From: Flagellimonas flava | GTDB taxonomy: Bacteria; Bacteroidota; Bacteroidia; Flavobacteriales; Flavobacteriaceae | NCBI RefSeq assembly: GCF_900129665.1 | Contig: NZ_FQWL01000002.1 | Span: 496,001 to 560,000 of the forward strand | Direction: 5' to 3' | Length of the DNA: 64,000 bases | Part shown: in pieces, positions 1-64,000 of the stretch | Layout of the letters: each line of letters starts with the position of its first letter | How positions within the stretch are numbered: the stretch's first letter is position 1 | Translations under genes and position numbers: made by a program | Notes under the pieces: model-generated | The model's database searches: none | Told to the model about the DNA's origin: nothing | What the model saw: the letters and a program-made list of their open reading frames with translations, nothing else

Positions 1-926
1 TGGTCGTGGAAACGGTAGTTGTCCTCTCCCATGCCCAAGGACAAATGCCATTTCAATCTTTTTTCCTTCCATTTCTCATACCACTCCTGTTGGGTCCCAG
101 GTTTGATGAAATATTGCATTTCCATTTGTTCAAACTCCCGCATGCGAAAGATAAACTGACGGGCCACAATCTCATTTCTAAATGCTTTTCCAGTCTGGGC
201 AATCCCAAACGGAATTTTCATCCGCCCCGTTTTCTGAACATTAAGGAAGTTCACAAAAATCCCTTGGGCAGTTTCCGGTCTTAGGTACAAGTCCATGGCA
301 GAATCCGCAGAAGCTCCCAACTTGGTGCCGAACATGAGGTTGAACTGCTTTACATCCGTCCAGTTTTTTGAGCCCGACAACGGACAGGCTATTCCCAGTT
401 CTTCAATCAGGGCTTTCACATCGGCCAAATCCTCATTTTCCAAGGATTTTCCCATACGCTTTAGAATGCCATCGGCCTTGGCTTGATAATCCAGAACGCG
501 CTGGTTGGTTTCCAAGAATTGCTTTTTATCAAAGCTGTCCCCAAAACGTTTGGCGGCCTTTGCCACTTCCTTATCAATTTTTGCTTCTATTTTGGCGACA
601 TGGTCTTCTATTAGGACATCGGCTCGGTATCTCTTTTTGGAATCTTTGTTATCTATCAACGGGTCATTGAAGGCATCCACGTGACCAGAGGCTTTCCAGG
701 TGGTGGGGTGCATAAAAATGGCGGCATCGATACCCACAATATTGTCATTGAGCTGCACCATGGCCTGCCACCAGTACTCGCGGATGTTCTTTTTCAGTTC
801 CACCCCGTTCTGCGCATAGTCGTAAACTGCACTTAAACCATCATAAATCTCACTGGATTGGAACACATACCCATACTCCTTGGCATGGGAAATGACCTTC
901 TTAAAAACGTCTTCTTGTTTTGCCAT
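1..926 (-). CDS. glyS: Glycyl-tRNA synthetase, N-terminal part (cut by window edge)
   Basis: Class II aminoacyl-tRNA synthetase that charges tRNA-Gly in the cytoplasm. The translation begins MAKQEDVFKKVISHAKEYGY, typical of the homodimeric (alpha2) glycyl enzyme, and near residue 250 shows class II motif 2 as FRNEIVARQFIFRMREFE. About 308 codons are visible; motif 3 and the anticodon-binding domain lie beyond the left edge. The ATG at 926 is the only sensible start because the conserved N-terminus begins there. It lies 37 bp downstream of the coiled-coil gene on the same strand, so the two may be co-transcribed. The alpha2 form rather than the alpha2beta2 form is what Bacteroidota carry. Identification is secure; only the length is unknown. 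Confidence 0.95.
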   Translation of the reverse strand, partial: MAKQEDVFKKVISHAKEYGYVFQSSEIYDGLSAVYDYAQNGVELKKNIREYWWQAMVQLNDNIVGIDAAIFMHPTTWKASGHVDAFNDPLIDNKDSKKRYRADVLIEDHVAKIEAKIDKEVAKAAKRFGDSFDKKQFLETNQRVLDYQAKADGILKRMGKSLENEDLADVKALIEELGIACPLSGSKNWTDVKQFNLMFGTKLGASADSAMDLYLRPETAQGIFVNFLNVQKTGRMKIPFGIAQTGKAFRNEIVARQFIFRMREFEQMEMQYFIKPGTQQEWYEKWKEKRLKWHLSLGMGEDNYRFHD

Positions 927-962
927 GCGGCAAAAATAGAACTTTAGCTAAAAATGGGAGTT

Positions 963-1859
963 TTATTTCAATTGAAATTCGGTGGAAGCCAGCAGTCTTT
1001 CGTCTTCGAACACATTCAGTGTGTAGATTCCCTCAGCAAGGGAGCCTTCCGGGACGGTAATCGCATCACAAATGCTAATTTCCCGACCAGAGTAAACAAT
1101 CTCAACTTTCTTGCTATACGTATTGCCGCTTACAGAAATGGTGCTAGCATTGTCCTCAATAACCGACATGTTCGGGTCCAAAAATTGGAGGTATAGCACT
1201 TTAACATTACCATCTTCGTTGGGGTCTGCCAACACGGTTACACACCCTCTTAGTTTTTCAATCGTGGATGCCTTATTGGTCTTTAAAGGCCTGCCCGCAC
1301 GTAAGCGGAAACCACTACCCTCGGCATCTTGCAGTTTTAGATAGCTCTTTATCTTGAGTTCCCTCGCCAATTCCCGATTGGTTTCGCGAAGCAAAGATTC
1401 GGCTTTTTCCATATTGCTGGCCCTGCCCCGGACTTCTTCAAGCTGTCTTCGGGTCTCCTCGTATCTGTTGGCCAAAAGGCTGTTGTTATAGCGAAGAAAG
1501 TTGTTCTTGAGCTTTAGGCTATCGAAACGTACCTCGAGCATACGCAATTCCTTCCGAGTTTCCTTTAGTTTTACGATGCTGAAATTGAGTCGCCCCACGG
1601 AATCCAATAATTGTTGTACCTTGAACCTGGATGTCTGAAGCTCAATCTCGTTCACCTCGTTTAGACCAGACAACCGATCCACCTCAGCTTTCATTAATGT
1701 AAGGTCTTTTACCAATAAGGATTTCTCCTGTTCCAAAAAATTCATTTGGTTTTTGGACTGGGCATAGCTGTAATAAAAGGCAATAAGGATACCTACAATG
1801 ACCGCAACAAGCGCAGCAAAGATGATCTTGTAGTTAAAATTGGTATCCTGGGCATCCAT
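963..1859 (-). CDS. Membrane-anchored coiled-coil protein, unknown function
   Basis: A 298-residue protein of unknown role. There is a short cytoplasmic N-terminus, one hydrophobic helix at about residues 11-32, then a long charged alpha-helical stretch (about 33-165) rich in L, E, K and R with heptad spacing, which suggests a coiled coil, and finally a beta-rich C-terminal domain of about 110 residues. No catalytic motif is visible. The topology (inner-membrane anchor, periplasmic coiled coil, globular end) resembles envelope scaffold proteins, but that is inference. It is divergent from the comF-like gene (33-bp gap) and upstream of glyS. I recognise it only as a conserved flavobacterial type, not as a named family. 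Confidence 0.8.
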   Translation of the reverse strand: MDAQDTNFNYKIIFAALVAVIVGILIAFYYSYAQSKNQMNFLEQEKSLLVKDLTLMKAEVDRLSGLNEVNEIELQTSRFKVQQLLDSVGRLNFSIVKLKETRKELRMLEVRFDSLKLKNNFLRYNNSLLANRYEETRRQLEEVRGRASNMEKAESLLRETNRELARELKIKSYLKLQDAEGSGFRLRAGRPLKTNKASTIEKLRGCVTVLADPNEDGNVKVLYLQFLDPNMSVIEDNASTISVSGNTYSKKVEIVYSGREISICDAITVPEGSLAEGIYTLNVFEDERLLASTEFQLK

Positions 1860-1892
1860 GAGGTTAATTGGCTACTGTAACGCGTATAAGAT

Positions 1893-2597
1893 TTGATCCT
1901 TAAAAGGTTGGCTAAGATACTAAACGAGATTCACAACATACTATTGCCAATGGTGTGTTTTGGATGTAATGCGCAATTATCCAGAGGAGAACGTGTATTG
2001 TGCACCGTTTGTCGACATGAGCTGCCACTCACCGATCACAATTTTGTTGAAGAAAACCTTGTGGACCGTATATTTTATGGGAGGATTCCTATTAAAAAGG
2101 GGGCTTCGTTCCTGTTTTTCGCTAAACAAGGTATCGTAAAACAGCTTTTACACCACCTTAAATACAAGAACCAGGAGCATATTGGAGCGTTTTTAGGCGA
2201 ATGGTACGGCGCCCTGCTAGAAAATGAAGATTACTTGAAGACTGTTGACATTGTAATCCCCGTTCCATTGCATCACAAGAAAACGAAAAAAAGAGGGTAC
2301 AATCAGGTTACGCTGTTTGCGCAACATATTGCACTTGCCATACAAGCCGAATATCGTGAGGATATTTTGGTTAAAAAACGCAATGTTAAGACCCAAACCA
2401 AAAAAGATCGGCAGCTGCGATGGGAAAACACTCGCAACATCTTTACCCTTTCGGATGTTTTAATTCCGAATCCCAAACATATACTGTTGGTTGATGATGT
2501 TATCACTACGGGTGCTACTATTGAGGCTTGCGCACAGACATTGATGGAAATGGAAGATGTGGAGATTTCGGTGCTTAGCATGGCCGTGGTACCCTAG
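1893..2597 (+). CDS. ComF family phosphoribosyltransferase-like protein
   Basis: A 234-residue ComF/GntX-type protein. Residues 22-40 hold a four-Cys zinc finger (C22, C25, C37, C40), and residues 197-209 hold the PRPP-binding loop of type I phosphoribosyltransferases as ILLVDDVITTGAT. In competent bacteria ComFC acts in the cytoplasm during DNA uptake, but non-competent species also carry it, so the role here is open. The start used is a TTG; the next candidate, ATG at 1950, would begin at the residue before the first zinc Cys and is less likely because it removes the normal N-terminal helix. A short GC hairpin with a T-run follows the stop. Confidence 0.88.
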   Translation: MILKRLAKILNEIHNILLPMVCFGCNAQLSRGERVLCTVCRHELPLTDHNFVEENLVDRIFYGRIPIKKGASFLFFAKQGIVKQLLHHLKYKNQEHIGAFLGEWYGALLENEDYLKTVDIVIPVPLHHKKTKKRGYNQVTLFAQHIALAIQAEYREDILVKKRNVKTQTKKDRQLRWENTRNIFTLSDVLIPNPKHILLVDDVITTGATIEACAQTLMEMEDVEISVLSMAVVP

Positions 2598-2612
2598 TGT
2601 TTAAATTTTATT

Positions 2613-2628
2613 AAGGGGTGTTTCCCTT
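2613..2628 (+). terminator. Weak hairpin terminator after comF-like gene
   Basis: AAGGG and CCCTT arms with a 6-nt loop are followed by TTTTTTAAA, 15 bp after the stop codon. The stem has only five pairs, so it may be partial. Confidence 0.35.
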
Positions 2629-2669
2629 TTTTAAATTAGTTGTTTCTTTGTCCCACATACGTTTTTTGA

Positions 2670-4289
2670 ATGCGGTACTTAAAAAAACTGTTGAGCTTTG
2701 TTTTCCTTTTCATCATGGGACTGGCCCTGTGGCAATGCGCACAGCGCAGTAATCCTTCAGGAGGGCCCAAGGACTTGACCCCTCCAGTATTGTTGCGGAC
2801 AGAACCCGAAAACTTCACTACCGAGTTCAAAGCCGAGAAAATTCGACTGTATTTTGACGAGCTCATTAAATTGAGTGATGTACAGAACCAGTTGATTGTT
2901 TCACCTCCCCTAAAATACCCTCCGCAGATAACACCTCAAGGAGGACCGGCAAAATATATAGAGATCGTCCTTAAGGATACCCTAAAGGAAAATACCACCT
3001 ACACTTTTAATTTCGGGCAAAGCATCGTGGACAATAATGAGGGCAACCCCAACAGTTTTTTGAGTTATGTGTTTTCAACAGGAACTTATATCGATTCCTT
3101 GACCCTATCTGGAGCTGTAAAGGATGCCTTTAACCGAAAGGCTGACGAATTCATCAGCGTTATGCTTTATGAAATTGATACATCCTATACAGATTCAACC
3201 ATTTACAAGACCGTTCCCAATTATATTACCAACACTTTGGATAGTCTTCCTTTGTTTCATTTGAAAAACCTGAAGCCGGGCAAATATTCGTTGGTTGCCC
3301 TAAAAGACGCCAACAAGGATAACCTATTTAACCAAAGACAGGACAAGATTGGGTTTTTACAGGATACAATTACGATTCCAACAGATTCTATTTATCTTTT
3401 GAACCTATTTTTAGAAGAGCCCGATTATAACATTTCCGTTCCCAGTTATGTAGCTAAAAACCATATTCTTTTCGGATATCAAGGCGACCATGAGGACATT
3501 AAGATTGAAAGTCTGACCACACTTCCAGATTCGGTGAAGACCCTGATCAGGAAGGACCGGGAAAAGGATACTTTGGATTTTTGGCTAACCCCAACCGATA
3601 TAGATTCCATTGTTTTTACTGTGAGCAATGAAAAGATGGAAGCCATAGATACGTTTACGGTCAAAACCCGAAAACTCCCTTTGGATTCGTTACAACTTAG
3701 TAGCAATGTGCGTGGAAAATTCAATTTTGAAGATGCCTTTAGCATTTTGGCCAACACCCCCATAGCTGCCTTGGACACCAATCAGATTGCCCTTTTTGTG
3801 AGCGACTCCATTAATGCGGCCTATACCATGGTGTTGGATTCCATAGAGAACAAAGTCGATTTTGATTTTGCCATTGAACCTAACCAGAAGTATTCCTTTG
3901 AGATAATGCCAGGAGCCATTACCGACTTTTTTGGTATACAAAATGATACCTTGAACTATCGGTTCTCTACAGGTAGCTTTGCGGATTATGGAAACCTTAG
4001 GGTCAATGTTGGGGGTGATGTTGTGTACCCTTTGATTGTGCAGCTCACCAACGATGATGGAGAGACCCAACGCGAGATTATTGCGCCGGAATCCCAGATT
4101 TTTGAGTTCAACAATTTAGATCCGGCCCAGTATCGTATACGTGTTATTTTTGATGCCAATGGCAATGGGAAATGGGATACCGGAAGCTATTTAAGAAAAA
4201 TTCAGCCGGAAAGGGTGAGTTACTATCCGGATGTGATAGACGTACGCGCCAATTGGGAATTGGAGCAGACGTTTATCATTTCAAACTAA
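2670..4289 (+). CDS. Big_5 (Ig-like) domain lipoprotein
   Basis: A 539-residue exported lipoprotein. The N-terminus is a lipoprotein signal peptide with lipobox LWQC (Cys23), followed by SNPSGGPKD, a Ser/Gly-rich stretch as in surface-exposed Bacteroidota lipoproteins. An Ig-like Big_5 domain occupies about residues 38-135 (begins TPPVLLRTEPEN); the rest is beta-rich with a C-terminal carboxypeptidase-regulatory-like fold (GKWDTG region). This type is conserved across Bacteroidota as a single chromosomal gene of unknown function. Its stop overlaps the convergent amidase gene by 14 bp, so no terminator separates them. No enzyme motif is seen; a structural or adhesive envelope role is inference. 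Confidence 0.85.
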   Translation: MRYLKKLLSFVFLFIMGLALWQCAQRSNPSGGPKDLTPPVLLRTEPENFTTEFKAEKIRLYFDELIKLSDVQNQLIVSPPLKYPPQITPQGGPAKYIEIVLKDTLKENTTYTFNFGQSIVDNNEGNPNSFLSYVFSTGTYIDSLTLSGAVKDAFNRKADEFISVMLYEIDTSYTDSTIYKTVPNYITNTLDSLPLFHLKNLKPGKYSLVALKDANKDNLFNQRQDKIGFLQDTITIPTDSIYLLNLFLEEPDYNISVPSYVAKNHILFGYQGDHEDIKIESLTTLPDSVKTLIRKDREKDTLDFWLTPTDIDSIVFTVSNEKMEAIDTFTVKTRKLPLDSLQLSSNVRGKFNFEDAFSILANTPIAALDTNQIALFVSDSINAAYTMVLDSIENKVDFDFAIEPNQKYSFEIMPGAITDFFGIQNDTLNYRFSTGSFADYGNLRVNVGGDVVYPLIVQLTNDDGETQREIIAPESQIFEFNNLDPAQYRIRVIFDANGNGKWDTGSYLRKIQPERVSYYPDVIDVRANWELEQTFIISN

Positions 4290-5046
4290 ACGCATCCCGA
4301 TCATTCAAGAATTTTAGTTTGTTCCTTTGACTAGTAATATGCTCCTTATCTAAAGTCGTATATAATATTTCCTCCTTTTCTGAATAGACCAAGGGGTTCC
4401 CTAAGACATCATAAACCGCGGAATGTCCCGGATACTCATGGCCCAACCCGTCCAATCCAATTCTATTGGCACCAATACAGTAACTCATGTTTTCAATGGC
4501 CCTAGCCCGAAGCAGGGTATCCCAAGCAGCAATTCTTGGTTTCGGCCAATTGGCTACATAGATGAGCACGTCATAGTTTTCGGTATTTCTGGACCATACC
4601 GGAAAACGAAGGTCGTAACAAATCATTGGACATAATTTGAATCCCTTGTATGTAACCAGCAATCTATCGGTTCCCGCCACATATACCTTATCCTCTCCTG
4701 CCAAAGTAAAGGTGTGTTTTTTATCATATTGACTTACCAATCCATCAGGAGTTACCAGAAATAGTCTATTGAAATATTTACCGCCTTCTTGATATATGAT
4801 GCTCCCTAATAGTGCAGACTCTTTTGCTTTGGCCATGGATTTCATCCAATCCAAAGTTGCAGGGCCATCTGCGGTGTCAATCTTATCAGGTTTCATGGTG
4901 AAACCCGAGGTGAACATCTCTGGTAGGACGATAAGGTCAACCTTTGATGTAATGGACTGGATTTTTTCTTCCAGCATGGCTCGATTGGCCTTCGGGTTCT
5001 CCCACAGCAAATGGGTTTGGATAATGGCCAAATTCAATTTCTCCAT
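4276..5046 (-). CDS. Nitrilase-superfamily amidase, omega-amidase (YafV-like)
   Basis: Carbon-nitrogen hydrolase of about 256 residues with the full Glu-Lys-Cys triad: E43 in LPEMF, K109 in YDKKH and C143 in MICYDLRFP. The closest familiar relatives are the omega-amidases (YafV/NIT2) that hydrolyse 2-oxoglutaramate or 2-oxosuccinamate, products of glutamine or methionine-salvage transamination, in the cytoplasm. I place the start at ATG 5046, since the only in-frame alternative upstream is a TTG at 5061 and MEKLNLAIIQ fits the family start. It overlaps the convergent Big_5 gene by 14 bp. Exact substrate is inferred from family, not seen. Confidence 0.88.
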   Translation of the reverse strand: MEKLNLAIIQTHLLWENPKANRAMLEEKIQSITSKVDLIVLPEMFTSGFTMKPDKIDTADGPATLDWMKSMAKAKESALLGSIIYQEGGKYFNRLFLVTPDGLVSQYDKKHTFTLAGEDKVYVAGTDRLLVTYKGFKLCPMICYDLRFPVWSRNTENYDVLIYVANWPKPRIAAWDTLLRARAIENMSYCIGANRIGLDGLGHEYPGHSAVYDVLGNPLVYSEKEEILYTTLDKEHITSQRNKLKFLNDRDAFSLK

Positions 5047-5118
5047 AGCAATATCAATCAAAATATACTTGGGATTCGGTTAAGCTGTTCTTTTGGATTC
5101 ATGTGCTTTCGGCCTAGA

Positions 5119-5598
5119 TTAAGTTTTGGTTTCCAATAATTCAATTAAGGGTTGACTTCCTTGCATTTTAGCCTGATCCAATGCCGTATTTCCCCGGGCA
5201 TCCCTGGTGGATATGTCCGCACCATGATCCAACAGCAACCGAGCTATCTCCAACTTATTGAAGGTTGCCGCATAGATGAGACAGGTTGCACCCATGGAAT
5301 TAACATGGTTCACATTGGCCCCTGCCTCAATAAGTATTTTCGCCAATTCGCTATAACCCTTAAAGCATACACCCATAAGGGCGGTATTGCCCGAACCATC
5401 CATATCATCAATTGCTGCACCTTTTTGCAATAGGGTTTCCGCTATTTCCTTTTGATCGTAATAGGTTGCCAAAATCAATGGCGTTGAACCCCTTTCATCT
5501 TTGGAAGACAATAAGCTCTTGTCCGTTTCAAGTAAGTTCGAAACGGTCAGTCCATCGCCGTTTCGTATCGCGTTATAAAACTCCTTTTTTCTTTCCAT
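5119..5598 (-). CDS. Ankyrin-repeat protein downstream of katG
   Basis: About 159 residues built almost wholly of four to five ankyrin repeats (GSTPLILATYYDQKEIAETL, GNTALMGVCFKGYSELAKIL, GATCLIYAATFNKLEIARLL, GNTALDQAK). No signal peptide is seen when the ATG at 5598 is used; a GTG at 5631 would sit inside the katG terminator, so I reject it. In Pseudomonas aeruginosa an ankyrin protein (AnkB) encoded behind a catalase gene supports catalase activity; the same order here suggests a partner of KatG, although that case involves a different catalase family and membrane location. Transcription from katG must read through the hairpin at 5624-5652. Confidence 0.87.
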   Translation of the reverse strand: MERKKEFYNAIRNGDGLTVSNLLETDKSLLSSKDERGSTPLILATYYDQKEIAETLLQKGAAIDDMDGSGNTALMGVCFKGYSELAKILIEAGANVNHVNSMGATCLIYAATFNKLEIARLLLDHGADISTRDARGNTALDQAKMQGSQPLIELLETKT

Positions 5599-5623
5599 TA
5601 GATAGTTGAAAGTTATAAAAAAA

Positions 5624-5652
5624 ACTGCCACAACCTTTACGGAAGTGACAGT
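5624..5652 (-). terminator. Terminator/attenuator between katG and the ankyrin gene
   Basis: On the minus strand ACTGTCAC and GTGGCAGT pair with one mismatch around a 13-nt loop and are followed by eight T residues. It lies 26 bp upstream of the ankyrin ATG, so it would limit rather than abolish read-through if the two genes share a transcript. Confidence 0.55.
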
Positions 5653-5692
5653 CTTTCAGGGTTAATTTTCTCTTTCTATTTCGAGGCCATTA

Positions 5693-7936
<2,244 letters not shown>

Positions 7937-7946
7937 TTAAGCCATA

Positions 7947-7975
7947 TAAAGGTAAAAAAACCGCTTGGCCAACAA
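7947..7975 (-). promoter_or_regulatory. katG promoter, Bacteroidota type
   Basis: On the minus strand TTG (7975-7973), an 18-bp spacer, then TACCTTTA (7954-7947) match the -33 / -7 consensus TTTG-N-TAnnTTTG at seven of eight -7 positions. The predicted start is about 30 nt before the katG ATG. Confidence 0.5.
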
Positions 7976-8037
7976 TAGGCAATTCATATTAATATACTAT
8001 TAAATGATAGGTGATATCTATTTTGAAAATGTGATGG

Positions 8038-8060
8038 GTTTTATGTGCGGCGCATAAAAC
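8038..8060. repeat. Imperfect palindrome, candidate operator
   Basis: GTTTTATG and CATAAAAC arms, perfectly complementary, are separated by 7 bp; the spacer itself continues the symmetry with mismatches. It sits 130 bp upstream of katG and 173 bp upstream of the DinB gene, so either gene could be the target. Confidence 0.4.
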
Positions 8061-8073
8061 GGGAGGTATTTTG

Positions 8074-8106
8074 GCATATTTAACCCCCTAGATGGTATAA
8101 ATATGC
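8074..8106. repeat. Inverted repeat GCATATTTA-N15-TAAATATGC
   Basis: Two perfectly complementary 9-bp arms separated by 15 bp, centre to centre about 24 bp, in the same divergent promoter region. It could be a regulator site for the plus-strand gene or an RNA hairpin. AT-rich arms make chance occurrence possible. Confidence 0.3.
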
Positions 8107-8232
8107 ATTAACTTTGGGACAATCAGCTACATTATATTCCAAACCTGTTTAAAACTTGTCCAATTTAAATTCTTTCATTCGTCTTCCTTAATAGAACCCA
8201 TTAACACGAAATAAATTTAAACCCTATCACAA

Positions 8233-8847
8233 ATGAGAAAACTGATTTTACCCTTAGTAGCCTTGTTGCTTTTTAGTTTTGGCAATGATACCTACAAGTT
8301 ATCCGACGAGGACCGTAAGATGGCTGTAAAACATCTTAATGAGTCCAAGGAACAAATGGCCAAGGTGCTCAAAGGACTCACAGCCGAACAATTAAATTTT
8401 CAGCCAGGGGAAGATGTCTGGTCCATTGCCCAATGTGTGGAGCATTTGGCCATTTCTGAAAACGCCTTTGGCGGTTTAATCCAAAAAACCGTGGCAGCTG
8501 GACCCAATCCAGCTCTAAAGGATTCCGTAAAACTCAACGATGAGCAGCTATTGGGCATTATTAAGGACCGTAGCCAGCGGGTAAAAACCAGGGAACCCTT
8601 TGAGCCTTCCGGTAAGTTTGGTTCCCACGAGGCAACCGTGGAAGCCTTTATGAACAAAAGAAAAGAACACATCAGCTATTTGGAATCGACGGAGGACGAT
8701 TTGAGGAACCTGTACAGCAGTGATCTTCCGTTCGGAACTATTGATGGTGTTCAGCTAATTCTATTCATGTCCGGCCATACCGATCGTCATGTAAGCCAAA
8801 TGAAAGAAGTCATGGCGCATAAACTGTTCCCGGATAACGTGGATTAA
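8233..8847 (+). CDS. Exported DinB-superfamily protein
   Basis: A 204-residue protein with a signal peptide (about residues 1-16, MRKLILPLVALLLFSFG) and a DinB/YfiT-like four-helix fold. The three-His metal site typical of the superfamily is visible as H in SIAQCVEHLAISE and the pair in SGHTDRHVSQMKEV. Cytoplasmic DinB-family members include thiol S-transferases and mycothiol-dependent enzymes; exported versions in Bacteroidota have no known substrate. A rho-independent terminator follows the stop. It is divergent from katG, which hints at a stress role but does not prove it. A second exported DinB paralogue is at 52 kb. Confidence 0.85.
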   Translation: MRKLILPLVALLLFSFGNDTYKLSDEDRKMAVKHLNESKEQMAKVLKGLTAEQLNFQPGEDVWSIAQCVEHLAISENAFGGLIQKTVAAGPNPALKDSVKLNDEQLLGIIKDRSQRVKTREPFEPSGKFGSHEATVEAFMNKRKEHISYLESTEDDLRNLYSSDLPFGTIDGVQLILFMSGHTDRHVSQMKEVMAHKLFPDNVD

Positions 8848-8869
8848 TTTGCGTTTAACATTTATTGGC

Positions 8870-8896
8870 AAACCCTTTCCATACCGGAAGGGGTTT
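8870..8896 (+). terminator. Terminator after DinB-like gene
   Basis: Eleven-pair stem (AAACCCTTTCC with GGAAGGGGTTT, one G-T pair), 5-nt loop, followed by ATTTTTTAA. Confidence 0.7.
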
Positions 8897-8932
8897 ATTT
8901 TTTAACTTTGAAGACATTCAAGAAATGAAGAT

Positions 8933-9463
8933 ATGAGAACACTTAAATCCCTCCTATTATTAGGGTTGATATTGGTAACCTTTGGGGTCACGGGCCAAGA
9001 CAAAAAAGATCGGAAAATAATGAGCGATTCCAAAAAAGCAAAGAAAACCTTGCTGAAGGCAGATAGTGGTTTGGAACGTTTTTTCGATAATTCCGCAGGC
9101 TACGTATTGTTCCCCAATGTGGGCAAGGGCGGATTCATCATCGGAGGGGCTTCGGGGAACGGAGTGCTTTATGAGGGTGGCGAAGCTGTAGGAATGGCCG
9201 GGCTTAAAAAGCTTAATGTTGGTCTTCAAGCGGGAGGACAGGCCATTATAGAAATTATCTTTTTTGAAACCCCCGTGGATTTGGACCGATTTAAACAAGG
9301 GAAATTTCAATTTGCGGCAGAGACCTCAGCCGTTGCGCTAAAATCTGGAATAGCCTTTAACGCCAAGTACAAGGAAGGCGTAGCGGTTTTTGCTCTTCCC
9401 AAAGCGGGTCTAATGGCCGATGCCTCAGTTGGAGGACAAAAATTTAGTTATAAACCTTTTTAA
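8933..9463 (+). CDS. Secreted SYLF (Ysc84-type) lipid-binding protein
   Basis: A 176-residue protein with signal peptide (residues 1-21, cleavage after VTG) and one SYLF/DUF500 domain: SAGYVLFPNVGKGGFIIGGA at 54-73, then the beta-rich core with QAGGQAIIEIIFFETPVDLD and the closing ADASVGGQKFSYKP. Eukaryotic SYLF domains bind phosphoinositides; bacterial exported ones probably bind lipid in the periplasm, but no substrate is known. A -7-like TAACTTTG is at 8903-8910, in the tail of the preceding terminator, so the gene is likely its own unit. The strong bidirectional terminator at 9484-9513 closes it. Confidence 0.9.
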   Translation: MRTLKSLLLLGLILVTFGVTGQDKKDRKIMSDSKKAKKTLLKADSGLERFFDNSAGYVLFPNVGKGGFIIGGASGNGVLYEGGEAVGMAGLKKLNVGLQAGGQAIIEIIFFETPVDLDRFKQGKFQFAAETSAVALKSGIAFNAKYKEGVAVFALPKAGLMADASVGGQKFSYKPF

Positions 9464-9483
9464 CGAAAAATATACTATAAATG

Positions 9484-9513
9484 AAAAGGGAGCGGTATTA
9501 ACCGCTCCCTTTT
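9484..9513. terminator. Bidirectional terminator between convergent genes
   Basis: Perfect 13-bp stem (AAAAGGGAGCGGT with ACCGCTCCCTTTT) and a 4-nt loop, with T-runs in both directions. It serves both the SYLF gene and the convergent beta-barrel gene. Confidence 0.88.
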
Positions 9514-9534
9514 TATATCCCAATGTTTCTGGTT

Positions 9535-10023
9535 TTAGAACTGGTAACGGATACCGAGTCCCAGGTCAAAATCAAAACCGTCGCCATAAAAATCATCATC
9601 TCCAAGACCAAACTCCGGTCTTAGATCCAAGGAAAGTAACAGTGGAATCTTAAAATTATATTCGATTCCAATATCCCCTGCGGCCAGAATAAAAGTGTTG
9701 GAACCTCCATTATCAACACTTACATTGCCAAGGCCTCCACCTGCACCTACATACCAATGAAAGGAATTGTCCAAGGGCATTACCCATTGGAAAAGACCAA
9801 CGGCCTTAAAGGCATCATAACCGTCTCCTGTCCTAATTCCCAAATCAAATTCCAATCTTTTACTATCCTGAAGTCCCAATTGGTAGCTGATTTCAGCTCC
9901 CAAGGAATCAAAGCCATCATCATCACCGGCCCTAATACCCAATGCGTGCTTAGAAATTCGTTGTGCCTCACAGGTAAACACCAAAGCAAGACCAAAAAGT
10001 AGTGTCAAAAAAACATGTTTCAT
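9535..10023 (-). CDS. Small outer-membrane beta-barrel-like protein
   Basis: A 162-residue exported protein: signal peptide to about residue 20 (TCEAQ), then alternating hydrophobic/polar strands with Gly/Asp turns (RAGDDDGFDS, RTGDGYDA, GLGDDDFYGDGFD) and a C-terminal aromatic residue (GIRYQF), the usual signal for outer-membrane barrel insertion. Its length fits an 8-strand barrel. No function is known. The Asp-rich turns could bind calcium, which is inference only. It shares the bidirectional terminator with the SYLF gene. Confidence 0.8.
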   Translation of the reverse strand: MKHVFLTLLFGLALVFTCEAQRISKHALGIRAGDDDGFDSLGAEISYQLGLQDSKRLEFDLGIRTGDGYDAFKAVGLFQWVMPLDNSFHWYVGAGGGLGNVSVDNGGSNTFILAAGDIGIEYNFKIPLLLSLDLRPEFGLGDDDFYGDGFDFDLGLGIRYQF

Positions 10024-10222
10024 GGTATAGGTAATTTATAAGTTTACTGTTCTAATTTACGTTTGAAGGTTCATCTTGGATGTTTGTCGTGAAAATCCCA
10101 GCTGGATCAGGCCGCAAGTTTTAGCGTATTCCCATGTCTAAATTATTTACAACCTTACCTCCCCTTTTTCTCCTATGATAGCCAATAGTAAAAAGACAGT
10201 AACCTGGTCGGGGTCTATGTCA

Positions 10223-11134
10223 TTATTGCTTTGTGGTTTTGGCCAGCAGCCATTCCCTGTGCTTTTTCGCGCCTTCAGCGGAGATTACCAAAATTTCTGG
10301 TTTGTCCTTTCTAAGACTAACTTTCCAATCATTGAACACCTCCCATTGATCGTTGGTAAATATTGGCCGGCCGTAGACCCTTCCCAAAGCATTTTTAATT
10401 CTGAGCTCCTCCTGTTTAGCTGTTAAAATCCAAAGCTTGTATAACTTCTCCTCCTTATCAAATTTGGCTTCAAATTTTCTTGGAAAGCCGGCATACTCAA
10501 TACCAAAACAATCGATTTGGCTTTCGCCATTGGGGAAATCCATTATGCTTGAAAAAGTGGTTATAGAATCAAGATCCGGGATTAACCGCGCCCTATTCTC
10601 TCCAAACTTGAATACCTCTGGAATCAGCGCTGAAGTAGTATAATCGGGCACATCGTCAATAGAGCCAAAATAAGGGTTATCCCATGAAAACAAGTTGGCA
10701 TGAAGACCCTCATCTGTAAGAAAAAAAGCTTGCTTCTTTTCCTCAGCTACTACAAGTTTATCATTTCCAGCAAAAAATTTATACCCCTTGTAAAATTCGA
10801 CATCAGCCAATTTTGATACTCCATCACCATAAATGGAAATCATGCTCAATTTGTTATCTGCAAAAGTGAACACCACACTTTTGAATAAAAAAAAGTCGTG
10901 GACATTACAATCTTGATAAATCAATTGTTCCTCTTTTTTTTTCGACAAGGGAAAGGAAACCTTTTCTACATTTATCAAATGGCTGGATTGGCAATAGGGT
11001 TGCATTTTTTCCTCAACGGCATGCAAGCTATCATACATTTCAACGCCTCCGAAAACATTGGCAATCTGCGAATTTATGGTTTGAGGTAAAAAAAAGATTG
11101 CGCATAAGCCGAGCAGGTATGTTTTATGGTTCAT
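10223..11134 (-). CDS. Exported protein of unknown function
   Basis: A 303-residue protein with a signal peptide (about residues 1-22, FFLPQTINSQ). The mature part is mixed alpha/beta with no motif that I recognise; two Cys (YCQSSHL and YQDCNVHD) could form a disulfide in the periplasm, and the C-terminal third (KLWILTAKQEELRIKNALGR) looks like a helix-strand unit ending in basic residues. It lies between the beta-barrel gene and the lamin-tail lipoprotein gene, all on the minus strand, but gaps of 103 and 199 bp argue against a tight operon. Function unknown. Confidence 0.72.
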   Translation of the reverse strand: MNHKTYLLGLCAIFFLPQTINSQIANVFGGVEMYDSLHAVEEKMQPYCQSSHLINVEKVSFPLSKKKEEQLIYQDCNVHDFFLFKSVVFTFADNKLSMISIYGDGVSKLADVEFYKGYKFFAGNDKLVVAEEKKQAFFLTDEGLHANLFSWDNPYFGSIDDVPDYTTSALIPEVFKFGENRARLIPDLDSITTFSSIMDFPNGESQIDCFGIEYAGFPRKFEAKFDKEEKLYKLWILTAKQEELRIKNALGRVYGRPIFTNDQWEVFNDWKVSLRKDKPEILVISAEGAKKHREWLLAKTTKQ

Positions 11135-11237
11135 GTTTAACTGGGTTTAATGATTGATTTACCTCTGTAATACCAGTATTTTCCCAAAAGGTTACATCCA
11201 ATTTTAAAAGTCCCTACCCATATATTCCTGTTAAGGT

Positions 11238-12626
11238 TTACTTATGCTCTTTCGGGGAAAAGTCTTCAGGAGCATTTTGCGGCTGTTTTGTGGTTCCGGA
11301 GTCTCCCGTATCGTTAAAAACAGTCCATTCCATAAAAGTATAAACCGGGTTGGCCTCAATAATATCTGGATTCCGGACCGCCCGGCCATCCTCAAACTCG
11401 TGGTTGGTTCCGGAACCGTCCTCACCCACCATTCCAAAAGCATCAATGACCTTGCCGAAGGGATCTACCAACTCCAAATTGTCATCTCCATTGGAGTCCG
11501 CGGGGCTATTTGTTGAAATGCCCAAATCTGGCGGAAAACCGTAAACCATTTCGAATTCTTCGGCATTTGGTGAAACCACCAGCGTGCCATTTGCTTCGAT
11601 GATGTTGCCAGACAAATCAACTTCCGAACCAATTTCCATATTATCATTGGTGTAACGTCTCAGGGTCCACAGGTTCAAATCCAGAGGGCTATCACCTGCA
11701 TTATATAGTTCAACAAATCTTGCTGAGCTATTGTTGTCAGGATCAGCCAATTCTGAAATAAACACCTTGTTTGAGGTAAACTCTGTGATGATTTCTGGGC
11801 ACCGTTCTTCGGTAAAATCAATATCTCCCAAACTTCGAATCATAAGTTGATAATCATCCCCGTCTTTCACTAAAACCCCGGTTATGGAACCCCTTCCCTC
11901 TGGCAGGGGTTCGGCTTGAAAATCGGCATATCCGCTGGTTACCAACTCTACTTGGTTCTCGTCACAATCTTGCAACATACGTATTGTTTCTTCTTGCTTA
12001 ACTGCAAAAGTCTCCCCAAGCTCTTCATTCAGAAACTCCATATTTTCTAGCTTGATAAGGGTATTTAAGGGTAGCTGACCCAACTGGGATATCGTGGTTG
12101 ACGTAGGCATGGCCTTTTCTTCTGCACAAGCGGAAAATAGGTGGTCTTTTACTTTAAGTGAGGGAAGTCTCCCAACGGAAATGTTTCCAAAGGAGGAAAA
12201 AGTGCCGCCAAGTTTGTATTCATCCTTTGTTTTACCCAAATAGAGTCCGTTCAATTTTATAAGAATTTTGGTGCCGGGCGGGAATTGTAGGTGGGATTGG
12301 CTTTGATCCATTTCAAACCGAAGGCCTTGAGTTGGGTTTTCCAGTTTATCCTGAATTATCAGTACCCCAAAAAAATTGCTTGCAATATCTGAGGAAACCA
12401 CATATCCCTCTAAGACAAAGTCATCTAGAATTTGCAGAGTCTCCCCTTGATACAACGAATCCAATCCTTGAAAGTCCAAATTGGCTCCTGTCCCTTCGCC
12501 GCAGTCCAGGAGAGGTATCTCAAAATCGGGATTTGCAACGCAAGAATAGCTCAAAATCAATATCTGGACACCTAGGATTTTGACCAAAAACTGTATCCTT
12601 TTTATATTTGGATATATATTTTTCAT
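11238..12626 (-). CDS. DUF5689 plus lamin-tail domain lipoprotein
   Basis: A 462-residue exported protein with a long N-region and lipobox-like LSYSC (Cys29). Residues about 40-270 match the DUF5689 (OB-fold-like) region seen next to TonB receptors, and about 295-430 form a lamin-tail domain (KVFISELADPDN, RFVELYNAGD). Lamin-tail domains accompany secreted nucleases in many bacteria and may bind nucleic acid or the cell surface. Its start codon overlaps the stop of the TonB receptor by one base, so the two are translationally linked; together with the divergent nuclease they look like an uptake locus for nucleic-acid products or a phosphate source. The substrate is inferred. Confidence 0.85.
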   Translation of the reverse strand: MKNIYPNIKRIQFLVKILGVQILILSYSCVANPDFEIPLLDCGEGTGANLDFQGLDSLYQGETLQILDDFVLEGYVVSSDIASNFFGVLIIQDKLENPTQGLRFEMDQSQSHLQFPPGTKILIKLNGLYLGKTKDEYKLGGTFSSFGNISVGRLPSLKVKDHLFSACAEEKAMPTSTTISQLGQLPLNTLIKLENMEFLNEELGETFAVKQEETIRMLQDCDENQVELVTSGYADFQAEPLPEGRGSITGVLVKDGDDYQLMIRSLGDIDFTEERCPEIITEFTSNKVFISELADPDNNSSARFVELYNAGDSPLDLNLWTLRRYTNDNMEIGSEVDLSGNIIEANGTLVVSPNAEEFEMVYGFPPDLGISTNSPADSNGDDNLELVDPFGKVIDAFGMVGEDGSGTNHEFEDGRAVRNPDIIEANPVYTFMEWTVFNDTGDSGTTKQPQNAPEDFSPKEHK

Positions 12627-15364
12627 TACAGACTTATTGCTAGGTTTAAAAAATAGGTGCGTCCATAACTGAACCAGTACTTTGGACCAAAAGATGGGGT
12701 TCCACTCAAATTGTCCTGCTGCATTTGCCCGAAATTTGCATTGCGACTTTGCTCATACCCCCCAGTCCTAAATACTGAATCAAATAGGTTGTTGACGCTT
12801 AAAAAAGTACTGATGTATTTCCCTTTGACCAGCCATGATTTTCCACCAACCAAATTCAGGAGGTAGCCTTCATCCATTTTTTGTTGATTCAAAAGTCTAA
12901 CTGTGTTTTCTGGGATAGCCTCGGGATGTGTCGCATTTGTTTCCGGGTCGAGCAAAAAACTGTTTGTTCTAACAATTGTTGATATGCTGGCATAGTTTTC
13001 ATCTAAATAATTGGCCGTTGCACCCATCCACCAGTATTTTGGACTTCGATATTCCACACCCAATGCCAGAGCAGTTTGTGGCCCTTGTGAAAGCTTTAAC
13101 CCTTTGACCTTAGCGACGCCTAAGTCAACATTACCTTCTAAATTAATCAAGTCCTGCTGCTCCCCCGATGTATCAAAATATAACTGAACGTTTGGGTCGC
13201 TGGCGAATATGTAATCCCCCAGATTCCCGACTACGGACAACTTCACATCATTCGAGATTTGATATTCCACGCCAAGCTCAATGCCTTTATGGAGTCTATC
13301 CAGTCCTGTGACCACTTCTTGAACAAAATCTGAACCCAAACCCGTATCCGAATAAAAGAAGTTGATGTCGGTTGTATGCTGAAATCGGGTGTAAAAGGCA
13401 CTAATTCTACCGGTCACGTCTGGTAATCTCAGATAATAGTTGGCGTCAACAGTGGTTATGTTTACTTTTTGCAGATCGGGTACCACATTATTGTTTTCCC
13501 TAGGGTTTGTAAACATGTCTTGTATAGTTGGCGGTCGTTGCATTGACCCTCCATGAAATGACAGACTATGTCTCCCGGTTATATGATAGGTAAACCCGGC
13601 CTTCAACCCAAATCCGGATAGGGCAAGCTGTTCACTTGCACCTAGAGAGTTTTCCAAATAGCGCTCATTTTGGAAAAGCCCGTTTCGCTGAAGCTTCAAA
13701 CTTGAAACTGAAACCGTGGCAAATCCATTCCAACTATTTCCTTGGCTTTCCAACTGTCCGAAACCTTCTACCATGTTGGCTAACAGTTCAAAATCGTATC
13801 CTATCCTATCTCCGGTCTTTTTTGCAGAATTTCCTTGCAAATCGTTTTGGGTGTTTGAAAATGAATCCCTATCCCAGTACAAACCCGCCCCCAATAAATC
13901 TTTGATTTCCGCATAGTGGTTTGCAGAACTATTTTTGAAACTAGTTCCCAAACTAAGTTTGGTCTTGGAATTGATTTCCCAGCTCATGCTGCTCGTCACA
14001 GCAAGCTGAATTTCTTGAACCTTATCTTCCTGTAGTATATATTTTGCAGAATCATCGGCAGCATTGGTATTGGCCGCATACAATTGTTCCCAACGAATCT
14101 GTGGATGATTCCGAAACCCCTTCAGGGCAAGGTTTGTATTGGTAAAGTCAGCGCCGATGGCACTGTTTAAATGGTAACTTGGAACATTTTTGTAGTAGGT
14201 CGGGTCCGGATTTGGAGCATTTGAATATGCCAACCTGCTTTTTGCCGTTATGCCATCTTGGTACATTATTCCGCTGACCCAGCTTATTTTTTTTGATTCC
14301 ATGAAATGGTTGAGCATAACAAAGGGTTCGAAAATTACCCGCTCCCTAGAATTCCTAATTTCCCCATTTTGATTTCCCCAATACGGATTGTACCGGTTTC
14401 CCATCAGACTATAGATTTCTTGGGTAAGCGCAGCAGAACGACCCCTTCTATTTTTGGCCAGCACAGCAGTGGCCAGCAAACTGTTTTTGGGATTCAGTTT
14501 ATATTCCATTGCTCCGAAAAAGGAATATGCATCATAAAGAGTGCCATCAACATATCCGGTTTTTGCCCATCTCCGTGAGGAAGAAACAGCATAGGAGATC
14601 CCATCCCCGGACTGACCGGAACTATAGGTTGCCATAATCCTTCCTCTGTAAGTCCGATTAGATGCAGAAGTCGAGACACGCAAACCAGGCCTAAAACCAG
14701 AGGGTCTGGTATTTATGTTTGTGGTTCCCAGAATTCCTCCAAAGCCATAAGAATTCGTGGCCAAAGCATGGCTAAACTCCTGATTTCTTATAGCGTCATT
14801 TAATCCGCCCCAGTGATTCCATTGTGGTCGCCCATCCCAAAGCTTGTTCATGGAAATTCCATTTATTAGGACCTGACCTTGTCGAGAATCATAACCCCTG
14901 ACCTTAAAAAAGGCCTGCCCAAAGTCAAAAGCAGCGCGATTCAAAAACACGTCTCTGGTAGACTGTAAAATTCCCATTGAAACTGAAGCTAGGTCATCAT
15001 CATCCCCAAAATCGTTATCTGAAAGCGTAATTAAATTGTCATTTTTTTCAGAAGTGATATCCTTTTCCAACAGGATGTCTCCCAGTTCAATGGTACTGCC
15101 ATCCAAAAAAAGCTCAAAGTATTTGGTAATAAATTCTGGTGCTGATATCTCTAGTGTTTGGTTTCCTTTGGCGGCTGCCAAAATGGTAAATTGTCCCTTG
15201 GAATCAATTTCAAATTCCTTTTTGCTCCCATTTAAGTTTAAATTGGCGCTGGGAAAAGGTTTACCCGTAAATCCATTCTTTACCGTACCGGAAATTAGGG
15301 TATTTTGCTGCCCGGTAACATAGGTGGTGCAACAAATCACCACAGCGAACATGGCGGTTCTCAT
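12626..15364 (-). CDS. TonB-dependent receptor of the nuclease locus
   Basis: A 912-residue outer-membrane receptor: signal peptide to about residue 18, carboxypeptidase-regulatory-like domain at about 23-95 (SGTVKNGFTGKPFPSANLNL), plug domain at about 125-230 (KVRGYDSRQGQVLINGISMN), then the 22-strand barrel. It imports a ligand into the periplasm using TonB energy. Unlike SusC of sugar loci it is not followed by a SusD; the partner is the lamin-tail lipoprotein, sharing one base with this gene. The divergent 107-bp intergenic region to the endonuclease gene holds a 10-bp-arm inverted repeat that may co-regulate all three genes. Confidence 0.93.
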   Translation of the reverse strand: MRTAMFAVVICCTTYVTGQQNTLISGTVKNGFTGKPFPSANLNLNGSKKEFEIDSKGQFTILAAAKGNQTLEISAPEFITKYFELFLDGSTIELGDILLEKDITSEKNDNLITLSDNDFGDDDDLASVSMGILQSTRDVFLNRAAFDFGQAFFKVRGYDSRQGQVLINGISMNKLWDGRPQWNHWGGLNDAIRNQEFSHALATNSYGFGGILGTTNINTRPSGFRPGLRVSTSASNRTYRGRIMATYSSGQSGDGISYAVSSSRRWAKTGYVDGTLYDAYSFFGAMEYKLNPKNSLLATAVLAKNRRGRSAALTQEIYSLMGNRYNPYWGNQNGEIRNSRERVIFEPFVMLNHFMESKKISWVSGIMYQDGITAKSRLAYSNAPNPDPTYYKNVPSYHLNSAIGADFTNTNLALKGFRNHPQIRWEQLYAANTNAADDSAKYILQEDKVQEIQLAVTSSMSWEINSKTKLSLGTSFKNSSANHYAEIKDLLGAGLYWDRDSFSNTQNDLQGNSAKKTGDRIGYDFELLANMVEGFGQLESQGNSWNGFATVSVSSLKLQRNGLFQNERYLENSLGASEQLALSGFGLKAGFTYHITGRHSLSFHGGSMQRPPTIQDMFTNPRENNNVVPDLQKVNITTVDANYYLRLPDVTGRISAFYTRFQHTTDINFFYSDTGLGSDFVQEVVTGLDRLHKGIELGVEYQISNDVKLSVVGNLGDYIFASDPNVQLYFDTSGEQQDLINLEGNVDLGVAKVKGLKLSQGPQTALALGVEYRSPKYWWMGATANYLDENYASISTIVRTNSFLLDPETNATHPEAIPENTVRLLNQQKMDEGYLLNLVGGKSWLVKGKYISTFLSVNNLFDSVFRTGGYEQSRNANFGQMQQDNLSGTPSFGPKYWFSYGRTYFLNLAISL

Positions 15365-15407
15365 ATTGTGACCATTGTAGGTTAATAAAATAAAATTTGG
15401 GGTTATT

Positions 15408-15434
15408 TTCGTTTTTCGTTGTAAGAAAAACGAA
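15408..15434. repeat. Inverted repeat in divergent nuclease/receptor promoter
   Basis: TTCGTTTTTC and GAAAAACGAA, perfectly complementary 10-bp arms with a 7-bp spacer, lie 38 bp before the endonuclease ATG and 44 bp before the receptor ATG. The position fits an operator overlapping both promoters; a 5'-leader hairpin in the nuclease mRNA is the alternative. Confidence 0.45.
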
Positions 15435-15471
15435 CAATCTTACTTATTTTAGATCAGAAAACAAAACCCAA

Positions 15472-16509
15472 ATGCGATTTTTAACCTACTTACTACTTCT
15501 AGCATGGGGGCATTCGCATGCCCAAAAACAATCCACCTATAAATTAAGGACTATTGCTTTTTATAATGTGGAAAACCTGTTCGATACCATCAACGACACC
15601 TTAATCTTTGACGATGAACGTACTCCAGACGGCAGCTATCATTGGACCAGCAAACGGTATACGAAAAAAATTGAAAACATTAGTCACGTACTTTCCGAAA
15701 TAGGTTCGGGAAAATCGGGAACATCTCCAGATATCATTGGTCTATGCGAAGTGGAAAACCGAAAAGTTGTTCAGGACCTTATATCCCATCCCAATTTGTT
15801 GGACAAGCATTACGGTATTGTTCATTTTGATTCACCCGACGCAAGGGGGATTGACGTTGCGCTTCTCTTTAAAAAAGAGGCCTTTATACCCATTTCTTTT
15901 AAAAGTCACAGGCTCCTGCTTTTTGATGAGCTAGGTGAACGGGATTATACCAGGGACCAACTGGTGGTAGGCGGTATGATGGATGGAGAGGAATTTCATT
16001 TCATTGTAAACCATTGGCCTTCAAGAAGAGGCGGAACCTCCAAAAGCAGTCCAAAACGCATTAGAGCGGCATTGTTGAACAAGCGTATCATGGATTCCAT
16101 AAACCGAATTGATCCAGAAGCCAAAATCATAAGTATGGGTGACTTAAATGATGATCCCCGGGATACCAGTCTTAAAAAAGTACTGAAAACCAAGAACAGA
16201 ATTTCCTTGACCGACACCACTGGTATTTTTAATCCTATGGACAAAATGTATAAGAAAGGCATAGGAAGTTTAGCCTATAGGGACAAGTGGAACCTTTTTG
16301 ACCAATTTTTCATGACTTCCAATCTTATTGAACAGGCCCAAAGCGGATATACCTTTTGGAAAGCCGGAATTTACGCCCCAACCTTTATAAGAAACCAGAG
16401 CGGAAAGTATAAGGGCTATCCCTTGAGAACCTATTCTGGTAAAAACTACACCGGAGGGTACAGTGACCACTTTCCGGTGTATTTGTTTCTGATCAAAAGG
16501 ATGAACTAA
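15472..16509 (+). CDS. Exported endonuclease/exonuclease/phosphatase-family enzyme
   Basis: About 345 residues with signal peptide (MRFLTYLLLLAWGHSHAQ) and the metal-dependent EEP fold: N-terminal IAFYNVENLFD, metal Glu in IIGLCEVENRKV, active-site His in VNHWPSRRGG, IISMGDLNDDP (catalytic Asp and Asn) and the C-terminal YSDHFPV His. These are the motifs of DNase-I-like enzymes, which cut DNA/RNA or phosphodiesters; secretion points to extracellular or periplasmic action. I choose ATG 15472 rather than the in-frame start at 15397, because only this puts the signal peptide at the N-terminus and leaves the operator upstream. It is divergent from the TonB receptor / lamin-tail pair. Confidence 0.92.
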   Translation: MRFLTYLLLLAWGHSHAQKQSTYKLRTIAFYNVENLFDTINDTLIFDDERTPDGSYHWTSKRYTKKIENISHVLSEIGSGKSGTSPDIIGLCEVENRKVVQDLISHPNLLDKHYGIVHFDSPDARGIDVALLFKKEAFIPISFKSHRLLLFDELGERDYTRDQLVVGGMMDGEEFHFIVNHWPSRRGGTSKSSPKRIRAALLNKRIMDSINRIDPEAKIISMGDLNDDPRDTSLKKVLKTKNRISLTDTTGIFNPMDKMYKKGIGSLAYRDKWNLFDQFFMTSNLIEQAQSGYTFWKAGIYAPTFIRNQSGKYKGYPLRTYSGKNYTGGYSDHFPVYLFLIKRMN

Positions 16510-16518
16510 GTTCCTAGT

Positions 16519-17589
16519 CTAAAAATCCACAGCGCCACCCCATATTAAATGTTGGTCAGCAGAACCGTTGTAAGATAATCCTCCAAATTCATTGTTTCCT
16601 TGATGAACTTGATAGGTATTGAAATACTGATACGTCCAAGACCCATCAGGCCATTCCGCGACGACAGCAAAAATAATCGTCCTGCCTTCTATAATACCAG
16701 AGAATCTATTTCTTTTAATATTGTAATCACTGGTTTTTATTGCTTTTTTAAACTTTTCCTTCCATCCATGGTTTCGACCATAATTTTGCAATAATTGTAA
16801 TGCCTCCTCCTCTAGTTTTTTGTTAGGTTCAAAAGGTTCAGGCACACTAAATTCGGGTATTTTACTGATGAGTTCCAAGCCTTCATCCACATTTGTTAAA
16901 AGCACTTGACCGGCAGCAAGTTCAACTTTTTTCTTCTGTTCCCATCTTCCCTTTGTCCCTCCATCAGCCACAGAATACTTCAACCCCAACAAAATAGAGT
17001 TGTCCTTTTTGGATTCAACGTATTTTTGGTGCTTTAACAACGCTTCAACAATGTGCATCTGTTGCACACTAATCCGTGGATCTTCATTTTCTTTCTCTTC
17101 AAATATTTTCTGTTCAAAAATGGGGTATCTCACCGACTCCCAGCCTAATTCTTCTTCTGTGGTTTTGTGGTCATAGTACATTGAACCATGGATGCTGTCC
17201 AAGTAATAATCATAGCGTAAATGTGCATTTTTTATCCTTCTAGGGTTTACGGCAAATTGTTTATACATCTCAAGCGGGCCTGAGTTGTTGGCAATAAAAA
17301 GCCTACAAAATAGGGCCAACTCTTCCATTTTGGACATATCATACGTGGCAACAAAATTGCTTTCGTCATCCCATTTCCTTTCAATGGTCTCATTGGCAAA
17401 GACATATCCACCCAAATTGTTTTTATGGATGTCGCTAAAAAACTCATGGCTCAGGAGATCGGTGGTGTCAATTTCTTGAGGAGTCCAATAAAAAGGGGAT
17501 TGGGCAATGTCTTTTTTGGAGGGTCCTCCGGAACATCCAATTAGAAAAGTAGCAGCAAGGGTACCGCTCAAATAGGTTAAGATTCTCAT
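16519..17589 (-). CDS. Lipoprotein of unknown function
   Basis: A 356-residue lipoprotein: signal peptide with lipobox LIGC (Cys19), followed by SGGPSKKD. The mature part is alpha-rich and charged, with aromatic clusters (DYYLDSIHGSMYYDH) and a C-terminal beta segment (FAVVAEWPDGSWTYQYFNTY). I see no known domain. It is convergent with the secreted nuclease gene with a 9-bp gap and no terminator, so the two transcripts overlap at their ends. A 222-bp gap precedes it. Function unknown. Confidence 0.75.
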   Translation of the reverse strand: MRILTYLSGTLAATFLIGCSGGPSKKDIAQSPFYWTPQEIDTTDLLSHEFFSDIHKNNLGGYVFANETIERKWDDESNFVATYDMSKMEELALFCRLFIANNSGPLEMYKQFAVNPRRIKNAHLRYDYYLDSIHGSMYYDHKTTEEELGWESVRYPIFEQKIFEEKENEDPRISVQQMHIVEALLKHQKYVESKKDNSILLGLKYSVADGGTKGRWEQKKKVELAAGQVLLTNVDEGLELISKIPEFSVPEPFEPNKKLEEEALQLLQNYGRNHGWKEKFKKAIKTSDYNIKRNRFSGIIEGRTIIFAVVAEWPDGSWTYQYFNTYQVHQGNNEFGGLSYNGSADQHLIWGGAVDF

Positions 17590-17811
17590 GGTTTTATATT
17601 TATTTGGTTAAATATTAATCCTTGAGGTTGATACTATGTAAGAGGCCTGTTATGAGTGGAGGATGAAAAAAAATAATCAAAACAAAACCCCATGCACGTT
17701 GGCACATGAGGTTATACTAATATATGTTGAAAGTAAGAAAAATTAAATGTCCTACAAAATCTACTTATTTTCCAACTTGACTTTTTTGAAACACGAATCC
17801 CTATTCTGGTT

Positions 17812-18249
17812 TTAGCTAAACCACTGTCCCCAAGGAATACGGAGCAGGATCAACAAGAGTCCCAAACCATAGAATATCGCTATACTCTTGAATTTCTTAC
17901 CACTGTCTTCCTTCTTCTTATGCCTGGACCATCCAATGGTGATCAGTGCTATTGCCAGAATGTTGGTAAAAGGGTGTTCCACAGCCAATAAGCGCGCTGC
18001 CGAATTTAATCCTCCCATTCCCAAGGTCTGAATGGCTTTAAGGCCGTTAGCCGAAATAAAGAAAAGTAATAGGCCTATTACCAACTGGATATGACTCAAA
18101 ATAAGAGCAAATAAACTTACCCTAAGGTCTTTATGCATGGTAAATTCCCGTTTAGACATAAGACCGGATATGGCGTTGAATACGGCTAGGATAAGAATGG
18201 CCAGTACCACATAGGCCAAATAGGAGTGGAGGTTCTTGATGATTTCCAT
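17812..18249 (-). CDS. Small cytochrome-b-like integral membrane protein
   Basis: A 145-residue protein with four predicted membrane helices: about 8-30, 44-65, 88-108 and 122-142. His in helix 1 (NLHSYLAYVVL), helix 2 (LILSHIQLVIGL) and before helix 3 (AVEHPFTNI) are placed as possible heme ligands, and the type is usually labelled cytochrome b in flavobacteria. No redox partner is next to it, so a role in electron transfer is uncertain. It lies downstream of the 900-aa TonB receptor but the strong terminator at 18292-18317 separates them. Confidence 0.75.
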   Translation of the reverse strand: MEIIKNLHSYLAYVVLAILILAVFNAISGLMSKREFTMHKDLRVSLFALILSHIQLVIGLLLFFISANGLKAIQTLGMGGLNSAARLLAVEHPFTNILAIALITIGWSRHKKKEDSGKKFKSIAIFYGLGLLLILLRIPWGQWFS

Positions 18250-18291
18250 ACGAATAGTTTGTGAGGACTAAAAATACGGATTTGGCAACAA

Positions 18292-18317
18292 AAAACCCTG
18301 CCGATGGGCAGGGTTTT
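18292..18317 (-). terminator. Terminator of the 900-aa TonB receptor gene
   Basis: Perfect 11-bp stem AAAACCCTGCC / GGCAGGGTTTT with a 4-nt loop and T-rich tail on the minus strand, 23 bp after the receptor stop. Confidence 0.88.
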
Positions 18318-18339
18318 GATATCTTAAATAGATTTTGTC

Positions 18340-21042
18340 CTAGAAGTTATAGCGCATGCTAATGTTCCAAGTTCTTCCAAAACCAAAGAATACTTTGTTG
18401 CTGGTATCCAAACCTCTAAAAGTTTGTGCGTTACCTTCAGCAAAAGTGTTGGTCAAGGATTCGGCGATATACTCCGTATCAAATACGTTGTTTACGTTGG
18501 CCGCAATGCTGATAGCATCATTGCCACTTCCAATATTGAAGCTGTAGTATGCTCCAAAATCAAACAAACTGTAGCTAGGCAATCTCAGTGACCCTTGATT
18601 GTTGGCAGTATCAAAATCCTCCGCATTAATCTGCGCAAACAATCTAGAGGCCGAATATAGGTTACCACTTAATTTAAGGTTTTCGATAGGTCTAACTATC
18701 ATTTCCAAATTGGCAGTGAACTGAGCTGCATCACCTACCTTAACATCATCTAAGAACAGTGTAACTTCCGGGTCGATGATATTTCTGTCATCATCCAAAG
18801 CGGCACCAGTTGGATTTCCTGCATATTCCCAATTTGCCATGGAAAGCATTCCTCTAAACTGAACCACATCGGAAGCACGATAGTTGGTCTCGATCTCAAG
18901 CCCTGTATGTATTTGCTCTACACCATTGATGTTGGCGGTACCTTCATCTCCATTAGGAGTCTCAATATCCAAATCTTGGAACCTATCTTTCCAAGTGGTT
19001 CTATAGATGTTAACCTTGGCTCTGAAATCTCCAAGGTTCAAGCCATATCCTGCTTCAAGACCCAAGATTTTTTCGTTGGTCAAATCAGGGTTAAGGTCAT
19101 TTCTAAAGTTAAGGTAAACCGCATCAAACAATGGTTGTTTGGAGTAGTATCCAGCGTTTACAAAGACATTGTGAGCTTCATCAACATTGTAGTTCACGCC
19201 CCCTTTGATGTTACCTCCCAATCTGTTTTCAAAATCGGTTTCCTGCTCTGGATCAGAATCCAAATAGTTGAAGTAATCTATCCTTTTAAATCCTTGCTGG
19301 GAAACACCGCCCTGCATAAATGCGGACCATGTTCCATCTGAGTACTCTATCTGACCAAAGGTACCCAACCATCTTACGATACCGTCGTTATAGTAATCTA
19401 TCTTTTCCTCAGCGTCAATGTCCTTAAACACGTTAACGATAGATCCAAAATCAGACTCGATTACACCATCTTGTCTAACCGTATGCTCAGGATTATTGAT
19501 GTCATCGTCATCAAAATAACCATCTGCACCCAATAGGTTGTCCACTCTTCTGTAGTGAATTCCCTTGTAGGATCTTGCATCAATACCAACATCCCAGCTC
19601 CATTTGTCATTGATATCGGTATGAAGGTTGGCAATCAATCCAAACCAGTTGTGCGAGTTGATGGATGCTCTTCTAATGATTCCATCTCCACGGCTGGTAA
19701 TGATCTGCTCACCATTGGTAGGCGCAATTTGATACTGGTTTCCGTCATAGAAGGTAACTTCTTCACCAGAATTGTATCGGGAAATCAAATCATAATCAAC
19801 CAATCCAGTTTCTGGAATTCTATATCTACTGGAGCTTGCAAAACCAAAGCTTGGTCCTGAACCAATATCTCCAGTTCCCCCACCTCTACCATAAGAGGCA
19901 TAGGCAGATGAAGAAAGGGTGGTTTTATCATTGAATCTGTGTTCCCAGTTGAAGGAAACAACAGGTTTGTGGTAAAAATTACGTCTCCAACCAAATTGTT
20001 CCCCGTTTAGGAATCCATGGTTGAAGTTGTACAAAGCACCATATTGTAAGTGGTCCTCAATGGTAGCCACGTTGAAGAAGCTAGAAGTTCTTTGGTTATG
20101 AACCTGAGGTGCACCTGTCAGCATAAACTGGAAACTATTTTTGGCGTTGGGTTCATATCCCAAACCAATGAAGTAGTTGTAACCTTCAAATTCTGTTCCT
20201 TGTACGTAGCCGTCACCAGAAGTTCTTCCCAACAAAATGCTTGCGGCAAAACCTTTTTCACTTTTACCGGTGTTGTAAGAAGCCACCATTTTCATGTAGC
20301 CATCGTTACCACCACCAAAACGTACAGAACCACCTTCTTCCAAATCAGTAGATTTGGTGATAATGTTAATGGTTCCACCCACAGAGCTAATGGCCAGTTT
20401 AGAGGAACCAAGTCCCCTTTGTACCTGCATTGCTGTGGTTACATCACTAAGACCGGCCCAGTTACTCCAGAATACACGACCATTTTCCATGTCGTTTACC
20501 GGAATACCGTTGATCATAATCGCGGTGTTCTGCGAATCGAATCCGCGAACGTTAATCCTCCCATCACCAAATCCACCTCCCGTTTTGGTAGCATAGATTG
20601 AAGGTGTGGACTTCAAAACCTCAGGAAGTTCCTGAGATCCAATTTTTTCTTGGATTTCTGTGGCCATGATGGTAGAAACCGCTACTGGTGTCTCCCGTTC
20701 CTTGGCAATGTCCAAAATTCCTGTTACGATAACACCTTCCAATTCTTCGGCATCAGGAGCCAAAGCAATGGTTCCAATATTGCCTGCAGAAGTGAAGGCA
20801 ACTGTTTTGGCCACAAATCCAATGTAGGAAATCACCAGTGTCCCTGAACTCTCAGATACCTCGAGTGTAAAATTCCCATCAAAATTGGTGGATGTTCCGT
20901 TTTCTGTGCCTTGAAGCACAACACTGGCACCGGGAAGCGGCCCCCCTAGCTCACCGTCTACGACGGTACCTGTAATGGTCCCTTGTGAAAATGCCATTGC
21001 GGACACTAGTATGGCCGCAAAAGCTAAGTAAATTCGTTTCAT
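18340..21042 (-). CDS. TonB-dependent receptor with CarboxypepD_reg-like domain
   Basis: A 900-residue outer-membrane transporter. Signal peptide to about residue 19; carboxypeptidase-regulatory-like domain at about 22-105 (VVDGELGGPLPGASVVLQG); plug at about 115-235 with NVRGFDSQNTAIMINGIPVN; barrel ending in SMRYNF with terminal Phe. The plug sequence resembles siderophore/metal receptors more than SusC, and no SusD follows. Its 170-bp upstream region contains two small inverted repeats (CCTTATTAAGG and GTTAAT-N5-ATTAAC) but I could not define a promoter. It stands alone, closed by its own terminator. Ligand unknown. Confidence 0.93.
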   Translation of the reverse strand: MKRIYLAFAAILVSAMAFSQGTITGTVVDGELGGPLPGASVVLQGTENGTSTNFDGNFTLEVSESSGTLVISYIGFVAKTVAFTSAGNIGTIALAPDAEELEGVIVTGILDIAKERETPVAVSTIMATEIQEKIGSQELPEVLKSTPSIYATKTGGGFGDGRINVRGFDSQNTAIMINGIPVNDMENGRVFWSNWAGLSDVTTAMQVQRGLGSSKLAISSVGGTINIITKSTDLEEGGSVRFGGGNDGYMKMVASYNTGKSEKGFAASILLGRTSGDGYVQGTEFEGYNYFIGLGYEPNAKNSFQFMLTGAPQVHNQRTSSFFNVATIEDHLQYGALYNFNHGFLNGEQFGWRRNFYHKPVVSFNWEHRFNDKTTLSSSAYASYGRGGGTGDIGSGPSFGFASSSRYRIPETGLVDYDLISRYNSGEEVTFYDGNQYQIAPTNGEQIITSRGDGIIRRASINSHNWFGLIANLHTDINDKWSWDVGIDARSYKGIHYRRVDNLLGADGYFDDDDINNPEHTVRQDGVIESDFGSIVNVFKDIDAEEKIDYYNDGIVRWLGTFGQIEYSDGTWSAFMQGGVSQQGFKRIDYFNYLDSDPEQETDFENRLGGNIKGGVNYNVDEAHNVFVNAGYYSKQPLFDAVYLNFRNDLNPDLTNEKILGLEAGYGLNLGDFRAKVNIYRTTWKDRFQDLDIETPNGDEGTANINGVEQIHTGLEIETNYRASDVVQFRGMLSMANWEYAGNPTGAALDDDRNIIDPEVTLFLDDVKVGDAAQFTANLEMIVRPIENLKLSGNLYSASRLFAQINAEDFDTANNQGSLRLPSYSLFDFGAYYSFNIGSGNDAISIAANVNNVFDTEYIAESLTNTFAEGNAQTFRGLDTSNKVFFGFGRTWNISMRYNF

Positions 21043-21212
21043 TTTACAGTGTTTAAATTGTTTAATTAGCCCTGCAAAAGTGATGCATTTTTGAGATAAC
21101 CTTATTAAGGAAAAGTTAAAAAAGGGCTTTTTTGTTAATATAAAATTAACATTTAAAACGAGCTGACCAACAAGTATTTAGGTTTTTTCCCGAAGAATGG
21201 TAACCTATTAAT

Positions 21213-22850
21213 TTACTTCTTAAATTTTTGCAAAAGATGAAGTGTAGAGCTATCATGGTTACCAATAGTGGAATTCTCTATTTCCGTAAGAATGGTCTTG
21301 GCCAATTGCTTCCCTAACTCTACGCCCCACTGGTCGTAACTAAAGATATTCCAGATAATGCCCTGAACAAATATTTTGTGCTCGTACAGCGCAATCAGAG
21401 CTCCCAAATTTTTGGGATTTAGCTTTTTGAGCAATAGGGTATTGGTGGGTTTATTTCCTTCAAAGACCTTGAAAGGCAACAGCGATTCAAGTTGTTCCTG
21501 ACTTAGGTTCTGTTGTTCCAGTTCTCTTTTAACTTCTTCAGGGGTTTTCCCATTCATAAGAGCCTCTGTCTGTGCAAAGAAATTGGCCATGAGTTTGTTG
21601 TGATGATCCACATTTCCATGCAGGGATTCTTTAAATCCAATAAAGTCTGCTGGAATAAGTTTGGTTCCCTGGTGAATCAACTGGAAAAATGCATGCTGGG
21701 AATTGGTTCCGGGTTCGCCCCATATAATGGTGCCAGTTTCATAGGATGTCCTATTGCCGGCCCTGTCCATACTTTTACCATTACTCTCCATAATCCCTTG
21801 CTGTAGATAAGCCGAAAATCTACTTAAGTATTGCGAATACGGGATAATAGCTTCCGTTTCAGCACCATAAAAATTATTGTACCAAACACTCAACATCGCC
21901 AAAATCACGGGGATGTTTGCTTCGAACGGGGTATTTCTGAAATGCTCATCCATGCCATGCGCTCCCGACAATAGTTCGTCAAAATTCTCAAAACCAACGG
22001 CTAGTGCGATGGAAAGACCGACCGCGCTCCAGAGGGAAAAACGCCCTCCAACCCAATCCCACATGGGAAATACATTGGCAGCATCGATGCCAAATTCAGC
22101 TATTTTTTCCGTATTGGTTGAAACCGCAGCAAAGTGAAGGGCTATATCTTGTTCAGAAGCCTTCTGCAAAAACCACTCTTTTATAGTCAATGCATTGCTC
22201 AAGGTTTCTTGAGTGGTAAAAGTCTTGGAAACCACCACAAACAAGGTAGTTTCAGGGTTCAGTTCCTTCAGCACTTCCTGCACATGATCCCCATCCACAT
22301 TACTTACAAAATGGGTTTTGAGGTGATTTTTATAGTAGGAAAGGGCTTCGGTGACCATGGCCGGACCTAAATCCGAGCCCCCGATACCAATGTTCACAAC
22401 ATCGGTAAAAGCTTTGTTGGTAAATCCCGTACGTTTGCCAGAAATTATTTCTTCGGTAAAGCCCTTTATTTTTTCCTTAACGGCATAAACCTCAGGCACT
22501 ACATTCTTCCGATCGACAAAAACTTCATCGCCCTGTTTGGCCCTAAGTGCCGTGTGCAACACTCCCCTTCCTTCGGTCTGGTTGATGGCATCTCCGCCGA
22601 AATAGCTTGAAATCGCTGCTTTTAGATCAACTTCTTCAGCCAGCTCCATCAATAAGGAAATGGTCTCCGATGTTATCCTGTTTTTGGAATAATCCACCAA
22701 AAAGTCCCCCCATTCCAAGGTGAACTTTGGGCCTCGATCTGTGTCATCGGCAAAAAGCTCTCTTAGATGTGTGTCTTTGGTATTTTGGTGATGTTCTTGA
22801 AGTTTTTTCCAGGCTTGGGTGGTAGTAGGGTTGATTTTGGGTAATGCCAT
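21213..22850 (-). CDS. pgi: Glucose-6-phosphate isomerase
   Basis: Full-length (545 residues) phosphoglucose isomerase of the large E. coli type, interconverting glucose-6-phosphate and fructose-6-phosphate in the cytoplasm. Phosphate-binding SIS-domain motif [13 protein letters not shown] at about 150, [12 protein letters not shown] at about 208, [12 protein letters not shown] with the catalytic Glu at about 353, and [18 protein letters not shown] with the catalytic His; the Lys is near the C-terminus in VELGKQLAK. It is the last gene of a four-gene operon, one base after the M23 peptidase stop, so its expression is coupled to envelope and tryptophan genes. Confidence 0.98.
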
Positions 22851-22851
22851 T

Positions 22852-24150
22852 TTAAGGATTCAGGGTTAGTTGGTTTTCCTGTAATTCAGTTTCGGGATCT
22901 GGTTCCGGTTCAGGAATTAGATATTCAATGCAATCTAATTTTGTCTTTAACGGGTCAATGTATGTCATATAATCTGTTCGAAGTGAATCCGCAATAGGTT
23001 CAGCTGCCGGTAATTTTTCCCTTAGGGGGTCCACTTGTCGACCATTTTTCCAAAATCTATAGCAAACGTGGGGGCCTCCTGTATTTCCAGTCATGCCAAC
23101 CCATCCGATTACATCTCCCTGTCGCACAAACTCGCCTCTTTTCACCTTCTGTTTTTTCATGTGAAGGTATTGGGTGCTATAGGTGCCATTATGTCTAACC
23201 TTAACATACCTTCCGTTGCCTCCTCTTCTGGTAGACTCAGTCACCGTCCCATCCGCTGTTGCTATAATAGGTGTGCCGATTGGGGCGGCATAATCCGTTC
23301 CCTTATGGGGTCTTACTTTATAACCGTAATAGGCAATCCTTCTTTTAAGGTTGTATCTGGAGGACAGTCGATAACCAAACTTTATGGGAGCCCTTAAGAA
23401 AGTGCTCCTAAGATTATTGGCCTCATCATCAAAATAATCGGTTATCTGTTTCAGGGAATCCGCAACATAGGAGAAGGCATAGATAGGTTTGCCTTTGTGC
23501 TCAAAGTAAGCGGCTTCAATAGGTTCGGCCCCTGCATAAATGCTATCATTGATATATCGTTCCTTGTAGATCACTTTAAACTTATCCCCCTTTTCCAATC
23601 GGAAGAAATCGATGGTCCAGGCGTAGATCTCTGAAAGGTTTAGGGTAACATCATAGTCTATGCCCTGGTCCAAAATCGCTTCGGACAATGAGGATTCTAT
23701 AATACCCGAGGCTTCCCTTTCCACGTATTTCACCTTCTTTTTGCTTTTATAGGCCACTACGGTATCCCGAAGGTCCACCACCGTATAGTTAATGCGATCG
23801 TTTTCATAAATAAAAACCTCCGCCACTTCAGAGGTATCTTTGGATCTTAGAATATGATAGGGTTTTCCCGCTCTGATCTTGCGGACATCAAAGGTATCTC
23901 GGTACTTTTCCGATACGGTGACTATCTTGGGATAGTCCACCTTGTTTTTCAGCATTAGCTCTCCAAAGCTATCCCCGTTCTTAATAGTGTCGTGGACCAC
24001 ATGGAAATCCTCAACATTAAAGCCAAAAAGCTTTACAATGGGTTTCTCAATCACTTCCGGAGGTCCCAATTCTTCGGCTAGTACCTGTTTCTCCTTGCAA
24101 GACGCCAAAACCAACACCAATGCCAAAATTGCCCCAATAAATTTCTGCAT
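22852..24150 (-). CDS. M23 family metallopeptidase, lipoprotein
   Basis: A 432-residue lipoprotein (lipobox LASC, Cys18) with a C-terminal M23/LytM peptidoglycan endopeptidase domain at about 278-375. Zinc and catalytic positions: H282 and D286 in [10 protein letters not shown]330 in QYLHM, and H361 in [10 protein letters not shown]. The usual HxH is HxC here: the second His is Cys363. I believe this HxC form recurs in Bacteroidota M23 proteins; Cys can still bind zinc. Residues 40-250 form an unassigned N-terminal domain probably shielding or targeting the peptidase. It sits 2 bp from the tryptophan dioxygenase gene and 1 bp from pgi. Confidence 0.92.
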
Positions 24151-24152
24151 TT

Positions 24153-25118
24153 TTACTTTCTATTTTCGGGATTAAAGATATGGTCTACCCATTGTTTACC
24201 CCAGTTGTCCAACTCTTCTTCCGAGTACAAAGTTGGGAAAAATATTATTTTCTGAAAACTTGGAGGCAAAAAGTCCTTCCAATTGGTTCCTCCTGTGGCT
24301 TCCACCTCTTTGTTTTCCTTGGCCAAATATCTGTACGCGGAGCCCATGTGCATAAGGGGCCAATTTACGTTGGCATTCATATCCATGTCCTTCAAAGCGG
24401 ATATCAATTCTTCATTCTCCCTAAGTTTTTTTGGCAATTGCAGGTACTTGTGATAAATGGTACTACTCTTTACCTGATTGGAAATACGAAGTAATCTAGG
24501 GGTATATCGAAATTCAAATTGTTTTAAGGTCAATGTCTTTTCCCCGGTGGACAGATCGGTCGCTCCCTTCTTCCAATAGATATGTTCAAAAAGTTCTTCA
24601 ATGTTGTTTTCTTTCGAAAATGAATCCCGTTCGGATTGGTGCACCAAATTTTCCAAGGGAGTTGCGTAAATCTCAATCATGCGGTATTGGGCCGATTGAA
24701 ATCCACTTGCGGGAAGCAAGGCCATGCGATAGCGCAAAAACTGTTCCCGTTCCATGCCCCTGATCATAATACTGAACGAAGATATCAGAGCTTTGAAATA
24801 ACTATTGATTCTTCTTATTTTTTCGATGAAAAAGGCCAAATCCTGGGAACGATCATCTACAATTTGCTTTTGCTCATGAAGGATAAGCTTAAAGTACAGT
24901 TCCGTGATTTGGTGATACATAATGAATATCTCCTCGTCCGGAAAATGGGTGCGGGGCACCTGAATACTCAATAAGGTGTCCAAGTGGATGTAATCCCAGT
25001 AGGTAAGGTATTTCTGATAAAGGAGCCCGTCTAGGTAGGAGCTTAGGTCTTGCCCGGAATTTTTGAACTTTTCTTCAAGCTTATTGATTTGGGACTCAAT
25101 TCGCTCATCATTCGCCAT
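24153..25118 (-). CDS. kynA: Tryptophan 2,3-dioxygenase
   Basis: A 321-residue heme dioxygenase converting L-tryptophan to N-formylkynurenine, the first step of the kynurenine pathway. Family marks: YQKYLTYWDYIHLDTLL at about 29-45, IMYHQITELYFKLILHEQKQ with the distal His, the proximal heme His in LMHMGSAYRYL near 265, and the C-terminal FFPTLYSEEELDNWG. No kynurenine formamidase or kynureninase is in this window, so the pathway continues elsewhere. The gene lies 5 bp after DUF3108 and 2 bp before the M23 peptidase, an unusual partner set that looks like an inherited flavobacterial operon rather than a pathway. Confidence 0.95.
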   Translation of the reverse strand: MANDERIESQINKLEEKFKNSGQDLSSYLDGLLYQKYLTYWDYIHLDTLLSIQVPRTHFPDEEIFIMYHQITELYFKLILHEQKQIVDDRSQDLAFFIEKIRRINSYFKALISSFSIMIRGMEREQFLRYRMALLPASGFQSAQYRMIEIYATPLENLVHQSERDSFSKENNIEELFEHIYWKKGATDLSTGEKTLTLKQFEFRYTPRLLRISNQVKSSTIYHKYLQLPKKLRENEELISALKDMDMNANVNWPLMHMGSAYRYLAKENKEVEATGGTNWKDFLPPSFQKIIFFPTLYSEEELDNWGKQWVDHIFNPENRK

Positions 25119-25123
25119 TAAAA

Positions 25124-25903
25124 CTATTTCATTATTATTTTAAACTGGTTTCTCAATCCATTGTATCCGTCCAAATCGGCTTTAATGGAACCCACCGCCA
25201 AATCGGCTTTGATTCTAACCGGAATCTTGTTTAGGTCGTTGGATACCCAAAGGGTAAGACTCTCTTTTTCCTTGAAAACCCTGCCCGATTGAACCAGGGG
25301 CCTAAATTTAAGACATTCTACCTTACCAAACTTGGTGCGAATCACTTCTTTTCCTAGGTATTTCAATTGAAATTTGAAAACACCATCATCGTCAAAAAGC
25401 ATGTCAAGATCAATGGATTGCCCTTCCTTGAACTCCTTGAGTTGGTAACGGTCCCTAAGATGATAACTGGCTGAAAGCAAATCCTGGATGCTATTGTGCA
25501 CGGGTATATCCAATTGTTTGCCCGCCTTGTTGTCTTTTAATATTGCTTTTTCTTGGTTATAGTTGAAATCAATTTCTATATCCTTGGTATATCCGCCCTC
25601 ATCCGTTTTTCGGATAAATCGGTACGGTTTACCATCTTTTCTATCAAAATAACTCTCGAAAGTGTCGTCAACCTTAAAAAATATACTTGCAAATCCGGTG
25701 GTCTTTCCCCTTCCCACCACATGATAAACCGGAACACTGTCCAAAGTCTTGGAACTAAGGTGCAGTGTTGCGTAGCTGGCATTCAGAAATCCATAGTGGA
25801 TACGGAACTTGAGCCATTCACCACTTTTAAAAGCCGGGTAGTGCTTTTGGGCCATAGCCGGCATTACAAGCAGAAGGAAAATAAGGGCAAATAACTTTTT
25901 CAT
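25124..25903 (-). CDS. DUF3108 domain exported protein
   Basis: A 259-residue protein with a signal peptide (residues 1-18, MPAMAQ) and a DUF3108 domain (SGEWLKFRIHYGFLNASYAT through LTLWVSNDLNKIPVRIKADL). The domain is a beta-rich periplasmic fold with no known activity. It is the first gene of the operon DUF3108 - kynA - M23 - pgi, all spaced 1-5 bp, so the promoter for the whole unit should lie in the 336-bp gap upstream. TAATTTTA about 16 bp before the ATG is the best -7 match, without a good -33. Confidence 0.88.
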   Translation of the reverse strand: MKKLFALIFLLLVMPAMAQKHYPAFKSGEWLKFRIHYGFLNASYATLHLSSKTLDSVPVYHVVGRGKTTGFASIFFKVDDTFESYFDRKDGKPYRFIRKTDEGGYTKDIEIDFNYNQEKAILKDNKAGKQLDIPVHNSIQDLLSASYHLRDRYQLKEFKEGQSIDLDMLFDDDGVFKFQLKYLGKEVIRTKFGKVECLKFRPLVQSGRVFKEKESLTLWVSNDLNKIPVRIKADLAVGSIKADLDGYNGLRNQFKIIMK

Positions 25904-25999
25904 AACTGTTTTGTCGGTATAAAATTACTAAAATCGCATTTTAAGCAGGTTAGTTTACAATTACTTAAACAAAACTTGTTCCAAAATAGTATATATAAA

Positions 26000-26027
26000 A
26001 AAAGCCCAGTTGAAACACTGGGCTTTT
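26000..26027 (-). terminator. Terminator of the candidate small RNA
   Basis: AAAAGCCCAGT and ACTGGGCTTTT pair perfectly (11 bp) around a 6-nt loop; on the minus strand TTTTTTTATATATA follows. Confidence 0.8.
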
Positions 26028-26028
26028 C

Positions 26029-26045
26029 CTAAATAACCAACCAAA
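26029..26045 (-). repeat. 17-nt motif, copy 1
   Basis: CTAAATAACCAACCAAA on the plus strand (TTTGGTTGGTTATTTAG in the transcript), identical to 59255-59271. In both places it lies directly upstream of a terminator hairpin on the minus strand, with one or two bases (here) or two to three bases (there) between. Confidence 0.6.
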
Positions 26046-26214
26046 CTTTAAATTATGAAAAACCAATACTTAAAGTTATAAGGGAACCACCCCTTATGTG
26101 GTGTAAATATACGCCAAGGTCTTGTAGGAAAATAAGTTTTTAACGGACTTTAACTCTCTTTGCGTCAATCCGCATAATAACTATGGTTTTTTTACAATTT
26201 TTTAAGAAGAAAAG

Positions 26215-26229
26215 CGTGGTTTTGCCACG
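26215..26229 (-). terminator. Terminator after the patatin gene
   Basis: CGTGG / CCACG, five GC-rich pairs with a 5-nt loop, followed on the minus strand by CTTTTCTTCTT. It lies 11 bp after the patatin stop codon. Short stem, so moderate strength. Confidence 0.5.
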
Positions 26230-26239
26230 GAAAAAGTCA

Positions 26240-28507
26240 TTAGAACCAATATCCCACGCTAAAAAAGAAGTTGTTGGTATTGATTTCGGGACTCCATGAA
26301 TAATAGATCTGGATTGGCCCCAAAAAGGACTCCAAACCATAACCTAGCCCATATCCTGAAAAGCTTGGTTCAGTGAACCAGTTCCCGGTCCGAAACAGGT
26401 CATCCTCGACGTTCGCAAAATTTGCTGAAAACAACAAATGGTTCTTTGGCGCAAAATTATAATCCAAACGGCCATACGCTTTTACAAAGCTGTTACCAGG
26501 CAGGCTCAAAAAATCATACCCAAAGAAAGGAGTAAAGTTGTTTACAAAGTCATTTCCAAATCCTCCAAGGACAAAATCAAAAGAGGTAATTCCAGAAGTT
26601 CCCAGTTTAACCCCTCCTTCGGTCTCTAGATTCAAGGTCAGGTTATGAAAAAGGGGTATTGCCGTTCCCATTCGTGCCTTGCCAATGGAAAATTCCCGAA
26701 AGTTATCGTTGAAATCGGACGAAAATAGATACAAATGGAAGTCGCTATCAAAATAAAGTCCCTTGGTTGGGAAGTATTTGTCATCATAGGTATCCAGGGT
26801 GATTTTTCCGTAGGTGCTGAAGAAATTGGAGTCCTCAAAAAAGGTCCTTCCATTTTCCGAAGGGAGAAATATACCCTCAGCATCTGCATTCAACTGGTTC
26901 AATGTACGGGTACTGTAACGTAGTAGTTTGTGTTCCACTCCTATGGTAAATGCAAACTCCTCACGCAGCACCGTTTGTAAATAAATCTGATTGGTCAGAT
27001 CGGTTACATCCAGATTAATCTCGCTAATGTTGGGGTCATTTGGAGCATCAAAATTGTTTCGAATAAGATTGTAATCGATCTCTTCATCAAAATCGGTAAA
27101 ACGGGAATTGATGCCAAAACTCCAGTAGTACCCTTTATCCAAATAATACTGCATGTTGTATCGAATATGGTCCCCCAGGATAAAATCGAAGGACGCCACA
27201 TCATCCTTTAGCAGGAAATTCTTCTTGGTAAGGTTGATCAGTGCCGAGCTTTTGTACAGATCGTCATAGTGCGCCGACATTTTAATGAACATTTTTGTAG
27301 GGTTCTCCTTGAGTTTCAAGATCAAATCGGTTCCAAGACCGTTGGATACCAATTCGTACCTAATGGCCTTGAAGTTACCGGTGGCCGAAAGATTGTTTAT
27401 GCCTTGTTTTAGTTTCTCAAAAGAGGTTTTTTCCGCCAAATCAAATCTAAGTTTTCCTTTAATGTATCCACGGGTATACCGGTCGTTACCTCTAATAATA
27501 AGTCTATTGATAGTGAGACTGTCCCTCCCCACTATCCTTTTTTGGGGGTGCTGGTTACTGTTCTGGCGCTTTGCAACTTTCTGGAGTTCCTCCAACTTTT
27601 CCATGGTAGCCATCTCACCGCTGACCACAATTTCTTCGCTGCGGTCAAAATCAATTACGGAGAAATCGTCTATGTTGGGCCTGATATAAATATCCGTTTC
27701 CCCCGCCTTTCGCTTCATATCGGCAACCGTTCGGTAATTATTGATCTGCAATAGAATTTCAGTAGCCGAGGAAAGCGATTCCCGGGTGGACAAACCATGT
27801 TGCACATCCACGCCAATAATAATATCAGCTCCCATCTCCCGTATCTCATCAATGGGGTAATTGTTTACCACCCCACCGTCAATGAGAATCTGCCCATCTA
27901 TCTCAGAAGGTTCAAATAACGACGGGAATGTACCACTTGCCATTATGGCTTCTGGCAAATATCCCCTATCCAATAACACCTCTTCACCGGTTTCCACGTC
28001 GGTGGCCACACATAAAAATGGTGTAGGCAATTGTTTAAAATCCTGAATGTCCTTCACATGAAAAAGTAGTCGGACCAACTCGTTGTAGATATTTTGCCCG
28101 CCAGAAATTGCTTGGGGGAACGACACATTAAAATTGGTAAAGGGCAATCCCAGCGCATAACGTTCAGAGTCTTCCTTTTCATAAAATGTCTTGGCTCCTC
28201 TGGGCACATTGTCCTGAATGAGTTTGGTAAAATTGGTCACTCTAAAAATAGAATCGAGTTCATGTCCGGAATATCCCGATGCGTAAAGGGCCCCAACTAT
28301 GGCACCCATGCTGGTTCCTCCAATATAATCCACTTTGATGCCCGCCTCATCTATAACCTTCAATGCTCCAATATGGGCCAATCCCTTGGCCCCTCCTCCG
28401 CTAAGCACCAGCCCAATCTTTGGTTCCTCCTGGGCATTTGCGTGCTGCCCGGTCAACCAAAGACCGAAAAATGCAAAAACAAACAACAGTGTTTTTTTAA
28501 TTCCCAT
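26240..28507 (-). CDS. Patatin-like phospholipase fused to POTRA and Omp85 barrel
   Basis: A 755-residue outer-membrane protein. Signal peptide (1-25); patatin domain at about 30-225 with oxyanion GGGAKG, nucleophile Ser in GGTSMGAI and catalytic Asp in LIDGGVVNNYP; a POTRA-like domain at about 330-410 (NRLIIRGNDRYTRGYIKGKL); then a 16-strand-type barrel ending in FFFSVGYWF. This is the architecture of type Vd autotransporters such as PlpD, in which the barrel exports the lipase domain. It starts 5 bp after uvrC, so both are likely co-transcribed. Substrate lipid and whether the patatin domain is released cannot be told. Confidence 0.93.
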   Translation of the reverse strand: MGIKKTLLFVFAFFGLWLTGQHANAQEEPKIGLVLSGGGAKGLAHIGALKVIDEAGIKVDYIGGTSMGAIVGALYASGYSGHELDSIFRVTNFTKLIQDNVPRGAKTFYEKEDSERYALGLPFTNFNVSFPQAISGGQNIYNELVRLLFHVKDIQDFKQLPTPFLCVATDVETGEEVLLDRGYLPEAIMASGTFPSLFEPSEIDGQILIDGGVVNNYPIDEIREMGADIIIGVDVQHGLSTRESLSSATEILLQINNYRTVADMKRKAGETDIYIRPNIDDFSVIDFDRSEEIVVSGEMATMEKLEELQKVAKRQNSNQHPQKRIVGRDSLTINRLIIRGNDRYTRGYIKGKLRFDLAEKTSFEKLKQGINNLSATGNFKAIRYELVSNGLGTDLILKLKENPTKMFIKMSAHYDDLYKSSALINLTKKNFLLKDDVASFDFILGDHIRYNMQYYLDKGYYWSFGINSRFTDFDEEIDYNLIRNNFDAPNDPNISEINLDVTDLTNQIYLQTVLREEFAFTIGVEHKLLRYSTRTLNQLNADAEGIFLPSENGRTFFEDSNFFSTYGKITLDTYDDKYFPTKGLYFDSDFHLYLFSSDFNDNFREFSIGKARMGTAIPLFHNLTLNLETEGGVKLGTSGITSFDFVLGGFGNDFVNNFTPFFGYDFLSLPGNSFVKAYGRLDYNFAPKNHLLFSANFANVEDDLFRTGNWFTEPSFSGYGLGYGLESFLGPIQIYYSWSPEINTNNFFFSVGYWF

Positions 28508-28512
28508 TTTTG

Positions 28513-30315
28513 CTAATGAAAGGTTTTATGGATTTTTTTTGCCTTCGCCATTCCGACTAATTCTGCCAAACTCTCAATACTTGCCTCTTTGACCCGTTTG
28601 ACCGATTTAAAATTTTTCAATAGTTGTTCCGCTGTTTTTTTTCCAATGCCCTCAATATTCTCCAGCTCCGAATCTATGGCGCCCTTACTTCTTCGGTTTC
28701 GGTGATGGGTGATACCAAATCGATGCGCTTCATTTCGCAGCTGTTGGATGATTTTAAGGCTTTCCGATTTTTTATCAAGATATAAGGGAATGGGGTCATC
28801 CGGAAAATAGATTTCCTCCAAACGTTTTGCAATCCCAATAATCGCAATCTTTCCCCTTAACCCCAAAACCTCAAGACTCTTTAAGGCCGAGGACAACTGG
28901 CCTTTACCTCCATCAATAACAATAAGTTGTGGCAAGGGTTCATCTTCATTGACCAATCTTTTGTACCTCCGGAACACCACCTCTTCCATACTCGCAAAAT
29001 CATCCGGTCCTTCCACCGTCTTTATGTTAAAATGTCGATATTCCTTTTTGGAAGGTTTTCCATTTTTAAAGACTACGCAGGCAGCAACTGGATTACTTCC
29101 CTGAATGTTTGAATTATCAAAACACTCAATATGGGTAGGTTCTTCGGACAACCTTAAATCGGCCTTCATTTGTGCCATGATTCTTTTGGCATGACGGTCC
29201 GGATCCGTAATCTTGATCTGCTTGAACCTATCTTGCCTAAAAAATCGGGCGTTCCGTTCAGAGAGTTCCAAAATTCTTTTTTTATCGCCAAGTTTGGGCA
29301 ATGTTACTTTTATATTTTCTTCTACCAGAACTGGGAAAGGAAGATAGATTTCCTTGGATAGGGAATTAAAACGTTGTCTGATTTCCGTGATGGCCAGCTG
29401 TAACAACTCCTCATCCGTTTCTTCCAACTTCTTTTTGATTTCCATGGTATGCGAACGCACAATGGAACCATGCGACAATTGCAAGAAATTCACGTAGCCA
29501 TGGGTTTTATCGGAGATAATGGAGAATACATCAACATTATTGATTTTTGGGTTTACCACAGTGGAGCGGGCCTGATAGTTCTCCAAAATCTCAATCTTAT
29601 CCTTTATTCGCTGGGCCTTTTCAAACTCCATTTGGGTTGCCAAATCTTTCATCTGCGCTTTGAAGAAATGTAATGACCCTTTAAAATTTCCCTTTATGAT
29701 CTGCCTTATATTCTCAATTTGTCCATGGTAATCCTCTTCGGTTTGAAAACCTTCACAAGGCCCAAGGCAATTGCCCAAATGATATTCCAGACATACCTTG
29801 TATTTCCCAGCCGCAATTTTTTCCTCTGAAAGGTCGTAATTGCAGGTTCTAAGGGGATATAAACTTTTGACCAGGTCCAACAAGGTCCTAACGGTTTTCA
29901 TGCTGGTATAGGGCCCATAGTATTCCGACCCGTCCTTGATCAATTTTCGGGTAGAAAATACTCTGGGAAACCGCTCCTTTTTGATACAAATCCAGGGATA
30001 GGATTTATCATCCTTAAGCAGGACATTATACCTAGGTAATAGTTTTTTGATCAAATTGTTTTCCAGCAAGAGCGCATCGGACTCGGTGGACACTACAATA
30101 TGCTTTACCGAATCGATTTTTTTGACAAGAACCCTTGTTTTTCCGTATTCCTGTTTCTTATTGAAATAAGAGGAAACTCTTTTCTTAAGATTTTTGGCCT
30201 TCCCAACATAAAGAATCTTCCCCTCAACGTCATAAAACTGATAAACGCCGGGACTGTTGGGCAGGGTACTGATCTGTACACTAATTGAAGATGATTTGGA
30301 CATAAAACTTTCCAA
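28513..30315 (-). CDS. uvrC: Excinuclease ABC subunit C
   Basis: A 600-residue nucleotide-excision-repair endonuclease making both incisions around DNA lesions with UvrB. GIY-YIG nuclease at about 15-95 (VYQFYDVEGKILYVGKAKNL), UVR motif for UvrB contact at about 205-240, RNase-H-like C-terminal nuclease (ECFDNSNIQG and VIDGGKGQL), and a helix-hairpin-helix pair at the end (ENIEGIGKKTAEQLLKNF). A -7 match TACTTTTG lies at 30336-30329 just upstream on the minus strand. The patatin gene follows after 5 bp. Confidence 0.98.
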   Translation of the reverse strand: MESFMSKSSSISVQISTLPNSPGVYQFYDVEGKILYVGKAKNLKKRVSSYFNKKQEYGKTRVLVKKIDSVKHIVVSTESDALLLENNLIKKLLPRYNVLLKDDKSYPWICIKKERFPRVFSTRKLIKDGSEYYGPYTSMKTVRTLLDLVKSLYPLRTCNYDLSEEKIAAGKYKVCLEYHLGNCLGPCEGFQTEEDYHGQIENIRQIIKGNFKGSLHFFKAQMKDLATQMEFEKAQRIKDKIEILENYQARSTVVNPKINNVDVFSIISDKTHGYVNFLQLSHGSIVRSHTMEIKKKLEETDEELLQLAITEIRQRFNSLSKEIYLPFPVLVEENIKVTLPKLGDKKRILELSERNARFFRQDRFKQIKITDPDRHAKRIMAQMKADLRLSEEPTHIECFDNSNIQGSNPVAACVVFKNGKPSKKEYRHFNIKTVEGPDDFASMEEVVFRRYKRLVNEDEPLPQLIVIDGGKGQLSSALKSLEVLGLRGKIAIIGIAKRLEEIYFPDDPIPLYLDKKSESLKIIQQLRNEAHRFGITHHRNRRSKGAIDSELENIEGIGKKTAEQLLKNFKSVKRVKEASIESLAELVGMAKAKKIHKTFH

Positions 30316-30673
30316 AAAAGGCTCTAAACAAAAGTAGGCCTTATAACGAGTGTTTTTTTGTTAAAATTGACTAAACCCCGTTTCGCATTGATCAAAGGGC
30401 AAGTTCAATTTACGGATAAAACCTGGCAGTTTTAAAATTGAAATGCCCACTTTGATTCTGTTTGGTGCATTTCAATTTCCATTCGAACACCATAATGTAA
30501 TAGAATTTGGAAAAATCATTTTTTTGGCCATACAAAATTTGTCTGAAAAAACCCCAATTAGGCCCATATTGTTAAACCGATGCTAAAAATGATGCTTTTC
30601 ATCGATAAAAAATGCATTTCACGGTACTTTTTTCAATTCTTTTACTTACATTTAACCACATAAATACAATTCT
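30316..30673. other. Intergenic region upstream of uvrC
   Basis: A 358-bp gap before the microprotein. It holds the probable uvrC -7 element (30329-30336), a long inverted repeat (30435-30478) and AT-rich sequence with a -7-like TACATTTA about 20 bp before the microprotein ATG. No other frame looks coding. Confidence 0.55.
30435..30478. repeat. Inverted repeat with 12-bp perfect arms
   Basis: AAATTGAAATGC (30435-30446) and GCATTTCAATTT (30467-30478) are perfectly complementary with a 20-bp spacer. No T-run follows on either strand, so it is not a standard terminator. It could be an operator or a structured leader, about 120 bp upstream of uvrC. Confidence 0.45.
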
Positions 30674-30760
30674 ATGGAGAACTATGTTATTGTTTTGGGA
30701 ATGTATTTGATTTTGATGTTATTCTTCAAAATCTTTTTTTCGGTTTCGGCCAGAGATTAA
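30674..30760 (+). CDS. Possible 28-residue membrane microprotein
   Basis: ATG-started frame coding for a peptide that opens MENYVIVLGMYLILML, continues with a hydrophobic run through FFKIFFSVS and ends in the polar ARD. It reads as a single transmembrane helix of about 21 residues with an acidic/polar N-terminus and a short tail, a common form of bacterial microproteins. It has TACATTTA (a -7-like element) about 20 bp upstream and lies 46 bp before the 5-FTHF cyclo-ligase start. Such small hydrophobic frames arise by chance in AT-rich DNA, so support is modest; conservation would decide. Confidence 0.4.
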   Translation: MENYVIVLGMYLILMLFFKIFFSVSARD

Positions 30761-30806
30761 CTTTATAGGTTCCCCAAAACACCTACCCCAAAATCTTCAA
30801 CACTAG

Positions 30807-31367
30807 ATGTTGAAACATGAACTAAGAAAAAATTATAAAGAACTGAGAAAGGGTTTAACTCCTGAAAAAATCTCGGATTTAAGTATACTTCTTGCAAATC
30901 ATGTATTAGAAATCCCAATATGGGATTTTTTTTATTTCCATATTTTTCTAAGCATCTCAGAGCACAAGGAGGTAGATACCCTACCCTTGATTACACTTCT
31001 ACAAGGAAGGGACAAAAATGTGGTGATCCCCAAAGTTTCCAGCAAAAACAGTTTGGAGCATTTTTTGCTCACTGACAACACCACCTTTAAAAAAAATAAA
31101 TGGAACATTCCTGAACCCGTTGACGGCATTCCAATTCCAGAAGAAAAAATAGAAGTTGTCTTTCTACCTTTACTAGCTTTCGACCAGAGTGGGAATCGAG
31201 TGGGCTATGGCAAAGGGTTTTATGACACTTTTCTTCGCAAATGCAATCCCAAAACCCTTAAAATTGGACTATCTTTTTTTGAGGCCGAAACGGCCATAAA
31301 GGATGTTCATGAAAATGACATTCCCTTGGACTATTGTATTAGCCCAGAGAAGGTATACAAGTTTTAA
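30807..31367 (+). CDS. 5-formyltetrahydrofolate cyclo-ligase
   Basis: A 186-residue enzyme converting 5-formyl-THF to 5,10-methenyl-THF with ATP, recycling folate in the cytoplasm. N-terminal helix with conserved basic residues (LRKNYKELRKGL), VVIPKV at about 74, and the ATP/phosphate loop NRVGYGKGFYDTFLRK at about 130-145, the family signature. The C-terminal 4 bp overlap the convergent lspA gene. The ATG gives the standard family N-terminus. Confidence 0.95.
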   Translation: MLKHELRKNYKELRKGLTPEKISDLSILLANHVLEIPIWDFFYFHIFLSISEHKEVDTLPLITLLQGRDKNVVIPKVSSKNSLEHFLLTDNTTFKKNKWNIPEPVDGIPIPEEKIEVVFLPLLAFDQSGNRVGYGKGFYDTFLRKCNPKTLKIGLSFFEAETAIKDVHENDIPLDYCISPEKVYKF

Positions 31368-31999
31368 TCCTTGGCCGTTTCCTTGGAGCGCTTGGGAAAC
31401 GCCTTTTTGTTGAATACAATCAATATTCCAACTCCTGTGCTTATGGCCGTATCGGCTATATTAAATACAGGTTCAAAAAAACGGAATCTATTTCCTCCGA
31501 CCGAGGGCACCCAATCTGGCCAAGTGGCATCCACCATTGGGAAATAAAGCATGTCCACCACCTTGCCATAAAACATCTGTCCATAAGGTTCGCTTGAAAA
31601 CAATGTGGCCACCTGGTTGTTGCTATGGTCAAAAATCATTCCGTAGAAAACCGAATCAATGATATTGCCCAAAGCTCCGGCGAATATCAGTGACACAGCA
31701 AGAATCAAGGTTTTGGGGGATTGTTTCTTGATGATGTCCCAAAGCCAGTATCCAATTCCAAGAATGGCAAAGAGTCTAAATATGGTCAGCACCAATTTTC
31801 CAACAGATTCGGAAATGGGAAGAATATCACTCAATTTGGTACCCCAGGCCGCTCCTTCATTCTCAATAAACAGAATCTTGAACCAACTCAACACGTCAAC
31901 CGATTCACCCAAAATAAAATTGGTCTTCACATAAATCTTGCTCACCTGGTCTATTACTAAGACCAGCACTATGATCAACAGGGACTTTTTTAGATTCAT
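31364..31999 (-). CDS. lspA: Lipoprotein signal peptidase (signal peptidase II)
   Basis: A 211-residue inner-membrane aspartyl protease that cleaves prolipoprotein signal peptides after lipidation. Four membrane helices; catalytic Asp residues in GALGNIIDSVFYG and FNIADTAISTG; conserved N-terminal DQVSKIYV. It is longer than the E. coli enzyme because of an insert between helices 3 and 4 (about residues 125-170), which I think is usual in Bacteroidota. The many lipoproteins in this window would be its substrates. It is convergent with the cyclo-ligase gene (4-bp overlap) and downstream of the DUF4097-like gene. Confidence 0.97.
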   Translation of the reverse strand: MNLKKSLLIIVLVLVIDQVSKIYVKTNFILGESVDVLSWFKILFIENEGAAWGTKLSDILPISESVGKLVLTIFRLFAILGIGYWLWDIIKKQSPKTLILAVSLIFAGALGNIIDSVFYGMIFDHSNNQVATLFSSEPYGQMFYGKVVDMLYFPMVDATWPDWVPSVGGNRFRFFEPVFNIADTAISTGVGILIVFNKKAFPKRSKETAKD

Positions 32000-32033
32000 A
32001 CCTTGTAAAAGAGATTGCGCAAAAGTAGGGATA

Positions 32034-32654
32034 TTATTTCGTTTTCTTCAGTTGGATTGTGCCTTCTATGGTGTTCAAAATGTACCTGTTATCACCTTTT
32101 GGAATATCATCTCTCACCACCCTGCCGTAAGTGCTCTTCGCATTTATATTTCCATTTGCCGTCTCCAAAAAAATGTCTCCTTTTTGTGTCTGCACCGTCA
32201 CGGATTCCCCAATATCCTTAAGAACGCATCTTCCATTGGATAAACTCACATTTAGATTTTTAAAATCTCCACTGGCCTTAACATTACTCACGGTGCCGTA
32301 AACAGATACATTCTTGTATTGAGGAACGCTTACATCCAGGGCGATGGAAACCACCTTATGTGCACTTAATTTATCGTTTGGCGCTGTGAAGTTGGGCTGA
32401 AAAGTTGCAGCGATCAATATGGTCTCTCCCCGTTCCTCCAAGGTCACTACCAAATCCTTGGCGTACTCTCCTTCCATGAGGGCCGAAACCTCTACTTCGT
32501 TTGACTTTGAAGTAGAAAGGGTAACTCGATAGCAAAATTGGGAATCAACTTGAATATATTCAACACTTGGTGGAAGAAAAGCTTTCTTGACCACCTTCTG
32601 GCCATGAAGGCTTCCCATAAGAAAGAAACCTATAAAACCAAGCAGCCATCTCAT
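32034..32654 (-). CDS. Exported beta-helix-like (DUF4097-type) protein
   Basis: A 206-residue protein with a signal peptide (about 1-18, GSLHGQ). The mature protein is made of short repeated strands (NVSVYGTVSNVKASGDFKNL, NVSLSNGRCVLKDIGES, VTVQTQKGDIFLETANGNIN) in the way of DUF4097/adhesin-head beta-helices. Function unknown. Its ATG is only 5 bp after the strong terminator of the DksA-like gene, so it is probably transcribed from a promoter within the preceding gene or depends on read-through. lspA follows 34 bp downstream, so the two may form a unit. Confidence 0.78.
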   Translation of the reverse strand: MRWLLGFIGFFLMGSLHGQKVVKKAFLPPSVEYIQVDSQFCYRVTLSTSKSNEVEVSALMEGEYAKDLVVTLEERGETILIAATFQPNFTAPNDKLSAHKVVSIALDVSVPQYKNVSVYGTVSNVKASGDFKNLNVSLSNGRCVLKDIGESVTVQTQKGDIFLETANGNINAKSTYGRVVRDDIPKGDNRYILNTIEGTIQLKKTK

Positions 32655-32659
32655 CAGAA

Positions 32660-32679
32660 AAAACGCCCGAGGGCGTTTT
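32660..32679 (-). terminator. Terminator after the DksA-like gene
   Basis: AAAACGCC / GGCGTTTT stem with a CGAG loop and TTTTTT on the minus strand, starting 2 bp after the stop codon at 32682. Confidence 0.8.
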
Positions 32680-32681
32680 CA

Positions 32682-33065
32682 TTATTTCTGCATGTTCTTG
32701 GCCTCAATGCTTAAAGTGGCATGGGGAACAAGCTTAAGACGTTCCTTATTGATGAGTTTTCCGGTAACACGGCAAATCCCGTAAGTTTTGTTTTCTATAC
32801 GAAGTAGTGCATTTTTAAGATCCCTGATAAATTTCTCCTGTCGAATTGCCAATTGGGTATTTGCTTCCTTGCTCATGGTTTCCGAACCCTCTTCAAATGC
32901 TTTGAAGGTGGGAGAGGTATCATCCGTGCCATTATTTCCGTCATTCATATAAGAACTCTTCAAAAGTTCCAAATGCTTTTGGGCCTTTTCTATTTTTTCC
33001 TCTATCAGTGCTCTAAATTCCTCAAGGTCTTTATCGGCGTATCTTACTTTTAAATCTTGTGCCAT
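32682..33065 (-). CDS. TraR/DksA-family protein lacking the zinc finger
   Basis: A 127-residue protein with the DksA/TraR layout: N-terminal coiled coil (LEEFRALIEEKIEKAQKHLE), a second helix (QLAIRQEKFIRDLKNALLRI) and the finger region IENKTYGICRVTGKLINKER. In DksA four Cys bind zinc here; only one Cys remains, with Val/Thr, Leu and His where the others would be. I believe the degenerate form recurs in Bacteroidota. DksA proteins enter the RNA polymerase secondary channel and tune rRNA transcription; whether this one does is inferred. It follows ileS by 3 bp and is likely co-transcribed. Confidence 0.88.
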   Translation of the reverse strand: MAQDLKVRYADKDLEEFRALIEEKIEKAQKHLELLKSSYMNDGNNGTDDTSPTFKAFEEGSETMSKEANTQLAIRQEKFIRDLKNALLRIENKTYGICRVTGKLINKERLKLVPHATLSIEAKNMQK

Positions 33066-33068
33066 TTC

Positions 33069-36000
33069 TTAGTGTTTTTGGATAAACAATTTCGTATTCA
33101 CTTCGTCAAAGGCAATTGCTATACCTTCATCTAGTTTCTCTTCAAAGTTCAGTTCTGCGGTGAGGGTTTCTGTTTTGATGTAATCTTCATTACTGGAAAC
33201 CGCTTTTTCAACGCAACCGTCCTTTAAAATCTTTATGTCAATTTTATCCGTAACCTCAAAACCTGATTCTTTTCTAAGGTTTTGGATTCGGTTTACCAGC
33301 TCTCTTGCAATACCTTCTTTTCGGAGACCATCGTCAATGGTGACATCCAACGCCACGGTCAAGGAACCGGAACTTGCCACCAACCATCCCTCTATATCTT
33401 GAGAGCTAATGTCTACATCGGTTAACTGTAAAATAATACTTTTATTTTCCAATTGTAGCATTAATTCGCCTTCCCGTTCAATTTTTTGGATATCTTCTTG
33501 ATCCAACTGGTTTACAGCAGCCGCAATAGCCTTCATATCCTTTCCAAATCTTGGCCCTAAAACCTTAAAATTTGGCTTTATCTGCTTAACCAGGATACCG
33601 GAGGCATCATCGAGCAATTCAATTTCCTTTACATTAACTTCGGATTTGATCAATTCGGAAACTGCCTCAATCTCCTCCTTTTGGGTGGGGTCAAGAACGG
33701 GAATCATCACCTTCTGAAGGGGCTGGCGTACCTTAATTTTTTCTTTTTGTCGGATTGACAGTACCAAAGACGAAATCCGCTGTGCCAAATGCATTTTGCT
33801 CTCCAACTTTTTGTTGACCATGTTGGGGTCGAAAACTGGAAAATCTGCCAAGTGAACACTTTCAAAGTCCTCTTTTCGGGTGTTGTTGTTCAGGTCCTGG
33901 AACAGCCTTTCCATATAAAATGGAGCTATGGGTGCAGACAACTTTGCAATAGTGCACAAACAGGTATAAAGGGTTTGATAGGCGGAGATTTTATCTTCCT
34001 GATAATCCCCTTTCCAGAACCTTCTTCTGCTCAATCGCACATACCAGTTGCTCAAATTTTCCTGCACATAATCTGAAATCATCCGTGCAGCCTTTGTTGC
34101 CTCATAATCGGCATAGGCTTCATCCACTTTTTGGATCAGTGAATGTAACTCGGAGAGAATCCATTGGTCAATTTCAGGTCTATCCGGCAAAGGAATGTCC
34201 GCCTCTTCATAGGTAAATCCATCAATATTGGCATACAAGGCCATGAAGGAATAGGTATTGTACAAGGTGCCGAAGAACTTTCGTTTTACCTCAACAATCC
34301 CTTCCATGTCGAATTTAAGATTGTCCCAAGGATTGGCGTTGGAAATCATATACCAGCGGGTGGCGTCAGCTCCGTGCTCTGGCAACACCTTGAAAGGGTC
34401 TACTGCATTCCCCAAACGCTTCGACATCTTTTTGCCTTCCTTATCCAAAACCAATCCATTGGATACTACATTTCGGTAGGAAACGGAGTCAAAAACCATG
34501 GTGGCAATGGCATGCAAGGTATAGAACCATCCCCTTGTCTGATCTACGCCCTCTGCAATAAAATTGGCTGGGAAAGCCTCTCCGTTATCAATAAGTTCTT
34601 TGTTCTCAAAAGGATAATGCCACTGGGCGTAGGGCATGGAACCACTATCAAACCAAACATCAATTAGATCTGATTCCCGCCTCATCGGCTTGCCAGTTGG
34701 TGAAACCAAAGTTATTCCATCCACAATGTTTTTATGGAGGTCTATTTTATCATAATTGGCCTCCGTCATATCCCCGACCACAAAATCTTGGAAAACATCC
34801 TGATTCAGCAAGCCTGCTTCAACGGCCTTGGCCATTTCATTCTTTAATTCTTCTACGGACCCAATAATCAATTCTTCCTTACCATCTTCTGTTCTCCAGA
34901 TCGGCAATGGAATGCCCCAATACCTGGACCGGGAAAGGTTCCAATCGTTAGCATTGGCCAGCCAGTTCCCAAACCTACCTTCTCCTGTTGCCTTTGGCTT
35001 CCAGTTGATGGACTGGTTCAGTTCGAACATCCGATCCTTAATGTCCGTGACCTTTATAAACCATGAATCCAGAGGATAATACAATATGGGCTTATCCGTT
35101 CGCCAGCAATTGGGGTAACTGTGGAGGTATTTTTCCACCTTAAAGGCTTTGTTTTCCTCCTTTAGTTTGATTGCGATTTCAACATCCACGGATTTATCAG
35201 GAGCTTCGCCGTCTTCATAATATTCATTCTTGACATATTTGCCTGCCAAGGTTCCCATTTCGGGTCTAAACCTTCCCTGAAGGTCCACTAAAGGAACAGG
35301 ATTATTGTTCTCGTCCAGCAGCAACATTGGGGGTACTGGAGGTTCAGCTTGTTTGGCTACATGGGCATCGTCCGCACCAAAAGTGGGAGCTGTGTGTACG
35401 ATTCCAGTACCATCTTCCGTGGTCACAAAATCCCCGGCGATAACCCGATATGCGTTTTCAGGATTCTGATAGGGCTGGGCATAATCCATAAGTTGCTCAT
35501 AGCGTATGCCAAGTAAGTCTTTACCCTTGCATTCTGCAGCGATCAGATACGGTATTTTCTTGTCTTCCTTGGTATAGCTGCTCAATACCGTAACATCATC
35601 CGTCTGCTCAAACTTTCCAGCAAATTGTTTTCCCACCAAGTTCTTGGCCAAGATCACATGGGTAGGTTCAAAAGTATATTGATTATAGGTCGCTACGACT
35701 ACATAGTCAATTTTGGCTCCTACGGTCAAGGCAGTATTACTTGGCAAGGTCCAAGGTGTTGTCGTCCAAGCAAGAAAATGAAGATGGTCAAACTTTTTTA
35801 GGAAATTCGGCAAAGTACTTTCAACCGTTTTGAACTGGGCAGTAACGGTAGTATCCGTAACATCCTGATAAGTACCAGGCTGATTTAGCTCATGGGAACT
35901 TAATCCGGTACCCGCTTTTGGCGAATAGGGTTGAATGGTATACCCTTTATACAGCAATCCCTTATCATAAATCTGCTTCAACAACCACCAGACAGATTCC

Positions 36001-36467
36001 ATGTATTTAGGTTTATAAGTGATGTACGGGTCGTCCATATCCACCCAATACCCCACTTTTTCCGTCATTTCGTTCCAGACATCCGTATACCGCATCACGG
36101 CCTTTTTACAGGCTGCGTTGTATTCCTCCACCGAAATTTTCTTCCCTATATCTTCTTTGGTAATCCCCAGTTCTTTCTCAACACCGATCTCAATGGGCAG
36201 ACCATGGGTATCCCATCCTGCTTTCCGCTTCACTTGGTATCCCTTCATCGTCTTGTACCGCGGAAAAATATCTTTTATGGTACGCGCCATAACATGGTGA
36301 ATTCCGGGCATACCGTTTGCAGAAGGCGGACCTTCGTAAAACACATAGCTTTCCTTTCCCTCACGTGTGGAAATACTTTTCTCAAAAATCTGGTTGTCTT
36401 TCCAAAAGTCCAGAACTTCTTCTGACACTTTTGGCAAATCCAATCCTTTATATTCCGCAAACTTCAT
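33069..36467 (-). CDS. ileS: Isoleucyl-tRNA synthetase
   Basis: A 1132-residue class I synthetase of the long, eukaryote-like type usual in Bacteroidota, a type often associated with low mupirocin sensitivity. HIGH signature appears as GIHH at 55-58 (PPSANGMPGIHHVMART), KMSKR in DKEGKKMSKRLGNAVDPF, editing-domain TAPTFGADDAHVA, and a long C-terminal anticodon domain. An RBS-like AGAAGGAG lies 8 bp before the ATG, one of the few in this window, and TAATTTTG, a perfect -7 element, lies about 35-42 bp upstream. Confidence 0.98.
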   Translation of the reverse strand: MKFAEYKGLDLPKVSEEVLDFWKDNQIFEKSISTREGKESYVFYEGPPSANGMPGIHHVMARTIKDIFPRYKTMKGYQVKRKAGWDTHGLPIEIGVEKELGITKEDIGKKISVEEYNAACKKAVMRYTDVWNEMTEKVGYWVDMDDPYITYKPKYMESVWWLLKQIYDKGLLYKGYTIQPYSPKAGTGLSSHELNQPGTYQDVTDTTVTAQFKTVESTLPNFLKKFDHLHFLAWTTTPWTLPSNTALTVGAKIDYVVVATYNQYTFEPTHVILAKNLVGKQFAGKFEQTDDVTVLSSYTKEDKKIPYLIAAECKGKDLLGIRYEQLMDYAQPYQNPENAYRVIAGDFVTTEDGTGIVHTAPTFGADDAHVAKQAEPPVPPMLLLDENNNPVPLVDLQGRFRPEMGTLAGKYVKNEYYEDGEAPDKSVDVEIAIKLKEENKAFKVEKYLHSYPNCWRTDKPILYYPLDSWFIKVTDIKDRMFELNQSINWKPKATGEGRFGNWLANANDWNLSRSRYWGIPLPIWRTEDGKEELIIGSVEELKNEMAKAVEAGLLNQDVFQDFVVGDMTEANYDKIDLHKNIVDGITLVSPTGKPMRRESDLIDVWFDSGSMPYAQWHYPFENKELIDNGEAFPANFIAEGVDQTRGWFYTLHAIATMVFDSVSYRNVVSNGLVLDKEGKKMSKRLGNAVDPFKVLPEHGADATRWYMISNANPWDNLKFDMEGIVEVKRKFFGTLYNTYSFMALYANIDGFTYEEADIPLPDRPEIDQWILSELHSLIQKVDEAYADYEATKAARMISDYVQENLSNWYVRLSRRRFWKGDYQEDKISAYQTLYTCLCTIAKLSAPIAPFYMERLFQDLNNNTRKEDFESVHLADFPVFDPNMVNKKLESKMHLAQRISSLVLSIRQKEKIKVRQPLQKVMIPVLDPTQKEEIEAVSELIKSEVNVKEIELLDDASGILVKQIKPNFKVLGPRFGKDMKAIAAAVNQLDQEDIQKIEREGELMLQLENKSIILQLTDVDISSQDIEGWLVASSGSLTVALDVTIDDGLRKEGIARELVNRIQNLRKESGFEVTDKIDIKILKDGCVEKAVSSNEDYIKTETLTAELNFEEKLDEGIAIAFDEVNTKLFIQKH

Positions 36468-36475
36468 ATTCGATG

Positions 36476-36509
36476 CTCCTTCTTCTAGAATTCCAAGTTT
36501 GCAAAATTA
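36476..36509 (-). promoter_or_regulatory. ileS -7 element and ribosome-binding site
   Basis: On the minus strand TAATTTTG (36509-36502) fits TAnnTTTG exactly; TTTG at 36538-36535 is a possible -33 with a long 25-bp spacer. AGAAGGAG (36483-36476) is a good Shine-Dalgarno sequence, unusual for this organism. Confidence 0.45.
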
Positions 36510-36647
36510 AAAATTTAGCTGGAATTCCTATGCTCAAAAAAGGGTATTTGGAGGGCATAAAGCACTAATGCTAAATATAATATCCCTAAAAACGGATTTA
36601 TAACAAAATTCCTATATTCACGGCTTTAACACTAAACCATTTTTAAT

Positions 36648-37001
36648 ATGAGAAAAGTAGTTGTTGGACTATTTGTATTGGCACTATCTATGGGGACATT
36701 GATCTCTTGTAAGGAAGCGGCCGAAAAAACAAAAGAGGCTACAGAGGAAGCCGGAAAGTCGTTGGAAGAAGCTGGCGAGAATTTGAAAGATGCCGCCAAT
36801 GATGCCGTTGATGCTGTAAAAGAGGCAGGAGAAGACGCAAAAGAAGCTGGGGAGCAAGCCCTTGACAGTATCAAAAAAGCTGGAGAGGATGCCATGGACA
36901 AAGCCAAGGAAATGGGCGATGGCATTAAAGATGCAGCAGAAGAAACTGCAGATGGCCTTAAAAAAGTGGCCGAGGAAACCAAGGACCAGCTGGATAATTA
37001 A
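36648..37001 (+). CDS. LEA-like helical lipoprotein
   Basis: A 117-residue lipoprotein: signal peptide with lipobox LISC (Cys21), then about 95 residues of highly charged, Ala/Glu/Lys-rich sequence with an 11-residue period (KEAGEDAKEAG, KKAGEDAMDKAKEMG, KDAAEETADGLKKVAEE). Such repeats are typical of group 3 late-embryogenesis-abundant proteins, which are disordered in water and form amphipathic helix on drying or on membranes. A role in envelope stress or osmoprotection is inference. It stands alone between ileS (divergent) and the TonB receptor (convergent), ended by a strong terminator. Confidence 0.85.
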   Translation: MRKVVVGLFVLALSMGTLISCKEAAEKTKEATEEAGKSLEEAGENLKDAANDAVDAVKEAGEDAKEAGEQALDSIKKAGEDAMDKAKEMGDGIKDAAEETADGLKKVAEETKDQLDN

Positions 37002-37020
37002 CCTGAACAGCGCTGAAGAT

Positions 37021-37045
37021 AAAGGCCCGGGTTTCCCGGGCCTTT
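37021..37045. terminator. Bidirectional terminator
   Basis: Perfect 11-bp stem AAAGGCCCGGG / CCCGGGCCTTT with a 3-nt loop and T-rich flanks on both sides, between convergent genes. Confidence 0.88.
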
Positions 37046-37048
37046 TTA

Positions 37049-39463
37049 TTAAAAGTTGTAGCTAAGTCCCAAAATCAAGTTGGTTCCAGGTGCTGCAATT
37101 CCTGAGGAATAGGTACGGTAGCGTTGGTTGGTAAGGTTCTCCAAACTCACGGTAGTCTTTAGGGCGTTGGAAATCTGATATTGCGATCTAACATTCAAGG
37201 TGTACCAAGATGGAGCGAACGGATTTCCATTCTCATCCTCCGCATAAATATATGCCTTGCTTCTTTCAGACAGAGCGAGGTCCTCGTAGGCAATTTCTCC
37301 ATTGTAATTGAGGAACAAGTCCGTTTTCAATTTTTGGTTTTGCCAAATTAAATGGACATCGCCAAAAGTGGGAGCTGCATGGCGCGCTGGGGTATCTGTC
37401 CCATCACTGTCCTCTTCGGTTCCCTCTGTAACCGTGAGATTGGATGCAAAAGACCAGTTTTCATTCATAAATGCTTCCAATCCCAACTCAAAACCATACA
37501 CATAGGCTTTTGCTGCATTCTGAATAGCCTGTACGTTGCTCAGCTCACCGTTATACAAAATCTCCGTTTCCCCGTTGAACTCAAAGTCCCTTCGTACCAG
37601 AGCATCGACCAAATAGGTATAAAATGCCGCTCCTTTTAATACCAGTTTATCCTTGATGTTCTTTCTAACCCCAATTTCGGCATTGTAGGCATATTCAGGT
37701 TCCAATTCTGGATTGGGCACTACCACCGAGCCCGGTTCCGAATCGAATACCTTTCCTATATCATCAATATTTGGAGCCCTAAAACCGGTCGACCCATTTA
37801 AGGTTATCTGAAGATCGGCCCTTGGAAACCAGCTAAAGCCCATACTCCCAGTAAACGCTCCGGTAATGAGATCGGCCTCATCAAAGGGAAAATCGAAAAA
37901 CGTGTTTTCAAATTGGGCATCTACCCAAACTTGGCTATATCTTGCCCCAGACAATAAGGTAAAATTGGGTTTCAGCTTATATTCGCCATTGATATAGCCC
38001 GCGAAAGTCTGCCAAGTAGCACCATCAGGATATCGTGAGGCCGCCGGTATCGATGTGCTAGTCTCAATGTTGGTATCGATTCCTTCGGAACGAACCTTAT
38101 TGAAAATATACTCTGCGCCGTAATACAGTCTTAGATCTCCAATTTTCTTGTTCTCAAAATCGAGATTCACGGATAACGCATGAACCTTTTCGGTTGTGGT
38201 TGAGCGATTAATTTCCTGAAACCCCCGATTGTTTCTGCTTTCTTCAAAAAACTGGTAGGCCGTGGTCAGTTTAACGCCGTCATAGAATTTGTTCTTTCCT
38301 TGCTTGGTCACCTGCACGTTCCCCATAAACCATTTCTGTGGCCCATAAAACCATTCTGCCGAACGAAGTCCATCACCTTCATCATTTGGTCGGATCAAAC
38401 GGTCATATCTGGAGAAATCCGAAGTCTCGGAATAGTACAGTCCCAAATCGTAATTCCATACCTTATTGGGTCGATAGGTGAATTTTTGAAGGAAATTAAT
38501 CTGGTCATATCCAGATGAAATCTGCTTTTGCGCATCTGAATTAGGAACAAGCACATCAGAGCCATTCTCCCTGCTTGCAAAGTTGTTCCTTAAATAAGAC
38601 TCGGGACCATGCTCCCCCATGACCAAATCACCAAAGTCGCTATAGGTGAAACTGGTATAGGAGGCCCAGTGCTGCTGTCCCAGATTCAAATCCAAATGGG
38701 ACGTACTTTCATTGTTTGCCGAAGCAAAACGATATGTGGCGTTACCTGAAACCGTGAGGCTATCCGTAAATGAAAATCGAGGTTTTTGGGTTAGAAAGTT
38801 CATGACACCCCCAATGGCATCACTTCCGTAGATAACCGAACCCGGTCCAAAAATCACCTCAGTGTTCTTAATGGTAAACGGGTCGACGGAAATTACATTC
38901 TGAATGTTCCCTCCTCTAAAAATGGCATTGTTCATTCGAACACCATCCACGGATAAAAGTAATCTGTTCGTTGCAAAACCTCTAATCATAGGGCTTCCTC
39001 CCCCCAATTGGCTTTTTTGGACAAAGACCTTTCCGCTGTTCTGCAATACATCCGCTGCTGTTTGGGGATTGGTAAACGAGATGGTCCGGGCATCTATGGA
39101 TTCAATCTTTTGAGGGATATCCTTTTTTTGTTGCTCCCATTTGGAAACCGACATGACCACCTCCATCAATTCTTCGGGTTTCAGGTCCAGATAGACCCTG
39201 TTTCCCTTCTTTACAATTTGGGACTTTGTGGTGGTGTATTCATCGTAGCTAAGGTGCCTGAGTATGATTCGTTCATTTTTGGAAAAGACTTCCAAATCTG
39301 CCTTACCATTAAGGTTGGAAACAGTGCTCTTGGACTTGTCCCTGTTAAAAATGGCAATATTGGCAATAGGATTGCCCGATTCCGCATCCAAAACGGTAAT
39401 TTCCTGAGCAAATACGTTAAGGGTGGCCAAAAAGAAAAAGAGGATACATCCTGATATGCGCAT
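37049..39463 (-). CDS. TonB-dependent receptor, heme/siderophore type
   Basis: An outer-membrane receptor of about 804 residues. Signal peptide (MRISGCILFFFLATLNVFAQ), an 80-residue carboxypeptidase-regulatory-like domain, plug with SPMIRGFATNRLLLSVDGVR and the motif IFGPGSVIYGSDAIGGVMNF, then the barrel, ending LILGLSYNF. The plug motif is like the hemoglobin/heme receptor family, so heme or a siderophore is the likely ligand. I use ATG 39463, one base after the recO stop (TAG), instead of the in-frame start at 39481 which lies inside recO. This makes the two genes translationally coupled. Confidence 0.92.
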   Translation of the reverse strand: MRISGCILFFFLATLNVFAQEITVLDAESGNPIANIAIFNRDKSKSTVSNLNGKADLEVFSKNERIILRHLSYDEYTTTKSQIVKKGNRVYLDLKPEELMEVVMSVSKWEQQKKDIPQKIESIDARTISFTNPQTAADVLQNSGKVFVQKSQLGGGSPMIRGFATNRLLLSVDGVRMNNAIFRGGNIQNVISVDPFTIKNTEVIFGPGSVIYGSDAIGGVMNFLTQKPRFSFTDSLTVSGNATYRFASANNESTSHLDLNLGQQHWASYTSFTYSDFGDLVMGEHGPESYLRNNFASRENGSDVLVPNSDAQKQISSGYDQINFLQKFTYRPNKVWNYDLGLYYSETSDFSRYDRLIRPNDEGDGLRSAEWFYGPQKWFMGNVQVTKQGKNKFYDGVKLTTAYQFFEESRNNRGFQEINRSTTTEKVHALSVNLDFENKKIGDLRLYYGAEYIFNKVRSEGIDTNIETSTSIPAASRYPDGATWQTFAGYINGEYKLKPNFTLLSGARYSQVWVDAQFENTFFDFPFDEADLITGAFTGSMGFSWFPRADLQITLNGSTGFRAPNIDDIGKVFDSEPGSVVVPNPELEPEYAYNAEIGVRKNIKDKLVLKGAAFYTYLVDALVRRDFEFNGETEILYNGELSNVQAIQNAAKAYVYGFELGLEAFMNENWSFASNLTVTEGTEEDSDGTDTPARHAAPTFGDVHLIWQNQKLKTDLFLNYNGEIAYEDLALSERSKAYIYAEDENGNPFAPSWYTLNVRSQYQISNALKTTVSLENLTNQRYRTYSSGIAAPGTNLILGLSYNF

Positions 39464-39464
39464 A

Positions 39465-40184
39465 CTATTCAAAAACTGCATTTAAAACGGCCAAGGACCT
39501 AGGTTTTCTGAAGCCGTGCAAATGTAATTCAAAATACAGAATAACTTTTTTAAGCAACTCCTGTCGTAGAAGCTTGCTCATTTGTATTGTTTGAAGTGCA
39601 TCAAAATTTATGCCCAACAGCTTTCTGAACTGGACAATTTCTTTACCCTGAATCAATGGGTTTAGGGAAGGGTTCTGATTGAAACTACCTTCAAGGAGGT
39701 CAAAATACGGTGCATGGCTAAAGGATGTATCCGGATAAAACCCCAAATATTTTGAAAGATTCAACAAGAATAGCAAATGAAAATTAGGTGGAGGTGCATG
39801 TTCATCCAGCCAATGCAATGCATATTCCAAATAGTTAAATAGGCCTTGGTCCTGTTCCTGTTCCTGAATGCTGTTGCCCAACATTTCTGCCAAAAAAAGC
39901 ACAATGCTATTTTTTACAATATCGGTATGAAGGCTCTTATAGGGCACGGCTACTTTTGCTTCTCGTATCCCCTCCAAAGTTCCCTTGTTTTTATGGGTGG
40001 CCACAATTTCCAACTGCATCAAAGGCAAAAAATACGCGGCTTTCAGTTTCCCTTTTTTGGAGGATAATACCCCTTTAAGCAAATAGGACTTAATTCCATC
40101 CGACTCGGTAAAAGCCTTAACAATAAGACTTGTGTCGCCGTATTTCAAGGAAGAAAGTACTATGGCCTTGGTGGTTACCTGCAT
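39465..40184 (-). CDS. recO: DNA repair protein RecO
   Basis: About 239 residues, RecFOR recombination mediator that anneals DNA and loads RecA on SSB-coated gaps. N-terminal OB fold (MQVTTKAIVLSSLKYGDTSL), helical middle with NLSKYLGFYPD, and the region where many RecO proteins carry a Cys-rich zinc finger has no Cys pairs, as in other Bacteroidota. ATG 40184 is chosen because the family begins at MQVTTKAIVL; the in-frame upstream start would add 16 unrelated residues. The stop is one base from the TonB receptor ATG. Confidence 0.93.
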   Translation of the reverse strand: MQVTTKAIVLSSLKYGDTSLIVKAFTESDGIKSYLLKGVLSSKKGKLKAAYFLPLMQLEIVATHKNKGTLEGIREAKVAVPYKSLHTDIVKNSIVLFLAEMLGNSIQEQEQDQGLFNYLEYALHWLDEHAPPPNFHLLFLLNLSKYLGFYPDTSFSHAPYFDLLEGSFNQNPSLNPLIQGKEIVQFRKLLGINFDALQTIQMSKLLRQELLKKVILYFELHLHGFRKPRSLAVLNAVFE

Positions 40185-40213
40185 TAGCTTTTTGAGTATG
40201 TGACAATATAAAA

Positions 40214-40243
40214 AAAGTGGGCGATTGATCAATCGCCCACTTT
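40214..40243 (-). terminator. Terminator of gdhA
   Basis: A perfect 30-bp palindrome with arms AAAGTGGGCGATTGA and its complement; on the minus strand TTTTTTATATT follows, 25 bp after the gdhA stop. Confidence 0.88.
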
Positions 40244-40267
40244 AGTTCTATACTTGAATAAAAGGGT

Positions 40268-41611
40268 TTAAATCACTCCCTGAGCCAACATAGCATCCGC
40301 TACCTTGACAAAACCAGCAATATTTGCTCCTTTAACGTAATTGCAATAGCCGTTTTCTTCCTTACCAAATTCAATACAGGAGTCATGGATATCTCCCATT
40401 ATCCCCTTCAGTCTTTCGTCTACCTCTTCACGGGTCCAACTTATTCTCAAGGAGTTTTGAGACATTTCCAAGCCTGAAGTGGCAACACCACCTGCATTGG
40501 AGGCCTTTCCGGGCGCAAATAATATTTTGGCATCATGGAAGGCATGGATAGCTTCGGGTGTTGAAGGCATATTTGCACCCTCGGCCACTGCCATACAACC
40601 ATTCTTGATCAAGGTAGCAGCGTCATCTCCTGTGAGCTCGTTTTGGGTTGCACATGGGAGAGCAACATCACAAGAAACTTCCCAAGGCGTTCTGCCTTTA
40701 TGGTATTCCGCAGAAGAATATTTTTCTGCATATTCGGAAATCCTGCCTCTTCTATTATTTTTTAGATCCATGACAAAGGCCAACTTATTCTCGTCAATCC
40801 CATCTTTGTCATAAATGTATCCACCGGAATCAGAGAGCGTAAGCACTGTTCCGCCCAAATGCATCACCTTCTCAGCGGCATATTGGGCCACATTCCCAGA
40901 TCCGGAAATCACCACTTTTTTCCCTTTAAATGATTCGCCTTGCGTTTTCAGCATGCTATCAGCAAAATAAACCGTTCCATATCCGGTAGCCTCTGGGCGA
41001 ATCAAAGATCCTCCCCAGGAACGACCTTTTCCGGTCAAAACACCGGTAAATTCGTTTCGGATTTTCTTGTACATCCCAAATAGGAATCCGATTTCACGGG
41101 CACCTACTCCTATATCTCCTGCGGGAACATCTGTATTAGGGCCAATATGGCGGTTCAATTCCAACATAAAAGCATGGCAAAACCGCATCACCTCATCATC
41201 GGATTTTCCTTTAGGGTCAAAATCCGACCCGCCTTTACCACCCCCCATGGGCAAGGTGGTTAAACTATTTTTAAAGACCTGTTCAAAGGCCAAAAATTTC
41301 AACACGCTGGCGTTCACCGTAGGATGGAAACGAAGTCCACCCTTATAAGGGCCAATGGCCGAATTCATCTGGATTCTATATCCTCTATTTACATGGATCT
41401 CTCCGTCATCATCAACCCATGCCACCCGGAATGAAATCAAACGCTCTGGCTCAACCATCCTCAAAAGAATGTTCTTCCCGTGGTAAATATCATGTTTTAC
41501 AATATAAGGTATTACGGTTTCCGCAACCTCCTGTACCGCTTGGATGAATTCAGGTTCATGTCCATTTCGGGACTTCACCTCATCCATAAATGCTTTGATT
41601 TTTGCTTCCAT
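40268..41611 (-). CDS. gdhA: NADP-type glutamate dehydrogenase
   Basis: A 447-residue hexameric (small-subunit) glutamate dehydrogenase assimilating ammonia into 2-oxoglutarate. Substrate region KGGLRFHPTVNASVLKFLAF, catalytic Lys in LPMGGGKGGSDFDPKGKS, DVPAGDIGVGAREIGF, and the Rossmann loop VISGSGNVAQYAAEKV. Length and motifs match the NADP-dependent biosynthetic class of E. coli GdhA; cofactor preference is inferred from class. It is a single-gene unit with its own terminator. Confidence 0.97.
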   Translation of the reverse strand: MEAKIKAFMDEVKSRNGHEPEFIQAVQEVAETVIPYIVKHDIYHGKNILLRMVEPERLISFRVAWVDDDGEIHVNRGYRIQMNSAIGPYKGGLRFHPTVNASVLKFLAFEQVFKNSLTTLPMGGGKGGSDFDPKGKSDDEVMRFCHAFMLELNRHIGPNTDVPAGDIGVGAREIGFLFGMYKKIRNEFTGVLTGKGRSWGGSLIRPEATGYGTVYFADSMLKTQGESFKGKKVVISGSGNVAQYAAEKVMHLGGTVLTLSDSGGYIYDKDGIDENKLAFVMDLKNNRRGRISEYAEKYSSAEYHKGRTPWEVSCDVALPCATQNELTGDDAATLIKNGCMAVAEGANMPSTPEAIHAFHDAKILFAPGKASNAGGVATSGLEMSQNSLRISWTREEVDERLKGIMGDIHDSCIEFGKEENGYCNYVKGANIAGFVKVADAMLAQGVI

Positions 41612-41741
41612 AAAACGGATTACTGGTTTAGGTTCCCTTGACTTGATTTCAAGGGAATTTTAACAAATTAGGAATTAGACGGCAAAATTATACTATTTGC
41701 ATAATTTAAATACCCCTTTTTTAAAAATTTTTCAAAAAGTG

Positions 41742-42896
41742 CTATCCTATGGCCTGTTCCAAATCTGCAATCAAGTCGTCCACATCCTCGATACCTACGC
41801 TAAGTCGAATCAACGCATCCACCACACCGCTTTTCTCCCGTTCCGTTTTGGGAATACTGGCATGGGTCATGCTGGCAGGATGGCCGGCCAAACTTTCCAC
41901 ACCTCCTAAAGATTCTGCCAAGGTGAATACTTGAAGTTTCTCCACAATTTTGATGGCATCGTCATAACTGCTGCCCTTGGTAATGAATGAGATCATACCT
42001 CCAAAACCGTTCATCTGGTCTTTGGCCACTTCATGGTTTGGGTGATCTTCGAATCCTGGCCAATATACCTTTTCAATTTTAGGGTGCTTGGCAAGATATT
42101 GGGCAATGGCCTTCCCATTTTCGCAATGGCGTTGCATCCTTACATGGAGGGTTTTAATCCCGCGAAGGGTCAAAAAACTGTCCATGGGACCACAAACCGC
42201 ACCACTTGCATTTTGTATAAAGTAAAGTTGATCTGCCAATTCTTTATCCTTGACCACTAGGGCACCAACAACTACATCGCTATGACCTCCCAAGTATTTG
42301 GTGGCGGAGTGCATCACAATATCAGCTCCCAAATCCAGCGGTCTTTGCAAATAAGGTGTTGCAAAGGTGTTATCCACTGCCAACAACAATTGGTGTTTTT
42401 TTGCAAGGGCAGATACTGCCCTTATGTCGATAACGTTCATCATAGGATTGGTCGGGGTCTCAACCCAGATGAGCTTGGTCTTTTCATTAATATGACTCTC
42501 GATGGCGGCAGCATCCTGCATACCTATGAAGTGAAACGTAATCCCGTACTTTTCAAAAACCTGTTTGAACAACCTATAACTACCACCATATAGGTCATTG
42601 GTGGAAACCACCTCATCTCCAGGGTTAAGTAATTTTATTACGGCATCCATGGCCGAGAGTCCACTTGCAAAGGCGAGTCCATAGTTTCCGTTTTCAATGC
42701 TCGCCAAGGCATTTTCCAAGGCCGTCCGTGTAGGGTTGGCGCTCCTGGAATATTCATAGCCCATATGCCCGCCGGGGGTGGATTGGGCATAGGTGCTTGT
42801 TTGGTAAATGGGCGGCATCACGGCACCGTAGGCCTTATCGGGTTGCTGGCCTCCGTGAATGGTCTTACTGTTAAATCTTAAATCTTTCTTGCTCAT
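41742..42896 (-). CDS. metB: Cystathionine gamma-synthase-type PLP enzyme
   Basis: A 384-residue Cys/Met-metabolism PLP enzyme. N-terminal KTIHGGQQPDKAYGAVMPPI with the substrate-binding Tyr in YEYSRSANPTR, PLP-stacking Tyr in DLYGGSYRLF, Asp in LLAVDNTFATP, and the Schiff-base Lys in MHSATKYLGGHSD. Within this family gamma-synthase, gamma-lyase and homocysteine synthases are close; synthase is the best guess. ATG 42896 is preferred over 42917 because the upstream bases would overlap the divergent gene's promoter region. It is divergent from a DUF3298 lipoprotein with an 86-bp gap. Confidence 0.9.
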   Translation of the reverse strand: MSKKDLRFNSKTIHGGQQPDKAYGAVMPPIYQTSTYAQSTPGGHMGYEYSRSANPTRTALENALASIENGNYGLAFASGLSAMDAVIKLLNPGDEVVSTNDLYGGSYRLFKQVFEKYGITFHFIGMQDAAAIESHINEKTKLIWVETPTNPMMNVIDIRAVSALAKKHQLLLAVDNTFATPYLQRPLDLGADIVMHSATKYLGGHSDVVVGALVVKDKELADQLYFIQNASGAVCGPMDSFLTLRGIKTLHVRMQRHCENGKAIAQYLAKHPKIEKVYWPGFEDHPNHEVAKDQMNGFGGMISFITKGSSYDDAIKIVEKLQVFTLAESLGGVESLAGHPASMTHASIPKTEREKSGVVDALIRLSVGIEDVDDLIADLEQAIG

Positions 42897-42931
42897 CTTG
42901 TTTTGATCTGCGTACAAATGTATTGTTATCT

Positions 42932-42961
42932 TTTGGAGTAATCAATGAAGTCTTATTTTTG
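42932..42961 (+). promoter_or_regulatory. Promoter of the DUF3298 lipoprotein gene
   Basis: TTTG (42932-42935), an 18-bp spacer and TATTTTTG (42954-42961): both elements match the Bacteroidota consensus exactly. The start would be near 42968, which rules out the in-frame start at 42923 and supports ATG 42983. Confidence 0.62.
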
Positions 42962-42982
42962 GGAACCCTAAAAGTACCTCAC

Positions 42983-43726
42983 ATGAAAAAGTCCGCTTTC
43001 CTACTTTTAATTCTTATGCTGTCCCTTGGTTGCGAAAATGGCAACAAACTTACTTTTGCGCCATCCCAAGTTGAGGGATCCGACTGTTCCGACTGTCCCA
43101 AGATTGAAATTAATCTAATCCAAGCCCTTGATGAAACCGCTTTGGCCAACGCAATCAACACTGCTTTGGAAGAAGAAGTCATTGCCATCCTTTCCTTTGA
43201 TGAAGCGGAGACTATTGACAATTTAAACAAGGCCATAAGTTCCTTTCATCGGAGCTATCAGGAACTCAAAGAAAAGTTCCCGGATGAAACTGTAGGTTGG
43301 GAAGCGAAAATTGATGCGGAGGTGGTCTATGAAGACAATGATATGTTGACCATAATTTTGAACGCTTATACGTTTACCGGTGGAGCACACGGATACAGCT
43401 CAACAAGATTGTTGAATTTTGACAAAATCAAAGGCAAGGAAATTGAAAACTGGGAACTTTTTGATGATGAGGAAGGGTTTCGAAACTTTGCAGAAGCCAA
43501 ATTCAGGATTCAGGAAGATATACCACAAGATGACAATATCAATGCCACTGGGTTTATGTTTGAAGGGGATACCTTTCGGTTGGCAGAGAATCTGGGGTAC
43601 ACTGAAGAAGGGATTCAAATGATCTATAATCAATATGAAATAGCATCTTATGCGGATGGCCCAAAAACTATGGTTCTACCCTTTGCAGAAGTGAACAAAT
43701 ATCTTAAAAGACCTACTAAACCCTAA
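42983..43726 (+). CDS. DUF3298/DUF4163 lipoprotein
   Basis: A 247-residue lipoprotein with lipobox LSLGC (residues about 13-17) after MKKSAFLLLILM. Residues about 70-140 match DUF4163 and 145-245 the DUF3298/RsiV-like fold, with the typical FTGGAHGYSSTRLLNFD. The fold occurs in exported proteins and in the sensor part of the anti-sigma factor RsiV, but no membrane-spanning or anti-sigma part is present. ATG 42983 is set by the promoter at 42932-42961. Function unknown. Confidence 0.9.
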   Translation: MKKSAFLLLILMLSLGCENGNKLTFAPSQVEGSDCSDCPKIEINLIQALDETALANAINTALEEEVIAILSFDEAETIDNLNKAISSFHRSYQELKEKFPDETVGWEAKIDAEVVYEDNDMLTIILNAYTFTGGAHGYSSTRLLNFDKIKGKEIENWELFDDEEGFRNFAEAKFRIQEDIPQDDNINATGFMFEGDTFRLAENLGYTEEGIQMIYNQYEIASYADGPKTMVLPFAEVNKYLKRPTKP

Positions 43727-43934
43727 TTTCCATTATTCTCAAAAAGGTCAAAATAGTTTGTAGTTAAGACTATGAGAATACGCTATGACCATTCAAATTA
43801 CATTTTTATCTATTTATTAACATATCTACTTTTATAAATATGTAAATATTTAATAGTTTTACCCAACATTTAAAACTAGGGTGTTCGCTCTCGTTTATAA
43901 ATCGATAGTTAGAAATATCTAAATATTATCACGT

Positions 43935-44072
43935 ATGGAAAACTGTTTGGAATGTTCGAATCACAACGATTTAACCCTTCTAGGTTACAATCAAACTTTG
44001 AGAAATAGAATTACTAATTTTCTTATTTCCTTTGTCATTGAAGGTGCGGAGGATATGTCTAAAATCAAATAA
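43935..44072 (+). CDS. Possible 45-residue small protein
   Basis: ATG frame of 45 codons beginning MENCLECSNHNDLTLLGYNQ, with a CxxC and a nearby His that could bind a metal, and a hydrophobic segment FLISFVIEG. It ends 10 bp before the racemase ATG on the same strand. Upstream (43727-43934) is very AT-rich with no convincing promoter match. Codon use is ordinary but the frame is short, so it may be chance leader sequence of the racemase gene. Confidence 0.3.
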   Translation: MENCLECSNHNDLTLLGYNQTLRNRITNFLISFVIEGAEDMSKIK

Positions 44073-44082
44073 GACCAAGCTT

Positions 44083-44775
44083 ATGAAAACGATAGGTATG
44101 ATAGGAGGTATGAGCTGGGAATCCTCCAAGATTTATTATGAACATCTCAATCGGATGGTAAAGGAAAAGCTGGGCGGTTCCCATTCTGCAAAAAGCGTGC
44201 TTACCTCTGTGGATTTTGAGGAAGTGGAACGGTATTCTTTCTCAGGTGACTGGGAAAAAATTGGGAACCTCATGGCCGAACATGCAAAGAAACTGAATCA
44301 GGCTGGGGCGGACCTTGTTGTTTTGTGCACCAATACTATCCACCTTGTAAGTGATGCAATTACCAACGCTGTATCCATACCTTTTCTGCACATTGGCAGG
44401 GCCACAGGCGAAGCCATCCAACAAAAAGGGCTAAAAAAAATAGCGCTATTAGGCACCCAGTTTACCATGGAAAAAGACTTTTACACCAAAATCCTGGAAG
44501 AGGAATTTGGCTTGGAAGTCCTAATTCCGGACCTAGAAGATAGGGAGGCCCTTCAATCCATGATCTACAACGAATTGGTCAAAGGAGTTTTTACCCAAGA
44601 GGCCAAGGAAGAATGCTTGCGCATCATAGGGAAAATGGAAGCGCAAGGCGCCGAAGGCATTATTTTAGGCTGTACGGAACTCCCTATTTTAATTCCAGGT
44701 AACGAAGTGAAAATCCCAACATTTGATACTACTAAAATTCATGCACAGAAAGCGGTGGATTTTGCACTTTCTTAG
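44083..44775 (+). CDS. Aspartate/glutamate-type amino-acid racemase
   Basis: A 230-residue cofactor-independent racemase of the Asp/Glu/hydantoin family. The two catalytic Cys are present: ADLVVLCTNTIHLV and EGIILGCTELPILI. N-terminus IGMIGGMSWESSKIYYEHLN is typical of the YgeA-type broad-specificity racemases. The substrate is not determined by sequence. ATG 44083 gives the family N-terminus; the in-frame start at 44032 would overlap the small upstream frame. It is followed after 48 bp by the ArsC-like gene. Confidence 0.92.
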   Translation: MKTIGMIGGMSWESSKIYYEHLNRMVKEKLGGSHSAKSVLTSVDFEEVERYSFSGDWEKIGNLMAEHAKKLNQAGADLVVLCTNTIHLVSDAITNAVSIPFLHIGRATGEAIQQKGLKKIALLGTQFTMEKDFYTKILEEEFGLEVLIPDLEDREALQSMIYNELVKGVFTQEAKEECLRIIGKMEAQGAEGIILGCTELPILIPGNEVKIPTFDTTKIHAQKAVDFALS

Positions 44776-44823
44776 TTTCAAATACACGAACTTTGGGCTT
44801 CATTTTTATTAACCTTTTTTGTA

Positions 44824-45177
44824 ATGCGAAAAATATATCACTTGGGAAGCTGCTCCACCTGCAAGCGCATCTTAAAGGAATTGGAGCCACTGAACGGGGT
44901 TGTCCTTCAGGAAATTAAATCGGAAGCCATGACCACCGAGCAGGTAGATGAAATGGCCGCTCTTTCCGGAAGTTACGAATCCCTATTTAGCAGAAGGGCC
45001 ATGCTTTTCAGACAACGTGGACTCCATGAACAAAACTTATCGGAGGACGATTATAAGAAACTTATTCTGGAGCATTACACCTTCTTAAAACGACCTGTGG
45101 TTTTGGTTGACAATCAAATTTTTGTTGGCAACTCCAAAAAAACAGTTGAAGCCGCAAAAGCGGCACTACATTCATGA
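44824..45177 (+). CDS. ArsC/Spx-family thioredoxin-fold protein
   Basis: A 117-residue protein of the ArsC/Spx superfamily: N-terminal CSTCKRIL (CxxC at 10-13), middle helix and C-terminal LKRPVVLVDNQIFVGNS with the conserved Arg-Pro. True arsenate reductases have CxxxxR or similar plus an Arg triad; the CxxC pattern is closer to the Spx/YffB type, so arsenate reduction is uncertain and no ars genes are near. It overlaps the EamA exporter by 4 bp (ATGA), so the two are translated together. Confidence 0.85.
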   Translation: MRKIYHLGSCSTCKRILKELEPLNGVVLQEIKSEAMTTEQVDEMAALSGSYESLFSRRAMLFRQRGLHEQNLSEDDYKKLILEHYTFLKRPVVLVDNQIFVGNSKKTVEAAKAALHS

Positions 45178-46067
45178 GCAAACGAACCTTGGCACTTTTG
45201 GCGGCTTTGATGGCCACTACCATTTATGGTATTAACCACACCGTGGCCAAGGGTGTCATGCCAGATTACGTGGGCCCGTTTGGCTTTATTATGCTTCGTC
45301 TTGGCGGTGCCACCTTGTTCTTTTGGGCGATTTCAATTTTTGGCCCCAAAGAACGAATAGAAAAAAAGGACTGGCTTCGGATTTTAGCCTGTTCCCTTTT
45401 GGGTATGGCCATAAACATGCTGGCATTTTTTAAGGGACTGCAATTATCCACACCAATAAACAGCTCGGTTTTAGTGACCATCACGCCTATTATTGTGGTG
45501 GTAATTTCTGCCATTTTTATCAAGGAAAAAATAACAATGAACAAAGGACTTGGTATCCTTCTGGGTTTTATTGGAGCTTTGGGTCTTATTTTGTTCGGTG
45601 CCGAAATACGGCAAGACGCCCCAAATATTCCTTTGGGCAATATTCTTTTTATAGTGAATGCCACTGTGTATGGGTCGTACTTGATCTTGGTAAAAAAACT
45701 CACGGAAAAATACCATCCGTTCACCTTGATGAAATGGCTTTTTTCCATTGGGTTCGTAATCGCCTTCCCGGTTACCTACCCTGAATTCTCACAAATTGAA
45801 TGGTCTACCATGCCCGGGTGGGTCTATGGTATTGTTGCCTTCGTTGTTATAGGCACCACCATTGTAACCTATCTGTTCAATGTATTTGCACTGACTCAGT
45901 TACGTGCTTCTACAGTAGGTGCTTTTATGTATGTTCAACCCCTAATTGGAATTCTTTTCGCCATGTTTTCTGGAAAAGACCAACTTACACTGATCAAGAT
46001 TGCCGCCACGGTTTTGGTACTCTCGGGGGTTTATTTGGCCAGTAGAAAGCCTAAACCAAGTCCTTAG
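45174..46067 (+). CDS. EamA-family (DMT) transporter
   Basis: A 297-residue inner-membrane protein with ten predicted helices arranged as two EamA repeats (about 8-138 and 152-292). This drug/metabolite superfamily exports amino acids, nucleotides or metabolites. The start overlaps the ArsC-like stop by 4 bp, pointing to a common role. It is convergent with the thioesterase gene by a 17-bp overlap. Substrate unknown. Confidence 0.92.
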   Translation: MSKRTLALLAALMATTIYGINHTVAKGVMPDYVGPFGFIMLRLGGATLFFWAISIFGPKERIEKKDWLRILACSLLGMAINMLAFFKGLQLSTPINSSVLVTITPIIVVVISAIFIKEKITMNKGLGILLGFIGALGLILFGAEIRQDAPNIPLGNILFIVNATVYGSYLILVKKLTEKYHPFTLMKWLFSIGFVIAFPVTYPEFSQIEWSTMPGWVYGIVAFVVIGTTIVTYLFNVFALTQLRASTVGAFMYVQPLIGILFAMFSGKDQLTLIKIAATVLVLSGVYLASRKPKPSP

Positions 46068-46527
46068 GGATTTGTACAAATTTTCGAGTGTCCTCCTTGG
46101 TTAAGGTTTTAAAGTCTTCCGATTTTTCCATTTTATCAAAAGCATCAAGAAACTGCTGGGGCAAAGCAGTCAGCCTTCGTTCCTTAAGGTCCATCCAAGC
46201 TCCCATCATCTCACATCGGGCAAAATTCCTTCCCTTGGCATCGTAAAACTCATGTTTGAATTCGAAGAACATCCCATCTTGGCTCATGCCTTCAAAACCA
46301 AGAGACACTTTAATGGGTTTTCCTGCAAAAACCTCTTTAAAATAATACATGTGTTCATAGAATACCACAGGTCCGATATTGAACTGGGCCATTGACTTTT
46401 GATTGAATCCCAATTGTCCCAAATAAGCCATACGGGTATGACTCATAAAATTGATATAGGCCGAGTTGGCCAAGTGTCGATTAGCATCTAAATCGCTCCA
46501 TCGAATCTCAAATTCCTTAAAAAACAT
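46051..46527 (-). CDS. Acyl-CoA thioesterase (4HBT hot-dog fold)
   Basis: A 158-residue hot-dog fold protein of the 4-hydroxybenzoyl-CoA thioesterase type: IRWSDLDANRHLANSAYINF holds the catalytic Asp and the following helix, and VFYEHMYYFKEVFAGKPIKV the next strands. It would hydrolyse acyl-CoA in the cytoplasm; chain length cannot be told. It is convergent with the EamA gene (17-bp overlap) and divergent from the nitronate monooxygenase, with a small palindrome between. Confidence 0.9.
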   Translation of the reverse strand: MFFKEFEIRWSDLDANRHLANSAYINFMSHTRMAYLGQLGFNQKSMAQFNIGPVVFYEHMYYFKEVFAGKPIKVSLGFEGMSQDGMFFEFKHEFYDAKGRNFARCEMMGAWMDLKERRLTALPQQFLDAFDKMEKSEDFKTLTKEDTRKFVQIPKDLV

Positions 46528-46541
46528 AGGCTGATAATTTG

Positions 46542-46555
46542 TTATGCGTGCATAA
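46542..46555. repeat. Palindrome TTATGC-GT-GCATAA
   Basis: Perfect 6-bp arms around a 2-bp centre in the divergent thioesterase / nitronate monooxygenase intergenic region, 15 bp from the thioesterase ATG. It shares TTATG / CATAA with the katG-region palindrome but at different spacing. Candidate operator only. Confidence 0.3.
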
Positions 46556-46640
46556 TAATTGTAAAATTACCATACTTTTAAAAAAACAGGCCCATCCCGT
46601 ACCTGAAATACATGTAACTTTAGAACTTTAACATTTCGCC

Positions 46641-47612
46641 ATGAGTCAAAAAGCCGAATTCATCCCAAGCCTAAGTCTTCCAGCTATTGCCGCCCCTATG
46701 TTCTTAATATCAGGACCAAAATTGGTGGTTGAATGCTGCAAAAATGGCATTGTGGGTACTTTTCCTGCCTTAAACCAAAGAACCAGTGAGGGATTTGAGG
46801 AATGGCTTATCCAAATTAAGTCGGAACTAAAACAGTTTGAGGAAGAAACTGGAAAAAAAGCGGCACCCTTTGGCGTTAACCTTATTGTGCATCCTACCAA
46901 TCCCAGATTGGAAGCCGATGTGAAGCTCTGCATTAAACATCAGGTCCCCTTGGTAATTACTTCCCTGGGGGCGGTGAGCATGGTAGTAGACGCTATTCAC
47001 AGCTATGGCGGGCTTGTGTTCCATGACATCATTAAAAAGAGACATGCCGAAAAGGCCGCGGAAGCCGGAGTAGATGGTTTGATCCTAGTAGCTGCCGGCG
47101 CTGGCGGGCATGCAGGAAACCTCAACCCCATGAGCTTAATTGCCGAGGTGAAAAAAATCTTCGATAAAACCATCATCCTTTCAGGTTGCATAAGTACCGG
47201 AAGGGATATTGCATCTGCCATGCAGATGGGAGCTGACCTAGCATATATGGGTACCCGTTTCATCAATACGGAGGAAAGCAAAGCACCTGAAGATTATCGA
47301 AAAATGATTATAGAGGCGGGAGCCAGTGATGTAGTATATACGGCTGCCATCTCAGGTGTGCATGCCAACTTCTTGGCGGCCAGCCTTAAAGCCGCGGGGA
47401 TTTCTGAAGAAGATTTGAAGAAAGACCATAAAATCGATTTTGGAAAAGAACTGGATACCGAGGCCAAGGCATGGAAAACCATTTGGTCCGCTGGTCAAGG
47501 GGTAACCACCATCGAAAATACACTTCCTGTGGGTGACCTGATCAATAATCTAAAATCTGAGTTCAAAGCAGCCATAACAGAGCAAGCCCAGTTGTTGGAA
47601 CGCTATTCATAG
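46641..47612 (+). CDS. Nitronate monooxygenase family flavoprotein
   Basis: A 323-residue TIM-barrel FMN protein of the nitronate monooxygenase / 2-nitropropane dioxygenase family. LPAIAAPMFLISGPKLVVEC at the N-terminus, FGVNLIVHPTNPRLEADVKL, the catalytic-site His-containing GAGGHAGNLNPMSL near residue 155, phosphate-binding ILSGCISTGRDIASAMQMGA and the GTRFINTEESKAPEDYR loop. It detoxifies alkyl nitronates, or acts on a related substrate. A single gene with its own promoter region. Confidence 0.93.
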   Translation: MSQKAEFIPSLSLPAIAAPMFLISGPKLVVECCKNGIVGTFPALNQRTSEGFEEWLIQIKSELKQFEEETGKKAAPFGVNLIVHPTNPRLEADVKLCIKHQVPLVITSLGAVSMVVDAIHSYGGLVFHDIIKKRHAEKAAEAGVDGLILVAAGAGGHAGNLNPMSLIAEVKKIFDKTIILSGCISTGRDIASAMQMGADLAYMGTRFINTEESKAPEDYRKMIIEAGASDVVYTAAISGVHANFLAASLKAAGISEEDLKKDHKIDFGKELDTEAKAWKTIWSAGQGVTTIENTLPVGDLINNLKSEFKAAITEQAQLLERYS

Positions 47613-47675
47613 CGCTTAACAAGGTCTCGCTTTTCTTTGTATTTTGGTGATTGTTAATCAACCATTGACATCCTC

Positions 47676-48677
47676 ATGTATATCAAAAGAAATCTTAGTT
47701 GGGCCATTATCATGCGCTTCGCATGGAAAAATCTACTCTTTTTTGCCATATACGCCGCTGTGGTGTTTTTTTTATACCACCAATGGGAGTGGACACATAT
47801 TGATATCCCCTTTGAACCTATTTCCGTAATAGGAATAGCCGTGGCTTTCTACATCGGATTTAAAAACAGCCAGAGCTATGACCGTTTTTGGGAGGCACGG
47901 AAAATCTGGGGTGGTATTGTAAACTACTCCCGAACCTGGGCCAATAATGTGCTCAATCTGGTGAAAAACGACCGTAATGCCCAAGTCACCCTGATTTACC
48001 GGCACATTGCCTGGATCAACGCGCTACGCATTCAGTTGAGGCAACCCACCAGTTTTTCCATAAGGGAAAACCGAGCAGTAGAACGGCTTTTTGATCGCCA
48101 TGGGGAAAGGAACCCAGTGTGTAGTGGGATGGATTTGTTCCTGGATCCCAAGGAAGTGGATGCTTTGGAAAACAGAAAAAATGTCGCCACTCACCTCGTC
48201 AAAAAACAGGCGCAGCACATAAAACAATTGTTGGACGAAGGCAAGCTAACCGAGTTCGACAAGCAAATCTTTCATAGCAATCTAGAGGAATTTTATAACC
48301 TTCAAGGTAAATGCGAGCGAATTAAAAACACGCCTTTTCCAAGACAGTACGCCTATTTTAGCACCGTTTTCACATGGGTTTTTCTCTTGCTCCTTCCTTT
48401 TGGATTACTCAACGTCTTTGAAACACAGCTCCAAGAATTGGAAGTAGGTCACAACTGGTGGTACATTGTGTTGATGATTTTTTTCTCCATTCTTATTTCG
48501 TGGATTTTTGTCACCATGGAAAAGGTGGGTAGTAACAGTGAAGACCCTTTTGAGGGTCGAATCAATGATGTTCCCATGACCGCATTATGCCGAACTATCG
48601 AAATTGACTTGAGGGATATGTTGGACGAAGAGAATCTTCCAGAAAAAATAAAACCCCAGCACAATATTTTGTACTGA
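47676..48677 (+). CDS. Bestrophin-family ion channel
   Basis: A 333-residue membrane protein of the bestrophin/UPF0187 family. N-terminal basic helix, first membrane helix at about 20-40, GIAVAFYIGFKNSQSYDRFW (conserved family loop), then cytoplasmic helices and two late membrane helices (FTWVFLLLLPFGLLNVFE, YIVLMIFFSILISWIFV), closing with DPFEGRINDVPMTALCRTIE. Bacterial relatives form pentameric ion channels. It overlaps the YheT-type hydrolase start by one base, so both are in one operon. Confidence 0.93.
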   Translation: MYIKRNLSWAIIMRFAWKNLLFFAIYAAVVFFLYHQWEWTHIDIPFEPISVIGIAVAFYIGFKNSQSYDRFWEARKIWGGIVNYSRTWANNVLNLVKNDRNAQVTLIYRHIAWINALRIQLRQPTSFSIRENRAVERLFDRHGERNPVCSGMDLFLDPKEVDALENRKNVATHLVKKQAQHIKQLLDEGKLTEFDKQIFHSNLEEFYNLQGKCERIKNTPFPRQYAYFSTVFTWVFLLLLPFGLLNVFETQLQELEVGHNWWYIVLMIFFSILISWIFVTMEKVGSNSEDPFEGRINDVPMTALCRTIEIDLRDMLDEENLPEKIKPQHNILY

Positions 48678-49636
48678 TGCCTGTAGTTCCCTCATCGTAT
48701 CGCCCGCCCCTTTTCTTTAGAAATGGGCACTTAGCAACCATTCACCACGGACTTTTCAGAAGGGTCCATGGAGTATCACAAACAAGGGAAAGACTGACTT
48801 TGTCCGATGGGGATTTTATAGATTTGGATTGGAGTCATGCTCGCCAACCTTCAACAAAACTTGTGGTACTATTACATGGTCTGGAAGGTGATGGTCAACG
48901 GCCATACATCACGGGAAGTGCCAAACTTTTCAATGCAAATGGATTTGATACCTGTGCGGTGAATTATAGGGGGTGCAGCGGAGAACCAAATTTAAAATAC
49001 TGTTCGTACCACAGTGGTGCAACAGCAGATTTGATTGAGATCCTTGACCATGTCCTGGAAAGTAAGAGGTACACATCCATCTATCTGAATGGATTTAGCC
49101 TGGGAGGAAACCTTGCCTTAAAATTTTTGGGAGAGGGGAACAAGCTTCCGGCCGAAATCAAAGGGGCTGTTGCCGTTTCTGTTCCGTGTAATCTGCACAG
49201 TTCTTGTAAAAAGCTGTTGACCTTCGAGAACGTATTGTATGCTAGACGTTTCAAAAGACATTTACTCGCAAAACTTTGGCAAAAGCAACAGTTATTTCCA
49301 CAATTGATTTCCAAACAGGATATAAAGTCCATTAAAACTCTAAAGGATTTTGATGATGTCTACACCAGCAAGGCGCATAATTTCAAAGATGCCCTGGATT
49401 ACTACGAACAATGCAGTTCGCTTCAGTTCCTAAATGCCATTAAAATACCCAGCCTGATTATCAATGCTGAGGATGACTCGTTTTTAGGTCCGGAGTGTTT
49501 TCCTCATGCTGAATCCGACAAAAACCCCAATCTCTATTTGGAGGTTCCCAAGTACGGAGGTCATGTAGGTTTTTGGGGGAAGAACAATATCACGTATACA
49601 GAAAAAAGGGCTCTTGAATTTTTTCAAACGATATAG
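48677..49636 (+). CDS. YheT-type alpha/beta hydrolase
   Basis: A 319-residue alpha/beta hydrolase. N-terminal YRPPLFFRNGHLATI is the YheT/EMB8 signature, LVVLLHGLEGDGQRPYI the oxyanion loop, nucleophile Ser in LNGFSLGGNLALKFLGEG, Asp in INAEDDSFLGPECF and His in PKYGGHVGFWG. Natural substrate of the family is unknown, probably short-chain esters or lipids. It shares one base with the bestrophin gene stop, and a 113-bp gap with no strong terminator follows. Confidence 0.93.
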   Translation: MPVVPSSYRPPLFFRNGHLATIHHGLFRRVHGVSQTRERLTLSDGDFIDLDWSHARQPSTKLVVLLHGLEGDGQRPYITGSAKLFNANGFDTCAVNYRGCSGEPNLKYCSYHSGATADLIEILDHVLESKRYTSIYLNGFSLGGNLALKFLGEGNKLPAEIKGAVAVSVPCNLHSSCKKLLTFENVLYARRFKRHLLAKLWQKQQLFPQLISKQDIKSIKTLKDFDDVYTSKAHNFKDALDYYEQCSSLQFLNAIKIPSLIINAEDDSFLGPECFPHAESDKNPNLYLEVPKYGGHVGFWGKNNITYTEKRALEFFQTI

Positions 49637-49749
49637 TACACTTTCTTTGGTGAAATTGTTATAAGCATCAAAACATAGGGCGAAAAAGTTCTACCCTATT
49701 TAACTATCTTAGTAGCTGCAAACTGAACAAGTAAGAACAAATTTACGTC

Positions 49750-50229
49750 ATGAAAAAAATACTCCTGTGCCTTACGTTGGTGGCATTTGTTGCCAGCTGC
49801 GGCGGAAAGAAAGAAGAAAAAAAAGATGGGTTTGAAGTAAGCCGATCAAAGACCGAAGATAAAAAAGCGGATGCAGAAGGTGGAGTCCCTATAGATTTGG
49901 ATAACAAAGGAGTGGGTCCAATCAAAGACTTGGAGTTTCCAGCTGACATCGATACGGAAATGGCAGCTCGGGGTGAAGCCAAGTTCAATTCCATTTGTGT
50001 GGCCTGCCACATGGTGGATCAGCGCATGATAGGACCGGCAATGAAAGGAGTTTATGAAAGACGAAGCCCAGCATGGGTCATGAATATGATTCTTAACCCT
50101 GACGGGATGCTAAGGGAAGATCCTATCGCAAAAGCGTTGTTAAAGGAATACAACAATGCCATCATGCTCAACCAAAATCTTACGGAAGAAGAAGCACGGG
50201 ATGTAGCCGAGTACCTAAGAACACTATAG
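49750..50229 (+). CDS. Cytochrome c lipoprotein
   Basis: A 159-residue lipoprotein (lipobox VASC, Cys17) with a charged linker and a class I cytochrome c domain from about residue 68. Heme binding C83-x-x-C86-H87 in SICVACHMVD; the sixth ligand is probably M120 in NPDGM. It would carry electrons in the periplasm while tied to a membrane. The downstream genes are exported proteins with 4-bp overlap or short gaps, so it may lead a small operon. No oxidase or dehydrogenase partner is nearby. Confidence 0.92.
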   Translation: MKKILLCLTLVAFVASCGGKKEEKKDGFEVSRSKTEDKKADAEGGVPIDLDNKGVGPIKDLEFPADIDTEMAARGEAKFNSICVACHMVDQRMIGPAMKGVYERRSPAWVMNMILNPDGMLREDPIAKALLKEYNNAIMLNQNLTEEEARDVAEYLRTL

Positions 50230-50245
50230 CCCAGTAAAAAACAAC

Positions 50246-50959
50246 ATGAAAACCGTTGCCTTTATACTGACCACTTTACTTTTTATGGGTAGTATTCGGG
50301 GCCAATCCTTGCTTGGTGCTTGGGTAAATACCCAAACTACAGAAGATGGGCAAAGGATAAAAAACGTTGTCATTTTTACTGAAGGACACCAAGTGGCCAC
50401 ATGGTTTGATGCAACCAATGGTGATTTTATAGGCACTAACGGAGGTGCTTGGGAACTCAGCGGGAATACGATCAAGGAAACTGTGGAGTTTGATACCAAA
50501 AACTCAGATCGTGTGGGTTCCTCCATCAGTTTTGAGATTGAACTTCAAGATGATACACTTAGGATAAAGGATGGTCAACAAGTTTGGACCCGAATAGATG
50601 ATGGCACTCCCGGGGATTTGGCCGGAGCCTGGCTGATGTCTGGCCGGAGATATAACGGGCAAATGCAATACAGGGATACAGATCGCCCTAGGAAGACCAT
50701 GAAAATTTTGTCCGGAACCCGATTTCAATGGATTGCATACAATACCGAAACAAAGCAATTTATGGGCACTGGTGGAGGCACTTATACCACCGTTGATGGC
50801 AAATACACAGAAAATATCGAGTTTTTCTCCCGGGATAATTCAAGGGTCGGGGCCAGTCTTGAATTTGACTATGCCCTCAAAAAAGGAGATTGGTACCATT
50901 CAGGTTTTAGCAGCAAAGGAAAACCGCTCTATGAGATTTGGAGCAAACGAATGTTATGA
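50246..50959 (+). CDS. Exported protein with tandem lipocalin-like repeats
   Basis: A 237-residue protein with a signal peptide (residues 1-19, GSIRGQ). The mature part is two copies of one unit of about 105 residues: LLGAWVNTQTTEDGQ.. and DLAGAWLMSGRRYNGQ.., each with ATWFDATNGDFIGTNGGAW or WIAYNTETKQFMGTGGGTY followed by a Glu-Phe-Arg-Val-Gly strand. The unit resembles lipocalin-like barrels, so two barrels or a ligand-binding pair is likely. It lies 16 bp after the cytochrome c gene and overlaps the next gene by 4 bp. Confidence 0.82.
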   Translation: MKTVAFILTTLLFMGSIRGQSLLGAWVNTQTTEDGQRIKNVVIFTEGHQVATWFDATNGDFIGTNGGAWELSGNTIKETVEFDTKNSDRVGSSISFEIELQDDTLRIKDGQQVWTRIDDGTPGDLAGAWLMSGRRYNGQMQYRDTDRPRKTMKILSGTRFQWIAYNTETKQFMGTGGGTYTTVDGKYTENIEFFSRDNSRVGASLEFDYALKKGDWYHSGFSSKGKPLYEIWSKRML

Positions 50960-51363
50960 GAACCAATAAATACATAGGCAACTTTGATTTCTGGAAATCG
51001 GGCAAGGCAATATACTTTATGCTATTAATGCTTGGACTACCCTTTCTCTCATTTTCCCAAGACGAAGAAAAGACAGATTCCCATTTCATTGCCCTATACA
51101 CACTTGGTGACAGTTGGGACATGGACAAACCACCACAGGAGCAGGCCTATTTTAAGGAACATGGAATGTTCCTATCCCAATTGCGCAAACAAGAGAAAAT
51201 TTCTGTTGGCGCACGCTACAGTGATACTGGCATGTTGATCATTAAAGGGAAAAGTGAGGAAGAGGTCACAAGCATGCTTCACGAAGATTTGGCAATTCAG
51301 CACAAGCTTTTTAAACTCGAAATTCACCCTTTTGCTCCCTTCTACAAAGGATGTATCGATTGA
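50956..51363 (+). CDS. Exported YCII-like domain protein
   Basis: About 135 residues. An N-terminal membrane segment (residues about 20-38, YFMLLMLGLPFLSFSQ) looks like a long signal peptide, and the mature part fits the YCII-related ferredoxin-like fold (HFIALYTLGDSWDMDKPPQE .. LFKLEIHPFAPFYKGCI). ATG 50956 overlaps the preceding TGA in ATGA, and so is preferred to the in-frame start at 50938. YCII proteins are small dimers with unknown or dehydrochlorinase-like activity; exported ones are not characterised. Confidence 0.78.
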   Translation: MRTNKYIGNFDFWKSGKAIYFMLLMLGLPFLSFSQDEEKTDSHFIALYTLGDSWDMDKPPQEQAYFKEHGMFLSQLRKQEKISVGARYSDTGMLIIKGKSEEEVTSMLHEDLAIQHKLFKLEIHPFAPFYKGCID

Positions 51364-51428
51364 TTCCTAGGCCATAGTTAATTATACTAGGGAACATCGC
51401 CTAATTCCAAAAACTAGTTTAAGCACGT

Positions 51429-51923
51429 ATGAGAATTCAATTTAAAAAAGGGGATGCCAAGCCAAGTACACTCACCTGTATAAGGGAAGATAGCACTATT
51501 ACATGGACTACCCTGCGAAACAATTTTGAATCGCATGACCTTGCCCATTACGCGGTAGAAACCGTTTTAGGTTTTGACCGAGCTTTTTATGGCCTACTTT
51601 CCCAAGGTTTCAATATCCAGGATTTTGAACTGCCTCGGGGCCAAAGACCTGAGGCTTTGATACCAGCCAATCTTCCAGAGCAAAGCTTGCAAACCGAACA
51701 TTTAGTGAACCTTTTGTTGACACCAGGTATTTCTGAAAGAAACGACTTTGATCTCATAGGCACTTTAAGACAGATTTTGGAAGCGGACGGTTTAGGGTTT
51801 CCCCATGCCCTAAATCCGATTTCCCTGGAAAAAATCTATAACACATACGATGATTTGACGCTTAGATGGCAAGCCTTGGCCGCTGGAGGGATTTTGGAGC
51901 TAAGTTTCAATACTGGGGCCTAA
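51429..51923 (+). CDS. Conserved protein of unknown function
   Basis: A 164-residue cytoplasmic-looking protein with no signal peptide and no membrane helix. It is predicted mixed alpha/beta: N-terminal strands (MRIQFKKGDAKPSTLTCIRE), then helices (HDLAHYAVETVLGFDRAFYG). His-Asp-Leu-Ala-His could be a metal site, which is speculation. I do not recognise the family. It lies 65 bp after the YCII-like gene, and the DinB gene follows closely. Confidence 0.72.
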   Translation: MRIQFKKGDAKPSTLTCIREDSTITWTTLRNNFESHDLAHYAVETVLGFDRAFYGLLSQGFNIQDFELPRGQRPEALIPANLPEQSLQTEHLVNLLLTPGISERNDFDLIGTLRQILEADGLGFPHALNPISLEKIYNTYDDLTLRWQALAAGGILELSFNTGA

Positions 51924-51997
51924 TGTGCTAAATGTTTGTCAAAAGACTGGGGGTTAATTTCCAAAACCGTTATTTTGGTGTTCTATTTACTTTCGAT

Positions 51998-52603
51998 ATG
52001 ATAACCAAAACCATGACCCGATTTCTTCCTATCTTTCTTTTTTCATTTTTATGTCTTTCTATGACAGCCCAGGAACAATTGCCCTATCACGAAATACCGG
52101 ATTATCCTCAAGATTATGGCCCCGGAAATGTGGCTGCCAGAATGATAGATGGCCTTGGTTTTCGATTTTATTGGGCTTCGGAGGGATTGACCCAAAAAGA
52201 TTTGGACTATAAGCCTTCAGAAGATGGAAGAACTGTTTTCCAGACCCTGCAGCATATTTATGGTATGTCCGAAATGATCAAGAATGCTCCCTTGGCAAAA
52301 CCGAATGTCCGCCCTATGGATTTATCCACTCTATCCTATGAAGATCTTCGGAAGGGAACCCTTGAAAACTTAAAGGCAGCGAGTGAATATACAGCGGGTA
52401 AAACTGCTGAGGATTTCGAGAATTTCGAGGTTATTTTCCAACGCGATGAAAAACAAACATCCTTCCCGTATTGGAACTTGATCAACGGTATGCTCTCGGA
52501 TTGCATCTACCATGCAGGACAGATTACTATGATGCGAAGAGCTTCCGGAAACCCCATTAACCCAAATATTAGTGTGTTTAGGGGAACAATCAGAAATAAT
52601 TAA
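51998..52603 (+). CDS. Exported DinB-superfamily protein, second copy
   Basis: About 201 residues with a signal peptide (LPIFLFSFLCLSMTAQ) and a DinB fold: HxxxS-type site in TVFQTLQHIYGMSEMI and the C-terminal SDCIYHAGQITMMRRA with its conserved His. The start may be ATG 51998 or 52013; both give the signal peptide, and the in-frame start at 51932 does not. Its last 19 codons are echoed by a remnant copy 0.4 kb downstream, so this locus once had a further paralogue. Substrate unknown. Confidence 0.85.
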   Translation: MITKTMTRFLPIFLFSFLCLSMTAQEQLPYHEIPDYPQDYGPGNVAARMIDGLGFRFYWASEGLTQKDLDYKPSEDGRTVFQTLQHIYGMSEMIKNAPLAKPNVRPMDLSTLSYEDLRKGTLENLKAASEYTAGKTAEDFENFEVIFQRDEKQTSFPYWNLINGMLSDCIYHAGQITMMRRASGNPINPNISVFRGTIRNN

Positions 52604-52663
52604 TTATCCATAAATCTGTAACAAAGTCTAGATTTTAAACACCCATAATTAAACAGCAAAGTT

Positions 52664-52945
52664 ATGGGATCGGCAAGTCAACCGATGTTGGTTATAAAGG
52701 CAAATAGAGCTTTACTGCGCAAAAGACGTAGTTATAGCGAAATTCGCGATGCCTATAATGGTTATACTGATGATTTAAAACTTCACTTTAAAGAGCTCAC
52801 GCCTTTTGAACAAAAGAAGATTAGGGACAAAATAATTGCTCAAGCTAGGAGGGATAAAATGCTAGAAATAAGAGCCTATTTCATTTCTCTAGTAATTCTG
52901 TGTGTCCTGTTTTTCGGGATTTATTATTTCTTCTTTCTTAGTTGA
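52664..52945 (+). CDS. Small protein with C-terminal membrane helix
   Basis: A 93-residue protein: basic, helical N-terminal half (ANRALLRKRRSYSEIRDAYN), a charged middle helix (ELTPFEQKKIRDKIIAQARR) and one C-terminal membrane helix (FISLVILCVLFFGIYYFF). Tail-anchored with the basic part in the cytoplasm. I do not recognise the family beyond a flavobacterial small-protein type. It sits between the DinB gene and the remnant DinB end, and its TGA directly abuts that remnant, suggesting that it entered or was rearranged into a duplicated DinB copy. Confidence 0.72.
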   Translation: MGSASQPMLVIKANRALLRKRRSYSEIRDAYNGYTDDLKLHFKELTPFEQKKIRDKIIAQARRDKMLEIRAYFISLVILCVLFFGIYYFFFLS

Positions 52946-53029
52946 GACCAGATCGACCAAGGATGTAGTGTTTTCGAAAACCCTATCAATCCAAATATTA
53001 GTGTGTTTATGGGGAGGCTAAGGAATTAG
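52946..53029 (+). pseudogene. 3' remnant of a third DinB-like gene
   Basis: The frame from 52946 reads a peptide ending NPINPNISVFMGRLRN followed by TAG, against NPINPNISVFRGTIRN at the end of the intact DinB gene. The Gln-Ile pair upstream also aligns without gaps, so 28 codons line up. The 19 bases at 52991-53009 are identical to 52562-52580. No start or upstream body is present because the small membrane-protein gene occupies the space. It is the tail of a lost tandem duplicate. Confidence 0.8.
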
Positions 53030-53035
53030 TCCCAC

Positions 53036-54577
53036 TTATTTATACGGCCATATTTTATCAACCGCAACCTTATACGTTGGATCTTCCATCACGTTTACCT
53101 CAATGATGTCATCCGCGTTTTTGAGAAGGCGTCTACAATCTCTACTTAGGTGTTTCAGGTGGACATGTTTACCCACCTTTTTGTAGCGCTCAGTGATTTT
53201 GTTGACGGCCTCAATTGCCGACATATCCACCAATCTGCTTTCTTGAAAATCGATTACCACCTCTTCTGGATCATTTAATACATCAAACTTTTCCGAAAAC
53301 AAGGTGGTACTTCCAAAGAAAAGCGGTCCATAGATTTCGTAGTGCTTTACACCATGTTCATCCACGTGTTTCCTCGCTCGAATTCGGATAGCATTATCCC
53401 ATGCAAATACCAAGGCCGAAATGACAACACCAACCAGTACCGCAAGTGCCAAATTATGCAAGAAGACGGTCACTAAGGTAACCAAGACCATCACCAAAAC
53501 ATCGGACTTTGGCATCCTTCTAAAAGTTCTTAGACTCGCCCACTCAAAAGTTCCCAGAGCGACCATGATCATCAATCCAGTCAAAGCTGCCATAGGTACT
53601 TTTTCTATAAGGCTGGAACCAAACATGATAAAGGCCAAAAGCATCAATGAGGCTACAATTCCAGATAATCTGGCCCTAGCCCCATTTGAAGTATTGATCA
53701 AACTTTGTCCTATCATGGCACAACCGCCCATTCCCGAAAACAAACCAGAGAGAATGTTTGCGGTACCTTGTGCAACAGCTTCCTTGTTACCTCTCCCGCG
53801 GGTTTCCGTGATCTCATCCACAATGTTCAGAGTCAACAGACTTTCAATAAGTCCTACACCCGCAACTATGGCCGCATAAGGAAAAATAATTTGTAAAGTT
53901 TCCAAGGTAAAGGGTAAATCAGGAACGTGAAAAGGAGGGAAACTCCCTTGAATAGAAGCTATATCGCCAATCGTACGGGTATCCACATCGAAGAAGAAAA
54001 CAATCCCAAAAACCAATAAGATGGCCACCAAAGACGCTGGAACAACCTTGCTCAATTTTGGTAGTCCCCAAATGATGAGCATGGTTAAAATCACCAACCC
54101 AAGAAATATGTAAAGTGTGGCTCCACTTAACCAAGTACCATCTTCCCCTTTAAATTGATCCATTTGGGACAGGAATATGATAATGGCCAAACCGTTTACG
54201 AAACCAAATATTACAGGATGGGGAACCAATCGCATCAACTTCCCTAACCGCAGAAAACCAGCCGCAACTTGAAGCAATCCTGCCAAAATAACGGTAGCAA
54301 AAATGTATTCCACTCCGTATTGTTTGGCCAAACTCACAATTACCACCGCTACCGCTCCTGTTGCACCAGAAATCATTCCAGGTCTACCTCCCAAAATGGA
54401 AGTGACCAAGCCCATAACAAATGCCGCATACAGGCCGGTTAAAGGCGAAAGACCGGCAATAAAAGCAAAGGCGATGGCCTCTGGGACCAAGGCAAGGGCC
54501 ACCGTAAGGCCCGAAAGTACTTCGGTACGGTAGTTGACTTTTTGGGAAAAATCGAAAAGGTTGAGATACTTTTTCAT
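53036..54577 (-). CDS. SulP-family anion transporter with STAS domain
   Basis: A 513-residue SulP/SLC26-type transporter: membrane part at about 15-400 with ALVPEAIAFAFIAGLSPLTG and a glycine-rich region GLFSGMGGCAMIGQSLINT, then a C-terminal STAS domain at about 435-510 (EVVIDFQESRLVDMSAIEAV). Substrate may be sulfate, bicarbonate or other anions; no cys genes or carbonic anhydrase are next to it. The upstream region has a perfect -7 element and an 8-bp-arm inverted repeat over the -33 position. Confidence 0.93.
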   Translation of the reverse strand: MKKYLNLFDFSQKVNYRTEVLSGLTVALALVPEAIAFAFIAGLSPLTGLYAAFVMGLVTSILGGRPGMISGATGAVAVVIVSLAKQYGVEYIFATVILAGLLQVAAGFLRLGKLMRLVPHPVIFGFVNGLAIIIFLSQMDQFKGEDGTWLSGATLYIFLGLVILTMLIIWGLPKLSKVVPASLVAILLVFGIVFFFDVDTRTIGDIASIQGSFPPFHVPDLPFTLETLQIIFPYAAIVAGVGLIESLLTLNIVDEITETRGRGNKEAVAQGTANILSGLFSGMGGCAMIGQSLINTSNGARARLSGIVASLMLLAFIMFGSSLIEKVPMAALTGLMIMVALGTFEWASLRTFRRMPKSDVLVMVLVTLVTVFLHNLALAVLVGVVISALVFAWDNAIRIRARKHVDEHGVKHYEIYGPLFFGSTTLFSEKFDVLNDPEEVVIDFQESRLVDMSAIEAVNKITERYKKVGKHVHLKHLSRDCRRLLKNADDIIEVNVMEDPTYKVAVDKIWPYK

Positions 54578-54596
54578 AGCTCCTGTTTGAAGCCGG

Positions 54597-54604
54597 CAAA
54601 AATA
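54597..54604 (-). promoter_or_regulatory. -7 element of the SulP gene
   Basis: TATTTTTG on the minus strand fits TAnnTTTG exactly, 19 bp before the ATG. The -33 position (near 54624-54626, TTC) is weak and covered by the inverted repeat at 54627-54644, as expected for a regulated promoter. Confidence 0.5.
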
Positions 54605-54626
54605 GCACTATTCACCACATGAAGCG

Positions 54627-54644
54627 AATTCGTACCTACGAATT
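54627..54644. repeat. Inverted repeat over the SulP promoter
   Basis: AATTCGTA-CC-TACGAATT: 8-bp perfect arms with a 2-bp centre, directly upstream of the -33 region. A good size and position for a dimeric regulator. Confidence 0.45.
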
Positions 54645-54661
54645 GATGAAATCTTAGCCCA

Positions 54662-54679
54662 AGTGATAATAAAATCACT
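54662..54679. repeat. Second inverted repeat upstream of SulP
   Basis: AGTGAT-N6-ATCACT, perfect 6-bp arms between the SDR stop and the SulP promoter. Without a T-run it is a poor terminator; function open. Confidence 0.3.
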
Positions 54680-54704
54680 ATTTCTGAACATAATGTGCTG
54701 ATTT

Positions 54705-55499
54705 CTAAAAAATTCCACCCGTACTTCCACCATCAATTTTAATAGCGGCACTATTGGTCGCTGAAGACAACGGACTGGATAAATACGTAATCGTATGGGC
54801 CACCTCATCTACCGTGGCAAAACGTTGTAATAATGAAGAAGTCCGCACCTCTGTAAAAAAATCAGCTTCTACCTCCGCCTTTGTCCGAGCTGTTTTTTCC
54901 GCTTCCATTTCTAAAAATCGTTCTGCTCCGTCAGAAAGTGTAGATCCAGGCAAGACAGAATTCACAGTCACTCCGGTTCCTTTGGTCAATTGCGCCAACC
55001 CTTTTGAAACAGCCAACATAGCTGTTTTCGTCATACTGTATGCTAACATATCCGGCGGGACCAAGGCCGCACATTCGCTTGAAACAAATACAATTCGACC
55101 CCAATTGTTTTCCAACATTTTAGGCAGAAATTCCCTAGAGAGTCGAACCCCGCTCATAACATTGACCTCAAACTGCTGAAACCAATCTTCATCCTGCATT
55201 TCAAGGAAGGGTGCCGCCTTATAAATGCCAATGTTGTTGATTAATATATCCACCCTGGGCAAATGATGGATAAGCTCTTGTACCTGGCTTTTGTTTTCGA
55301 AGTCTGCTGCGAACCCTTTGAGACTCCCTTCTGGGAACTCGCTTTGCAAGCTATCCAAGGCCTTGTCTACGGACTTATTGGAACGGCCGTTGATAATAAC
55401 TTTGGCTCCCTCGTTCAACAAAGACTTGGCAATAGCAAAACCTATTCCTGCTGTGGAGCCTGAAATAAATGCCGTTTTCCCTTCTAATTGTAAATCCAT
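54705..55499 (-). CDS. Short-chain dehydrogenase/reductase of the AraC-linked cassette
   Basis: A 264-residue classical SDR. Cofactor loop FISGSTAGIGFAIAKSL (variant TGxxxGIG), NNxG as DILINNIGIY, catalytic Ser in FVSSECAALV and YSMTK with the catalytic Tyr and Lys. Asn-Gly-Arg-Ser after strand 2 suggests NADP preference. It would oxidise or reduce a hydroxyl of the imported substrate. ATG 55499 is chosen since it starts MDLQLEGKTAF and lies 2 bp after the symporter stop. It is the last gene of the phyH-SSS-SDR operon. Confidence 0.93.
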   Translation of the reverse strand: MDLQLEGKTAFISGSTAGIGFAIAKSLLNEGAKVIINGRSNKSVDKALDSLQSEFPEGSLKGFAADFENKSQVQELIHHLPRVDILINNIGIYKAAPFLEMQDEDWFQQFEVNVMSGVRLSREFLPKMLENNWGRIVFVSSECAALVPPDMLAYSMTKTAMLAVSKGLAQLTKGTGVTVNSVLPGSTLSDGAERFLEMEAEKTARTKAEVEADFFTEVRTSSLLQRFATVDEVAHTITYLSSPLSSATNSAAIKIDGGSTGGIF

Positions 55500-55501
55500 A
55501 A

Positions 55502-57181
55502 TTATCCTGCTAGTCCCCAGGGACTGAAAACAGCCCATAAAATCAAAACCAAAACAATGAGAACAATGGTAAGTATCATATCTCTACTGCGTCCTTTGGA
55601 CGGTTTACCCTCCTTCTTCTGAAATGTGACCAACTTCAGTTCCTCATCTGATTTTGGCTGGCCCGTTTTGCTCACCAGAGCTAACACCAAGGCGCAGAAA
55701 ACAAAAAGGAAAAGTGCAAAATGCAAAAAGTTAATATCCAAGAAAGCGGCAAAAAGTGTTCCCTCGTCCACCATCAAAATACCTTCCTTAACCATGAATT
55801 CTGTTACCAGACGGAGTATGCCCAAGAAGAATCCAGACCAAAGTGCAACAATGGCGCCCTTGGCGTTGATCCATTTGTAAAAAAGCCCGAACAAAAACAC
55901 CGCAGCAATGGGCGGTGAGATATACGCCTGTACGCTTTGCAGGTAGTGAAAGATTCCTCCTCCCATTAAGGTTTTCATGAACGGGATCCAGCCCAAACTT
56001 ACAATGACCAAAACAACTGTGGCCAATTGCCCAAACCGCACTAAGTTCTTGTCAGAGGCATTGGGTCTATACTGTTTATAAAAATCCATGGTCAACAGCG
56101 TGGAACTGGAGTTAAAAGCCGATGAGAGCGAGCTCATAAGGGCCGCTAATAAGCCAGCTATGGCCAATCCTTTTAATCCCATTGGCAAAAAATTCGTAAT
56201 CATTGCCGGTAAGGCCTGATCGGCATTTTCCAACGCAAAATTGATTTCCCCTTTTTGCATCAGGGCATAAGCGATTACCCCTGGAATAAAAAAGATGAAT
56301 ACCGGCAACAGTTTTAGGTATCCCGCAAAAAGTGCCCCTTTTCTGGCATTGGAAACATCTTTGGCCGATAGGGTCCGTTGAACAATATACTGGTCCGTAC
56401 ACCAATACCAAACACCTAAAATGGGAGCTCCAAACAGCATTCCAGTCCAGGGATATTCGGTATCCGTCATGGGACGCCATAAATTAAAGAACCGTTCTGT
56501 GGGTGGATTTCCTTCTGTATTGGCAGCCATATCCAAGGTACTGATCAAACCGTCCCATCCGCCCAATTGGTGAATTCCAAAAAGGGTAACGGCGATGGTC
56601 CCTAAAAGCAAGATTACCGCTTGTACCATATCGGTATAAATCACGGCTTTGAGTCCGCCTAGAACTGTATAGAACCCTGTGGCCAGAACTGTGACTATGG
56701 CCCCGGTCCAAAAGGGAACCCCAATGGTTTCAAAAACCAGGGCACCAGCAAAGATGATTAAGGATATTTTTGTAATCACATAGGCCAAAATGGAGACTAT
56801 GGAGAGATAGTTTCGACAGGCACGAGAATATCTTTTTTCTAAAAACTCGGGCATGGTATATACCCCTGTACGGAGGTAAAATGGAACAAAAACCCATCCC
56901 AAAAGGATAAGTACCAAAGCGGCCAAAATCTCAAAATTGGCCATGGGCATGTTCGCCCTTGCTCCCGCTCCAGAAACACCCAGAATAATCTCCGAACCGA
57001 TATTGGATGCAAATAGGGAAGCTCCCACAACCAGCCATCCTTGGTCCTTGCCTGCCAAAAAGTAATCGGCCGCAGCTCCAGAGCCGCCTTTGCCACCGGA
57101 AGCCCATTTGGCTATCCATAAAATAATTCCAAAATAAAACAGGATAATGAGAATATCCCAAGTACTGATATTGGTTAACAT
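55502..57181 (-). CDS. Sodium:solute symporter (SSS family)
   Basis: A 559-residue inner-membrane transporter with about 14 helices. The N-terminal WDILIILFYFGIILWIAKWA, YFLAGKDQGWLVVGASLFAS and the SSS signature FASNIGSEIILGVSG are of the SGLT-like (sugar/inositol) branch. Sodium-driven uptake of a polyol or sugar is likely, but unproven. It is the middle gene of the operon: 34 bp after the PhyH-type dioxygenase and 2 bp before the SDR. No sugar kinase or glycosidase accompanies it. Confidence 0.95.
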   Translation of the reverse strand: MLTNISTWDILIILFYFGIILWIAKWASGGKGGSGAAADYFLAGKDQGWLVVGASLFASNIGSEIILGVSGAGARANMPMANFEILAALVLILLGWVFVPFYLRTGVYTMPEFLEKRYSRACRNYLSIVSILAYVITKISLIIFAGALVFETIGVPFWTGAIVTVLATGFYTVLGGLKAVIYTDMVQAVILLLGTIAVTLFGIHQLGGWDGLISTLDMAANTEGNPPTERFFNLWRPMTDTEYPWTGMLFGAPILGVWYWCTDQYIVQRTLSAKDVSNARKGALFAGYLKLLPVFIFFIPGVIAYALMQKGEINFALENADQALPAMITNFLPMGLKGLAIAGLLAALMSSLSSAFNSSSTLLTMDFYKQYRPNASDKNLVRFGQLATVVLVIVSLGWIPFMKTLMGGGIFHYLQSVQAYISPPIAAVFLFGLFYKWINAKGAIVALWSGFFLGILRLVTEFMVKEGILMVDEGTLFAAFLDINFLHFALFLFVFCALVLALVSKTGQPKSDEELKLVTFQKKEGKPSKGRSRDMILTIVLIVLVLILWAVFSPWGLAG

Positions 57182-57215
57182 AGGGGGTTTAATTTGGTTT
57201 GGTCAATGCTTAAAG

Positions 57216-58187
57216 TTACCAGTTTTTTAGACCCAATAACTTTTGCCCAAGGTCGGAAAGCTCGGCGGTTTCATATTTATCCCTTTCCCAGTTCCGAGGA
57301 TCACCCGGAAAAGCATAACCTTCGGGGGCAACTCTGTTCTGCCAAGAATTGATTCGCCATTGCCTTAATTCCTCATTGTCTTCCTCAGCCGGCATCATGG
57401 AAATGTATTGTGCAATGCGGACCTTATCCCCTGATTTATTGGGACGAATTCCATGGGGTTCCGTGCTGTTGAAGATCAATAAATCCCCTGCCTCCATTTT
57501 AACCTTTACAATCTTGTCTTCAATTCCATCAAGGGCTGGTTGAAAATGATCACGGTCTTCAGGTTGGGTCAATTTCCAGGTATCATAATTACGATAGAGC
57601 CAGGGTATGCATTGGAATCCCCCCATATTTTCGTCCGTTTGGTCGGCCAAGGCCAATACACCCTGAACATTTTGCGGACGTGTTTCAGGGTCATAGTCCC
57701 AATGGATAAAGCCCTTCTTCTCAACACCCGGCTGCAAAGGAAAGTTAAGGTTTGCCCTATCTATGGTCACCCATAATTTCTCTGTTCCCCAAACATCAAC
57801 AAAAGCATCGTACACTCTAGGCATTTGCCTGTTGTTCCATAAATGCTGATGGTTGTACACCTCAACCATTCCAGTGCCTGTAAGTTCCTTCATTTTCATT
57901 TCCGCTCTTGGAGGTGCATACCAAGTTTTGGGGTCGTTGGGGTCTTTCTCGTCAAATTCCCACAAAAAATCGGCCGTGGCTTTGGCCTGTTCCCTGGGAA
58001 TCGCGTTTTTAATAACGATATAGCCATTATGTATCCAAAAGTTCCAGTCTTCTTCTGTCAACACTCTAAGTGGTTTTCCGCTGGACCTATCGTTCAACAT
58101 CATCTTGCTGCTTGTGGCCGTGGACGGATTCCCTGGAATTTCCTCATGGGCCTTGTTGGCCATTTCCAATTTTACTTCTTTTTCCAT
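57216..58187 (-). CDS. PhyH-family Fe(II)/2-oxoglutarate dioxygenase
   Basis: A 323-residue phytanoyl-CoA-dioxygenase-family enzyme. Iron ligands H162 and D164 in FIHWDYDPETRP and H245 in STEPHGIRPNKS; R257 is placed to bind 2-oxoglutarate. LLIFNSTEPHG and the double-stranded beta-helix fold are typical. Members hydroxylate small molecules such as ectoine or lipids; the substrate here should be what the linked symporter imports. It heads the operon whose promoter carries AraC-type repeats. No signal peptide, cytoplasmic. Confidence 0.93.
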   Translation of the reverse strand: MEKEVKLEMANKAHEEIPGNPSTATSSKMMLNDRSSGKPLRVLTEEDWNFWIHNGYIVIKNAIPREQAKATADFLWEFDEKDPNDPKTWYAPPRAEMKMKELTGTGMVEVYNHQHLWNNRQMPRVYDAFVDVWGTEKLWVTIDRANLNFPLQPGVEKKGFIHWDYDPETRPQNVQGVLALADQTDENMGGFQCIPWLYRNYDTWKLTQPEDRDHFQPALDGIEDKIVKVKMEAGDLLIFNSTEPHGIRPNKSGDKVRIAQYISMMPAEEDNEELRQWRINSWQNRVAPEGYAFPGDPRNWERDKYETAELSDLGQKLLGLKNW

Positions 58188-58222
58188 GATCTCTGTTTTT
58201 TCAACTTCTAAATTCTATGGGA

Positions 58223-58253
58223 TAAAACTAGGCAGCCCAATAGGTGTTCTCAA
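58223..58253 (-). promoter_or_regulatory. Promoter of the phyH-SSS-SDR operon
   Basis: On the minus strand TTG (58253-58251), a 20-bp spacer and TAGTTTTA (58230-58223) fit the -33/-7 consensus with one mismatch. The expected start is about 28 nt before the phyH ATG. The AraC-type repeats end 4 bp upstream of the -33. Confidence 0.55.
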
Positions 58254-58257
58254 CCTT

Positions 58258-58288
58258 TATATTGATTAAAATTTGAACTATATTGATT
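58258..58288. promoter_or_regulatory. Direct repeats, probable AraC-type binding site
   Basis: TATATTGATT occurs at 58258-58267 and again at 58279-58288, identical, exactly 21 bp apart and so on the same helix face. This is the spacing of half-sites for AraC-type activators, and the proximal copy ends 4 bp from the operon's -33 element. The regulator gene is divergent, 44 bp away. Confidence 0.65.
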
Positions 58289-58331
58289 TTTTATACGTAA
58301 TTTAATATTTTAGAGGGTATTAAAGTGTAAA

Positions 58332-59195
58332 TTGAAGATCCAGTTAGAGACCATAGCGCCCAATACCAAGAGTCCGTTCCGACTTTTGCATCTTCCCAGA
58401 TTGAACCATTTGTTCTATTGGCATTTTCATCCTGAGTACGAGTTGGTCTATATTGAAGGAGCCAGCGCAACCCGGCATGTGGGTGATAGTATCTCAAGTT
58501 TTGAAGGTAGCGATCTGGTCCTTATTGGCTCCAACATCCCACATCTTAACTTTGATTATGGGGTACAAACCGACTACATTAAGGATGTACTACATATAAA
58601 ACCAGAATTCAAAGACCAGTTTTTAGCCAGTATTCCAGAATTGCTGCCCATTCATGATCTATTTGAAAAATCTAGACATGGTATTGTTTTCACTGGGGAA
58701 ACCAAAAAAGTAATTGGGGAGCGATTAAAGAAGTTGCACCTTCTTTCCAACTTTGAACTTTTTATGGAGTCCATTTCCATTCTAAAGGAATTGGCCCATA
58801 GTAAGGAATATTTTCTACTGCATGAGCGTCCCTTTGTGAATCGTTATCGAAAAAAAGAGCAGGACCGGTTAAGGGGAATACATGAATTTGTGGACAAGAA
58901 CTACCAGCGAAAAATTGAAATTGCCGAAGTGGCGGAACTTTGCAATCTAGGCAAAGAGGCCTTTTGCAGGTATTTTAAGAAGACTACGGGAAACACCTTC
59001 ACCAATTTTTTAAACCAGTATCGTATCAGTCAGGCACAGCGACTGTTGCTTATGGGGAAAAATGTGGGGGAAGCTTGTTATGAGTGTGGGTTTGAAAGTC
59101 TTTCGTATTTCAATCGCACCTTTAAGAAAGTCAGTGGTGAGAATCCTTCTGAATTTAAAAGACAGTATTTGGTAAACCGAGGAAGGAGGGCCTAA
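58332..59195 (+). CDS. AraC-family transcriptional regulator
   Basis: A 287-residue regulator: N-terminal cupin-type ligand domain (residues about 1-150; FYWHFHPEYELVYIEGASAT, DLVLIGSNIPHLNF) and a C-terminal double HTH domain (about 185-283; IEIAEVAELCNLGKEAFCRY, FESLSYFNRTFKKVSGENPS). The start used is a TTG at 58332; there is no in-frame ATG nearby and the conserved beginning starts at this codon. It is divergent from the dioxygenase-symporter-SDR operon, with AraC-type direct repeats between, and most likely activates that operon when its ligand is bound. Confidence 0.93.
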   Translation: MKIQLETIAPNTKSPFRLLHLPRLNHLFYWHFHPEYELVYIEGASATRHVGDSISSFEGSDLVLIGSNIPHLNFDYGVQTDYIKDVLHIKPEFKDQFLASIPELLPIHDLFEKSRHGIVFTGETKKVIGERLKKLHLLSNFELFMESISILKELAHSKEYFLLHERPFVNRYRKKEQDRLRGIHEFVDKNYQRKIEIAEVAELCNLGKEAFCRYFKKTTGNTFTNFLNQYRISQAQRLLLMGKNVGEACYECGFESLSYFNRTFKKVSGENPSEFKRQYLVNRGRRA

Positions 59196-59215
59196 GGCTG
59201 GAATGCCCATAAAAA

Positions 59216-59252
59216 AAGAACCGCCCCAAGCTCAGAACTTGAGGCGATTCTT
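59216..59252 (-). terminator. Terminator after the 59.3-kb lipoprotein gene
   Basis: On the minus strand a long stem with two mismatches (AAGAA, CGCC and CAAG arms) around a 7-nt loop, followed by seven T. It lies next to copy 2 of the 17-nt motif and also ends the convergent AraC transcript from the other side. Confidence 0.7.
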
Positions 59253-59254
59253 AA

Positions 59255-59271
59255 CTAAATAACCAACCAAA
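59255..59271 (-). repeat. 17-nt motif, copy 2
   Basis: CTAAATAACCAACCAAA on the plus strand, identical to 26029-26045. Here it lies in the 3' UTR of the lipoprotein gene, directly before its terminator. Confidence 0.6.
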
Positions 59272-59307
59272 AAACTTGTTATAGTAGTCGAACACTAATT
59301 TCTTTCC

Positions 59308-60231
59308 TTACTTTTTTCTTTGCCTTGTAACAGACATTATAGAATTTTTAACTTTTGAACGTTTCTTTCCTACCTTGTTACCGGACTTCAAATATTGAAT
59401 GTAACCCCTACCTTGGAACTCATATACTGTTTCACTGGCCACATGGTACAATTCAATGGTACTATCATCAATAACGTACAATTCAAAATAGTCATTGCCC
59501 AGAAAGTCATAATCCAGTGTTAAAGTTTTTAGTGTACCGTCATTGGCCACATCAAAGACTTCGTAATCGCCCTCATAATCCCATTGGAGATTAGGAATTG
59601 GTGTTCCGCTACCGTCTACGGATGACCTAAAAAAGGGTCCATTGTTTCCGGAAAGAAACTGCAGATAGTTCTCGTCATCAAACTCGTTTACAGCGCCTAT
59701 TTCGCTGGTATACGTTTTCTCCCATGCTTGGTATTCTTGCAAGAAGTAATTGATATTGTCATAGAATATCCCATCGTAATCAAAATTGTTGCGCTGATAA
59801 CCCTGTAGAATGTAGGATGTATTGGAACGTGAATCAAACAATTCAATGGTGCTACTGTTTACAGCATAGACATCCAGAACCCAAGTGCCATCAACATCAT
59901 GGTCTATTTCCACCGCGCCGAACAAGGTACCATAAGTACCCACATCCAATCCCAATCCACCTGCTGTTTTTCCAATTCCAACTAGATTGTTGTTGGCCCT
60001 AAATACCCCACGGTCAAAGGTGACTGTAAAGGCACGTTGCAAAAATGGAACTTCCCCGTTGCCCTTGGTAGCATTGATATCTATATACCATAAATCAAAG
60101 GATTCCAAAACCAGGGCGGTATTTACGGGTGATTCTTCAATGAAGTCGTCTTCAATAAGGACTTCTGTGTAACAAGAACTGGCTAACAAGCCTATACTTA
60201 TAATTGCTAAGAGTAGTTTTCCATTTTTCAT
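59308..60231 (-). CDS. Lipoprotein of unknown function
   Basis: A 307-residue lipoprotein with lipobox LASSC (Cys20), followed by an acidic stretch (YTEVLIEDDFIEESP). The mature part is beta-rich with two similar halves (YEVFDVANDG.. and GTYGTLFGAVEIDHD..; both carry a strand with STIELFD or STIELYH), suggesting an internal duplication. The C-terminus is strongly basic (KVGKKRSKVKNS). No known domain. Its 3' UTR carries the 17-nt motif and a terminator. Function unknown. Confidence 0.78.
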   Translation of the reverse strand: MKNGKLLLAIISIGLLASSCYTEVLIEDDFIEESPVNTALVLESFDLWYIDINATKGNGEVPFLQRAFTVTFDRGVFRANNNLVGIGKTAGGLGLDVGTYGTLFGAVEIDHDVDGTWVLDVYAVNSSTIELFDSRSNTSYILQGYQRNNFDYDGIFYDNINYFLQEYQAWEKTYTSEIGAVNEFDDENYLQFLSGNNGPFFRSSVDGSGTPIPNLQWDYEGDYEVFDVANDGTLKTLTLDYDFLGNDYFELYVIDDSTIELYHVASETVYEFQGRGYIQYLKSGNKVGKKRSKVKNSIMSVTRQRKK

Positions 60232-60302
60232 ACTTTGGGTTTTTGATTCAGTTTGAATGGACCAAGCACCATGCCAAGATTTTAACTAATTGATAATCAG
60301 TG

Positions 60303-60336
60303 TTTAATACCTCATTAAATATATTTTTTAGTTTTG
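60303..60336 (+). promoter_or_regulatory. Promoter of gpsA
   Basis: TTTA (60303-60306), a 22-bp spacer and TAGTTTTG (60329-60336), which fits TAnnTTTG exactly. The expected start is about 10 nt before the gpsA ATG. Confidence 0.5.
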
Positions 60337-60352
60337 CCCTTAAATCTGGACA

Positions 60353-61354
60353 ATGAAGGAAAATCTTCGTTTTGGTGTTATTGGCGGAGGAAGCTGGGGT
60401 ACCGCTATTGTAAAAATGCTTTCCGAAAACTTGGACCAACTTTCATGGTACATGCGAAGTGATTCCGCCATCAGACATTTACAAAAGGAAAACCACAATC
60501 CCAATTATCTAAGTTCCGTAGAGTTTAATGTTTCCAAACTTCACCTCAGCAACGACATGAATTCAGTAGTTGCTGAATCAGATGTGCTTGTTTTTGCCAT
60601 TCCCTCTGCTTTTTTGGAGGCAGAACTACAACAATTATCCACCTCATTGAAGGATAAAATCATTTTTTCCGCTATTAAGGGCATTGTACCTGAAAGCGGT
60701 TTGATCGTTGGGGAACACTTTCATGATGAGTACCAGATTCCGTTTGAAAATATAGGGGTATTGACTGGTCCCTGCCATGCCGAAGAGGTTGCCCTGGAGC
60801 GCTTGTCCTACCTTACCATTGCCTGCGCGGATGCCTCCAAAGCGGAATTGGTGGCAAACACCTTGCAAAGCCATTATATCCGAACTAAAATTTCTGATGA
60901 CATTATTGGTACGGAGTATGCGGCCATGCTCAAGAACATCTACGCTATTGCCGCGGGGATAGCTCATGGATTGGGCTATGGTGACAATTTCCAAAGTGTG
61001 CTCATGAGCAATGCCATTCGGGAGATGAAGCGATTTATAGACAAGGTCTACAAAATGAAGCGCAACATCAATAATTCGGCTTATTTAGGGGACTTATTGG
61101 TTACCGGCTATTCCGTTTTTAGTCGAAATAGAATGTTTGGGAACATGATAGGTAAGGGATATACGGTCAAGAGTGCCATGATGGAGATGAACATGGTTGC
61201 CGAAGGGTACTACGCTACCAAAAGTGCACATTTGATCAACCAAAACCGGATCAAGAAGACCAAGACTCCGATTATAAACGCAGTATATCAAATACTTTAC
61301 GAAAACAAGAACCCCAAAAAGGTCTTCCGAAAGCTTACTGAAAAACTGAACTGA
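60353..61354 (+). CDS. gpsA: NAD(P)H-dependent glycerol-3-phosphate dehydrogenase
   Basis: A 333-residue cytoplasmic enzyme reducing dihydroxyacetone phosphate to sn-glycerol-3-phosphate for phospholipid synthesis. N-terminal dinucleotide loop GVIGGGSWGTAIVKML, TGPCHAEEVALERLSYLTIA, and the catalytic Lys in EYAAMLKNIYAIAAGIAHGL. The promoter just upstream gives a short leader. The convergent LytTR gene ends 1 bp away. Confidence 0.97.
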   Translation: MKENLRFGVIGGGSWGTAIVKMLSENLDQLSWYMRSDSAIRHLQKENHNPNYLSSVEFNVSKLHLSNDMNSVVAESDVLVFAIPSAFLEAELQQLSTSLKDKIIFSAIKGIVPESGLIVGEHFHDEYQIPFENIGVLTGPCHAEEVALERLSYLTIACADASKAELVANTLQSHYIRTKISDDIIGTEYAAMLKNIYAIAAGIAHGLGYGDNFQSVLMSNAIREMKRFIDKVYKMKRNINNSAYLGDLLVTGYSVFSRNRMFGNMIGKGYTVKSAMMEMNMVAEGYYATKSAHLINQNRIKKTKTPIINAVYQILYENKNPKKVFRKLTEKLN

Positions 61355-61355
61355 A

Positions 61356-62108
61356 TCAGTTCAAGAGAATATCATCAGCAATGCTCTTGCCCCTTGGAAT
61401 CGTAATATCCTGAATATCAATGCTCAGGGCATCATAGGATTTAATATGTTCCTTATTTACAATATAGGACTTGTGCACCCTTCTAAAATTTTTGGGGAGT
61501 TGTTGCAGTGCGCCCTTAATACTTCCGTAGCTGGTAATCTTGGATTTATCCGATAAATGATAGGTGACATAGTTCCCCAATCCTTCCACAAAAAGAATAG
61601 TGTCTATGGGAACACGATGTGTTTTTCGATTGGAACGAATCTCCAAAATCTCACTTTCCAAATTTTGGTTCCGCTCATGTTCAACAGCCCAAAGCTGAAA
61701 AAGTTTTATGGCCAAAATAAATAGTACGGTGGTATTGATCAGGATAATTACCCGCACCAAGTTCATCACGTTGAACAACCCAGCGGTAGAATCGTTGAGC
61801 AACAACTCTTCATAAAAGAGATGGATGAAAACCCGTTGCATGATTCCACCTATAAAAAGCAGAATACCATAACCCAAGAAAAAGCTTGTGAACTTTCTTT
61901 TCAACAGGTATTTGGGAAGTAAAAAATAAATGGTCACGTATACCGCGAGAATGCGAATGGGCAGCAACACAAATTCAAGATAAAACGAGGCCAAATAACC
62001 TTCTTCCCCAACCCAAATCAATCCAAAAAGAATGTAGTACAGCACCCAAAAAATGGCGTGCGTTGCTATTCTGGAATTAAATAGATAGAAGTTGGTACTG
62101 GATTTCAT
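61356..62108 (-). CDS. Membrane LytTR-type transcriptional regulator
   Basis: A 250-residue protein with four membrane helices in the N-terminal part (about 15-130: HAIFWVLYYILFGLIWV, FVLLPIRILAVYVTIYFLL, FFLGYGILLFIGGIMQRV, VIILINTTVLFILAIKLF), a short coiled segment, and a C-terminal LytTR DNA-binding domain (about 160-250; VPIDTILFVEGLGNYVTYHL, FRRVHKSYIVNKEHI). The membrane part resembles that of LytS-like kinases but no kinase or receiver domain is present, so it appears to be a one-component membrane regulator. It is divergent from the PDZ-hydrolase gene. Confidence 0.9.
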   Translation of the reverse strand: MKSSTNFYLFNSRIATHAIFWVLYYILFGLIWVGEEGYLASFYLEFVLLPIRILAVYVTIYFLLPKYLLKRKFTSFFLGYGILLFIGGIMQRVFIHLFYEELLLNDSTAGLFNVMNLVRVIILINTTVLFILAIKLFQLWAVEHERNQNLESEILEIRSNRKTHRVPIDTILFVEGLGNYVTYHLSDKSKITSYGSIKGALQQLPKNFRRVHKSYIVNKEHIKSYDALSIDIQDITIPRGKSIADDILLN

Positions 62109-62127
62109 GATGCGCTTCTGAACTCGT

Positions 62128-62164
62128 CATGCCCGGCATGGATTTGATATAAAAAAACCATGCC
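62128..62164. repeat. CATGCC / GGCATG half-sites in divergent promoter
   Basis: CATGCC-C-GGCATG (62128-62140), a perfect palindrome, and CCATGCC (62158-62164), which is also complementary to GGCATGG (62135-62141). The two CATGCC copies start 31 bp apart, about three helical turns. They are located between the LytTR gene and the hydrolase gene. Confidence 0.4.
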
Positions 62165-62232
62165 TTGGTATAAATTCTCCCTCAGCTAAAAATAGGCAAT
62201 CTAATTTTAAGAAAATCATAAAACAGCATAGC

Positions 62233-63558
62233 ATGAAACTTAAAAGTAGTATTGTATCAACATTTATTTTTCTTCTCTCCATATTTTCCGTTGAGGCCCA
62301 AGAGTTGGGCCGTAGAAGCTCATGGGAAGCTATAATTAGTGGTCCCGCAAACAACACTCCTGGAGCAAAAATCAACTCGATTGAAACGAATAGTCCACTC
62401 GACAAGGCGGGGTTTTTGCCAGACGATGTCATCATTGAAGTGGATGGTATTCCCATAACTTCTGATGAAAATTGGACCGAGGCGAGCTATGGTCTTAGGG
62501 CTAACAACAAAATTCATATCAAGGCGGTCAGGAATGCCAAATTGATTGAAAAGGAGGTACTTTTCAATCCCTTGGAAAAGGAAACCCATACAGGTTTGGA
62601 TACCTATTATGAAGAAGTTACCAGCATTTACGGAGTCACCCAACGAACCATCATCACCAAACCAAAAAAAAACGGAAAACAACCAGCCGTTGTCCTCATC
62701 GGCGGACTAAGCTGTTCCAGTATTGAAACATACCCTGGAAGACGGGGTAATTGGGTGCAGACCATCAAGGATTTGGTGGAAAAATCGGGTATGGTGGTCA
62801 TGCGCATCGAAAAACCAGGTGTAGGTGACAGTCAAGGTGATTGCAGTCAATCCGATTTCATTACAGATTTGGAGGGATACCGAGCAGCCCTTCGGAACCT
62901 AAAGTCAAAGCCTTATGTTGATCCCGATAAAATCGTGGTTTACGGTTCCAGTATGGGTAGTGCCCTTGCACCATTGCTGGCCAACGAATTTAATTTGGCG
63001 GGGGTCATTTCTGATGGTACTTTCTTCAAGACCTGGTACGAACATATGCTGGAAATTGAACGTCGCATACTCCAATTTCAAGGAAATTCAGAATCGGAAA
63101 TTGTGGAGAAAATGAACAAGTATTACATCCCGTTGTATTACGGAATGCTCATCGAAAAAAAGACCTATCAAGAGGTGGTGGATGCCTATCCGGCCTTGGC
63201 TGCCTATAACTACCATTCTCCTGCGCATATGTACGGACGCCCCGTTGCCTATTACCAACAATTACAGGATTTTAATCTTGCCGGACAATGGGAAAAGCTA
63301 AAGGTTCCCGTGCGGATTTTACGTGGACAGAACGACTGGATCATGTCCTCTTTTGACAACCACATGATCATGGAAGTGTTGGAACGGAATGGACATCAGG
63401 ACCATATTTTACATGAGTATCCGGGATTGGATCATTGGAACACCATCCATAAAACACCCAAGGATTCTTTTGAAGGAAATCCTGGAGAATGGGACGAGGG
63501 CACCATCAATATCATTGTTGGTTGGGCACAGGACATCGTGGGATTGGATTCCAAATAA
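62233..63558 (+). CDS. Exported PDZ domain-alpha/beta hydrolase fusion
   Basis: A 441-residue exported protein: signal peptide (about 1-23, FSVEAQ), a PDZ domain at about 35-110 (SIETNSPLDKAGFLPDDVII), then an alpha/beta hydrolase domain with oxyanion region VVLIGGLSCSSIE, nucleophile Ser in VVYGSSMGSALAPL, an acid in RGQNDWIMS and His in YPGLDHWNTIH. PDZ domains bind C-terminal peptides or gate access; with a hydrolase this suggests a periplasmic peptidase or esterase. It is divergent from a LytTR regulator. Confidence 0.9.
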   Translation: MKLKSSIVSTFIFLLSIFSVEAQELGRRSSWEAIISGPANNTPGAKINSIETNSPLDKAGFLPDDVIIEVDGIPITSDENWTEASYGLRANNKIHIKAVRNAKLIEKEVLFNPLEKETHTGLDTYYEEVTSIYGVTQRTIITKPKKNGKQPAVVLIGGLSCSSIETYPGRRGNWVQTIKDLVEKSGMVVMRIEKPGVGDSQGDCSQSDFITDLEGYRAALRNLKSKPYVDPDKIVVYGSSMGSALAPLLANEFNLAGVISDGTFFKTWYEHMLEIERRILQFQGNSESEIVEKMNKYYIPLYYGMLIEKKTYQEVVDAYPALAAYNYHSPAHMYGRPVAYYQQLQDFNLAGQWEKLKVPVRILRGQNDWIMSSFDNHMIMEVLERNGHQDHILHEYPGLDHWNTIHKTPKDSFEGNPGEWDEGTINIIVGWAQDIVGLDSK

Positions 63559-63588
63559 AGCTAAAGCTTTTGCATCCTTTAAGGCCGG

Positions 63589-64000
63589 TCAGGACCTACC
63601 ATCTTTCCGGCCTTTTAGTTCTTGAATTGCCTTTAGGTATTTTTCAAGTTCCAACCGCACCCTTGGAAACAAAAACAACAGCCCGATCATGTTGGGGAAA
63701 ACCATCGCCAAAATCATGGCATCGGAGAATTTGATCACGGCATCCAAGGTGATAGCTGCCCCTAGAATAGTGAACATCAAGAAAATTACTTTGTAGACAA
63801 GGTCCGACCATTTGCCCCTTCCAAACAAATACTTCCAAGCTTGGAGCCCGTAATAGGACCAGGAAAGTATGGTTGAGAACGCAAATAGAATAACGGCAAC
63901 CACCAATACATAAGATGACCCGCTTATGGCATTTTCGAACGCCAATGAGGTAAGGTTGATACCCCCCACTCGGGAACCATCCATCATTAGCACCTTATTG
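63589..64000 (-). CDS. Alanine:cation symporter (AGCS), C-terminal part
   Basis: The frame is open to the right edge and ends at 63589; about 136 C-terminal residues are visible. FENAISGSSYVLVVAVILFA, FSTILSWSYYGLQAWKYLFG (the conserved late-helix region) and FPNMIGLLFLFPRVRLELEK are typical of the sodium:alanine symporter family, which takes up small neutral amino acids with sodium. The GTG at 63993 is internal, not the start. The C-terminus has three to four membrane helices then a charged tail. Confidence 0.9.
   Translation of the reverse strand, partial: NKVLMMDGSRVGGINLTSLAFENAISGSSYVLVVAVILFAFSTILSWSYYGLQAWKYLFGRGKWSDLVYKVIFLMFTILGAAITLDAVIKFSDAMILAMVFPNMIGLLFLFPRVRLELEKYLKAIQELKGRKDGRS

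Follow-up and report, generated by a model that had tools for sequence, protein, structure and literature searches.

The conserved core of the locus described here consists of a gene for a PhyH-superfamily Fe(II)/2-oxoglutarate oxygenase, a divergently transcribed gene for an AraC-family regulator, and an operator-like site, and the four-gene set present in the window (the whole stretch of 64,000 nucleotides that was analysed) is the fullest form of this core. The full form adds an SGLT-type sodium/solute symporter (SSS) and an SDR dehydrogenase, with the SDR being an optional, frequent but specific partner of PhyH and the SSS a rarer, optional third gene. Our tentative reading, to which we give somewhat less than an even chance, is that the full set represents an AraC-activated, inducible module that takes up a neutral, sugar-like small molecule and oxidises it in two steps. 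Candidates for this molecule are perhaps a pyranose, an anhydro- or deoxy-sugar, an O-methyl sugar or a cyclitol. This agrees with a preliminary description of the same DNA, which had proposed uptake and oxidation of a small compound, perhaps now to be narrowed to a sugar-like one. For a highly conserved family of oxygenases found from flavobacteria to haloarchaea, to which we found no substrate assigned, there are now a regulator with an operator-like sequence and, as further components, a transporter and a partner enzyme. With these in hand, tests of induction and growth offer a way to the substrate.

Organization of the locus

The coordinates of the features are given in Table 1. Open reading frames and Pfam matches bear out the gene assignments of the preliminary description (PhyH, SSS, SDR and a divergent AraC), which made no mention of the SulP gene that follows in line, of the operator or of the tie to Gig2-like/YbiU proteins. 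The 34-bp gap that it reported lies between the PhyH and SSS genes. The longest open reading frame of the SDR (54705-55538, minus strand) starts at 55538 and shares 37 bp with the SSS gene, while its second methionine (55499) gives a protein of 264 aa and the 2-bp gap to the SSS gene that had also been reported. Because SDRs adjoining distinct PhyH proteins are 263-264 aa long in 23 of 27 cases, 55499 is the likely start.

Table 1. Features of the PhyH locus and their positions in the window
Feature	Position	Strand	Basis or remark
SulP/SLC26 anion transporter, following after 127 bp	53036..54577	-	Closest solved relative 5da0
SDR dehydrogenase, 264 aa from likely start 55499	54705..55499	-	Pfam adh_short, 148 bits
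SGLT-type sodium/solute symporter (SSS), 559 aa	55502..57181	-	Pfam SSF, 294 bits
PhyH-superfamily Fe(II)/2-oxoglutarate oxygenase, 323 aa	57216..58187	-	Pfam PhyH, 35.9 bits
TAGTTTTA, promoter-like element	58223..58230	-	Column conservation in intergenic regions
Probable AraC operator	58260..58287		Two TATTGAY boxes, TTTGAAC between
AraC-family regulator, TTG start, divergent from PhyH	58332..59195	+	Pfam HTH_18, 71 bits

Conservation of the gene order

Analysis of 397 Flavobacteriaceae genomes, the window included, identified PhyH in 75, the SDR in 42 and both in 28, with the two genes adjacent in 20; a Fisher test on these data ignores kinship. The four-gene order, for which a search in other Bacteroidota had been suggested, recurs in 12 of the 75 PhyH-bearing genomes. 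What had been called a four-gene cassette stands as a recurring order but not as the unit of conservation, which is AraC, operator and PhyH. Since its genes are conserved across many relatives, the set is no chance arrangement.

A set of 140 PhyH loci, in which some genomes are counted twice, gives a measure of how optional the downstream genes are. The SSS gene is in line with PhyH at 24 of these loci, with the SDR next at 23 of the 24, and the SDR occurs without SSS at 10. No SDR is in line at 107 loci and no SSS at 116, which weighs against the proposed module; at most loci the oxygenase would therefore work without these two or with unlinked genes. On the PhyH tree, presence or absence of the SDR takes 16 changes or more, as compared with a mean of 25.0 after shuffling, so the distribution of the SDR is patchy. 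However, all 13 SDR genes of at least 60% identity adjoin PhyH, and none was found away from PhyH in the 397 genomes, which, at least in that clade, favours a catabolic sequence.

The AraC regulator and its probable operator

The AraC gene is directly upstream of and divergent from PhyH at 81 of 103 loci. Within the genus, AraC orthologs (at least 59% identity) are present in 34 of 60 genomes, each of which has a PhyH match, and 6 of the 60 have a PhyH match but no AraC. The AraC assignment of the preliminary description is upheld by the HTH_18 match, but the cupin ligand domain also claimed was not confirmed, as Pfam recognises only the HTH. A RhaS model covers residues 27-278 at 59 bits, below its cut-off of 288.

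The intergenic region contains a probable AraC operator with the pattern TATTGAY-N5-TTTGAACWATATTGAY, which is matched without mismatch at the position in Table 1 and, with 3 mismatches, at one other site in the window. A looser form of the pattern is found in 51 of 102 regions upstream of PhyH as against 0.38 expected. We infer that ligand-bound AraC would activate PhyH from the two TATTGAY boxes, which are 21 bp apart. The element TAGTTTTA, located some 35 nt upstream of the ATG of PhyH, shows no variation in 5 of its 8 columns across an alignment of 10 intergenic regions and resembles what we take to be the -7 consensus of Bacteroidota, TAnnTTTG; it presumably serves as a promoter element of PhyH.

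The AraC-PhyH pair extends to other Bacteroidota families and to the betaproteobacterium Roseateles. This distribution, together with 15 of the 140 loci that have a divergent AraC with neither SSS, SDR nor SulP in line, and with the high conservation of PhyH (mean column identity 82%, 55 members), is what one would expect if PhyH were a stand-alone enzyme under AraC control, with the task of repairing or detoxifying some metabolite, internal or diffusible, and the SDR and SSS were late additions. We consider this unlikely given the linkage of the closest SDR orthologs to PhyH described above. The six genomes with PhyH but no AraC speak against such an enzyme and also against the AraC-activated uptake and oxidation module that we prefer.

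The PhyH oxygenase

Judged by its sequence, the window PhyH is an Fe(II)/2-oxoglutarate oxygenase with intact active-site motifs. The iron ligands H162, D164 and H245, noted as complete in the preliminary description, and the 2-oxoglutarate arginine R257 are invariant in all 15 aligned family members. The protein passes the curated PF05721 (PhyH) cut-off of 22, and one of 8 family members scanned, L135, is slightly under it (19.6). The family ranges over Gemmatimonadota, Pseudomonadota, Streptomyces and haloarchaea.

No full-length sequence match to the window PhyH was found among solved structures. A phmmer search of solved chains gave no match, and a profile search gave weak or partial matches only, the best being 2a1x (E 1.2e-5). 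EctD and human PHYH (PF05721) share the fold and the iron/2-oxoglutarate ligands (Z 15.5 and 15.7, respectively) at 15-18% identity, with the profile match of EctD to the family being just E 0.0019 over positions 26-241. Membership of a characterised PhyH subfamily with an unrelated substrate had been named as a case against the preliminary description, and no such subfamily was found. Its view that the pathway matches no described one also holds as far as the open literature is concerned, where we found nothing on an AraC-PhyH-SSS-SDR arrangement. Among viral sequences 19 pattern stretches were checked with none confirmed as a PhyH copy, and phage records gave no match.

Relationship to YbiU and Gig2-like proteins

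Beyond a sister group, the nearest relatives of the PhyH family are the Gig2-like/DUF1479 proteins (PF07350; E. coli YbiU, Candida Gig2), another group without known function. Profile similarity covers residues 43-323, including a C-terminal FP...L..LG..LG segment, and 24 columns (R120, D143, R144, Q175 and G176 among them) are kept in at least 14 of 15 PhyH-family members and in 5 of 5 YbiU-type proteins; N146 is a further conserved residue of PhyH. Local hhalign comparisons of the family with YbiU-type profiles gave 90.9% (E 1.1e-6) and 93.3%, whereas three other PhyH groups of the genus reached 1.1, 22.3 and 0.8%; in global comparisons the figures were 95 and 93% versus 0.03-0.24%. An AF2 model of the window PhyH (pTM 0.78) also placed YbiU-type chains at VIA-align ranks 1-4 (Z 18.2-16.9; 4rgk at Z 18.2 over 264 residues), although ColD, SnoN and GriE follow at Z 16-17, a range that takes in other PhyH enzymes, and the pLDDT of the query model is just 69.6. 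The window PhyH differs from the Gig2-like proteins in being about 100 residues shorter, and the HxD iron motifs are not superposed by hhalign.

This kinship is one point in favour of a reading that we regard as improbable, in which PhyH would carry out O2-dependent C1 hydroxylation of 1,5-anhydroglucitol, -mannitol or -xylitol to a plain hexose or pentose, with the SDR oxidising the sugar or interconverting an anhydro-ketose. In E. coli ybiU adjoins ybiV and ybiW, and an excerpt of PMC12441222 reports that YbiW cleaves 1,5-anhydroglucitol-6-phosphate. On two Pantoea plasmids the DUF1479 gene adjoins YciT and a HAD phosphatase, and the 15 kb analysed contain no glycyl-radical enzyme. An SGLT-like symporter with one altered sugar contact would also suit such a substrate. 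Both the enzyme for aerobic use of 1,5-anhydroglucitol and the C1 hydroxylase of 1,5-anhydromannitol are given as still sought in that excerpt, which however terms the missing C1 hydroxylase P450-like (PMC12441222). Furthermore, YbiU itself has no known activity or substrate, and the PF07350 cut-off of 27 bits is reached neither by the window PhyH (17.8 bits) nor by the best of 8 family members (23.6). The hhalign evidence is also tempered, as a mixed profile of two unlike PhyH proteins from this genome still gave 48% against the PhyH family, and local comparison with only three family members lowered the YbiU score to 34-49% (controls, 0.1-3.3%). No anhydrosugar genes were present among the scanned part of the PhyH-family neighbours. 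The broader proposal that the PhyH family and the YbiU/Gig2-like proteins are alike O2-dependent anhydro-sugar-alcohol hydroxylases, an aerobic counterpart of the glycyl-radical route equipped here with an AraC switch and with import by an SGLT-like symporter whose sugar site is altered, is if anything a shade more improbable. For the aerobic anhydro-sugar-alcohol hydroxylase presented in the excerpt as still sought, the PhyH family is a candidate open to testing (PMC12441222).

The symporter, the dehydrogenase and the proposed pathway

As had been proposed, the SSS protein is of the SGLT type, its best solved match being SGLT1 (7sl8, 387 bits). At what we take to be the SGLT1 sugar-site positions, the equivalents of N78, E102, Y290, W291, K321 and Q457 are retained in all 19 SSS copies adjoining PhyH, while the seventh position, equivalent to His83, is Ile in all 19 (Ile65 in the window symporter). 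In contrast, the xylose-operon paralog of this genome and two 58% paralogs have His at this position. This genome's nearest paralog of the SSS gene (46-48%) neighbours genes for a LacI regulator, a xylulokinase-like kinase and xylose isomerase. It is mainly because of this optional symporter that we infer a sugar-like substrate.

The SDR contains the motifs SGSTAGIG and YSMTK, and a TGxxxGIG-type cofactor motif and YxxxK are present in 27 of 27 SDRs adjoining PhyH; its closest solved relative is 3t4x (265 bits). The earlier assignment as an NADP-type SDR is thus sound with regard to class, with NADP use merely suggested by the Arg of an NGR motif. PhyH and SDR distances show a correlation of 0.73 over 27 loci, calculated without a control and given no weight here.

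In the uptake and oxidation module that we favour, the symporter, where present, would import the compound with sodium, PhyH would oxidise one C-H bond using O2 and 2-oxoglutarate with formation of succinate and CO2, and the SDR would oxidise or rearrange the product, which may then enter central sugar metabolism. It counts against this module that the seven window proteins that were scanned (53036-61354) comprise no kinase, isomerase or aldolase; there is no hydrolase among them either.

A rather more doubtful proposal than that of a stand-alone enzyme is that an O-methylated algal sugar undergoes oxidative demethylation to the sugar and formaldehyde, in a 2-oxoglutarate-dependent counterpart of the 6-O-methyl-galactose P450 route. 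The hosts are presumably marine, going by their genus names, and the sugar-type symporter with one contact altered fits such a substrate. The PHYHD1/FJS 2'-O-methyl nucleoside demethylases belong to the same superfamily, and an excerpt of PMC12709175 describes PHYHD1-related PhyH proteins removing these sugar O-methyl groups. A further precedent is a marine methoxy sugar that is demethylated by a P450 (PMC10033563, in excerpt). However, no formaldehyde-handling or SusC/SusD-type gene is present in the scanned set of seven window proteins, and members of the PhyH family are also found beyond the algal setting, in haloarchaea and Streptomyces.

Neighbouring genes

SulP directly follows PhyH at 64 of 103 loci, and its closest solved relative is presumably a fumarate carrier. 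Both points would accord with SulP being a functional partner and the PhyH substrate an organic anion entering through an SLC26-type carrier, which we regard as very improbable. In the genus, 59 of 60 genomes have one copy of SulP regardless of the presence of PhyH, versus PhyH matches in 40 (broken copies included). Among nine PhyH-less genomes SulP is at its usual place beside p593 in six (L167-L169, L171, L177, L178), near p593 in two (L172, L175) and elsewhere in one (L170), and at distant loci outside the Flavobacteriaceae it does not adjoin PhyH. As a core gene of the genus even where PhyH is missing, SulP was rejected as a dedicated part despite the frequent adjacency and is probably a neighbour.

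No pathway is shared by the neighbours of PhyH at the other scanned loci, a further point against the uptake and oxidation module. These neighbours include GH10, MacAB-TolC efflux, DUF7133/FG-GAP, LysR with PALP, and carbamoyltransferase clusters as well as peptidases, and at several loci AraC is the sole partner. Assignment of a substrate from distant neighbours was consequently abandoned. Two of these loci do have sugar genes, which speaks for the module: at L303 a fusion of gluconokinase-like and 6-phosphogluconate dehydrogenase parts lies 39 bp upstream of PhyH, and at L310 a galactokinase-type GHMP kinase and a GH109-type protein are divergent from it. Of the SDR paralogs elsewhere, one (L254) neighbours TIM-barrel isomerase-like, PhoPQ-related and Fe-ADH-like proteins and a GMC oxidoreductase, and another (L258) an aldo/keto reductase and an acrylyl-CoA-reductase-type protein.

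The conserved unit and its gene layout

PhyH constitutes a real, regulated and widely conserved oxygenase unit, of which the SDR dehydrogenase is a specific partner and the sugar-type pump an optional one. This retains the general reading of the preliminary description, AraC-controlled uptake and oxidation of a small compound, but not its four genes as the unit of conservation. The complete AraC-PhyH-SSS-SDR order recurs in 12 of the 75 PhyH-bearing genomes among 397 Flavobacteriaceae, the window counted. Open reading frames were confirmed for all four genes, with AraC on the plus strand and the other three on the minus strand. Judged from the lengths of its relatives, the SDR probably begins at 55499, and with this start the 2-bp gap to the symporter gene that had been described is reproduced.

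Features at the PhyH locus, in window coordinates
Feature	Position	Strand	Remarks
SulP (SLC26-type anion transporter)	53036-54577		in line after SDR, 127 bp on
SDR	start probably 55499	minus	264 aa; 263-264 aa in 23 of 27 SDRs adjoining distinct PhyH proteins
SSS symporter (SGLT-type)	55502-57181	minus	gene confirmed
PhyH (Fe(II)/2-oxoglutarate oxygenase)	57216-58187	minus	gene confirmed
AraC regulator	58332-59195	plus	gene confirmed
307-aa protein	59308-60231		no Pfam or NCBIfam match at E 0.001

The 307-aa protein is kept beside gpsA in 65 of 109 clustered loci, whether PhyH is present or not.

Distribution of PhyH and its neighbors

Among the matches listed, the nearest named PhyH loci belong to Flagellimonas species (92% identity) and the best 80 loci encode proteins 81-92% identical to that of the window, all from Flavobacteriaceae or unclassified Bacteroidia/Flavobacteriales as judged from record titles. 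A set of 103 loci was assembled from the window, these 80 and 22 more distant loci, leaving out six in which ORF calling missed the PhyH gene (L133, L136-L138, L158 and L159). In 81 of the 103, the gene immediately upstream of PhyH is divergent and matches AraC by BLAST; the gene next in line is SulP in 64, SSS in 10 and SDR in 2. An AraC gene next to and divergent from PhyH is likewise present in several Bacteroidota families besides Flavobacteriaceae, and in Roseateles, where it is 24% identical. A phylum sample gave PhyH matches at E 1e-20 or better in 37 of 395 genomes, and seven of the weaker ones among these (33-38% identity) make up the profile of a sister group, A5. The family also occurs on 29 plasmid records, from Gemmatirosa (71%), Roseateles, Agrobacterium, Streptomyces and relatives, and two haloarchaea. 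A second PhyH in the F. flava genome (L001:1408-2118, contig C12) has the same arrangement, with an AraC-like gene divergent and another enzyme gene adjoining, but belongs to a different PhyH group.

Within the genus, 40 of 60 genomes have PhyH matches when damaged copies are included, and AraC orthologs occur in 34, every one among these 40. The damaged copies comprise a broken gene (G018:C1:445668-446617), a remnant (G027:C45:5752-5847) and a gene with one stop (G003:C41:20028-20993), and PhyH is therefore being lost in places. The SSS (at least 86% identity) and the SDR (at least 70%) are both found in the same 3 genomes, and SulP in 59. The neighboring gene p593 adjoins SulP in the usual place in 6 of 9 fetched genomes without PhyH.

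The specificity of the SDR is apparent among the 397 Flavobacteriaceae genomes, 42 of which carry it (43 places, E 1e-70 or better); 34 of the 42 places other than the window were fetched, including all 19 adjacent to PhyH. Both genes are present in 28 genomes and adjacent in 20. All 13 SDRs of at least 60% identity (window counted) are adjacent to PhyH, versus 7 of the remaining 30 places. A Fisher test accompanying these genome counts gave p 3.6e-13 and ignores kinship. In a set of 140 PhyH loci, with 133 distinct proteins and some genomes represented twice, AraC is divergent in 108, SDR is in line in 33, SSS in 24 and SSS followed by SDR in 23; one locus, L308, has AraC-PhyH-SSS with SDR absent. 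On a tree of the 133 proteins the SDR label (27 proteins) requires 16 changes as compared to a shuffled mean of 25.0 and minimum of 20, and the SDR is therefore partly inherited and often lost or gained. An SDR 57% identical to that of the window lies away from PhyH at L254:5022-9360, accompanied by an Fe-ADH-like protein, a xylose-isomerase-like barrel protein and a PhoPQ-related protein; L252 resembles this locus as judged solely from gene sizes.

A proposed sugar-like substrate

Among solved proteins, SGLT1/2 are nearest to the symporter. A paralog in the same genome (46-48%) is grouped with a LacI regulator, a xylose isomerase (668 bits, above cut-off) and a xylulokinase-like FGGY kinase (below cut-off), and a 58% paralog in another genome (L163) is grouped with FG-GAP/UnbV, SusD-type and LacI genes. 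Of seven positions in the SGLT1 sugar site, six are kept in 19 of 19 SSS copies adjoining PhyH. The seventh, H83, has been replaced by Ile in every one of these copies, but the three paralogs examined have His there. This pattern suggests a sugar-like substrate that departs from an ordinary sugar at a single position, an argument that bears directly only on the minority of PhyH loci with an SSS. At two loci without one PhyH does lie by sugar genes, with a shikimate-kinase-type/6PGD fusion 39 bp upstream (L303:4760-6640) or a GH109-type protein and GHMP kinase divergent from it (L310:4717-7172); scanned neighbors at other PhyH loci are mostly not sugar genes.

Relationship of PhyH to YbiU-type proteins

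The iron and 2-oxoglutarate ligands are invariant across 15 family members, as are Y111, W117, R120, D143, R144, N146, Q175, Q192, C193, Q260 and Y261. A phmmer search of solved structures gave no match up to E 1, and a profile search gave weak or partial ones (best 2a1x, E 1.2e-5). With an AF2 model of medium quality, VIA-align placed YbiU-type chains on top (4rgk, Z 18.2, rmsd 3.7, 264 aligned), followed by ColD, Gig2 6akz, SnoN and GriE at 16-17, and ranking by Foldseek E-value brought OkaE and HygX near the top, at TM-scores of 0.4-0.6. Profile comparison joined the PhyH family to YbiU-type proteins (90.9% local, 95% global) but not to three further PhyH groups within the genus, and 24 columns are conserved in the family and YbiU-type proteins alike. 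However, the family falls short of the Gig2-like cut-off, the HxD motifs do not coincide in the hhalign alignment, a profile mixing two PhyH proteins reached 48%, and a profile cut to three family members lowered the YbiU score to just 34-49%.

E. coli ybiU adjoins ybiV and ybiW. YciT binds upstream of ybiUVWY (PMC8464067), and 1,5-anhydroglucitol-6-phosphate is a substrate of YbiW (PMC12441222). On K. pneumoniae plasmid L184 (2533-13316) the related DUF1479 gene forms one block with genes for a glycyl-radical enzyme and its activase, a HAD phosphatase, a LacI regulator, an MFS carrier and a GH31 protein. In two Pantoea plasmids DUF1479 is found with a HAD phosphatase and YciT, and the 15-kb stretch fetched contains no glycyl-radical enzyme. 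These neighborhoods and the YbiW activity make plausible an oxygen-dependent YbiU role on 1,5-anhydroglucitol-type compounds. Through its distant relation to YbiU, the PhyH family may plausibly have the same role; among genes scanned at PhyH loci themselves, none ties them to anhydro-sugars. On Caballeronia plasmid L186 (10905-15607), DUF1479 is divergent from a helix-turn-helix regulator, and genes for an ABC binding protein and an aldo/keto reductase come after it.

A putative AraC operator

The AraC-PhyH gap contains two TATTGAY boxes spaced 21 bp with TTTGAAC in between; AraC proteins typically use paired boxes at about this spacing. AraC would bind these boxes and activate PhyH. A loose form, [AT]NTTGAY-N16-TTGAY, matches 51 of 102 upstream regions, versus 0.38 expected at the rate seen in the remainder of those loci; nine of the 102 had served to spot the motif, and the match in L048 looks unlike the others. 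Of the first 80 loci 50 have this form, as against 1 of the 22 distant ones, so that it belongs to the flavobacterial clade though not to all members. Approximately 35 nt before the PhyH start there is a conserved TAGTTTTA, which resembles a Bacteroidota promoter element. A second, weak match to the operator (3 mismatches) at 53692-53719, within the SulP gene, is probably due to chance.
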